Positions 1-37,048 of a stretch of 37,048 nucleotides of DNA are shown piece by piece. How positions within the stretch are numbered: the first letter of the stretch is position 1; each line of letters starts with the position of its first letter. The notes beneath the pieces are model-generated. The model was not told the DNA's origin. It searched no databases and saw only the letters and a list, made by a program, of their open reading frames with translations. This DNA is from Chloroflexota bacterium (lineage in GTDB: Bacteria; Chloroflexota; Anaerolineae; UBA4142), in assembly GCA_016219275.1 (NCBI GenBank), contig JACRBM010000008.1, positions 1-37,048 of the forward strand, read 5' to 3'. A program made the position numbers and the translations under genes.

Positions 1-81
1 GAACGCGCGATGCAAAAACACATCAGTCACCGGTTTGCACGGCGCAATCGTCGCCGGGATCGGTTCATTGAAATTCCCTAT

Positions 82-120
82 CTGTGGGATTCTCACAGAG
101 GTTAGGTGAAATATATTCAC
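82..120 (+). promoter_or_regulatory. Probable promoter with two overlapping operator-like palindromes
   Basis: Two inverted repeats lie upstream of the substrate-binding gene. The first, at 82-98, is CTGTGGGATTCTCACAG, symmetric except for one pair. The second, at 106-120, is GTGAAATATATTCAC, with arms GTGAA and TTCAC. A plausible -35 TTCTCA (90-95) and -10 TATATT (112-117), 16 bases apart, fall inside these palindromes, so a bound repressor would cover the promoter. The operon encodes its own LacI-type regulator, the obvious candidate ligand. The palindromes are seen directly; promoter and regulator assignment are inference. Bases 1-81 hold no gene I can name; an upstream gene may end there. 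Confidence 0.5.
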
Positions 121-175
121 ATCGGTTATGTGAAATGACGCTTAAGGTCTTGGATGACATCCAAAAGGAGTAAAA

Positions 176-1321
176 ATGAACGGAAGAAAAGGTCGCTTGT
201 GTGTTCTCGTGATTATGGCGGTGATCGTAGGGCTGATGGTCGCTTGCGCGCCAGCCGCCACCCCGCCACCCACTGCTGCGCCCACCAGTGCGCCAGCACT
301 TTCGACGGCGGTTCCAACTAAAGCCGCCGCACAACCGACAGCCGCCCCTACCAAGGCACTGGTCGCCGGCGACAAAACGCTGATTGTCTACACTAATTCA
401 GGATCGGATGGTCGTGGCGATTGGCTGAAAGAACGCGCCGCCAAGGACGGCTACCAAATCGAATACCTGCAGCTTGGAGCCGGTGACTTGACGAACCGAC
501 TGGTCGCTGAAAAGAACAATCAGATTGCTGACCTGGTCTTTGGTCTCAACGCTTTGGAATACGAAAAACTGAAAAAGCAAAACATGCTGCACAAGTATGA
601 GCCGGCATGGGCGAAAGAAGTAGACATGGCATTTGGCGACAAAGATGGATACTATTATCCCATCGTCGTCCAACCTTTGATCTTGGCTTACAACCCCAAA
701 TTTGTCAGCAAGGAGACTGCACCGAAGGATTGGACGGACCTGTCCAAGCCGGAGTACAAAGACAAATATGCGATCCTCGCTCTCGGAGGTGGCACAGCCA
801 AGACCATTCTTGCAGGTATCATCGTGCGTTACGCCGATCCCAATGGCAAGTACGGCATTTCCGACAAGGGCTGGGAAGCGATCAAGGGTTTCATCCAAAA
901 CGGTCACATCGTCGCCACGGGTGAAGACTATTGGGGCAACGCCATCAGTGGTACTCGTCCGATGTTTATGATGTGGGGCAGCGGATTGTTGCAGAATGAA
1001 AAAGACCGCAAGGTAGATTTCGATTTCATGACTCCCGAGATTGGCGTTCCCTTTGTGGTGGAGCAAGTCGCGATCTTTACCAACAGCAAAAAGACCGCAC
1101 TTGCCAAGGAATTCGTGGACTGGTTTGGTTCCGCGAAAATCCAATCGGAATGGTCAGCCAAATTCGGTTCGACGCCGGCGCACCCCGAAGCCCTGAAAAA
1201 CTCTGCGCCCGAAGTGAAAGCGTTGATGGCGGCAGTCAAACCGCAAAAGATGGATTGGAGCTTCGTCGCCAGCAACATCGACAAATGGATGGAAAAAATC
1301 GAGCTAGAGTACGTCAAGTGA
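176..1321 (+). CDS. ABC transporter substrate-binding lipoprotein (family 1, AfuA/FutA-like)
   Basis: This protein would capture the substrate outside the membrane for the ABC importer encoded next. A short basic N-terminus and hydrophobic segment end in a lipobox with Cys24 (MVAC). A Pro/Thr/Ala-rich tether covers residues 25-62. The ligand-binding fold starts near residue 68 (TLIVYTNSGSDG), in the style of iron or sugar-phosphate binding proteins with short VYTN-type starts. At 381 residues it is the usual family size plus tether. The start is fixed by AAGGAG at 165-170, five bases before ATG. The substrate cannot be read from the sequence: Fe(III), 2-aminoethylphosphonate, spermidine and hexose-phosphate importers share this architecture. 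A LacI regulator in the operon favours a sugar or sugar phosphate, which is inference. Confidence 0.85.
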   Translation: MNGRKGRLCVLVIMAVIVGLMVACAPAATPPPTAAPTSAPALSTAVPTKAAAQPTAAPTKALVAGDKTLIVYTNSGSDGRGDWLKERAAKDGYQIEYLQLGAGDLTNRLVAEKNNQIADLVFGLNALEYEKLKKQNMLHKYEPAWAKEVDMAFGDKDGYYYPIVVQPLILAYNPKFVSKETAPKDWTDLSKPEYKDKYAILALGGGTAKTILAGIIVRYADPNGKYGISDKGWEAIKGFIQNGHIVATGEDYWGNAISGTRPMFMMWGSGLLQNEKDRKVDFDFMTPEIGVPFVVEQVAIFTNSKKTALAKEFVDWFGSAKIQSEWSAKFGSTPAHPEALKNSAPEVKALMAAVKPQKMDWSFVASNIDKWMEKIELEYVK

Positions 1322-1368
1322 AATCTAGCAAGGTTGTGTTGACCCAGGGATAAACAACCTTTGATTCT

Positions 1369-1397
1369 TTGACGCCAAGTGGTGTGTCTGTTACAAT
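1369..1397 (+). promoter_or_regulatory. Internal sigma-70-type promoter before the ATPase gene
   Basis: TTGACG (1369-1374) and TACAAT (1392-1397) are separated by 17 bases, close to the consensus. The predicted transcription start, near 1404, falls only a few bases before a terminator-like hairpin. The promoter is seen as a motif match only. Confidence 0.55.
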
Positions 1398-1406
1398 GTT
1401 TGCGAC

Positions 1407-1439
1407 AAGCCCGGCTCGAAATATCGGGCTGGGCTTTTT
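1407..1439 (+). terminator. Intrinsic terminator or attenuator between binding protein and ATPase genes
   Basis: AGCCCGGCTC (1408-1417) pairs with GGGCTGGGCT (1426-1435) over ten pairs including two G-U, with an 8-base loop and a run of T at 1435-1439. It can terminate part of the transcription coming from the binding-protein gene, giving more binding protein than membrane components. It also sits directly after a promoter, so attenuation is possible. Confidence 0.7.
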
Positions 1440-1487
1440 GGAATCATGCGTTCAAGCAGGCATTGTCACAGCGCTAGGAGCGAATCA

Positions 1488-2492
1488 ATGATTGAATTCA
1501 ATAACATCGAGATCAAGTACGGCAATTTCGTTGCGATTCCAGACCTCAACCTCGTGATTCAGCGAGGAGAGTTTTTTACTTTCCTGGGTCCATCGGGTTG
1601 TGGCAAAACGACCACGCTGAGAAGTTTGGTGGGGTTCATTCGCCCCACGCGCGGGACGATTCAGATAGATCATCGAGACATTACGAATGATCCCGTGGAA
1701 AAGCGGGAAATCGGAATGGTCTTTCAGAGTTATGCGCTTTTTCCCACGATGAATGTTTTTGAGAACATCGCCTTTGGCTTGCGCGTCAAGAAATTGAACA
1801 AGGCGGAAGTTCGGCAGCGCGTGTTTGAGATTGCCCGCAAGATCGATCTGGGCGAAGAGCAACTCTTTAAGAATGTATCTCAGCTTTCCGGCGGTCAGCA
1901 ACAACGCGTGGCATTGGCGCGCGCCATGATCATGCAACCCAAAATCATCTGTCTGGATGAGCCACTATCGAACCTTGACGCCAAGCTCAGGATTGGTCTG
2001 CGCGGCGAACTGAAAAAGCTGCAACGCGATCTCGGTATCACGACCTTGTATGTGACGCATGACCAAGAAGAGGCATTGACCCTTTCCGATCGGCTTGCCG
2101 TTTTCAATAATGGCAAGATTGAGCAGGTTGGCACCCCATTCGAGATTTACAACAGATCCGCGTCGCGCTTCGTCTGTGAATTCATCGGCGATATCAACAC
2201 CCTGCACGAGAATATCATTCGAGAAATCAATACGCAATTGTCCAAACAACTTGACCCAGAGAAGGAAGGGTTTATCCGGCTCGAAACGATTTCTTTGGAA
2301 CGGAAAGATGGGTTGGCTCGCTTGAGCGGGATCGTGAAAGACTCGGAATATGACGGTGTATTCACCAAGTACCACTTTGAAGTGCTGGGACAAACGTTGA
2401 AGAGCATCGAAAAGAATGACGGCGTTGTCCTATTTGAACAGGGCAGTCAGGTTGATCTCTTTATCAATCCAGCTACAGTAATGCAATATTAG
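1488..2492 (+). CDS. ABC transporter ATP-binding protein (PotA/FbpC/AfuC-like)
   Basis: This is the cytoplasmic ATPase that powers the importer. Counting from the ATG at 1488 (334 residues), Walker A is GPSGCGKTT at 34-42, the Q-loop is Q80, the signature LSGGQQQ is at 133-139, Walker B IICLDE is at 153-158, the D-loop is SNLD at 161-164 and the switch His is H191. The C-terminal 100 residues form a TOBE-like regulatory region, as in the PotA/MalK group. An upstream in-frame ATG at 1446 would add 14 residues, but AGGAG at 1476-1480 lies seven bases before 1488, so 1488 is preferred. All catalytic motifs are intact. Substrate specificity is set elsewhere and is unknown. Confidence 0.9.
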   Translation: MIEFNNIEIKYGNFVAIPDLNLVIQRGEFFTFLGPSGCGKTTTLRSLVGFIRPTRGTIQIDHRDITNDPVEKREIGMVFQSYALFPTMNVFENIAFGLRVKKLNKAEVRQRVFEIARKIDLGEEQLFKNVSQLSGGQQQRVALARAMIMQPKIICLDEPLSNLDAKLRIGLRGELKKLQRDLGITTLYVTHDQEEALTLSDRLAVFNNGKIEQVGTPFEIYNRSASRFVCEFIGDINTLHENIIREINTQLSKQLDPEKEGFIRLETISLERKDGLARLSGIVKDSEYDGVFTKYHFEVLGQTLKSIEKNDGVVLFEQGSQVDLFINPATVMQY

Positions 2493-2520
2493 AGTTCGTC
2501 TCCCATCTCGGCAGGTAAAC

Positions 2521-4239
2521 ATGAAAAAATCCGCCCTGTTGGAAAAACTGAGTACCATCAATATCGGAGGACTCGTTCTTCGCGTGTTCTTGGTCTGGTT
2601 TGTGATCGCTTTTCTGATCTACCCCAATGCGAATATCCTCCTCAACGTGTTTTACAAGAATGGCGAATTCTCCACCGAAGTGTTTGGCAAGCTGCTTTCC
2701 TCCGAACGCGCCATGCGCAGCTTGCTCAACAGTTTTATTCTCGCCATCTCACTCACCATTTCCGTCAACGTCGTTGGAACCTTGCTCGTTCTATTCACGG
2801 AATATTTCGACATCAAGGGCGCTAAAATCCTCAAAGCCGCCTACATGACAACGCTCATTTATGGCGGCATCGTTTTGGCGACCGGTTACAAGTTCATTTA
2901 CGGCGAAACCGGGTTGATGACGAGATTTCTCGTAAGCATTCTCCCAGGACTGGATCCGACCTGGTTCAAGGGCTACTGGGCGGTGATGTTCATCATGACG
3001 TTTGCCTGCACGTCGAATCACATGCTCTTTCTGACGAACGCCGTCCGCGCCATTGACTACCAGGTTATCGAGGCAGCGAGAAACCTGGGAGCTTCGTTTG
3101 GAACGATTATGGTTCGCATCATCCTGCCCTTGCTCAAGCCGACCTTCTTTGCCATCAGTATTCTCACGTTTTTGACGGGCTTGAGTGCCTTGTCTGCGCC
3201 CTTGATTGTCGGCGGCACCGAATTCCAAACCATCAATCCGATGATTATTACATTTGCCAGTAGTACGTACTCTAGAGAGATCGCCGCTCTCTTGGCAATT
3301 ATCTTAGGCATTGCGACGATTTTGTTGCTGACCGTCATGAACAAGATCGAAAAGGGCGGGACCTATATTTCGATTGCCAAAACCAAATCCAAAATGACCA
3401 AGCAGAAAATCGAATCGCCGGTCGCCAACGCGTTGGCGCATGGGCTTGCCTATCTGCTGTTTCTGATTTATGCCACCCCGATTGTGCTGGTTGTGATCTA
3501 TTCCTTTACCCAATCTGTGAACATCAAGACCGGTGTAATCGCGGTTGAGAATCTGACAATCGAAAACTATGTGAACCTGGTAACACAGCCGAATGCGTTC
3601 AAGCCCTATGTCGTCAGCATGCTGTATTCTATCTTTGCCGCGATTGGCGTCGCTGCGATTGCACTCGCGGTCTCTCGTCTCCTCCATAAATCCAGCGGCA
3701 AATTAGCGAACCTACTCGAGTACAGCATGCTCATTCCGTGGCTCTTGCCTAGCTCGTTGATTGCGGTTGGGCTGATGCTCTCGTATGATGCTCCGAACAT
3801 CTTGGTGGGCAACACTGTGCTGATTGGCACAGCGTTTATTCTCTTGCTGGGGTACACCATCGTCAAGCTTCCATTTTCCTTACGCATGATCAAAGCCGCG
3901 TTTTTTGCTGTTGAAGGAAGTCTCGAAGAAGCGGCGCAGAGTCTCGGGGCAAGTGCTTTCTACACTTTTCGCCGAGTGGTTCTACCGATTATTCTACCTT
4001 CGGTGCTTGCAGTGGTTGTCCTGAATGCGAATAGTCTGCTCGCTGATTACGACTTGACGGTCTTCCTGTACCATCCGCTCCTGCAACCGCTTGGGATTGT
4101 GATCAAAGCCGCCAGCGATGAAACGGCAACGATAAATGCACAGGCGATGTCCTTTGTCTATGCGGTTATTCTCATGGTCATCGCCGCGACAGCATTGTAC
4201 GTGACGCGGGGCAGAGAGGATTCTGCCGCCAAGTCTTGA
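2521..4239 (+). CDS. ABC transporter permease, fused double MetI-type domain (FbpB/ThiP/AfuB-like)
   Basis: This 572-residue inner-membrane protein carries two binding-protein-dependent permease domains in one chain, so a single copy supplies the whole channel. About 12 hydrophobic segments are visible. Each half has an EAA loop that docks on the ATPase: EAARNLGASF around residue 185 and EEAAQSLGAS around residue 470. Fused permeases of this kind are typical of iron(III), thiamine and hexose-phosphate importers of the Fbp/Thi/Afu type, consistent with the binding protein and ATPase upstream. The gene follows the ATPase gene after 28 bases. The start ATG has only a weak GGCAGGT-like ribosome site. 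Confidence 0.88.
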   Translation: MKKSALLEKLSTINIGGLVLRVFLVWFVIAFLIYPNANILLNVFYKNGEFSTEVFGKLLSSERAMRSLLNSFILAISLTISVNVVGTLLVLFTEYFDIKGAKILKAAYMTTLIYGGIVLATGYKFIYGETGLMTRFLVSILPGLDPTWFKGYWAVMFIMTFACTSNHMLFLTNAVRAIDYQVIEAARNLGASFGTIMVRIILPLLKPTFFAISILTFLTGLSALSAPLIVGGTEFQTINPMIITFASSTYSREIAALLAIILGIATILLLTVMNKIEKGGTYISIAKTKSKMTKQKIESPVANALAHGLAYLLFLIYATPIVLVVIYSFTQSVNIKTGVIAVENLTIENYVNLVTQPNAFKPYVVSMLYSIFAAIGVAAIALAVSRLLHKSSGKLANLLEYSMLIPWLLPSSLIAVGLMLSYDAPNILVGNTVLIGTAFILLLGYTIVKLPFSLRMIKAAFFAVEGSLEEAAQSLGASAFYTFRRVVLPIILPSVLAVVVLNANSLLADYDLTVFLYHPLLQPLGIVIKAASDETATINAQAMSFVYAVILMVIAATALYVTRGREDSAAKS

Positions 4240-4275
4240 AGCTAGGAAAGTCTCGACGAAATGGAGTGAGCGCAT

Positions 4276-6465
4276 ATGCCAACCATTAAAGATATCGCCA
4301 AGTTAGCCGGTGTGTCGCATGGCACCGTGTCCAATGTCATGAACAAAAAGGGAATCGTTAGCATCAAGAAGATCAAGCAGGTCGAAGATGCGGCGCGCGC
4401 CCTGGGTTACCAACGAAGTGCGCAAGCAAGTCAGTTGAGGCAAGGGCACAATCGCTTCGTCGGCGTCATCATTCCTGACTTGAAAGAAACAACCTATGTG
4501 GACCTGTTTACGAGTCTCGGACATTACTTACGCAAATTCGACTATAATGTGAACGTGTATTTCACCCGGAATATGCCGCACGCGGAAGAGATCGTCCTCG
4601 AACAAGTGCGGTCACTGAATCCGGACTATGTGGTCGTTGTCAGCTCGCTCGTCACGAATGACGGCGTCTACGACGAAAAGAATCGTTTTATCTTCGTCGA
4701 TCGATTCGTTGCCAAGGCGCCTAAGAATGCACTCTTCATTTCTTTTGACTTCGAAAAGGCCGGTTTTGAGATTGGCGAAAGGGTCATCGCCGATGGTCAC
4801 CGGAACATTGCCCTATTCTGTGGAATTCAAGAGTTCTCTGACGAAAAGAAATTTCAAATCGGTTTAGATAAAGCCCTAGAGAAAAGTTCATGCACCTTGC
4901 ATGTTTTTAGGGGAGACTATGCCCTAGCTTTCAGTACTGCCTTTGACATTCTTTCAATGAAGGAGGAGATCGATGCAATTGTTACACCCAACGCTGAAAG
5001 GGTGGAGCACTTGCAATCAGCGATCAGCTTTATACCGAATCGAGTACTGCCCGCGATTTATTCCGTATCCAACACGGATATTCTGCCCATCGAGAATATT
5101 GTCAATTACGAACTAAACTACAAAATGCTGGGGCGGAAGATCGGGCAATACATTCTGAAATCAAACCAGAAGGGTCGCGTTGACAAGAACTATTTCCAAT
5201 CGCCCCATGACGGGTTTCGGTTTCGGTTCCCGCGTATTCATGTCGCGAACACAAATCGACAGGTGAAATTTTTGACCCTTGCCAGCCCGACCTCTGAGGC
5301 ATTGAGAAAAATCCTGTCACGCTGTTCGTTGCAAACCGGCATCACGGTCGAGTTGACCGAATTGAATTACGACGAATTGTACCGCGCCACCGAACGAATG
5401 ACCGCAGGATCGTCTTACGATCTCATTCGCCTGGATCTCTTGTGGCTCTCCGATTTGGGCAGGCAGCTATTCAGTCCACTGAACATGGATTCACCAGAGC
5501 TGAAAACGATCGTGTCGGAGTTTTCCCTCAATATCTCGAGCGAGTATTTCAAGATCGGAAAGACTGTGTATTCGCTGCCATTTGATCCAAGTGTCCAAAT
5601 GCTGTACTACCGCGCAGACCTGTTCGAGGATGTGAAAATCAAACGGGAGTTCTACGAACGACATAGACGACAGCTCACAGTGCCGGAGAGCGTCGAGGAA
5701 TATTGCGAGGTGGCAAGGTTCTTTACGAAAGAGTACAATCCGAACTCGCCCACCGATTTTGGCGCAAGCCTCGTGTTCGGCGCGGCACTCACCGCCGCAT
5801 GCGATTATCTTCCTTGGTTTCTAGCACATGGCGGCAAAATTTTCGACAAGCATGGTCACGTCGTGATCAATACGTCAGCTGCAAAGAAGGCACTGGAAAA
5901 CTATATTGACATGCTCAACTACACCGAACACACAACGAATATGTGGTGGCGGAAAGCACTCGAAAACTTTGCCTTGGGCAATACGGCGATGGTGTCGTCG
6001 TTTAGCAACCACGCCTCTCACATGGTGCTGGGGCAAGGCTCCCAAGTTGTCGGCAAGATCGGCTTTGCCGCCATTCCCGGTGGGCATCCTTTGTTAGGTG
6101 GCGGCGTAGTTGGCATCAGTAAGGATAGTCAAAAGTATGAAGAGTGCCTTCAGGTTCTGAAATGGATCTATCAAGCGAATATCTCTTCGATCATCACCTA
6201 TCTTGGCGGCAATTCGCCATGCCAGAACGTCTACGAAAACGAAGATCTTCAGACGTTGTACCCTTGGATTAAAGGCATCGATGACGGTCTGGGCATTGGT
6301 CGGCGGCGAAATGAGGACCGCCGCAATCCAAGGTTTTCTGATTTAAAGTTCGAGACGATTCTGGGTGCAGCGGTGCGCAATGTTGCGATGGGTACCGTTG
6401 ATATTGATACAGCCCTAAAAGAGGCGCAAGGATTGCTCGATCACGAGTTTAATGAGAGACATTAG
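4276..6465 (+). CDS. LacI-family regulator fused to a cytoplasmic solute-binding-like domain
   Basis: This 729-residue protein is twice the length of a LacI regulator. Residues 2-47 are a clear LacI helix-turn-helix and hinge (TIKDIAKLAGVSHGTVSNVM). Residues 57 to about 325 are the periplasmic-binding-protein-like effector domain (FVGVIIPDLKETTY). From about residue 335 a second module begins (VKFLTLASPTSEALRKILSR) that resembles family 1 extracellular solute-binding proteins, including a segment like SLPFDPSVQMLYYRADLF. There is no signal peptide, so the whole chain should stay in the cytoplasm. It is encoded 36 bases after the permease and probably controls the same operon, with the palindromes at 82-120 as candidate targets. 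The two-sensor arrangement is seen in the sequence; its function is inference. Confidence 0.8.
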   Translation: MPTIKDIAKLAGVSHGTVSNVMNKKGIVSIKKIKQVEDAARALGYQRSAQASQLRQGHNRFVGVIIPDLKETTYVDLFTSLGHYLRKFDYNVNVYFTRNMPHAEEIVLEQVRSLNPDYVVVVSSLVTNDGVYDEKNRFIFVDRFVAKAPKNALFISFDFEKAGFEIGERVIADGHRNIALFCGIQEFSDEKKFQIGLDKALEKSSCTLHVFRGDYALAFSTAFDILSMKEEIDAIVTPNAERVEHLQSAISFIPNRVLPAIYSVSNTDILPIENIVNYELNYKMLGRKIGQYILKSNQKGRVDKNYFQSPHDGFRFRFPRIHVANTNRQVKFLTLASPTSEALRKILSRCSLQTGITVELTELNYDELYRATERMTAGSSYDLIRLDLLWLSDLGRQLFSPLNMDSPELKTIVSEFSLNISSEYFKIGKTVYSLPFDPSVQMLYYRADLFEDVKIKREFYERHRRQLTVPESVEEYCEVARFFTKEYNPNSPTDFGASLVFGAALTAACDYLPWFLAHGGKIFDKHGHVVINTSAAKKALENYIDMLNYTEHTTNMWWRKALENFALGNTAMVSSFSNHASHMVLGQGSQVVGKIGFAAIPGGHPLLGGGVVGISKDSQKYEECLQVLKWIYQANISSIITYLGGNSPCQNVYENEDLQTLYPWIKGIDDGLGIGRRRNEDRRNPRFSDLKFETILGAAVRNVAMGTVDIDTALKEAQGLLDHEFNERH

Positions 6466-6530
6466 TCCGCAATAGCAATTGATTACCCCTTGCCAAGTCA
6501 TAAAACATGCTTCACTCAAATAGTAATCAA

Positions 6531-6567
6531 AAGGCAGATGACGAACGCGCCTCATCTGCCTCTTTTT
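6531..6567 (+). terminator. Strong intrinsic terminator after the ABC operon
   Basis: AGGCAGATGA (6532-6541) pairs perfectly with TCATCTGCCT (6552-6561) around a 10-base loop, followed by CTTTTT. It closes the import operon and stands before the converging minus-strand gene. I see no gene between 6466 and 6636. Confidence 0.85.
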
Positions 6568-6636
6568 GTTCAGCTGGCAAGTATGGTTCCTATAGACGCG
6601 GCTTGCAAAAAAGCGCGCGAAATCACCTGCATTTTC

Positions 6637-7263
6637 CTATGAAAATCGCTCCTCCGTCCACGGGTCGCCGCGCATGTGATACCCGTACCCTTCCCAAAAC
6701 CCCGCGCGATCATTCGCCATGAACTCGATGCCGCGCAACCATTTCGCCGATTTCCAAAAGTATAGATGAGGCACCAGCAGTCTCAACGGATAGCCATGAT
6801 CCGGTTCGAGTGGTTTGTCATCATATTTATATGCCAACAGCACATTCTCGTCATTCAGGAGTTCATCCAAAGGGACGTTTGCTGTAAAATCAAATTCGCA
6901 GTGCGCCATGATGTATATCGCTTCGGGCTTGGGCTTTGCATTTTCCATCACCCACGACCACGGGACGCCTTCCCACGTCGTATCGAGCTTGCTCCAGCGC
7001 GTGACGCAGTGAATGTCGGTCGTGATTCGTTCGGTCGGCAGCTTCAGAAATTCTTCCCAGGTTAAGCGAACCGGATTTTCGACCAAGCCCCAGATTTTGA
7101 AATCCCAGGTTTTCGGATCAAACCCCGGCGTGCTTCCATAATGCAATACCGGAAATTTGTCGGTGAGGTATTGTCCCGGCGGAAGCCGACCTTCTTTCGA
7201 ATCGAAGGGGCGCGTCGGATTCGCGCGCTTCAAGCGCAGTACTTTATCGAGTGGATTATCCAT
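6637..7263 (-). CDS. Sulfite-oxidase-like molybdopterin-dependent oxidoreductase
   Basis: The 208-residue protein matches the short, single-domain bacterial sulfite-oxidase-like family (COG2041 type). The Mo-ligating cysteine lies in DIHCVTRWS around residue 84, followed by the conserved TWEGVPW; further along are DHGYPLRLLVPHLYFWKSAKW and the C-terminal GFWEGYGYHMRGDPW. Neither a Tat signal nor a heme or dimerisation domain is present, so it is probably cytoplasmic and uses an unidentified electron partner. Its substrate is unknown; sulfite, methionine sulfoxide and other oxyanion activities occur in the superfamily. It is the only minus-strand gene here, with its own consensus promoter and a GAGGAGG ribosome site (complement of 7272-7278). 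Confidence 0.9.
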   Translation of the reverse strand: MDNPLDKVLRLKRANPTRPFDSKEGRLPPGQYLTDKFPVLHYGSTPGFDPKTWDFKIWGLVENPVRLTWEEFLKLPTERITTDIHCVTRWSKLDTTWEGVPWSWVMENAKPKPEAIYIMAHCEFDFTANVPLDELLNDENVLLAYKYDDKPLEPDHGYPLRLLVPHLYFWKSAKWLRGIEFMANDRAGFWEGYGYHMRGDPWTEERFS

Positions 7264-7287
7264 TTTGTTTGCCTCCTCTATGAAAAA

Positions 7288-7305
7288 CGCGAGCGCACGC
7301 TCGCG
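7288..7305 (-). promoter_or_regulatory. Hairpin in the 5' leader of the sulfite-oxidase-like gene
   Basis: A perfect inverted repeat, CGCGAGCG and CGCTCGCG with two bases between, lies between the predicted start of transcription and the ribosome site. It could form a 7-bp stem with a 4-base loop in the mRNA leader or be a protein-binding palindrome. A regulatory role is not shown. Confidence 0.45.
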
Positions 7306-7318
7306 CAGAATGGCGCAA

Positions 7319-7346
7319 ATTATAACATGCCGAAAATGCTTGTCAA
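7319..7346 (-). promoter_or_regulatory. Consensus promoter for the sulfite-oxidase-like gene
   Basis: On the minus strand a perfect TTGACA (complement of 7341-7346) and a perfect TATAAT (complement of 7319-7324) are 16 bases apart. This is the best promoter match in the window. Confidence 0.8.
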
Positions 7347-7424
7347 TCGCGTTACGACTAATGTAGCAATCCGGGATTACACAGATATTTTCACAAGATT
7401 ACGATTTTCTTACGCACAATGAAC

Positions 7425-7453
7425 TTGGGGACTGGCGCGACTGGTGTTATACT
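7425..7453 (+). promoter_or_regulatory. Promoter of the degV-udk-glycan gene run
   Basis: TTGGGG (7425-7430) and TATACT (7448-7453) are 17 bases apart. The start of transcription would lie a few bases before the GAGG ribosome site (7461-7464) and the ATG at 7472, giving a very short leader. Confidence 0.6.
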
Positions 7454-7471
7454 TGCGCCAGAGGTATCCCG

Positions 7472-8314
7472 ATGAGCCATGTTCGTATCGTCACCGATAG
7501 CACGGCGAGTTTGCCGCCTGATTTGGCGCGCGAGCTCGACATTGCCATCGCGCACGCCTTTATCAATTTTCCGGACGGATCCTTCCGCGAAGGGCTTGAC
7601 CTAACCGAATCCGAATTCTACGCCAAACTCACTGCCAGCCCCGCGTTGCCAACCACGTCGGTTCCGCCGCCGCTCGCGTTCGAGGAAATCTATCGCGCGC
7701 TCGGCGAAACCGGCGCGCCAATTATTTCGATTCATTTGTCGAGTCGCCTGAGCGGAATGGTGAATGCGGCGACCGCCGCCGCGCGCGATCTCCCGCAGTT
7801 CGACATCACGATTGTGGATTCGCTCGCGGTTTCGATGGGACTCGGTTGGCTCACGCTGATTGCCGCACGCATGGCGCGTGAAAGGATGAGCGTCGCAGAA
7901 ATCATCGCGCGACTTGATGATGCGATTCCGCGCGTCCGTCTATTGACCGCGTTGGATACGCTCGAAAATATTCGGCGCAGCGGTCGCATCACGTTTCCGC
8001 AGGCGTTCATCGGCACACTGCTCGATATCAAACCCATCCTCGAAGTGCGCCGCGATGGCATCCATCCGCTAGATAAAGTGCGGACGCGCCGCGCCGCGCT
8101 CGACCGCTTGGTCGAACTGGCGACCGACCTGGCGCCGTTCGAAGAACTCGCGGTGCTTCACGCGAATGCGCCCGCGCGCGCCGACGAGTTACGCGCGCGT
8201 CTCGCGGCGATTCACCCAACCGAACGGATTCTCGTCACCGAAGCCGGCGCGATCCTGGGCACGCACGCCGGACCGGGCGCGATCGCGTTTACCGGCATCG
8301 TCGCAAAAAAATAG
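7472..8314 (+). CDS. DegV family protein (fatty-acid binding)
   Basis: The 280 residues match the full length of DegV proteins, which bind a long-chain fatty acid; the FakB members deliver it to the fatty acid kinase FakA. The N-terminal signature VTDSTASLPPDLA and the ligand-pocket segment HLSSRLSGMVNAA near residue 95 are present, as is the second-domain motif KPILEVRRDG near residue 190. No FakA-like kinase gene is in the window, so the partner is unknown. GAGG lies seven bases before the ATG. The gene is 17 bases upstream of the uridine kinase frame and probably shares its transcript. Confidence 0.9.
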   Translation: MSHVRIVTDSTASLPPDLARELDIAIAHAFINFPDGSFREGLDLTESEFYAKLTASPALPTTSVPPPLAFEEIYRALGETGAPIISIHLSSRLSGMVNAATAAARDLPQFDITIVDSLAVSMGLGWLTLIAARMARERMSVAEIIARLDDAIPRVRLLTALDTLENIRRSGRITFPQAFIGTLLDIKPILEVRRDGIHPLDKVRTRRAALDRLVELATDLAPFEELAVLHANAPARADELRARLAAIHPTERILVTEAGAILGTHAGPGAIAFTGIVAKK

Positions 8315-8337
8315 TCCGCTGAGGGTACGAAATGATG

Positions 8338-8343
8338 TATAAT
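8338..8343 (+). promoter_or_regulatory. Possible -10 element placed to give a leaderless udk mRNA
   Basis: TATAAT occurs six bases before the GTG at 8350. No convincing -35 hexamer is seen, so this is weaker than the similar case at 29610. It lies within the extended reading frame if the upstream ATG is used. Confidence 0.35.
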
Positions 8344-8349
8344 GCAAGC

Positions 8350-8970
8350 GTGCGACCCGTATTGATCGGCGTCGCGGGCGGTTCCGGTTCCGGCAAGACT
8401 ACGGTCTCGCGCACGATTCTCGATACTGTTGGACGTGATCGCATCGCGTATCTGCAACACGACGCGTACTATTGCGACCGGAGTCAACTGCCAATGGCGG
8501 AGCGCGCCCAGATCAATTACGATCATCCCGATTCGCTCGAAACGGACTTGCTCGTCGCGCATCTCAAGGAATTGCGCGCGGGACGCGCGGTCGAATCGCC
8601 GCTGTACGATTTTGCGCGCCACGTGCGCCGCCCCGAATCCAAACACATCGAACCGCGCGCGGTGATCCTGGTCGAAGGCATTTTGATTTTTGTGGACCGC
8701 GCGCTCCGCGATCTGTTCGACATCAAAATTTTCGTGGACACCGATTCCGACGTGCGATTCATTCGCCGTCTGCAACGTGACATCGCCGAACGCGGGCGCA
8801 CGATGGAATCGGTCATCGCACAGTACGAAGAAACCGTGCGCCCGATGCATCTCGAATTTGTCGAGCCGAGCAAACGCTACGCCGATCTCATCATTCCGGA
8901 AGGCGGCTTTAATCAAATCGCGATTGATATGGTCGTCGCGCGGATCAACGCGATGTTGGATCATCGTTAA
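8350..8970 (+). CDS. udk: Uridine kinase
   Basis: Uridine/cytidine kinase of the pyrimidine salvage pathway: it phosphorylates uridine or cytidine to UMP or CMP with ATP or GTP. Walker A GGSGSGKTT is at residues 10-18, followed by the substrate-binding segments LQHDAYYCDRSQL and NYDHPDSLETDLL, and the lid segment RDIAERGRTMESVIAQYEETVRPMH. Length (206-212 residues) is normal. The start is uncertain: ATGs at 8332 and 8335 add six or five residues, while GTG at 8350 begins VRPVLIGVAGG as in most homologues and sits just after a TATAAT. Its stop codon overlaps the ATG of the next gene (TAATG). Confidence 0.9.
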   Translation: MRPVLIGVAGGSGSGKTTVSRTILDTVGRDRIAYLQHDAYYCDRSQLPMAERAQINYDHPDSLETDLLVAHLKELRAGRAVESPLYDFARHVRRPESKHIEPRAVILVEGILIFVDRALRDLFDIKIFVDTDSDVRFIRRLQRDIAERGRTMESVIAQYEETVRPMHLEFVEPSKRYADLIIPEGGFNQIAIDMVVARINAMLDHR

Positions 8971-10118
8971 TGCCGTCTCCGCAAGTGGTCTACTCAGTCA
9001 ACCATCGGCTCGGCGGCGGCGGGATGGGCAACAGCGTGTTAGAGATGCTGATCGGTCTTCATCAAGCTGGATTGCTTAAACAAGCGATTGTCAGCTCGTC
9101 CAAAACGGATCGGCTGCCGCGCGTGTTCATCACCGATTTGGGATTCCTGGGACGCCTTCAAAAACGCTTGGCGATTTATGATCCAAGCGGCTGGTATCTG
9201 AATTATCTCGAAAGCGTTTTCTTCGATCAGTGGGCAAGCCGCGTGATGCAACCGTGCCAGGTGTTTAGCAGTTGGACCGGCATTTGCGCGACGAGTTTGC
9301 GGATCGCACGACAACGTGGCGCGCAGACTATCCTGGGTCTCGGATCCGCCCATCCGCGCACTGTGCTCAACTTGGTGAACCGCGAACGCGAACAGTGGGG
9401 CATGTCGTCCCAGTTTGCAACTCCCCATTTGCGGCGCATCGAAAATGAAATGGCTCTCGCTGATCAACTCGTCGTGCAATCTCGATTTAGCCAAGCCACG
9501 CTCCTCGAGCGCGGAATTCCGGCGGAGAAGATTACGCGCCTTTCACTGGGTGTGAATGTCGAACGATTTTGTCCAGCCGCGGATGTGCCCGCCACGCCGT
9601 TCCGCGTTTTGTTCCTGGGTCAGGTCATGCTGAGGAAAGGGATTCAGTACCTACTCAAAGCGTGGAAACGATTGGGCTGGCGCGATGCCGAGTTGTGGGT
9701 CGTCGGCAAGGTGATGTCGGACGCGCGTCCGGTTTTACAACGATACGCGGATTTACCCGGCTTGAAATTGGTCGGCTACGTACCCGATCAATTGTCCGTA
9801 CTGCAAAGGGCGCATGTTTTTATCGCGCCATCTGTCGAGGATGGATTCGGATTGGTGGTGGTCGAAGCGATGGCGTGCGGATTACCGGTCGTCGTTTCGA
9901 ATCATACCGGCGCGGCGGATTTGATCGAGAACGGGGCGAACGGTCTGGTTATCGAATACGACCAGGTTGAGCACTATGCGCGCGCGTTGGAAACTCTGCG
10001 CGCAAACCCAGGTTTGGCGCGCCGCATGGGGCAAGCCGCGCGCGCGCTTGCGCTCCAGCATACGTGGGACGCGTATCGGGAACAGTTGGTTCGATTGCAC
10101 TTGAATGCTTCGGCGTGA
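8970..10118 (+). CDS. Glycosyltransferase family 4
   Basis: A 382-residue GT-B enzyme that would transfer a sugar from a nucleotide donor to a growing glycan at the cytoplasmic face of the membrane. The C-terminal donor domain begins near residue 210 (RVLFLGQVMLRKGIQYLL) and has the family's E-x7-E motif in EDGFGLVVVEAMACG near residue 290. The N-terminal acceptor domain starts with a glycine-rich loop (NHRLGGGGMGNSV). Donor and acceptor cannot be predicted. The ATG overlaps the udk stop, indicating translational coupling, although uridine kinase is functionally unrelated except for supplying uridine nucleotides. Confidence 0.9.
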   Translation: MPSPQVVYSVNHRLGGGGMGNSVLEMLIGLHQAGLLKQAIVSSSKTDRLPRVFITDLGFLGRLQKRLAIYDPSGWYLNYLESVFFDQWASRVMQPCQVFSSWTGICATSLRIARQRGAQTILGLGSAHPRTVLNLVNREREQWGMSSQFATPHLRRIENEMALADQLVVQSRFSQATLLERGIPAEKITRLSLGVNVERFCPAADVPATPFRVLFLGQVMLRKGIQYLLKAWKRLGWRDAELWVVGKVMSDARPVLQRYADLPGLKLVGYVPDQLSVLQRAHVFIAPSVEDGFGLVVVEAMACGLPVVVSNHTGAADLIENGANGLVIEYDQVEHYARALETLRANPGLARRMGQAARALALQHTWDAYREQLVRLHLNASA

Positions 10119-10121
10119 CTG

Positions 10122-10970
10122 ATGCTTACCTTTTTGATGGAGCGGTACAATCACACGCCAGTGTGGCTTCAAAGATTTCTACGTCATTGGCTGGTCATGC
10201 CCGGCAAACGTTTCTTGAGTCGCGGTGTGATTAATCAAGATGGTTTTGTGATTGCCAAGCGGCTTGATCAATCGGTTCCATTTCTTTTGTGGCGGCATAA
10301 ATGTTACGAACCGGCTCTCTCGACGTTGTTCCGCCAATATCTTCGCCCCGGCGATACGTTCATTGATGTCGGCGCGAACGTTGGCTATTTTACCCTGCTT
10401 GGCTCATCGTGCGTCGGACCCAGTGGGCATGTTCACAGTTTCGAGCCGAACCCGCGTGTGTTAGACGAATTGAAGCGTAACGTCGCGCTCAATCAATTTG
10501 ACCAGGTTGCTATCAACAACATCGCACTCTCCAATTGTGCTGGGAAGGTCCCGTTGTATATCGCGCCAGAGATGGACAGCGGGTTATCTTCGATGCGGCG
10601 CACAAGCGCTTTACTCACCGAGACGCAAACCGTTCCCGCGATTACCCTGGACGAATACATCGAATCGAATGGCATCGGGAAAATTCGCGCGGTGAAAATA
10701 GATGTCGAAGGAGCCGAGCTGCTAGTTTTGCAAGGGGCGCGTACCGGGCTGACTGGCTCCTTCAAACCCGACTTCATCGCGCTTGAATTTGTCCAACAAC
10801 ATCTTGCTTTCTTTGGGCATTCGAGAAACAGTGTAATTGATTTTCTTGCCAATTTAGGTTACGAACTGGGAATGCTAATCCAAGACCCAAGCAGCCCCGG
10901 ACGGATCGCGTCTTGGCATGCCCACGATCAATTGGAAGATGGCACACTCATTGCTCGGTTGATCGAGTAA
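10122..10970 (+). CDS. FkbM family methyltransferase
   Basis: The 282-residue protein carries the FkbM fold: motif I FIDVGANVGYFTLL near residue 80, acidic residue at the end of the second strand in HSFEPNPRVLDEL, and the family signature KIDVEGAELLVLQGA near residue 190. These enzymes use S-adenosylmethionine to O-methylate sugars or polyketides; in a glycan locus a sugar hydroxyl is the likely target. The gene begins three bases after the preceding glycosyltransferase. From here to about 12.8 kb the sequence is less rich in GCG and CGC codons than its surroundings. Confidence 0.88.
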   Translation: MLTFLMERYNHTPVWLQRFLRHWLVMPGKRFLSRGVINQDGFVIAKRLDQSVPFLLWRHKCYEPALSTLFRQYLRPGDTFIDVGANVGYFTLLGSSCVGPSGHVHSFEPNPRVLDELKRNVALNQFDQVAINNIALSNCAGKVPLYIAPEMDSGLSSMRRTSALLTETQTVPAITLDEYIESNGIGKIRAVKIDVEGAELLVLQGARTGLTGSFKPDFIALEFVQQHLAFFGHSRNSVIDFLANLGYELGMLIQDPSSPGRIASWHAHDQLEDGTLIARLIE

Positions 10971-10978
10971 TCACCACC

Positions 10979-12109
10979 GTGAAGTCACACTTATCCTCAC
11001 AGAAACACTCCGGCTTTTGTTCAATTGATCTGGATGAACGCGCAATGGCTGACCGATATGGACTCCGCTTTTCCAGTCACTCTGTACAATTGAAAGAAAT
11101 CACTGCTGAAGAAGCTATGTACATTCAGATGTTTCCGCTACTGAATGGACCAGACCTTGAACGCAATCGCTCGCTTAGGCAGAAACTTGCACATCCACAC
11201 GTCTGGGAGAAGTTTCATCGTGACCACGAGCGATTGACAATCCAAGTCCATGAGGAACAAGACCTACCACCTCAACCGGCAGATTGGCACGTCCCCACAG
11301 AATCAACCGAGCAACTGAAAGCGGCTTACCCGGCAACACTCTGGGGACTCCAATATGTTTCCATAGGTTCAGCGCGAATCTTGCAGGCGGGCTCGATGGC
11401 AGGACACGAGCCGTTGCTCATGCGCTGTCTTGATCCTCATCGAAAGATTGTTGTCGTAGATTTGCTGCATGAATGTGCGCGAACTACGCGCAACGCTGGT
11501 TTGGATTCGGTTGTTGCTTCGCTGTTCGCTCTACCAATGCCAACCGAATATTTTGACTGTGTTTACAACAACAACGTGATGGAACATCTTTATAACGACG
11601 CAGACATGGCGCTTCGTGAAATCCATCGTGTTCTGAAAACAGGCGGACTGTTTTCGTTCGTCATCCCACTCGAAGCAAATGAATCCAACCCCGATCTTCT
11701 TTTTCAAATGAACAATCTCAGCAAGAGTCGCAACTGGTGGTTGGTAGACCCTGGACACCCTTGGAAAACGGATTTGCCTGACATCAATTTCCGTCTGAAA
11801 GAGACTGGCTTTGAAGATATTCGGTTTGCGTTTCGCGCTCAAGACCTTGAAGCTTTCCGAAAACGAAAACACCAAGCCAAGCCGCATCGTTCTTGGGTGT
11901 TGCACTTGGTCGAAGTTGCATATTTGGCTTTTGAAGAGAGTCTGATATTTCACGAACTCGAATCGCAAACACGTCGGCTATTTCATTTTTATCGTGGTAT
12001 GTCTTATCGCTTGAAAATTCGAAGTGCCTTGAGACTGCGCAATCGCCAAGCTGAAATGCTCCAAGCACTTGTGGTTGCCCGAAAAAAATCAGCGAGTTCA
12101 ACCGGTTAA
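10979..12109 (+). CDS. Class I SAM-dependent methyltransferase
   Basis: The central part is a methyltransferase type 11 domain. Near residue 135 the segment RILQAGSMAGHEPLLM stands in the place of motif I, with the usual DxGxG weakly conserved; IVVVDLLHECARTTR gives the acidic second strand, FDCVYNNNVMEHLYN motif IV and LREIHRVLKTGGLFSFVIP the end of the core. The last 100 residues are rich in Arg and Lys. The start is unclear: GTG at 10979 begins eight bases after the upstream stop and ATG at 11045 is an alternative; an ATG at 10913 would overlap the upstream gene by 58 bases. Substrate unknown; the context suggests a sugar or lipid-linked glycan. Confidence 0.75.
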   Translation: MKSHLSSQKHSGFCSIDLDERAMADRYGLRFSSHSVQLKEITAEEAMYIQMFPLLNGPDLERNRSLRQKLAHPHVWEKFHRDHERLTIQVHEEQDLPPQPADWHVPTESTEQLKAAYPATLWGLQYVSIGSARILQAGSMAGHEPLLMRCLDPHRKIVVVDLLHECARTTRNAGLDSVVASLFALPMPTEYFDCVYNNNVMEHLYNDADMALREIHRVLKTGGLFSFVIPLEANESNPDLLFQMNNLSKSRNWWLVDPGHPWKTDLPDINFRLKETGFEDIRFAFRAQDLEAFRKRKHQAKPHRSWVLHLVEVAYLAFEESLIFHELESQTRRLFHFYRGMSYRLKIRSALRLRNRQAEMLQALVVARKKSASSTG

Positions 12110-12139
12110 ACGAATACCGCGCGAGGTCGCAGCTAAAAA

Positions 12140-13585
12140 ATGGGAATATCTTCGCGTGTTCTGCGCGGCGCACTGTTTCTCAGTGCCAGTACAGCAACTA
12201 GCATCCTGGTTGGCTTTTTGGGCGGAATCCTATTGGCGCGTCTTTTGGCTCCAAATGATTTCGGCACATTTGCGTTGGCAGCAACCTTGAATCTTATTGT
12301 CGATATCCGGGTTAAGTTGCAGTTGGACCAAAAATACTTGCGTGATAGAGATGAGCACCCCGAACTTTTCGACACCTTCTTCAGCCTTAGTTTTGGTTTA
12401 GCCGGGATTTCATTCGGTTTATTAGGGATCGCCGGCGTTTTAGCAGTAGGGTTGGGGCGCGCTGATCTTGCGATTTGTTTGCTCGTCTTCGGGTTACTTG
12501 GTCTGCTTGAGCCGTACAGCACAAGCATACGCCTTTCGATTGAGAAACAAGTTGCTTTCCGCGCTGTATCCTTCATCCAATTGTTTGCTAGTACGAGTCA
12601 GTTTGTGGCATCACTGGGAGGCGCACTAGCCGGCTGGGGGCTGTGGAGTCTACTTTTCGGTCAAGGTGTTGGAGCATTGGTCACAGTCATGTGGTATCTG
12701 AAAATTGCTCCGCGCCGACCTCGATGGCGTCTCCAACGCGCTCTCGCGTGTGAGTTCTTGGCATACGGAATGAAATACGGCGCGGTCTATGCGATCTCGC
12801 TGATTGTTCTGACCCAGTTCGACAACTTTATCATCGGTTTGTTCAGCGGCACCTTCCTCCTGGGTTTCTACGATCGCGCGTATCGCACATCGCTGTGGCC
12901 CACATTGCTCGTGTCGTCCGCGCTCGGACGAATTTCGTTGCCGACGTACGCGCAGTTGCAGGACGATCCGGTGCGACTTGGCAAAGCATTCTCGATGGTC
13001 TTGTGGACCGTCCTGACCTTGACGACGCCATTAGCACTGGTCTTGCTCGTCACCGCACCCGATTTGGTTGTGACGCTGTACGGCGCGAAATGGCTGCCGA
13101 GCGTGCCGATTCTCCAAGTGCTCGCGGCATTTTCGATGTTTCGTCCATTGTGGGACGATATGGTTTCGATTCTCGTCGCGACGCGGCGTCCCGGTCAAAT
13201 GGCGCGTCTCGTTTTCATTCAAGCGTGCGTGTTGATCGCGCTCGCGGTACCGCTCACCTGGTTCTGGGGCGCAGTGGGCACAGCCGTGAGTGTCGGAATT
13301 GCATTTCTCATCTCCGCCGGCTTTTTATTGTATTTTGGCAAAACCGTTTTGCAGATCAATTTGATGCAGAACGCATTCAAGCCCTTGTTCAACAGCGCGC
13401 TCGCGTTGATTCTATTCCTGGGTTTTACGCGAATCGTGCCGCTGGATTCCGCGCCCGCATGGTTTCGTTTCTTTTCGTTTGCCGGATTGATTTTGCTTTT
13501 CTATGCGTCGGTGAGCTGGGTGTCGAGTCGCCGTGACATCGTGGATCGCACGCGCTATATTTATTCTCTCGTGCGAGGGAATTGA
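12140..13585 (+). CDS. Oligosaccharide flippase, MOP superfamily (Wzx-like)
   Basis: A 481-residue integral membrane protein with about 12-14 hydrophobic segments. The opening GALFLSASTATSILVGFLGG and LARLLAPNDFGTFALA are typical of polysaccharide-biosynthesis flippases that move lipid-linked oligosaccharides across the inner membrane. It is the export step expected for the surrounding glycosyltransferases. Codon use changes within the gene: the first 600-700 bases lack the CGCG-rich pattern and the rest has it. No classical ribosome site is close to the ATG; GAGG is 14 bases away. The TGA overlaps the next ATG. Confidence 0.9.
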   Translation: MGISSRVLRGALFLSASTATSILVGFLGGILLARLLAPNDFGTFALAATLNLIVDIRVKLQLDQKYLRDRDEHPELFDTFFSLSFGLAGISFGLLGIAGVLAVGLGRADLAICLLVFGLLGLLEPYSTSIRLSIEKQVAFRAVSFIQLFASTSQFVASLGGALAGWGLWSLLFGQGVGALVTVMWYLKIAPRRPRWRLQRALACEFLAYGMKYGAVYAISLIVLTQFDNFIIGLFSGTFLLGFYDRAYRTSLWPTLLVSSALGRISLPTYAQLQDDPVRLGKAFSMVLWTVLTLTTPLALVLLVTAPDLVVTLYGAKWLPSVPILQVLAAFSMFRPLWDDMVSILVATRRPGQMARLVFIQACVLIALAVPLTWFWGAVGTAVSVGIAFLISAGFLLYFGKTVLQINLMQNAFKPLFNSALALILFLGFTRIVPLDSAPAWFRFFSFAGLILLFYASVSWVSSRRDIVDRTRYIYSLVRGN

Positions 13586-14502
13586 TGCGTTTCTCTGTCG
13601 TCATTCCGACCTTCAATCGCAAGGACGTTTTACGGCAATGCCTCAAATCGTTGCAAGCCCAAGACCATCCGGATTTCGAAGTGTTGGTTGTGGATGGCGG
13701 GAACGATGGCACGGACGAATTGCTCGCGCGCGAGTTTCCCGATTTTCGTTATCTGCGCGAAACACGTTCGGGTCCCTCGGTCGCGCGCAACCTGGGAATT
13801 CAACACGCGACCGGCGACATTATCGCGTTCACCGACGACGATAACGTCGCACCGCCGGATTGGCTCGCGCGCATTGCTGATGGATACGCGCGTCATCCCG
13901 AAGTGAGCGGGGTCGCCGGGAGATGCGAACCTCCCGAAGACGTGTGGCGCAAAAATGTTCTCGCGCGGCAAGAGTTGTGGGGGACCTGGTATACTTATGG
14001 ACTGACGCCTGATCGCGCGGAATTTGTAGGCGGTGAGCTGGATGTTCCCGGCGCGACGAACAACGTCTCGTATCGGCGAGCGGTCCTGTTGCAAGTCGGC
14101 GGTTTCGCCACCACGTTCACGCGCCACATTGCCGGCGAAGAGCGCGAATTGCGTGAACGCATTTACGCGCAAGGATACACCCGTTTTCTGTACGTGCCAG
14201 TCAAGGTGCTTCACCTGCGTTCGTACACTTGGACAGGATTTTTCACGCAATCACTCGAAACCGCGCTCGGTGTCCGGCGTCATCTGCAGAGACGCGCGCG
14301 CGATGCCCAACCACCCGATCCAACCGATCGCGTGAATCGCGGCAAGATTCCCGGCTTGCGTCAAGCCATCGCGGCACGCGACCTCAAACTGATTGCAGTG
14401 CTGATCATCGAGCGCGTGGTATACTCGCTTGGGCGCATCCTGCCAGAGCGGAGCGTGCTCGAATTGATCGCATTCATTTCGAACCTGGGTTCGCGCAAAT
14501 GA
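13585..14502 (+). CDS. Glycosyltransferase family 2
   Basis: A 305-residue GT-A enzyme. The N-terminal nucleotide-sugar fold is complete: SVVIPTFNRKDVLRQCLKSL at residue 4, VLVVDGGNDGT, and the metal-binding acidic cluster FTDDDN near residue 90. The acceptor half includes GATNNVSYRRAVLLQVGGF followed by GEERELRERI, equivalent to the catalytic ED/ExDL region. The C-terminus has one hydrophobic stretch (LIAVLIIERVVYSLG) that may touch the membrane. The ATG overlaps the flippase TGA (TGATG), and GAGGGA at 13575-13580 is the ribosome site. Sugar specificity unknown. Confidence 0.9.
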   Translation: MRFSVVIPTFNRKDVLRQCLKSLQAQDHPDFEVLVVDGGNDGTDELLAREFPDFRYLRETRSGPSVARNLGIQHATGDIIAFTDDDNVAPPDWLARIADGYARHPEVSGVAGRCEPPEDVWRKNVLARQELWGTWYTYGLTPDRAEFVGGELDVPGATNNVSYRRAVLLQVGGFATTFTRHIAGEERELRERIYAQGYTRFLYVPVKVLHLRSYTWTGFFTQSLETALGVRRHLQRRARDAQPPDPTDRVNRGKIPGLRQAIAARDLKLIAVLIIERVVYSLGRILPERSVLELIAFISNLGSRK

Positions 14503-15203
14503 TTCCCGTCGAATTTTCTGCGATGGCGCAAGCCATCCAAGAACTCGAACCGGCAATACTCATCGCCGACTCCGTCGCCGGTCAACGACGCGTGCTCAAT
14601 GTTGGTCCATCCTGGGGACGCGATTATTATGCGTTGACCCAGCGCGGTCACCGAGTTTTCAATTTGGATATCGCGCTGCAAACCCATTTGCCGCAAACCA
14701 TTCTCGCGAATGTCGCTCACGCGATTCCGTTTCCCGATCAGACCTTTAACGCGGTGCTCTTACCCGAAGTGCTCGAACACATTTGGAACGATTTCGACGC
14801 GTTGCGCGAGGCGCGACGCGTGCTCAAAGACGATGGACGACTCGTCGTGACGATTCCGTTTTACAGCGACGCGCCCGAATACCACGTGCGCGTTCATTCC
14901 GGCAAAACGATTCTGCGTCTCTTGCAAGCGAATGGCTTTGCGCCGCTCGATTATGTGGAACGCGGCGGTCTCGTGAGTTTCCCGCGCCTCATTCACGCGA
15001 CGCGCAAACTGTTTCGCCTCGTCGGTCGAGGTGACGCCTTCGCGCACTGGGTTATCCGCGTGGACACGTGGCTGGGTCATCGGCGATTGCCGTTGCGTCG
15101 TTGGTTGAATGGGTACGGTTGCGTCGTCGTGCCGCGCAAAGATCGCGCAGTGGATTACACGCAACTCAACGCAACCGAATTCCGGCATTCGCGCGAAGGA
15201 TGA
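14499..15203 (+). CDS. Class I SAM-dependent methyltransferase
   Basis: The 234-residue protein has a methyltransferase type 11 core: RVLNVGPSWGRDYYAL (motif I, residues about 31-46), VFNLDI (second strand), FNAVLLPEVLEHIWN (motif IV) and ARRVLKDDGRLVVTIPF. The C-terminal quarter is basic. I chose the ATG at 14499 because it overlaps the preceding TGA (ATGA) and the domain begins soon after; the frame stays open upstream but that part only shadows the GT2 gene. Probably modifies a sugar of the same glycan; this rests on context only. Confidence 0.82.
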   Translation: MIPVEFSAMAQAIQELEPAILIADSVAGQRRVLNVGPSWGRDYYALTQRGHRVFNLDIALQTHLPQTILANVAHAIPFPDQTFNAVLLPEVLEHIWNDFDALREARRVLKDDGRLVVTIPFYSDAPEYHVRVHSGKTILRLLQANGFAPLDYVERGGLVSFPRLIHATRKLFRLVGRGDAFAHWVIRVDTWLGHRRLPLRRWLNGYGCVVVPRKDRAVDYTQLNATEFRHSREG

Positions 15204-16222
15204 AGCGCATGGAGGTCTCTACCATTACGCTCGAATATGTTCGGTGTGTTTTGTGCGAACAGGATGACGCACAAATCGTCTTGACCGCGCAGGACTGGCT
15301 TCACAATCTGCCCGGCGAATTTCGCGTCGTGCGTTGCGGGCAATGCGGAATGGTGTATCTAAATCCGCGTCCTACGCGCGCCGATATGTTGCGTTTCTAT
15401 CCGGCGGATTACGCGTACGCGCCGGACGTGACAACCCAACACCAAAAGGAATCATGGCGCGCGCGCTTGCATCGCGCGATTCTCATTCGCGATTATGGCT
15501 ATCCCTTGCCACAACCCGCGTTGCCACGATGGTCAAATCCAATCGTGGCGGCGTATCACGCGTTGTATCAAACCATCGCTTTGCCGATTTTGCTCTGGCG
15601 TCCCAGCGGACGTTTACTCGATGTGGGATGTGGCAAGGGCGATTATCTCGCCGCGCAACGAGATTTGGGATGGCAAGTGGTCGGAGTCGAGATCAATCCC
15701 CATGCGGTGCGGCACGCGCGCGATGTTTTGAACCTTGAGATTTTGGACAGCGACCTAGCTGATGCACCATTGGCGGAAAATTCTTTTGACGCGACTACCA
15801 TGTGGTGGTACCTGGAACACGTTCCCGATCCGCTCCAAGTTTTGCGACACGCGCGGCGATTGATTAAGCCCGACGGGGTGTTGGTGATCGGCGTGCCGAA
15901 CTGGGACAGCGTGGACGTGAAAATTTTCCGAGACGCATGGTATCATCTAGATGTTCCGCGTCACCAGTCGTTTTTCACGCCGACCACCTTGACCGCGATG
16001 CTTCGCCGCGCCGGTTTCCAAACGATCTCGTTGCGCGGCTCGTCGTGGTTGAACGATCCGGCGCAGAGTGTGGAGCGTTGGCTGGCGATTCGTCGCAACA
16101 AACGGTGGACGATGCCTGGGCTGGTTCGCAAGTTACTCACGCCCCTGGGTTGGCTTGCCGGGCGCTCCAATCGCGGCAGTGTGATGTACGCGCTCGCGTA
16201 TCCTCACGCCGACAATGGTTAG
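15200..16222 (+). CDS. Methyltransferase with N-terminal zinc-ribbon-like Cys motifs
   Basis: The first 60 residues carry a CxxC pair (VRCVLCEQ) and a second one (RCGQCGMVYLNPRP), the four-cysteine layout seen in a family of sugar-modifying methyltransferases. The SAM fold follows: RLLDVGCGKGDYLAAQ near residue 137, VVGVEINPHAV, FDATTMWWYLEHVPDP and RLIKPDGVLVIGVPNW. The ATG at 15200 overlaps the upstream TGA; an ATG three codons later (15209) has AAGGA eight bases upstream and is an equally good choice. About 338-341 residues, normal for the family. Substrate unknown. Confidence 0.85.
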   Translation: MKRMEVSTITLEYVRCVLCEQDDAQIVLTAQDWLHNLPGEFRVVRCGQCGMVYLNPRPTRADMLRFYPADYAYAPDVTTQHQKESWRARLHRAILIRDYGYPLPQPALPRWSNPIVAAYHALYQTIALPILLWRPSGRLLDVGCGKGDYLAAQRDLGWQVVGVEINPHAVRHARDVLNLEILDSDLADAPLAENSFDATTMWWYLEHVPDPLQVLRHARRLIKPDGVLVIGVPNWDSVDVKIFRDAWYHLDVPRHQSFFTPTTLTAMLRRAGFQTISLRGSSWLNDPAQSVERWLAIRRNKRWTMPGLVRKLLTPLGWLAGRSNRGSVMYALAYPHADNG

Positions 16223-17153
16223 CCCTGCCGTGTCCACATTCCTTTCGATTGTGATTTTGAACTATAACACGCGCGAACTGTTGGCGCGGTGTTTGCATTC
16301 AGTTGAACGTTGCGTGCCCGACGCGCAAGTAATCGTGGTAGACAACGCGTCTACCGACGATTCCGCCGCGTTGGTGAGCGAAACATTTTCGTCGGTTCGC
16401 CTGATTGCTAATTCAAACAATCGTGGTTTCGCGCGCGGCATGAATCAGGGCTTGAGTGAATTTACCGCGCCATTCGTTTTCGCCTTGAACGCAGATACCG
16501 AACTGACGCCAACAACCTTGCCGCCGCTTCTTGCCGCTGCCACACAATTGCCGCGCGCGGGCATCCTGGCTCCAACACAGATCGCGTCCGACGGCGCGCC
16601 GCTCGCCTCCGCGTTTCCTGATCCAACATTAATATCCGAGATGATGCGTCTGATTTTCTTTCGCGATCATCTAGCCGCGCGTTTTCATCGCGGCGCGTGG
16701 CGCGTCCGAACAGGTGACATTCCCGAACGCGTGAATTGGCTGATGGGCGCGGCATTGCTCTTTCGACGCGAGTGCCTGCAATCCGTCGGCGGATTCGACG
16801 AGACGCAGTTCATGTACGGCGAAGACTGGGACATTTGTTATCGCGCGCGTCAAAACAACTGGCGCGTTTATCTCGTCCCGGCTGCTCGAATCATTCATCA
16901 CACGAATGTCGCGGGGAAACAAGCGTTCGGCGCGTCGCGTCAGGCGCGCGTGCTAGAAGCGAACTTGCACTTTCATGCCAAGCATTTTGGCGATGCGAGT
17001 CGCCGCGCGCTGGCGTTTCTGTATTTGATCGGCGGACTGTTGCGTTTACCCTGGCTCGGCGCGCTTTATCTCGCGCAACCGGCGCATCTGGGTTGGCAAA
17101 GTCAAATCGAAGAAGTGCGAGTGGCGTGGCGCGCGTTGGCGCGCGTCCGTTAA
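16215..17153 (+). CDS. Glycosyltransferase family 2 (rhamnosyltransferase-like)
   Basis: A 312-residue GT-A enzyme with LSIVILNYNTRELLARCLHS near residue 10, VIVVDNASTDDSAALV, NRGFARGMNQGL and the metal-binding region FALNADTEL around residue 92. The acceptor-side motif NWLMGAALLFRRECLQSVGGFDE is followed by MYGEDWDICYRAR, which contains the catalytic E-D-x-D pattern. This arrangement is typical of the WbbL-like group that adds rhamnose or similar deoxysugars. It overlaps the end of the upstream methyltransferase by eight bases. Confidence 0.9.
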   Translation: MVSPAVSTFLSIVILNYNTRELLARCLHSVERCVPDAQVIVVDNASTDDSAALVSETFSSVRLIANSNNRGFARGMNQGLSEFTAPFVFALNADTELTPTTLPPLLAAATQLPRAGILAPTQIASDGAPLASAFPDPTLISEMMRLIFFRDHLAARFHRGAWRVRTGDIPERVNWLMGAALLFRRECLQSVGGFDETQFMYGEDWDICYRARQNNWRVYLVPAARIIHHTNVAGKQAFGASRQARVLEANLHFHAKHFGDASRRALAFLYLIGGLLRLPWLGALYLAQPAHLGWQSQIEEVRVAWRALARVR

Positions 17154-17166
17154 CCTTAAATTCAAA

Positions 17167-18309
17167 ATGTCGCGTATCCTCATCGTTGGTCAATCGTACA
17201 TCACGGCGGAAAGCCGAAAGAAGTTGACGCATCTCGCGTCATACCATCTCGACGTGGCTTTGGTTGTGCCGACGACCTGGGAACATGACTCGTTCGGCAG
17301 CTACACGTTTCAACCGATGTCTCAGGATGCGCGCATCGCGATCTATGCCATCCCAGTGCGAAACAATGGACGCGTCTTTGCTTTTTCGTACGCGCTCGCG
17401 CCACTCTGGCGCGCCATCCGAAAAATCCAGCCGGATATTTTTCACGTCGAGCAAGAGCCGGGGAGTCTATCGCTGTTGCAGTTCGTTGTCCTGAGACGTC
17501 TGCGTCCGCGCGCGAAACTATTCGCATTTACTTGGGAGAATCTTTTCTACCGTCCATCACAACCCCGACGATTCTTGGAGCGAATCGAACTTGCCGAGTT
17601 GGATTATCTGTTCGCCGGCAGTTCCGGCGCGGCGCAAGTCTATCGCCAAAAGGGTTATCGCGGACCGCTCCAAGTATTGCCTAATGTCGGAATTGATCCG
17701 CATCATTTCGCGCCGCACCCCGCCGACGAGTTGCGCCGCGCGCTCGGGCTGACCAATCGTTTCGTCGTTGGTTATGTCGGGCGGCTTGTATCGGAGAAAG
17801 GATGCGAGGATTTGCTGAACGCGTTCGCCCAGTTACCCCAAAGTTGCCATTTGCTTTTCGTTGGCAGCGGCGTGCTGCGCGACGAGATTGCTCGACGCGC
17901 GGCTGAACGTAGGATTGAGACGCGTGTGACTTTTCAACCGACTGTACCGCATGATCATGTCGCGGATTTCCTGAATGTGATGGATTGCCTTGTGTTACCC
18001 TCGCGTACACTGCCAAACAAGTGGAGCGAGCAATTCGGGTTGGTGCTGGCACAGGCGATGGCATGCGGCGTACCAGTCGTTGGCTCGGATTCCGGCGCGA
18101 TTCCCGAAGTGATCGCCGACGCCGGGTTGATTTTTCCGGAGGGCGATGTGAATGCATTGCGCGATTGTCTCGCGCGTTTGCGCGACGACCCAGGATTGCG
18201 CGCCGAGTTGAGCGCAAAAGGGCGCGCGCGTGTCTTGGCGCACTACACACACGAACACATCGCCGAACAAACCTATGCCATTTACAAGGAATTGCTCGCG
18301 CATAAATGA
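17167..18309 (+). CDS. Glycosyltransferase family 4 with Gln in the E-x7-E position
   Basis: A 380-residue GT-B enzyme. The donor domain starts near residue 195 (FVVGYVGRLVSEKGCEDLLNAF) and includes LPSRTLPNKWSEQFGLVLAQ near residue 280 and AMACGVPVVGSDSGAIPEV. In most GT4 enzymes the equivalent of EQFGLVLAQ is E-x7-E; here the second Glu is Gln. The second Glu normally contacts the ribose of the donor, so the change may alter donor binding; it may also be normal for this subfamily. The gene lies 13 bases after the GT2 gene and overlaps the next by four bases (ATGA). Confidence 0.9.
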   Translation: MSRILIVGQSYITAESRKKLTHLASYHLDVALVVPTTWEHDSFGSYTFQPMSQDARIAIYAIPVRNNGRVFAFSYALAPLWRAIRKIQPDIFHVEQEPGSLSLLQFVVLRRLRPRAKLFAFTWENLFYRPSQPRRFLERIELAELDYLFAGSSGAAQVYRQKGYRGPLQVLPNVGIDPHHFAPHPADELRRALGLTNRFVVGYVGRLVSEKGCEDLLNAFAQLPQSCHLLFVGSGVLRDEIARRAAERRIETRVTFQPTVPHDHVADFLNVMDCLVLPSRTLPNKWSEQFGLVLAQAMACGVPVVGSDSGAIPEVIADAGLIFPEGDVNALRDCLARLRDDPGLRAELSAKGRARVLAHYTHEHIAEQTYAIYKELLAHK

Positions 18310-19433
18310 ATCTCCTCCTCGTTGACCACGCGCCCTTTTTCGGCGGCGCAGAATCGTTCATGCTCGATTTGATCTCCGCGCTCGACCGCGCGCGTTTCAC
18401 GCCGATCATCGCGACCGATCCGTCGAGTCCGGTGCTGGAAACATTTCGCGCGACGGACGCGCAGGTGTGGACGACGCCTCTGCCACAGATCAACAACAGT
18501 CCGGTTTTTTTCTTGCGCCTGTTGCGCGCGGGGATGCAACTCGCCGACATCGCGCGCGTCGTGCGCGCGGATGTGATACACACGTTCACCGCGCGGACGC
18601 ATCTCATCGGCGCGGTTGCCGCGCCATTGTCCGGCGTCCCGCTTTTGTGGCGCATCGGCGACGACACACTGCCCGCCGGAATTCTCACGCTGTTCGCGCG
18701 TACGCCGCGTTGCATCGTCGCCGTTTCGCGTTGGATTACCACCTGTTATCCGCGTGTCCACTTCGATGGACTTGCGCCGGACGGCGCGCGCCCGCCGCTC
18801 GCGATTTCGCGCGCCGACGCGCGCGCGGAACTAGGACTGCGCGACGATGAACTCGTCGTCGCGCACGTAGGACGTTTGGTGCGATGGAAAGGACAGGACG
18901 TGTTCATTCGCGCGATGGCTCAGGTCGCGCAAACGATTCCGCACGCGCGTGGCATCGTCGTCGGCGCGTGGCACACGGAGGATGCACGCCCCGGAGTACT
19001 TGGCGGCGGCGAATCATACGCGAACGAACTGCGTGCGCTCGCGGAACAAACTCGCGCGCCGATTTTATTCGCCGGGTTCGTGCGCGACCCAGGTGTCGCG
19101 TACGCGGCGGCGGACGTCGTCGCACACACGAGCACACTGCCCGAAGCATTCGGGCGCACGATTATCGAAGCGATGATCGCAGAGCGTCCGGTGGTCGCAT
19201 CGAATCTCGGCGCGCCGACGGAAATCGTCGTGCCGGAAACTGGGTTGCTCACCCCGTTTGGCGATGCGACCGCACTCGCAGACGCGCTCGCGCGTTTGCT
19301 CGCCGATGCGAACCTGCGCGCCGAGATGGGACGCGCCGCGCGTGCACACGCAGAAACGCATTTCTCGCTCGACACGATGGCGCGCGCGATGGAACGATTC
19401 TACGAATTGACAACGAATAAACGAATTCGGTAA
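18306..19433 (+). CDS. Glycosyltransferase family 4
   Basis: A 375-residue GT-B enzyme with a glycine-rich acceptor-side loop (LLVDHAPFFGGAESFML), a donor domain starting with VVAHVGRLVRWKGQDVFIRA near residue 183 and the E-x7-E motif in EAFGRTIIEAM near residue 280, followed by RPVVASNLGAPTEIV. The coding sequence is extremely rich in GCG and CGC triplets, which also keeps long shadow frames open on the other strand. It overlaps both neighbours by one to four bases, so it is part of a translationally coupled chain. Specificity unknown. Confidence 0.9.
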   Translation: MNLLLVDHAPFFGGAESFMLDLISALDRARFTPIIATDPSSPVLETFRATDAQVWTTPLPQINNSPVFFLRLLRAGMQLADIARVVRADVIHTFTARTHLIGAVAAPLSGVPLLWRIGDDTLPAGILTLFARTPRCIVAVSRWITTCYPRVHFDGLAPDGARPPLAISRADARAELGLRDDELVVAHVGRLVRWKGQDVFIRAMAQVAQTIPHARGIVVGAWHTEDARPGVLGGGESYANELRALAEQTRAPILFAGFVRDPGVAYAAADVVAHTSTLPEAFGRTIIEAMIAERPVVASNLGAPTEIVVPETGLLTPFGDATALADALARLLADANLRAEMGRAARAHAETHFSLDTMARAMERFYELTTNKRIR

Positions 19434-20566
19434 TGCAGATTACACTCGATCTTTCTCCCGTCGTTCATCGCAAAGCCGGTCTGGGTCGGTACGCCGCCGC
19501 GCTCGCCGAACGACTCGTGACCCAGGATCAGTCGAACGCGTACACCGCGTTCGCGCATGGTGGTTTCGAGGACGCGACGTTGCCGCCGGCATTGCGCGCG
19601 CTGCCACGCGCGACGATCCCGCTCGACGTGCGTCCGTTTCGAATGGGTGTGTGGCTCGCGCACGCGCTCGACATCGGAATGGATCGCTGGTTTCCACGCG
19701 CGGATGTGTTCCACGCGACGGAGCACCTGTTGCCGCGATTCAAAAATATCAAAACGGTTTTTACGCTCCACGATTTGATTTTCCAATTTTTTCCAGAGTA
19801 TCATCTTCCGCTCAATCGCTGGTTTCTCACGAACGCGATGCCGCATTTTTTGCGTCGCGCCGACGCGATCATTGCGGTTTCCGAATGCACCAAGCGCGAT
19901 GCGATTCGTTTTTACAACCTGCCGCCGGAAAAAATCACGGTGATTCACGAAGCCGCCGATCCCGCACTCCGACCGGTAGACGATCCCGCGCTCATCGCGA
20001 ATGTGTGCGCGCGGTACGCGGATAATCAACCATTCTTGTTGTTTGTCAGTACGATTGAACCGCGCAAGAACATTCGCGCGATTGTGGATGCGCTGCGGGT
20101 GTTGCGCGAACACGGAATCACACATCGTCTTCTCATCGTCGGACGGAAGGGCTGGCTGTATCAGCCGACGTTCGATCACGTTTCGCAAACGGGAATGGAG
20201 AACGCGGTGTTGTTTCTCGATTTCGTTCCCGACGCCGATTTGCGCGCGCTCTATGCCGCGTGCGATACGTTCGTGTTTCCGTCGCTCTACGAGGGATTCG
20301 GCTTGCCGCCGCTCGAAGCAATGGCGTGCGGCGCGCCGGTGATCGCGTCGAACACAAGCAGTCTTCCCGAAGTTCTCGGCGACGCGGCGCTATTCGTCAA
20401 TCCGCGTGAGGTCGGCGAAATCGCAAATGCAATTGAGCGCGTGATTTGTGACCCAGCGTTGCGCGACGAATTACGCGCGAAAGGATTCGCGCAAGCCGCA
20501 AGATTTTCCTGGGAACGCGCCGCGCGCGAAACGCTCGCGGTTTATCGTCGGGTTGCCGGCAAATAA
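19433..20566 (+). CDS. Glycosyltransferase family 4 (tandem paralogue of the next gene)
   Basis: A 377-residue GT-B enzyme of the mannosyltransferase-like group: AGLGRYAAALAERL at residue 15, DVFHATEHLLPRFK near 87, FTLHDLIFQFFPEY, FLLFVSTIEPRKNIRAIVDA (donor domain start, near 200) and [20 protein letters not shown] near residue 280 with E-x7-E. The last block is almost identical in protein and DNA to that of the following gene, showing a tandem duplication. Unlike its paralogue it contains no heptamer arrays, which makes it a useful reference for what those arrays replaced. It overlaps the upstream gene by one base (TAATG) and ends directly before the next ATG. Confidence 0.92.
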   Translation: MQITLDLSPVVHRKAGLGRYAAALAERLVTQDQSNAYTAFAHGGFEDATLPPALRALPRATIPLDVRPFRMGVWLAHALDIGMDRWFPRADVFHATEHLLPRFKNIKTVFTLHDLIFQFFPEYHLPLNRWFLTNAMPHFLRRADAIIAVSECTKRDAIRFYNLPPEKITVIHEAADPALRPVDDPALIANVCARYADNQPFLLFVSTIEPRKNIRAIVDALRVLREHGITHRLLIVGRKGWLYQPTFDHVSQTGMENAVLFLDFVPDADLRALYAACDTFVFPSLYEGFGLPPLEAMACGAPVIASNTSSLPEVLGDAALFVNPREVGEIANAIERVICDPALRDELRAKGFAQAARFSWERAARETLAVYRRVAGK

Positions 20567-21748
20567 ATGAATCAGCCATTCGCCATTCGCCATTCGCCAT
20601 TCGCGATGGACGGTCGTTACATCCAAGACCACTTTCCCGGCATTGGGCGGTACACATTCAACCTGATTGACGCGCTCGCGCGTATCGCGCCGGAAGAACG
20701 CTTTGTAGTTTTGCACAACCCCACGTTGAAAAACACGCGTCACGACATCACCGTGCTCGCGCACCACCCAAACATCGAATTGCGCCGCGTGGACACGCCG
20801 ACTTTTTCTTTCCGCGAGCAATTCCCCATTCGCCATTCGCACTTCGCCATTTTGCATTCCCCCTACATCATCAAACCCTATTTTCTCCGCATCCCCTCCA
20901 TCGTCACGATTTTCGATTTGATCCCACTGTTCTTTCCGAACGATTTGCCAAACGCGCGCGTGCGAATCGTGTTTCGTCTCGCGTTGACGCTCGCTACGCG
21001 CACCGCGACGCGCATCCTCGCGCCGTCCAACTCGACGCGCGATGATTTGGTCGCGCGCCTGCGCGTGCCACGCGAAAGAATCGCGGTGACACCGCTCGCC
21101 GCCGACGCGCGATTCGCGCCGCAACCCAAATCCGAAATCGCGCGCGTGCGTGAGAAATACGATCTGCCCGCGCGATTCATTTTGAGTGTCGGCATCAACA
21201 AGCCGCACAAGAATCATGCGGTACTGATCGAAGCGTTTGATAAATTCGTAATTCGAAATTCGAAATTCGAAATTGGGTTGGTGATCGCAGGTGCATGGGA
21301 TGCGCGGTACGCCGAGCAATCGAAAATCGAAAATCGAAAATCGAAAATTTACAGATTGCCTGATGTTGCCGACGCCGATCTCCCCGCGCTCTACGCCGCG
21401 TGCGATGCGTTCGTGTTCCCGTCGTTGTACGAGGGATTCGGTTTGCCGCCGCTCGAAGCGATGGCGTGCGGCGCGCCGGTAATTTGCTCGAACGCGTCAT
21501 CACTGCCCGAAGTCGTCGGCGACGCCGCGTTGATGTTCGAGCCGCGCGACGTGAATGCGCTGTCCGCGCATCTCGCGCGAGTGCTGGACGACGCCGCGTT
21601 GCGCGACGAGTTGCGCGGCAAATCGCTTGCGCGCGCCCAACAATTTTCCTGGGAACGCTGTGCCCATGAAACTCTCGCCGTCTATGGCGAGGTCATCGCG
21701 CATCACACATCACGCCATTCGACATTCGACATTCGCTATTCGCAATGA
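20567..21748 (+). CDS. Glycosyltransferase family 4 carrying five heptamer arrays
   Basis: A 393-residue GT4 enzyme, paralogue of the gene before it. The fold is recognisable: [83 protein letters not shown] and E-x7-E. Four 7-base tandem arrays are translated within it (20575, 20826, 21243, 21319) and a fifth encodes the C-terminus and touches the next start (21715). The first array lies between two in-frame ATGs, 20567 and 20606; the usual first beta strand of the family is missing and is replaced by array-encoded residues. Despite about 12% of the gene being repeat, the frame is intact. Activity could be normal, altered or variable between cells. Confidence 0.88.
20575..20602 (+). repeat. 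Heptamer array, GCCATTC x4
   Basis: Four perfect copies of a 7-base unit at the 5' end of the glycosyltransferase gene, between ATG 20567 and the in-frame ATG 20606. Translated as a 7-residue cycle (AIRHSPF). The unit has no stop codon in any of six frames. Confidence 0.97.
20826..20860 (+). repeat. Degenerate heptamer array, CCATTCG x5
   Basis: Two exact and three diverged copies (CACTTCG, CCATTTT, GCATTCC). It encodes the segment before HSPYIIKP. Divergence suggests it is older than the array at 20575. Confidence 0.85.
21243..21270 (+). repeat. Heptamer array, AATTCGA x4
   Basis: One near-copy (AATTCGT) and three exact copies, then a partial unit. It encodes VIRNSKFEI, immediately before GLVIAG of the donor domain. 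Open in all six frames. Confidence 0.95.
21319..21346 (+). repeat. Heptamer array, ATCGAAA x4
   Basis: Four perfect copies encoding [10 protein letters not shown], replacing a loop that in the paralogue reads HVSQTGMENAV. Only 49 bases separate it from the preceding array. Confidence 0.97.
21715..21742 (+). repeat. Heptamer array, (C/A)(C/T)ATTCG-type x4, at a stop/start junction
   Basis: Units CCATTCG, ACATTCG, ACATTCG and CTATTCG, then CAATGA. They encode the last residues of the glycosyltransferase, and the ATGA that ends it and starts the next gene follows two bases later. Confidence 0.93.
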
Positions 21749-22917
21749 ACATCCTCCACATCTACAAAGATTATTTTCCCGTCGTCGGCGGTATCGAGAA
21801 TCACGTCAAGATGCTTGCCGAAGCGCAGGTCGCGCTGGGGCACGATGTATCTGCGCTTGTTACGAGCCGCGATCATCACACACACATCGAAACGCTGAAC
21901 GGCGTGCGCGTGATTTTCGCCGCGCGCCTCGCGACGATTTCGTCCGCGCCGATCAGCATCGCGTTCCCGCGCCTCCTCGCACGCGAGCGACCCGACATCG
22001 CGCACCTGCATTTTCCGTATCCGCTTGGCGAAGTCGCGAATTATTTTTTTGGTCACGCGCGCAAAACGGTGTTGACGTACCACAGCGACATCATTCGCCA
22101 GAAAATTCTGCGCGTGTTCTATCGTCCGCTGATGCATCGCGTTCTTGCGCGCGTGGATCGCATCCTTCCAACAAGTCCGAATTATATTGCATCGTCACCC
22201 GTGCTCGCGTCCTTCAAACAAAAATGCACGGTCATCCCACTCGGCATTGACCCCGCGCCGTTTGAGACCTCACCCCTATCCCCCCTTCCCCCTTCCCCCT
22301 CTCCTCTAGCCACGCCCTTAAGGACGTGGCTAGAGGAGAGGGGAAAGGGGGTGCCGAAGGCGGGGATGAAGGGTGAGGCGCACCTCCTCTTCGTCGGTCA
22401 TCTCCGCTACTACAAAGGCGTCAACTATTTGATTCAAGCGATGCGCGAACTACCGCACGCGCGTTTGCGAATTGTTGGCTCAGGGATGCAAGAACACACG
22501 TGGAAACAATTGACGCGCGACCTGGGCATCGCGTCACGCGTTGAATTTCTGGGCAATGTGCCGGACGCGGAATTGCCCGCACACTTTGCCGCGTGCGATG
22601 TGTTCGTGTTGCCGGCGTGCGAACGCAGCGAAGCGTTCGGCGTCGTGCAACTCGAAGCGATGGCGGCGGGCAAGCCGATCGTCTGCACCGAACTAGGCAC
22701 TGGGACGAGTTTTGTGAATGTGGACGGCGAAACGGGATTCGTCGTGCCCGCGCGTGATGCGCACGCGCTCGCGTCCGCGATTCAAAAATTGATGGACGAC
22801 CCAGGATTACGCGCGCGGATGGGCGCGGCGGGACGCGTGCGCGTTCACGCGGAATTCACGCGCGCGAAAATGGTCGCGCGTGTGATGAACGTGTACGAAG
22901 GAGTGTTGGCGACGTGA
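21745..22917 (+). CDS. Glycosyltransferase family 4 with an in-frame palindromic insertion
   Basis: A 390-residue GT-B enzyme: HIYKDYFPVVGGIENHVKML at the N-terminus, LTYHSDIIRQKILRVFYRPL, CTVIPLGIDPAPF near residue 165, then the donor domain HLLFVGHLRYYKGVNYLIQA and ERSEAFGVVQLEAMAAGKP with E-x7-E. Between the two domains sit 37 residues rich in Pro, Ser and then Lys/Gly that are encoded by a 111-bp palindromic element and have no counterpart in ordinary GT4 enzymes. The insertion falls in the inter-domain linker, a place likely to tolerate it. The ATG overlaps the upstream stop (ATGA). PimA/PimB-like by overall look, but acceptor unknown. Confidence 0.9.
   Translation: MNILHIYKDYFPVVGGIENHVKMLAEAQVALGHDVSALVTSRDHHTHIETLNGVRVIFAARLATISSAPISIAFPRLLARERPDIAHLHFPYPLGEVANYFFGHARKTVLTYHSDIIRQKILRVFYRPLMHRVLARVDRILPTSPNYIASSPVLASFKQKCTVIPLGIDPAPFETSPLSPLPPSPSPLATPLRTWLEERGKGVPKAGMKGEAHLLFVGHLRYYKGVNYLIQAMRELPHARLRIVGSGMQEHTWKQLTRDLGIASRVEFLGNVPDAELPAHFAACDVFVLPACERSEAFGVVQLEAMAAGKPIVCTELGTGTSFVNVDGETGFVVPARDAHALASAIQKLMDDPGLRARMGAAGRVRVHAEFTRAKMVARVMNVYEGVLAT
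22268..22378. repeat. 111-bp palindromic repeat element inside a CDS
   Basis: The outer ends CCTCACCC and GGGTGAGG are inverted copies. The core is a perfect 19-bp stem, 22296-22314 against 22325-22343, with the 10-base loop region CCCTTAAGGA. The left flank has C5TT runs in 7-base steps; the right flank is the imperfect complement. The length is exactly 37 codons, so the host frame is kept. It resembles small non-autonomous palindromic elements (REP- or MITE-like) rather than a gene part. Confidence 0.9.
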
Positions 22918-24605
22918 ACAGATTCCGCTTGATCGGCGGCGCGTTGATTTTTGCGGCAGTGATGCTCGCGTGCGGACAGACGACGCCGACCGCGCCTCCC
23001 ACATCTCCACCGACAACATTGTCAATCGAGACGAGCGTACCGACTGTGCGTCCGCCGGCAACATCGCCGAATGAGACGCGCGCGCCCACCGCGCGTCCAG
23101 CATCGCCGCCGGCAACATCGCCGAGCGCGACGCGCGCATCAAGCACGGCGTTTGCATTTGGCGTCGAGTATATTCTGCCGGGACTCGCGCAAACGTTCGC
23201 GCAGACCGGCGCGCGCTCCACGCGCACCGCCGCCGAAACGTTCGGCTGGCGCGAACTGGAACCGAACGCGCCGCGCGCGGCGGATCAACACATCTATCGT
23301 TGGGACAAGGTTGACCCGTTGATCGCCGAATACCAGTCCGCCGGTTTCGACCAGATTCAGATTTACACGACGGCGTGGAACGAGTGGGCATCGTCCAAAC
23401 CGAAAAATTATTTTCCCGACGCGCAATTCCTCGACGATTACGAAGCGTACATGTTTAACCTCGTCGAGCGGTACGACCGCGATGGCGACCGCGATATGCC
23501 GGGGTTGCGCTATCCGATTCTCGATTACGTGGTCGAGCGCGAGTGGACCGAATTTTTCCCGGGCACGACCGACGAGTACTTGCAACTCTTGACGATCGCA
23601 CAGCGCGCGATCAAACGCGCGAACCCTGCCGCGCGCGTGTGGCTCGTGCCCCTGATGATGATTGACGTGTTCGACGCGAATCCGAACGCGAACGAAATCG
23701 CGCAACGCGCGCGCGTCAATCGCACGTTCCGTCATCCCATCGTCGAAACGCAAAAACTGCTCGCGCGTCCAGAGTTGTTCGATGTCGTCGAAATTCACGC
23801 GCTCGGCGATTACACCGAACTCGACGCGACCATCGCGTGGTTGCGCGGCGAGATGAGCAAGCACGGCTACGTCAAACCGGTCTTCATCGGCGATGCGATG
23901 GGCATTTCGCAATTTATCTGGACGCAGAATCCGCGCGGCTTGACGACGAACGCGATGGACGCCGATTACCTCACTTTTGCGCCGATTCGCGCGAACGACG
24001 CGTTACGCGTCGTTGCGTTGCTCGAAGCGATGAAGGATGCGAACGCGCGCGATCACGATGCGGCGATGCGATGGTTTCGCGCCGAGCACGCCAAGGCGCT
24101 CGTCAAGAAATTCGCGGCGGCGCGGCACGCCGGATATGTCGGCATGAATGTGTGGGCGCTCGCGGATATCGCGTTGTTGCAAATGCCGCGCGTGACGAGC
24201 GATTGGTTTTTCATGGGCATGATCGAAGCGCAAATGGGACCGCAATGGAAACCCGGCGCGCCTCGCCCGGCGTATCACGCGCTCAAGCAGACGATTGATA
24301 AATTGAGCGACGCCTCGTCCACCGAACGAGTGAACGCCGGGCAAGGTGTTGTCGCGTACCGCTTCATCGCGCGAGGCAAGCCGGTCATCGTCGCGTGGCA
24401 CGAACCAGGGCGCATCTATTTTCCCGGCGAGACCGCGCCGATGACGCGCGCGACTATACCGATCAACGCGACGCGCGCGCGGGTGACGCACACGATCACA
24501 GAGATCGGCGTCAGCGCGGCGCAAATCGAAACGATGAATGCGGTCAACGGCGTGGTCACGTTGACGCTCGACACGACGCCCGTGTTTATCGAATTGGGAA
24601 ACTAG
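22914..24605 (+). CDS. Lipoprotein with TIM-barrel glycosidase-like domain
   Basis: A 563-residue surface lipoprotein. The signal peptide ends in a lipobox with Cys20 (MLAC); residues 21-75 are a Pro/Thr/Ser/Ala tether with repeats such as PPATSPSATRA. The rest resembles a glycoside hydrolase TIM barrel: FGWRELEPNA, YRWDKVDPLIAEYQSAGFDQ, YTTAWNEWAS, LDYVVEREWTEFF and FDVVEIHALGDYTELDATI. The Glu residues in VEREW and VVEIHA are candidate acid/base and nucleophile but I cannot assign a GH family with confidence. It begins with GTG overlapping the upstream stop, so it is expressed with the glycan genes and may trim or bind their product. It could also be a catalytically dead binding protein. 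Confidence 0.65.
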   Translation: MNRFRLIGGALIFAAVMLACGQTTPTAPPTSPPTTLSIETSVPTVRPPATSPNETRAPTARPASPPATSPSATRASSTAFAFGVEYILPGLAQTFAQTGARSTRTAAETFGWRELEPNAPRAADQHIYRWDKVDPLIAEYQSAGFDQIQIYTTAWNEWASSKPKNYFPDAQFLDDYEAYMFNLVERYDRDGDRDMPGLRYPILDYVVEREWTEFFPGTTDEYLQLLTIAQRAIKRANPAARVWLVPLMMIDVFDANPNANEIAQRARVNRTFRHPIVETQKLLARPELFDVVEIHALGDYTELDATIAWLRGEMSKHGYVKPVFIGDAMGISQFIWTQNPRGLTTNAMDADYLTFAPIRANDALRVVALLEAMKDANARDHDAAMRWFRAEHAKALVKKFAAARHAGYVGMNVWALADIALLQMPRVTSDWFFMGMIEAQMGPQWKPGAPRPAYHALKQTIDKLSDASSTERVNAGQGVVAYRFIARGKPVIVAWHEPGRIYFPGETAPMTRATIPINATRARVTHTITEIGVSAAQIETMNAVNGVVTLTLDTTPVFIELGN

Positions 24606-24609
24606 CGCA

Positions 24610-25446
24610 ATGCCCGAACTACCCGAACTGGAAGTCGTACAACAAGTGCTCACGCGCCGCGTGGCGGGAACGACGATTGACGCGGTGCAGGTTTTGCCGG
24701 CGGGCGGCGCGATTGTCGTGCGCGATTTGACGCACGCTGGTTTCGTCGAGTCGCTCGCCGGCATGAGGATCAACGCGATCACGCGGCGCGGCAAGTTTCT
24801 CGTCTTTGCGCTCGCGCGCGATGATGCGCCGTTGCATCTCGTCGTCAATCCAAAATTGGCTGGACGATTGCAACTCGCCGTACCCAGCGACAAGCGACAC
24901 GCCAAGACTCACTTTGTTTTCACATTGTCGAGCGGAGATGAATTGCGGTACGTGGATCAAAAAGTAATGGGGCAGGTATATCTCACACGCGATCTCGCCC
25001 AGGTTCCGGATTTCGCGGGGATGGGACCAGAAGCACTGGAGATTTCACGCGAGGATTTTCGCGCGCGCTTGCAAAAATATCGCGGCGAGATCAAGGGCGT
25101 TTTGACACGCGCCGATTTTATCGCGGGGGTTGGGAACGCGTACGCGGACGAAATTTTGTGGGCGGCGCGTCTGCATCCGTACCGCAAACGCACAACATTG
25201 TCAGAAGAAGAAATCGCGCGGCTGTACGACGCGATGCGCGCAACACTGCGCGACGCCATCGAAAAGGTGCGCGCGGGGATGGGCGAGCAGATTCATTTGG
25301 AACCGCGCGATTTTCTCGCGGTACACATGAAAGCGGGCGCGCCGTGTCCGCGTTGCGGCTCGCCGATTTCGCTCGTCGGCGCGAATCAACGCATCACGAA
25401 TTTTTGTCGCACGTGCCAGCCGGGTGGATTGATTCGCGGGATGTGA
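24610..25446 (+). CDS. mutM: Formamidopyrimidine-DNA glycosylase (Fpg/MutM family)
   Basis: Base-excision repair enzyme that removes oxidised purines such as 8-oxoguanine and cuts the abasic site. Residues 2-8 are PELPELE, with the catalytic Pro2 and Glu3; the conserved beta-clamp lysine is K62 (RRGKF). The helix-two-turn-helix is seen in GVGNAYADEILWAARLHP and the C-terminal zinc finger is CPRC-x16-CRTC. Length is 278 residues, normal. The lesion-recognition region, usually HLGMSG-like, reads HLVVNPKLAGRL here, so the Met intercalator is not obvious and substrate preference may differ from MutM. It follows the lipoprotein gene by four bases but has no functional link to glycan synthesis. Confidence 0.92.
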   Translation: MPELPELEVVQQVLTRRVAGTTIDAVQVLPAGGAIVVRDLTHAGFVESLAGMRINAITRRGKFLVFALARDDAPLHLVVNPKLAGRLQLAVPSDKRHAKTHFVFTLSSGDELRYVDQKVMGQVYLTRDLAQVPDFAGMGPEALEISREDFRARLQKYRGEIKGVLTRADFIAGVGNAYADEILWAARLHPYRKRTTLSEEEIARLYDAMRATLRDAIEKVRAGMGEQIHLEPRDFLAVHMKAGAPCPRCGSPISLVGANQRITNFCRTCQPGGLIRGM

Positions 25447-25453
25447 CCTACTT

Positions 25454-25473
25454 CCAACTACATCTGTAGTTGG
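25454..25473 (+). terminator. Possible terminator after mutM
   Basis: CCAACTAC and GTAGTTGG form a perfect 8-bp stem around ATCT, followed by TCTTT. The T-run is short, so termination may be weak. It would end the long glycan transcription unit. Confidence 0.45.
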
Positions 25474-25589
25474 TCTTTGGATTACCATTGGTCCTAGGAT
25501 TGATTGGGCGTGTCCTCACAGAAACCGATGAGTCCAAAATTGTAACTACTCAGCCAATCCTCATTTACGCCGATGAAAAAACAAATCTG

Positions 25590-25646
25590 TCCGCGAATAA
25601 CGCGAATAAGAAGAAATAATTAGCGAAGATTCGCGTAATTCGCGGA
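25590..25646. repeat. Palindromic intergenic repeat
   Basis: An 18-base arm at 25590-25607 (TCCGCGAATAACGCGAAT) is inverted at 25629-25646 with one mismatch, around a 21-base AT-rich spacer. It resembles dispersed palindromic units of bacterial intergenic DNA. The remainder of 25474-25834 shows no gene I can support; two short opposing frames (60 and 66 codons) around 25657-25895 are not convincing. Confidence 0.8.
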
Positions 25647-25812
25647 TAAATGAACCATGAATCGGTTGTCGAAGAAATCGTGTTCCCTTCTTATTCAAAC
25701 AATGGGGCGGCGTTCGCAAGAAACGCGCGGGACGAATCTTGCAAGGACGTACTTGGGATCAAATGCCACGGTCGCCCAAACTCGCAATAGCTTGAATGGC
25801 TCCTCCTCTTTT

Positions 25813-25840
25813 TTGTATTCTCCGCTTCTGATGTTATAAT
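25813..25840 (+). promoter_or_regulatory. Promoter of the serine operon
   Basis: TTGTAT (25813-25818) and a perfect TATAAT (25835-25840) are 16 bases apart. Transcription would start near 25847 and leave a leader of about 150 bases before serB. Confidence 0.6.
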
Positions 25841-25860
25841 AGCGCCCATCAATTTTCAAT

Positions 25861-25923
25861 AGCCGCGTCATTTTTTCCTCTGCGCGGCTTGGCAACGACG
25901 CCTTGAAAATCCTGGCGCGTTGC
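25861..25923 (+). promoter_or_regulatory. Structured 5' leader of the serine operon
   Basis: Two consecutive stem-loops can form. AGCCGCG (25861-25867) pairs with CGCGGCT (25883-25889) over a T-rich loop. GCAACGACGCC (25892-25902) pairs with GGCGCGTTGC (25914-25923), ten pairs with one bulged A. I recognise no known riboswitch or T-box consensus. A regulatory role is inference from position. Confidence 0.45.
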
Positions 25924-25999
25924 TACCCCTCTAGCTTGTCGCTATTCAATGGACTGCGCTCCAGGAGATTCAATTTCTCGTACGCCGGAGAGCAGTTCG

Positions 26000-26812
26000 A
26001 TGAATTTCCATCCACCCGCCAAATCATTTCGCATCGTTTGTTTCGATTGCGATAGCACGCTGACCGCTATCGAAGGCATTGACGAACTCGCGCGCCTCAA
26101 AGGACAATTCGAGCACATCGCCAATTTGACGCGCCGCGCAATGGATGGCGAACTCAAATTCGAAGACGTGTTCGCCGAACGGTTGCGTCTCCTCCAACCC
26201 ACGCGCGCCGATCTCAAACACATCGCACGCGCGTATCAAGACCATCTCCTCCCCGACGCGCGTCCCGTCATCGCCGCGTTACGCGCGGCGGGATGCCCGG
26301 TTCACATCGTCAGCGGCGGACTGTTGCCGGCGGTCGAAACCTTTGCGCGCGCGTTGGGTTTATCCGCGCAGAATGTCCACGCGGTTCCCGTTGTCTTCGA
26401 CCAACTCGCCGGACATTGGTGGCAGTACGATCAACATCGCTACGCTGGCAATCCGGACGAACGTTATCTCGCGTTTGCGCCGACGCCGTTGAGCGAAACG
26501 AACGGCAAACGGTCGGTCATTGCCAAGATCGCGAACGGCATCGCCGAAACGATGCTCGTCGGCGATGGCGTCACCGACCTCGAAGCGCGCGACGCGGTGA
26601 AACTGTTCGTCGGCTTTGGCGGAGTCGTGCGCCGCGAACGCGTCGCAACTCAAGCCGAAGTATTCGTCCAAGCCCCACGCCTCGCCGCGATTGTTCCGCT
26701 CGCCTTGTCGCACGTGACCGCGCAACAATTGATCGGCACAGAACACGAAACGATTTTGCAACAAGGGCTGGACGATATCGCCCAATCCCAGGTTCTGTTC
26801 AGAAAGGTCTAG
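26000..26812 (+). CDS. serB: Phosphoserine phosphatase (HAD-IB)
   Basis: Catalyses the last step of serine biosynthesis, hydrolysis of O-phosphoserine. The HAD motif I is CFDCDSTLT, with nucleophile Asp16 and general acid Asp18; GIDELARLKG follows as in phosphoserine phosphatases. Motif II is HIVSGG, and motif IV is MLVGDGVTDLEA. Length is 270 residues, slightly above the minimal SerB and lacking an ACT domain. I chose ATG 26000, preceded by GGAG at 25987-25990, over the in-frame ATG at 25949. Position before a serine-type aminotransferase and serA supports the assignment. Confidence 0.9.
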   Translation: MNFHPPAKSFRIVCFDCDSTLTAIEGIDELARLKGQFEHIANLTRRAMDGELKFEDVFAERLRLLQPTRADLKHIARAYQDHLLPDARPVIAALRAAGCPVHIVSGGLLPAVETFARALGLSAQNVHAVPVVFDQLAGHWWQYDQHRYAGNPDERYLAFAPTPLSETNGKRSVIAKIANGIAETMLVGDGVTDLEARDAVKLFVGFGGVVRRERVATQAEVFVQAPRLAAIVPLALSHVTAQQLIGTEHETILQQGLDDIAQSQVLFRKV

Positions 26813-26814
26813 CC

Positions 26815-27870
26815 ATGGCGCAACTGTTCATCCCAGGTCCGACCGACGTTGACGCAAGTGTGCGCGCCGCACAAGCGCAACCGATGATCGGTCATCGCGG
26901 AGCGGACTTCCAAACCTTGTTCGCGCGTCTGCAACCGAAATTGCGCCTGGTTTTTACGACGACGCGTCGCGTGTACATTTCGACCTCCTCTGGCACCGGC
27001 TTGCAAGAAGCCGCGCTGCGAAACTGCGTCGCGCGGCGAGTGTTGTGCTGTGTCAACGGCGCGTTCGCAGAACGTTGGTACGAGGTCGCGCTGGCGAACG
27101 GCAAAAACGCGACACGCCTCGATGTGGAATGGGGCAATGGGATTCTGCCGGAGCTGGTCGAGTCCGCACTCGCGCAAGATAATTTCGACGCGGTCGCCAT
27201 CGTCCACAACGAAACGAGCACCGGCGTCGCCAGTCCGCTGCGCGAGATCGCCGCGCGCGTGCGCGAACGTTTCCCCGACGTGTTGCTTCTCGTGGACGCC
27301 GTATCTTCGCTCGGCGGCGTTGAAATTGATTTCGACGCGTGGGGCTTGGACGTGCTGTTCACCTCGTCGCAAAAATGTCTCGCCGTGCCGCCTGGTCTCG
27401 CGTTTGCGGCGGTCTCGGATCGCGCGTTGGACAAGGCGCGTGGCGTTTCAAATCGCGGATTGTATTTCGATTTCGTCGAACTCGAGGAACATTTGCTCAA
27501 GAATCAAACGCCCTCGACGCCGGCAATTTCGTTGATGTGGGCGCTCGATGTCGCACTCGACCGGATTCTCGCGGAAGGATTGTCTGCGCGCTATGCGCGT
27601 CACGCGCAGATGGCGAATCGCGTGCAGACCTGGGCGGCGCAGAATTTCGATTTGTTCGCGCAAGCCGGTTATCGTTCACCAACCGTCACGTGCATCAAGA
27701 ACACGCGCAACGTGAATCTGAAATCGCTCAACGCGCATTTGCGCGACCGGGGCATGCAAATTTCGGACGGCTACGGCAAACTCAAGCACAGCACGTTTCG
27801 CATCGCGCACATGGGCGAGATTCACATGGCTGACCTAGAGCTATTGCTCGCTTCGATAGATGAATTTTAA
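26815..27870 (+). CDS. Class V PLP aminotransferase, likely phosphoserine aminotransferase role
   Basis: A 351-residue fold-type I aminotransferase of the alanine/serine-glyoxylate group (LFIPGPTDVDASVRAA start). The PLP lysine is K187 in TSSQKCLAVPPGL; the preceding LLVDAVSSLGGVEIDFD carries the Asp that holds the pyridine nitrogen, and STSSGTGLQEAALRN gives the phosphate loop. Between serB and serA it most likely makes phosphoserine from 3-phosphohydroxypyruvate and glutamate, the reaction of SerC, although it is not the classic SerC subfamily. That functional call is inference from context. It starts two bases after the serB stop. Confidence 0.88.
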   Translation: MAQLFIPGPTDVDASVRAAQAQPMIGHRGADFQTLFARLQPKLRLVFTTTRRVYISTSSGTGLQEAALRNCVARRVLCCVNGAFAERWYEVALANGKNATRLDVEWGNGILPELVESALAQDNFDAVAIVHNETSTGVASPLREIAARVRERFPDVLLLVDAVSSLGGVEIDFDAWGLDVLFTSSQKCLAVPPGLAFAAVSDRALDKARGVSNRGLYFDFVELEEHLLKNQTPSTPAISLMWALDVALDRILAEGLSARYARHAQMANRVQTWAAQNFDLFAQAGYRSPTVTCIKNTRNVNLKSLNAHLRDRGMQISDGYGKLKHSTFRIAHMGEIHMADLELLLASIDEF

Positions 27871-27921
27871 TGTGGAGGCGGGCGGCTTGCCCGCCAGTGC
27901 GGACGAGCCGTCCGCACCACA
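27871..27921. repeat. Double-hairpin palindromic repeat between aminotransferase and serA
   Basis: Outer TGTGG and CCACA enclose two stem-loops, GGCGGGC/GCCCGCC and TGCGGACG/CGTCCGCA. The stem-within-stem layout looks like a mobile palindromic unit. It could also act as an RNA-stabilising or processing element within the serine operon. Confidence 0.85.
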
Positions 27922-27939
27922 GTAATCCGGAGGAATTAT

Positions 27940-29535
27940 ATGCACCGCATTCTTATCACCGATGACCTGGGACCGGCGGGGTTGGCAATTCTCGACAAGG
28001 CGTCCGATGTTCAGTACGATGTCGTAAAATTACCTGATCGTCAAAAACTGATCGAGCTGATCGGCGAATACGACGCGATCATCACGCGCTCGGGCACGCC
28101 GCTCGACGCGGCATCATTCCAAGCCGCGCGCCAACTCAAGATTGCCGGACGCGCCGGCGTCGGTATGGACAATGTGGACATTGACGCGGCGACTTTGCGC
28201 GGCATTCTCGTGATGAATACACCAGAAGCGAACATGCTCGCGGCGACCGAACTGACGATGGCGCTGATGCTCGCGTTGTTTCGCCGCGTGCCCTGGGCAG
28301 ACCAGTCCATCAAACGCGGCGAGTGGACGCGCAGTAAATTCATGGGCATGCAACTGGCTGACCACACCATCGGCATCATCGGGCTGGGTCGCATCGGCTC
28401 GCGCGTCGCGACGCGCTGCCTGGCATTCGGCATGCGCGTGCTCGCGTACGATCCGTACATCCCCGAAGAGATCGCCGAGCGGTTGCGCGTGCATCTCGTC
28501 GGCGACCTCGACGAATTGTTGCGCGAGTCGGACCTCATCACGTTACACACACCGCTGACCGATGAAACGCGCGCGATGATCGGCGCGGAACAAATCGCCA
28601 AGATGAAGCCAGGCGTGCGGCTGATCAACTGCGCGCGCGGCGGCGTGATTGACGAACAAGCGTTGTACGATGGTCTCGTTGCCGGCAAAATCGGCGGCGC
28701 GGCAATTGACGTGTACTCGGTCGAACCACCGCGCACCGAGTTGTTAAAGAAATTGTTGGCGCTCGATTCCGTCGTCGCGACGCCGCACATTGGCGCGAAC
28801 ACGGTCGAAGCGCAACGCAACGTCGCGGTGCAAATCGTCAATCAAGTGTTGGATGCGTTGCGCGGAACGAATTACGCGAACGTCGTGAATCTGCCATTCG
28901 CGGAAGGCATAGACTATCGCTCGATTCAACCGTACATGACGCTCGCCGAACGCATCGGGACGATTCACATGCAGTTGATGCACGGGCGCATCGAACGCGT
29001 CGAGGTCGAGTGTCGCGGTGAAGCGGTCGAGAAATTGATCAAGCCATTGACCGTCGCGTTGCTCAAAGGATTGCTCCAACCGATTCTGAGCGACGCGGTC
29101 AACTATGTGAACGCGCCGCGCCTCGCGGACGAGCGCGGCATCCTGGTTTCGCAAACACGTCATCCCGCCGCCGAAGATTACTCGAACGTGATTCTGTGCC
29201 GCGTCTCATCGCCGCACGAAACGCGGCTCATCGGCGGCGCGCTGTTTTTGCACCATCAACCGCGCATCGTGTTAATGGACGATTATCGTCTCGACGCGCC
29301 GTTAGCCGGGCGCGCGCTGTTCACGGTGAACCACGATGTGCCGGGCGTCGTCGGCAAGGTCGGCACGATTCTCGCGAACCACGCGATCAACATCGCCGAG
29401 TGGCGCATGGCGCGCAATGCGCCAGGCGGCACCGCTGTGTCGTACATCAACATTGATTCGCCGGTCGGCGACGATGTGTTGAGCGAGTTGCGCGCGTTGC
29501 CCACGATCATGGATGTGCGCCAGGTCGCGCTGTAA
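27940..29535 (+). CDS. serA: D-3-phosphoglycerate dehydrogenase, long ACT-containing form
   Basis: First enzyme of serine biosynthesis, oxidising 3-phosphoglycerate with NAD. At 531 residues it is the long type with substrate, NAD, ASB and ACT domains. The NAD motif is GIIGLGRIGSRVA near residue 148, the catalytic Arg lies in NCARGGVID near 233 and the catalytic His in TPHIGANT near 283. The C-terminal ACT domain starts near residue 455 (RALFTVNHDVPGVVGKVGTI) and usually gives serine feedback control. GGAGG at 27929-27933 is six bases before the ATG. It follows the aminotransferase by 69 bases that hold a palindromic repeat. Confidence 0.95.
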   Translation: MHRILITDDLGPAGLAILDKASDVQYDVVKLPDRQKLIELIGEYDAIITRSGTPLDAASFQAARQLKIAGRAGVGMDNVDIDAATLRGILVMNTPEANMLAATELTMALMLALFRRVPWADQSIKRGEWTRSKFMGMQLADHTIGIIGLGRIGSRVATRCLAFGMRVLAYDPYIPEEIAERLRVHLVGDLDELLRESDLITLHTPLTDETRAMIGAEQIAKMKPGVRLINCARGGVIDEQALYDGLVAGKIGGAAIDVYSVEPPRTELLKKLLALDSVVATPHIGANTVEAQRNVAVQIVNQVLDALRGTNYANVVNLPFAEGIDYRSIQPYMTLAERIGTIHMQLMHGRIERVEVECRGEAVEKLIKPLTVALLKGLLQPILSDAVNYVNAPRLADERGILVSQTRHPAAEDYSNVILCRVSSPHETRLIGGALFLHHQPRIVLMDDYRLDAPLAGRALFTVNHDVPGVVGKVGTILANHAINIAEWRMARNAPGGTAVSYINIDSPVGDDVLSELRALPTIMDVRQVAL

Positions 29536-29557
29536 ATTGTGCACACACCCCACCCTC

Positions 29558-29579
29558 CCCTCCTTTATCAAGAGGAGGG
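29558..29579 (+). terminator. Possible terminator after serA
   Basis: CCCTCCT (29558-29564) pairs with AGGAGGG (29573-29579); TTTTT follows about five bases later. The flanking CACCCCACCCTCCCC resembles the outer arm of the palindromic element at 22268, so it may instead be a decayed repeat. Confidence 0.45.
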
Positions 29580-29587
29580 CTATGTTT

Positions 29588-29615
29588 TTGCATTCCCACT
29601 CAATAATGCTATAAT
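29588..29615 (+). promoter_or_regulatory. Promoter giving a probably leaderless mRNA for the first GT-C-like gene
   Basis: TTGCAT (29588-29593) and a perfect TATAAT (29610-29615), 16 bases apart. The GTG start at 29622 is six bases after the -10, where transcription itself should begin, leaving no room for a ribosome-binding site. Confidence 0.55.
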
Positions 29616-29621
29616 CGCGCC

Positions 29622-31265
29622 GTGAAATTTGCGAAAGCATATCCGCTGCTCGCGGTTCTCCTCACGGTGTTTGCCGTCGCGCCGTTGGAATACCCCGGCG
29701 CGTTTCAATCCCACACTGGCTTGCTCGCCTACTATAATCTGATTGACCTCGATCAACGTCCGTTTCAGTTTTTCAACTGGGCGCCGACGTTAGGCAGCGC
29801 ATTCGATCTGTTTCGCACTGAAGGCGCGTTGCCATACGTCGTCGCGCTGATCTTGCATCGCGTCGGGTTCAGTTATCTCGACGCGATCAAACTCGTGTAC
29901 GCGCTCGCGTGGGTCGGCAGTGGGCTGGCGATGTTCGCGTTCGCGCGCCGATTCTTGAGTGACGCGGGCGCGCTCCTCGCCACGACCGTGTACGTGTATC
30001 TGCCGTACCACATCGCAACCGTGTACGTGCGCGGCGCGTTCGCCGAATCGGTCGCGTGGATGTGGTTTCCACTAGTACTGCTTGCTCTGGTCAGTCAACA
30101 GTCAACAGTCAACAGTCAACAGAAATTTGCAATTCGCAATTTTGTCGCGCCGCTCTTGACGTTCGCCACGTTCGTCCTGATTCAACCTGGAATGGCAATC
30201 TTGTTCGCACCCGTCGCGTTCTCCATCGTCCTTGCAATACGCGGGCGATCTGGCATTCGCCATTCGCTATTCGCAATCCTGGGTGGACTCGCGCTTGGCG
30301 CAATCCTGTTCGCGCCCACGATTCTGCGTTACGGCGCGCACATCGCGCGCGATGGATTCAACGCGAATTTTGTTTTGCCATTTCAATTGTTCTCCGCGCT
30401 GTGGGGATTCGGCGCGAGCACCGGCAATTTCCTCGATCAATTTCCGTTTCAACTCGGCGTCGTGCCGATGGGACTCGCGATTGTCGCGATCGCGTTGGCG
30501 TGGCAGGAACGCGCGAATGAGGAACGCAACGATGTGGAACGCTCCGGCGAACGTTCCCTACGGCATATTGTGATTATTTTTCTCGCAGGCGCGATGGTGT
30601 TGACGCTACTCACTTTCGAGATCACATCGCCGCTGTGGCGCGGGCTGGGTGTGTTCGTAGAGTATCCGTGGCAACTGCTCGCGTTCGTCGGGCTTGCGCT
30701 CGCGTTCATCGCCGGGTCGGCAATCGAATTTGACGCGCGGCTCACGCGTCCGGCAATGCTCGCATTTTTTATCGCGCTGCCAGTCATCGCGAGTTACAGC
30801 TATCTCGCGCCGCGCTTTCTCGACGCCAGACCGACGCGTCCGCCCATCGCGATATTCAATGACGAGGTCGCGCTCTTGGATTATCGCATCGTCGGACCAT
30901 TGCGGCACGGCGCGACGTTGCGCGTGTACTTGACCTGGCAAGCACTGCGTCCGGTCTACACCGATTACAACGTATTCGTTCACGCGGTCCACGAAAACGG
31001 CGAGCGATACGGGCAATCGGACAACAAACCCCAGAATGGCGCGTTGCCGATGATCAAGTGGATGCCCGGCGAAGTAATTTTCGATCTGCACAAGGTTCAA
31101 ATTGACGTGGACGGACCTGACGAAGGATTTCATCTCGAACTAGGAATCTACAAGCCCGCGACCGGCGAACGCGCGCTGACTGAACGCGGCGCGGATCATC
31201 TCACTCTGCCGCGTCCCGGCGATCCGGAACCCATCGTCAGCGATCAACTTGCGCCGAGCAAATAA
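29622..31265 (+). CDS. Multi-span membrane protein, PTPS-related/YfhO-like (GT-C type), with repeat arrays
   Basis: A 547-residue protein with about ten hydrophobic segments and a soluble C-terminus. N-terminal features such as FQFFNWAPTLGSAFDL, VYVYLPYHIATVYVRGAFAE and WRGLGVFVEYPWQLLAFVGL parallel the two genes that follow, a family usually annotated as 6-pyruvoyl-tetrahydropterin-synthase-related membrane proteins and thought to be GT-C glycosyltransferases using lipid-linked sugars. The C-terminal part (LRVYLTWQALRPVYTDYNVF) is a beta-rich domain often seen in GT39-like proteins of this phylum. It lacks the HDxRH motif of its neighbours. Two heptamer arrays are translated in it (30092 and 30253). 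GTG start, probably leaderless. Confidence 0.72.
   Translation: MKFAKAYPLLAVLLTVFAVAPLEYPGAFQSHTGLLAYYNLIDLDQRPFQFFNWAPTLGSAFDLFRTEGALPYVVALILHRVGFSYLDAIKLVYALAWVGSGLAMFAFARRFLSDAGALLATTVYVYLPYHIATVYVRGAFAESVAWMWFPLVLLALVSQQSTVNSQQKFAIRNFVAPLLTFATFVLIQPGMAILFAPVAFSIVLAIRGRSGIRHSLFAILGGLALGAILFAPTILRYGAHIARDGFNANFVLPFQLFSALWGFGASTGNFLDQFPFQLGVVPMGLAIVAIALAWQERANEERNDVERSGERSLRHIVIIFLAGAMVLTLLTFEITSPLWRGLGVFVEYPWQLLAFVGLALAFIAGSAIEFDARLTRPAMLAFFIALPVIASYSYLAPRFLDARPTRPPIAIFNDEVALLDYRIVGPLRHGATLRVYLTWQALRPVYTDYNVFVHAVHENGERYGQSDNKPQNGALPMIKWMPGEVIFDLHKVQIDVDGPDEGFHLELGIYKPATGERALTERGADHLTLPRPGDPEPIVSDQLAPSK
30092..30119 (+). repeat. Heptamer array, CAGTCAA x4
   Basis: Four perfect copies encoding SQQSTVNSQQ between two hydrophobic segments. 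The + strand is open in every frame, but the reverse complement contains TGA, so only this orientation keeps a frame open. Confidence 0.97.
30253..30273 (+). repeat. Heptamer array, (G/C)(C/T)ATTCG x3
   Basis: Units GCATTCG, CCATTCG and CTATTCG encode GIRHSLFAI at the edge of a membrane span. Three units are 21 bases, so the insertion is frame-neutral. Confidence 0.88.
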
Positions 31266-31294
31266 CGCATCACACATCGCGTTTTAGATTTCGA

Positions 31295-33088
31295 ATGAAA
31301 CGTATTGATCCATATCTGATTCTACTTTTACTTTGCTCGATCTTCGCCATCGCGCCGCTCACCGCGCCCGGCTATTTTTGGGGCGCGCACGATGGGCGGC
31401 ACTCGGTGTACTTTTTGTTCGAGTTCGACCGCTCGATCCAAGATGGTATCTTTTATCCGCGCTGGGCGCCCGATTACACGTTCGGCTACGGCTATCCGAT
31501 GTTCAACATTTACGCGCCGGGCGCGTTGTACGCGAGCGAATCGTTGCATCTGCTCGGCTTTGATTTCGTCACTGCGACCAAGATCACTTTCGCGCTCGCC
31601 ATTCTATTTTCCGGCGCGGCGATGTTCGGTTTTGTCAAACGACTCACTGGGTCGAGCCGCGCGGCATTCGTGTCCGGGATCGCATACATCTACATCCCCT
31701 ACCACATCGCGGACATTTACGTGCGCGCCGCACTCGCCGAATCGGTCACACTGATTTTTCTGCCGCTGACACTATGGGGCTTTTACGACACGATTGAACG
31801 CCCGCGCGTCACGGCGGTGGTCGCCACCGCGCTGGCGTACGCCGCGATGATGTTTTCACACAATGGCATCGCGCTCATGTTCACGGTCGTGCTCGGCACC
31901 TGGGTCTTGTTCCTGATGCTGGTCAAGATTCCCGTCGCCGCACTCCGCACACGATTCCGCGATTTTATGATACTGGGTCTGCCACCTATCGGCGCACTTG
32001 TTCTCGGCGTCGGCATCGTTGCGATTTTTCTGATTCCCGCCGCGCTCGAATACCAGTACGTCCGCACCGATCAATGGCTCGGCAATTACTACGATTACTC
32101 GAAGCACTTTGCGTACTTTTTCCAATTGTTCGCGCCGACCTGGGGTTTCGGCATCAGCAACCCAGGTCCCTACGACGCTATGTCGTTCCAACTGGGCGTC
32201 ACGCCGGTTCTGTTCGCAATTTTTGCGTTCATCGCCATCGCGCAAAACCCCGGCAACTCGCGCCGCTTTTGGATTTTCTTCGCGGTCATGGCTGGCGTGA
32301 TCGCATTTTTGATGCTGGGCATCTCCGCGCCGTTATGGCAAATCCTGCGCCCGATTCTATCGTTCGCGCAATTCCCGTGGCGCTTGCTCACCCTGACGAC
32401 CGTGCCGCTCGCGATTCTCGCTGGCGCGATCATTGTCGCGCACGAAGCAGACGAGGCGCGTGATGCAACTCTGCCAACCCTTTTGCTCGGCGCGTTGATC
32501 ATCCTGGGTTCGTTCCCGTACTTACAAGCGCAGATGATCCTCGAACCGAAAGAGGGACCGGTCAGCATCCTGGGTCTGTTCCGTTTCCAGCAGAGCGCCG
32601 GCGAAATGACCGGCTCGACCGCGTGGGTGAAGGAAATTCCGGACTGGTCGCCCATCGCGGACGTTTATTTCGCGGGTAAGCGCGTCAAATCGAAGATTGA
32701 TTTCACCGACATCAACCCCGACGAAATTTGGCTCGGTGTTGACCAAGCCGGCAAGGGCGTGCGCGCGAACGGCGAACGCGTCTTTTTCGATTCGCAGGTA
32801 GACGGATTGCCGCTGACCTTCAACACATTTTACTATCCGGGTTGGCGCGCGTACCTCACGCCGGAGCACAGCGACGAGATCGTGCGCGAGTTGCCCATCA
32901 CTCAAGTCGGCGAGCTGGGTCGCATTCAAGTACGCGTGCCCAAAGGTCGTTACTGGCTGATTCTACGTTTCGAGGATTCGCTTCCGCGCGTGATTGGCAC
33001 ATGGCTCTCTGCCGTCAGCATTTTGATCGCGCTGGGTATTTTGCTGTGGGATGTTTTGAGTCGGCAAAGGATGAAAGCGGAAGGATGA
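31295..33088 (+). CDS. Multi-span membrane protein, PTPS-related/YfhO-like (GT-C type)
   Basis: A 597-residue protein with about 12 hydrophobic segments. Near residue 30, LTAPGYFWGAHDGRHSVYFL gives the early acidic/His motif on a periplasmic loop that GT-C enzymes use for catalysis, followed by FYPRWAPDYTFGYGYPMFNI. IYIPYHIADIYVRAALAES and FAQFPWRLLTLTTVPLAILA are shared with both neighbours. The C-terminal domain from about residue 420 looks extracytoplasmic (FNTFYYPGWRAYLTPEH). Probable role: adding sugars from polyprenyl carriers outside the membrane; acceptor unknown. The final codons and the TGA are made of a GGATGAA array shared with the start of the next gene. Confidence 0.75.
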   Translation: MKRIDPYLILLLLCSIFAIAPLTAPGYFWGAHDGRHSVYFLFEFDRSIQDGIFYPRWAPDYTFGYGYPMFNIYAPGALYASESLHLLGFDFVTATKITFALAILFSGAAMFGFVKRLTGSSRAAFVSGIAYIYIPYHIADIYVRAALAESVTLIFLPLTLWGFYDTIERPRVTAVVATALAYAAMMFSHNGIALMFTVVLGTWVLFLMLVKIPVAALRTRFRDFMILGLPPIGALVLGVGIVAIFLIPAALEYQYVRTDQWLGNYYDYSKHFAYFFQLFAPTWGFGISNPGPYDAMSFQLGVTPVLFAIFAFIAIAQNPGNSRRFWIFFAVMAGVIAFLMLGISAPLWQILRPILSFAQFPWRLLTLTTVPLAILAGAIIVAHEADEARDATLPTLLLGALIILGSFPYLQAQMILEPKEGPVSILGLFRFQQSAGEMTGSTAWVKEIPDWSPIADVYFAGKRVKSKIDFTDINPDEIWLGVDQAGKGVRANGERVFFDSQVDGLPLTFNTFYYPGWRAYLTPEHSDEIVRELPITQVGELGRIQVRVPKGRYWLILRFEDSLPRVIGTWLSAVSILIALGILLWDVLSRQRMKAEG

Positions 33089-33096
33089 AGGATGAA
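33069..33096 (+). repeat. Heptamer array, GGATGAA x4, at a stop/start junction
   Basis: Units GGATGAA, AGCGGAA (diverged), GGATGAA, GGATGAA. One copy supplies the TGA of the upstream gene (33086-33088) and the next supplies the ATG of the downstream gene (33092-33094); the unit also contains an AAGGA-like ribosome site. Confidence 0.9.
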
Positions 33097-34792
33097 AACT
33101 AATTCACACCAGAGTCCTTCATCCTTCATCCTTCATCCTTCATCCTTCATAATTCTTCTCGCTTTCTCCGCGTTCGCGTTGATGCCGCTCACCGCGCCCG
33201 GCTATTTCATCCAGGCGCACGACGCGCGTCACTCGGTGTACTTTTTGCAAATGTTCGATATGTCCATGCGCGACGGCGCGTGGTTTCCACGCTGGGCAGC
33301 CGATATGGTGTTCGGCTACGGCTATCCGCTCTGGCTGATTCTCGCGCCGCTGCCGTTTTTCGTCGGCGAAGCGTTTCATCTGGTCGGCTTCGATTTGGTG
33401 AGCGCGGTCAAAATCGTGGACGGACTCGCCGTATTTTTTTCCGCGATCACGATGTACCTCTTTGCGGCGCGCGCGCTCGGAAATAAAAACGCCGCGCTCG
33501 TTGCCGCGGTCGCGTACGTCTACGTGCCGTACCATCTCGCGGATCTTTACGTGCGCGGCGCGCAAGCCGAACTCATCGCGTTCGTATTCCCACCGTTGAT
33601 TTTCTGGGCATTCCACCGGCTCGCCTCCGAACCGAACGGACGGAACCTCGCGTTCGCCGCGCTGAGTTACGCCGGCATCCTGCTTTCGCACGTGCAGACT
33701 ACCGTTTTCGTCACACCCATTGTCGGCGCGTACCTTTTGTTCTTGCTTATCCGCACGCGCCATTCGCTAGTCGCCATTCGCTATTCGCTATTCGCGTCGC
33801 TCGCCATCGCGCTCGCGCTCGGGCTTGCCGCGATCTTCATGTTGCCAATCTTGTTCGAGCAAAAGTATCTGACGAGCGATCCGCTCATCGGCGGATTTTT
33901 CAACTATCGCAAACATTTCTTGAACGTATCGCAACTATTTTCGCCGTTCTGGGGTTATGGTTATGCCGGCGAAAACGGCAACGATCAATTCTCGCTTCAA
34001 CTTGGCTTGATCCCGGTCTTGCTCACGCTCGTTGCGCTGTGGCGCATTCGGCACACCGACATCGCGCACACCGCGTTCTTCGCGATTGTTCTCCTCGTTT
34101 TGGTATTCGCGATGTTGCCGATCTCCGCGCCGGTGTGGGAACCCTTCGCCGCGATTGTCGCGTTCGCGCAATTTCCGTGGCGGTTGCTAATTATCGTCGC
34201 GTGCCCGCTCGCGTTTTTGTCCGGCGCGGCATTCCTTGCGCTCGATGAATCACGCGCGTTGGTCTCCGCGCTCGCGCTCTGTCTGCTTTTCGTCATCGCG
34301 AATTTTTCGTACACGTTGCCACAGCACACAGAAGCCGTGTTCAACTATCAAACGCAAATGGCATTCGAGGTCAAGGATCGTGAATTGCTCGGCGACACGA
34401 TTTGGGTGAGCAATCGTCCCCAGGATTCGCCGCTCGTCGCGCAGTACCTCGCCGGCGAAAAACTGACGCGCGCGCTCGCGCTCGACGACAATGCGAATGT
34501 CGAAACGCTGCGGTACGGCGGACAGTCGGTAGAGGCGCGCGTGGACGCGCACGCGCCGGCAGACGTGCTGTTCTACACGCGCTATTTTCCCGGCTGGGTC
34601 GCAACGCTCGACGGTCAGCCCCTCGCGATCGAACCGTACGGTGAGCAAGGATTGATTCGCGCGCGTGTGCCCACTGGGTCACACGTTGTAAAGATTCGCT
34701 TCGAGGACACGCTCGTTCGTCAAGTTGGCGCGCTGATTTCCGGCATTAGTCTTTTGATCGCACTCGCGCTCATCAACTTTGTAAAGAGTTGA
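33092..34792 (+). CDS. Multi-span membrane protein, PTPS-related/YfhO-like (GT-C type), with repeat-derived N-terminus
   Basis: A 566-residue paralogue of the preceding gene: LTAPGYFIQAHDARHSVYFL, FPRWAADMVFGYGYPLWLIL, VYVPYHLADLYVRGAQAE, FAQFPWRLLIIVACPLAFLS and a C-terminal TRYFPGWVATLDGQP. About 12 hydrophobic segments. The first 19 residues (including SSFILHPSSFI) are encoded by a TCCTTCA array, so the N-terminus before the first span is repeat-made; a second array lies at 33760. The start codon sits within the GGATGAA array, and both arrays can pair into a hairpin covering it. Loss or gain of one repeat unit would shift the frame. Confidence 0.75.
   Translation: MKTNSHQSPSSFILHPSSFIILLAFSAFALMPLTAPGYFIQAHDARHSVYFLQMFDMSMRDGAWFPRWAADMVFGYGYPLWLILAPLPFFVGEAFHLVGFDLVSAVKIVDGLAVFFSAITMYLFAARALGNKNAALVAAVAYVYVPYHLADLYVRGAQAELIAFVFPPLIFWAFHRLASEPNGRNLAFAALSYAGILLSHVQTTVFVTPIVGAYLLFLLIRTRHSLVAIRYSLFASLAIALALGLAAIFMLPILFEQKYLTSDPLIGGFFNYRKHFLNVSQLFSPFWGYGYAGENGNDQFSLQLGLIPVLLTLVALWRIRHTDIAHTAFFAIVLLVLVFAMLPISAPVWEPFAAIVAFAQFPWRLLIIVACPLAFLSGAAFLALDESRALVSALALCLLFVIANFSYTLPQHTEAVFNYQTQMAFEVKDRELLGDTIWVSNRPQDSPLVAQYLAGEKLTRALALDDNANVETLRYGGQSVEARVDAHAPADVLFYTRYFPGWVATLDGQPLAIEPYGEQGLIRARVPTGSHVVKIRFEDTLVRQVGALISGISLLIALALINFVKS
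33115..33149 (+). repeat. Heptamer array, TCCTTCA x5
   Basis: Five perfect copies just after the start of the membrane protein gene, inverted relative to the GGATGAA array at 33069-33096. The coding strand is open in every frame while the other strand contains TGA. Confidence 0.98.
33760..33794 (+). repeat. Heptamer array, C(C/T)ATTCG x5
   Basis: Units CCATTCG, CTAGTCG, CCATTCG, CTATTCG, CTATTCG encode RHSLVAIRYSLF, joining a loop to the start of a membrane span. Same family as the arrays at 20575, 20826, 21715 and 30253. Confidence 0.93.
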
Positions 34793-34832
34793 ATTTTCGG
34801 CTTTTCGCTTTTAGCGTTGAACTTGCGCGCTA

Positions 34833-34861
34833 TTGGCAAATCACGCAAGGTTTGTTATAAT
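34833..34861 (+). promoter_or_regulatory. Promoter of the LysM gene
   Basis: TTGGCA (34833-34838) and a perfect TATAAT (34856-34861) are 17 bases apart. The leader would be about 50 bases, with GAGG at 34903-34906 before the ATG. Confidence 0.72.
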
Positions 34862-34917
34862 GACCAACGAAAGTATTCACTTACAAAACGCGAGAACCGG
34901 TTGAGGCACAATACGTT

Positions 34918-36069
34918 ATGACTCCTGATCGCCCAACGCCGCCTTCGCGGCCCGGCGGCAAAAATGAATCCTGGCGCGTCGAACGCATGGTGCAGCGCGT
35001 CCCCGCACACCTCGGCGAACAGACGACCGAGGCAGTGTCGCCATGGATTATGGTCGCCGGCATCATTCTGCTCGTGCTCGTCGTGTGCTCCGTTCTCTTT
35101 TTCCTGCTCGGTGGTCCTGCGCGCTTTTTTGCCGCCGCGCCGCCCACGCCGACGCGTACGCGCGCGTTGACGCCGCCGATCACGTTTATCCCCGTCACGC
35201 TCGCGGCGCCCACACCCAGTGTCACACCGACCATTATCGCGGTTCGATACAAAGTAAAATCAGGCGACACGCTCAGCGACATCGCCGCGAAATACAAAGT
35301 ATCCATCCAAGCGATCATGACGGCGAATAGCATGAAGAACGAAACGATTCGCGTGGGCGACGAATTGGTCATTCCCCTGCCGACGCCAACGCCGCCGCCC
35401 GGCACGCGTGCGCCTTTGGTACCGGCAGGCACCCCAACTCCTCTTTCACTCGAATCACCCCCGAGCGCGGCGTCCTCCGACGCAACGCCGGGGGTGTTTA
35501 CTTATATCGTGCAACGCGGCGATACGCTTATCACGATTGCCGCGACGTTCAGCACCACGGTGGACGCGATCCGCATCGCGAATCAACTCGACAGCAGTTT
35601 TCTTAGCGTAGGGCAAGCGCTCATTGTGCCGGTCGGCGCGTGGACTCCGACGGCAACCGTCGCGCCGATTGCGGCAACCACCGCGACGCCGACCGCGCAA
35701 TTCGCGTACGCCGCGCCGAACTTGAAATGGCCCCCCGACAATTTCATCTTTCGTAGCAACAAAGATATTCCCACGCTTGAATGGCTGGCGTCGGCAACGC
35801 TCAAGTCAAACGAATTCTACGTCGTGCATCTCACTTCGATTGTGAATGGACAAAAGAAAACTCTGCCTTCATTGAGCATTCGCCAAGGCAACAGCGCCAA
35901 GCTCGACCCAGCAATCTACTATCCCGGCGCAAACATCGAGGACGCACGATTATCCTGGTACGTCGTCATCGTCAGCCAAGCCACGCCGAGCGCGCGCGGA
36001 CCGGTTTCGCCGGCGCAACTCTATGCGTCCAGCCCGCCGAGTGAATCGCGCACGTTTGTGTGGAAGTAA
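34918..36069 (+). CDS. Membrane-anchored protein with two LysM domains
   Basis: A 383-residue protein with a cytoplasmic N-terminal stretch, one transmembrane helix at about 42-65 (GIILLVLVVCSVLFFLLGG) and an extracellular part. LysM 1 is at about 111-154 (YKVKSGDTLSDIAAKYKVSI) and LysM 2 at about 196-240 (YIVQRGDTLITIAATFSTTV), separated by Pro/Thr-rich linkers. The C-terminal 120 residues (KWPPDNFIFRSNKDIPTLEW) form an unrecognised domain that may bind a ligand. LysM modules bind N-acetylglucosamine polymers such as peptidoglycan, so an envelope role is likely. No catalytic domain is seen. It has its own promoter. Confidence 0.85.
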   Translation: MTPDRPTPPSRPGGKNESWRVERMVQRVPAHLGEQTTEAVSPWIMVAGIILLVLVVCSVLFFLLGGPARFFAAAPPTPTRTRALTPPITFIPVTLAAPTPSVTPTIIAVRYKVKSGDTLSDIAAKYKVSIQAIMTANSMKNETIRVGDELVIPLPTPTPPPGTRAPLVPAGTPTPLSLESPPSAASSDATPGVFTYIVQRGDTLITIAATFSTTVDAIRIANQLDSSFLSVGQALIVPVGAWTPTATVAPIAATTATPTAQFAYAAPNLKWPPDNFIFRSNKDIPTLEWLASATLKSNEFYVVHLTSIVNGQKKTLPSLSIRQGNSAKLDPAIYYPGANIEDARLSWYVVIVSQATPSARGPVSPAQLYASSPPSESRTFVWK

Positions 36070-36122
36070 AGGGAACAGTTAAACAAACGCGTTCGACGCC
36101 ACGAGTGAGCGAGTAAATCAAC

Positions 36123-36866
36123 ATGCGTCGCATTGATCAAATCATCGTCGCGATCATTGGCGCGCTGGCGGTCGCCGCGCTCGGTTTTGTCGCGTTCACG
36201 AGTTTCCCCGCGCAACCGATGCCGCACGCGCTCGACGCGCTCGGATCGGATAACCAAGTTTCGGTCGCGCATGAACCCTGGTGGATTTTTCGTCCGCGCA
36301 GCAAAGAGCCGACCGTCGGTTTGATCATTTATCCGGGCGCGCTCGTAGATGCGCGCGCGTACGCTCCCACCGCGCGCGCGATCGCGTCAAAGGGGTACGT
36401 CGTCGTCATCACGCCGATGCTGTTCAACCTCGCGTTGTTCGGCGAAGAGCGCGCGAAACAAGTCACACCTTTTTTTCCCAAGGTGCGGCAATGGGCGCTC
36501 GCCGGGCATTCGCTCGGCGGTACCGCCGCTGCGAATTACGTTGGCAAAAATGAGGGCGTGCGTGGCTTGGTGCTCTGGGCATCTTATCCCGCCGACAACA
36601 ACGATCTGTCGCGGCGGAATTTGATCGCCGCGTCAATCTATGGAACGAACGATACGCTCGCGACGCCGGACAAAATCCTGGGCGCGCGGACGCGCCTCCC
36701 TGCCGCGACGAAATTCATCGCGATTGAAGGCGGCAATCACGCGCAGTTTGGCTGGTACGGCGCGCAGTCTGGCGACGGCGCGGCAACCCTCGCGCGCGAG
36801 CAACAGCAAGAACAAATCGTCAACGCGACGCTCGACGTTTTGCAACAGCTGGAGCATTTGCCGTGA
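36123..36866 (+). CDS. Membrane-anchored alpha/beta hydrolase
   Basis: A 247-residue protein with an N-terminal hydrophobic segment (IIVAIIGALAVAALGFVAFT) that may be an uncleaved anchor or signal. The hydrolase fold has the nucleophile elbow GHSLGG near residue 128, preceded by GLIIYPGALVDARAYAPTAR with the oxyanion region, and a likely catalytic His in IEGGNHAQFGWYG near 203. This is the compact dienelactone-hydrolase-like or abhydrolase_5 type. Substrate unknown. It begins 53 bases after the LysM gene and may be cotranscribed. Confidence 0.82.
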   Translation: MRRIDQIIVAIIGALAVAALGFVAFTSFPAQPMPHALDALGSDNQVSVAHEPWWIFRPRSKEPTVGLIIYPGALVDARAYAPTARAIASKGYVVVITPMLFNLALFGEERAKQVTPFFPKVRQWALAGHSLGGTAAANYVGKNEGVRGLVLWASYPADNNDLSRRNLIAASIYGTNDTLATPDKILGARTRLPAATKFIAIEGGNHAQFGWYGAQSGDGAATLAREQQQEQIVNATLDVLQQLEHLP

Positions 36867-36969
36867 TTTGGGGGGGGCGATCATTTTCTAGGCGCGAAAT
36901 TACCGAAATACCGTATCTGCGGGTTTCTCCGACACCCGCTTGACATAGTACTGTTTCCTGGCGAAGATA

Positions 36970-36990
36970 CCGGCAAACGCTCGTTGCCGG
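36970..36990 (+). promoter_or_regulatory. Hairpin abutting the ribosome-binding site of the last gene
   Basis: CCGGCAA and TTGCCGG form a perfect 7-bp stem with a 7-base loop. Its 3' end shares two G residues with the GGGAGG ribosome site (36989-36994). A TTGACA occurs at 36940 but its -10 partner is unclear. Another 6-bp stem lies at 36919-36939. Regulation of initiation is possible but unproven. Confidence 0.45.
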
Positions 36991-37000
36991 GAGGTTCGCC

Positions 37001-37048
37001 ATGAAAGGATTGACCGACTACATCACGGAGCAGCCATGGGAAGACACC
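37001..37048 (+). CDS. Unidentified gene, 5' end only
   Basis: ATG at 37001 follows GGGAGG by six bases and begins MKGLTDYITEQPWEDT, open to the window edge. Sixteen codons are not enough to name a family. The strong ribosome site makes it a likely real gene. Confidence 0.6.
   Translation, partial: MKGLTDYITEQPWEDT

Follow-up and report, generated by a model that had tools for sequence, protein, structure and literature searches.

Among long simple repeats, heptamers are reported to be the most frequent class in the majority of bacterial genomes (PMC4679880). In Xanthomonas and Nostoc, GGGAATC / GGGGA(T/C)T repeats are dispersed over the chromosome, mostly between aligned open reading frames (ORFs), with a preference for four units; their G-rich strand is in sense orientation beside the stop codon and in antisense ahead of the following gene, close inverted pairs are frequent in Xanthomonas, and the four-unit preference was tied to G-quadruplexes by the authors of that study (PMC4692102). 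The TAACTGA repeats of the Beggiatoaceae and the cyanobacterial heptamers form arrays just upstream of start codons and are distributed patchily over distant lineages as direct repeats (one inverted case was reported) that are not hairpins (PMC4679880). Short dispersed hairpins that are mostly intergenic and lie by stop codons are described as REP elements (GTAG and CGTC superfamilies), which can supply stop codons or coding sequence (PMC3733652), and the palindromic elements of Rickettsia and Wolbachia (RPEs, 100–150 bp, described without heptamer arms) are able to sit within ORFs and add residues, with apparent insertion hot spots (PMC3767692). Ribosome termination structures are stable mRNA structures located right after a stop codon (PMC7518266). 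Re-initiation and translational coupling require very short stop–start distances (PMC10666635), and a contribution of RNA unfolding to translational coupling, in which upstream translation opens a stem that holds the start codon, is a recognised model (PMC12548453).

Here, a junction between two membrane-protein genes within a 37,048-nt stretch of a Chloroflexota genome (the window) was found to be one copy of a dispersed heptamer palindrome with the unit GGATGAA, and not a gene-specific switch. The nearest known relatives of the GGATGAA family are the Xanthomonas GGGAATC repeats, of which it is a new variant: the seven-base tandem unit, the dispersal, the four-unit preference and the close inverted pairs are shared, whereas the units GGATGAA, GGCGGAA and GGCAGAA contain no GGG tract, the inverted pairs have nearly all one arm order, the identical unit occurs in several phyla, and the copy studied here gives a protein its start codon and N-terminus. 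Because GGATGAA lacks G-triplets, the quadruplex explanation of the four units is not general. The family resembles the TAACTGA and cyanobacterial heptamers in its arrays just upstream of starts and its patchy distribution over distant lineages, but forms hairpins. It resembles the REP elements as a short, mostly intergenic hairpin that can lie by, or supply, stop codons and coding sequence, but carries no GTAG or CGTC tag and has arms of tandem heptamers; with the RPEs it shares the ability to sit within ORFs and add residues. Ordinary copies in gaps are similar to ribosome termination structures in that the hairpin follows the stop directly and leaves the next ribosome site outside, and the copy studied here is similar to RNA-unfolding coupling in that the start codon lies in a stem; these are functional classes, whereas GGATGAA is a sequence family, known here from sequence and predicted folds. 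No account of the family was found in the open-access literature on the unit, the encoded peptide and palindromic heptamers.

The stop–start junction and its counterparts in related genomes

The features of the junction, all on the forward strand, are as follows.

31295–33088, upstream gene, 597-aa membrane protein (PTPS_related, weak match) that ends, with its last codons and TGA, inside the purine arm.
33069–33096, 5' purine arm, GGATGAA-AGCGGAA-GGATGAA-GGATGAA; holds the TGA, AAGGA and ATG and pairs in the predicted fold with 33118–33145 and beyond.
33097–33117, inter-arm loop, AACTAATTCACACCAGAGTCC in unit register; differs from the loops of other copies.
33115–33150, 3' pyrimidine arm, TCCTTCA x5.1; translated as SSFILHPSSF.
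33092–34792, downstream gene, 566-aa PTPS_related/YfhO-type membrane protein (PF10131, E = 2.6e-9; PF09586, E = 6.4e-8; orthologue alignment).

An initial annotation of the window had proposed that GGATGAA copies supply the TGA of the upstream gene, an AAGGA-like ribosome site and the ATG of the downstream gene, and that five copies of TCCTTCA follow about 20 bases later as their exact complement. Both points were upheld when the coordinates were read again. The units are located at 33083–33089 and 33090–33096; the upstream ORF closes with TGA (33086–33088) inside the first and the second gives the downstream ORF its ATG (33092–33094), so that 3 nt separate stop and start, a distance as short as in translationally coupled pairs. 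The TCCTTCA array consists of 5.1 copies (100% identical, no mismatch) and starts 18 nt past the last GGATGAA. The purine arm is longer than first described, with an extra GGATGAA (33069–33075) and a variant unit AGCGGAA (33076–33082). In the TTCATCC register the 3' arm is exactly four full units (33118–33145), which is the modal number of the family. The pyrimidine arm is open in all three frames, and the start and first ~17 residues of the downstream protein derive from the repeat element. The two genes are tandem paralogues (41% identity) within a set of three successive related multi-pass membrane-protein genes of the PTPS_related/YfhO type (29622–34792), a tandem paralogue set that is kept in many relatives. 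A second tolerated site is found further within the downstream gene, where 33758–33795 (approximately amino acids 223–235) is an in-frame heptamer array and the same inter-helix loop of orthologues bears differing repeat-like inserts in several genera.

The junction was compared among related genomes (one per species, mostly draft). Eight of the 12 same-family genomes keep the array arrangement, with differing unit numbers; in all eight the 5' arm has the ATG at its loop end, and translation of the TTCATCC arm gives SSFILHPSSF or a near variant. The shared N-terminal residues suggest that the arrays in most of these relatives descend from one ancestral insertion, with independent gains as the alternative. 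The gene pair is still present in two genomes without an array (G003 and G009). A different purine-first array is located at the junction in G011, the 5' arm is made of another heptamer in G001, and a genome of the neighbouring family (G015) carries a CAACTTG array.

Turnover of arrays is also visible at two other junctions. The MoxR-DUF58 junction holds a GGATGAA hairpin in two genomes, GGTAATT/GGTAAAT in two, CAGT/ACTG in one and a 9/8-mer in one, and is empty in G005 (13-nt gap). The ABC-transporter junction, at which the ribosome site GGAG lies outside the array, contains GGATGAA hairpins in four genomes and other heptamer arrays in three, and is empty in G011 (18-nt gap).

A dispersed palindrome with a fixed arm order

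Eight of the nine perfect arrays with at least 2.85 copies in the window have a period of 7, where none was expected, and the window contains 8 perfect arrays in 37 kb compared with 5 in 319 kb elsewhere in the genome. The sequence TCCTTCATCCTTCATCC was found at seven loci of the genome, in every case (7/7) with an inverted GGATGAA arm just upstream. The palindrome is present at no fewer than 32 distinct places in the genome, a few of which are probably chance matches in coding sequence. Among 193 elements, the number of units peaked at four in the 5' arms (80/193) as well as in the 3' arms (86/193). Variant units are mirrored between the arms (GGCGGAA, GGCAGAA, GGATAAA); 15 were common to both arms of their element, against 4.6 ± 2.0 after shuffling (maximum of 11 in 500 shuffles). 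The loops range from 0 to 45 nt (usually 10–28 nt) and none is common to different copies, an odd feature that would argue against the element moving as one unit.

The order of the arms is nearly invariant. GGATGAA-N0–30-TTCATCC outnumbers the opposite order by 67:4 in the source genome, by 114:4, 64:0 and 87:0 in relatives and by 26:0 and 48:0 in two genomes from another family of the phylum (counts of this type include overlapping matches within single arrays). The order seems fixed in other repeat families too (CAGT-first, 15:0). A universal rule that places the purine-rich arm first was rejected, being a tendency only (44 vs. 19 across all heptamers); an order fixed per family fits better, although CAGT is not purine-rich.

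The placement of the 33 copies with stems of at least 12 pairs was determined with a simple ORF caller: 25 lie between co-directional genes, six within ORFs, one in a convergent gap and one in a divergent gap. The co-directional excess among the copies in gaps (25/27) is not significant because 86% of the neighbouring gene pairs in the genome are co-directional, and it was rejected as evidence for operon function on account of this baseline. More striking is the fit, as in most copies the stem begins at the stop codon or overlaps it and many stems end just before the next start; most mapped copies occupy the gap from the stop of one gene to the ribosome site of the next.

A short palindrome with many copies that adjoin stop codons and sometimes enter genes is what would be expected of a REP-type element that a RAYT transposase mobilises, or of another MITE of a DNA transposon (PMC3733652), and the genome encodes one Y1_Tnp gene (G000:C40:90181-90528). 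Such an origin is nevertheless rather doubtful: the REP tags are not enriched in 320 outer flanks (GTAG 3 and CGTC 9, vs. a chance expectation of 13.8 for any tetramer), the arms are heptamer arrays and the loops are not common to the copies. No target duplication and no transposase for the element were found in the genomes compared.

The arms might alternatively be ordinary simple sequence repeats (SSRs), grown by slippage and functionless. The commonness of heptamers among long SSRs in most bacterial genomes (PMC4679880) would agree with this, as would the 108 out of 171 arrays that have no inverted partner and the dominance of period 7 among short tandem arrays in unbiased samples from three genomes (27, 62, and 33 arrays vs. 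≤9 for any other period that is not a multiple of 7, with a control near zero). Plain slippage is already disfavoured and very unlikely, in that it leaves unexplained the inverted arms in fixed order (including the CAGT family), the four-unit peak, the mirrored variant units and the occurrence of the same unit across several phyla.

Other repeats were observed alongside the palindrome. Two arrays without an inverted partner lie in a glycosyltransferase operon of the window: GCCATTC x4.3 at 20567–20604, directly after a TAA/ATG junction, and a CATTCGA-type array at 21713–21748, before the overlapping stop–start at 21745. Further in-frame heptamer arrays are located inside glycosyltransferase and membrane-protein genes (20826–20840, 21242–21274, 21318–21348, 30092–30122, and 30254–30274). 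A small palindrome (ACGCGAAGCGT or close to it) is nested in the heptamer arms of many GGATGAA copies (L122, L127, L130, L134, L139, L142, L143 and L150), and also in G137, which belongs to another family. A second class of dispersed hairpins with period 10, GGACGCGGATGAACGCGGAT...ATCCGCGTTCATCCGCGTCC, was found at L007:958, L135, L136 and L148.

Predicted folding, reading frame and coupling

The RNA of 33040–33180 folds with a predicted energy of -49.7 kcal/mol, compared with -32.1 ± 3.6 kcal/mol for shuffled sequences (z = -4.9, 0/200 as good), and the same junction folded as DNA gives z = -8.0. The inner stem comprises 17 bp, in agreement with the 16-base pairing of 33081–33096 with the downstream array that had been proposed, and an outer stem with the earlier GGATGAA copy lengthens the hairpin. 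The initial annotation had this stem hide the ribosome site and the ATG, which is borne out as a prediction: the ribosome-site-like purines and the ATG lie inside the predicted stem with an unpaired probability of 0.00–0.01 in the window. The ATG is also predicted to be paired in G004, G005, G006 and G007 (approximately 0.00, as in the window), largely paired in G012, and not paired in G001 or G011. No intrinsic terminator (a GC-rich stem followed by a T-run) was found within 32900–33400, and an intrinsic transcription terminator was rejected for want of a T-run. A search of Rfam 15 gave no match reaching the gathering score, only hairpin look-alikes far under threshold.

The number of units determines the reading frame. 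As had been claimed, a change of one unit shifts the frame of the membrane protein, with 566 aa translated from five units, 17 aa from four and 133 aa from six; the array thus shares with phase-variable SSRs an ORF-internal unit with a length (7 nt) not divisible by three, whose gain or loss switches the frame. The claim that repeat number tunes the masking did not hold, as the ATG stays paired throughout a folding calculation from two to eight units and the energy is nearly flat above five. Orthologues are in frame despite differing unit numbers. Regulation by unit number has so far found no support.

These results bear on a switch particular to this gene pair, in which the array number would set stem length and register and slippage would act as an on/off control of the membrane protein. 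The paired ATG and ribosome site of the predicted fold, the frame break on gain or loss of one unit and the retention of the arrangement with varying unit numbers in eight of the 12 genomes are all compatible with it. Against these stand a predicted masking that is identical at two to eight units, orthologue frames that remain intact, relatives that retain the gene pair without the array, and the same element at many unrelated genes, which makes such a switch distinctly unlikely; the idea of a device peculiar to this gene is not supported, as the element belongs to a palindromic family with copies dispersed over the genome.

The array-free relatives G003 and G009 have a 3-nt stop–start gap or an overlap and a predicted mean accessibility around the start of 0.24 and 0.27, vs. 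0.27 with the array. Coupling does not need the array because these relatives keep the short distance and a similar accessibility, and low start accessibility was rejected as proof of function since they are equally low. Of the coupling proposed earlier, translational coupling of the pair is plausible from the 3-nt gap alone, while the array as its creator is not supported by this comparison.

A translation insulator, in which the hairpin acts like a ribosome termination structure after stop codons and blocks re-initiation, is a rather unlikely alternative. At this junction the start codon lies in the stem 3 nt past the stop, a spacing at which such structures are normally depleted (gaps <25 nt; PMC7518266). 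Elsewhere, most copies have stems that begin on the stop codon or overlap it, in gaps of tens of nucleotides, as such structures do (PMC7518266), and the GGAG outside the array at the ABC-transporter junction would also suit an insulator.

Spread and significance of the GGATGAA family

The layout of four plus four units occurs in records named as at least Acidobacteriota, Planctomycetota, Chloroflexi, Hydrogenedentes, Ignavibacteriae and Gallionellaceae; two of the Chloroflexi are isolates, Oscillochloris sp. ZM17-4 and Herpetosiphon llansteffanensis. The GGATGAA palindrome was also observed in 18 stretches (L339–L356) of IMG/VR viral-class contigs, which may carry the element from host to host or may be host DNA that was misclassified.

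Overall, the junction is probably a copy of the dispersed palindrome that overlaps both genes, with a likely effect on their coupling. The element consists of paired arms, (GGATGAA)n followed by its complement, each of about four heptamers and set around a short copy-specific loop. It resides mainly in the space that separates a stop codon from the ribosome site of a following co-directional gene, where the transcript would carry a stable hairpin immediately after the point of termination. For the pair studied here, the purine arm has been turned into stop, ribosome site and start and the pyrimidine arm into a hydrophobic N-terminus. Free ribosomes would then likely have poor access to the start, with ribosomes that have just finished with the upstream gene 3 nt before accounting for the bulk of initiation.

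How copies spread might be accounted for by an unrecognised process that writes family-specific heptamer words into intergenic gaps in several phyla, a decidedly improbable scenario. Extension of the two 3' ends at a break by the same word would give inverted arms, a fixed order and an unrelated loop, as telomerase-like or primer-templated extension would; operon junctions would be the commonest surviving sites and the arrays would then be used as termination or coupling hairpins.

To the heptameric repeats of bacteria the GGATGAA family adds a four-unit, inverted, stop-adjacent form that is not tied to G-quadruplexes. Its arm order is fixed, its seven-base word recurs unchanged across several phyla, and in related genera other heptamer words occupy its sites; these features make the origin and effect of heptamer repeats directly testable. 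The family also carries a warning for annotation, in that many predicted N-termini are repeat-derived.
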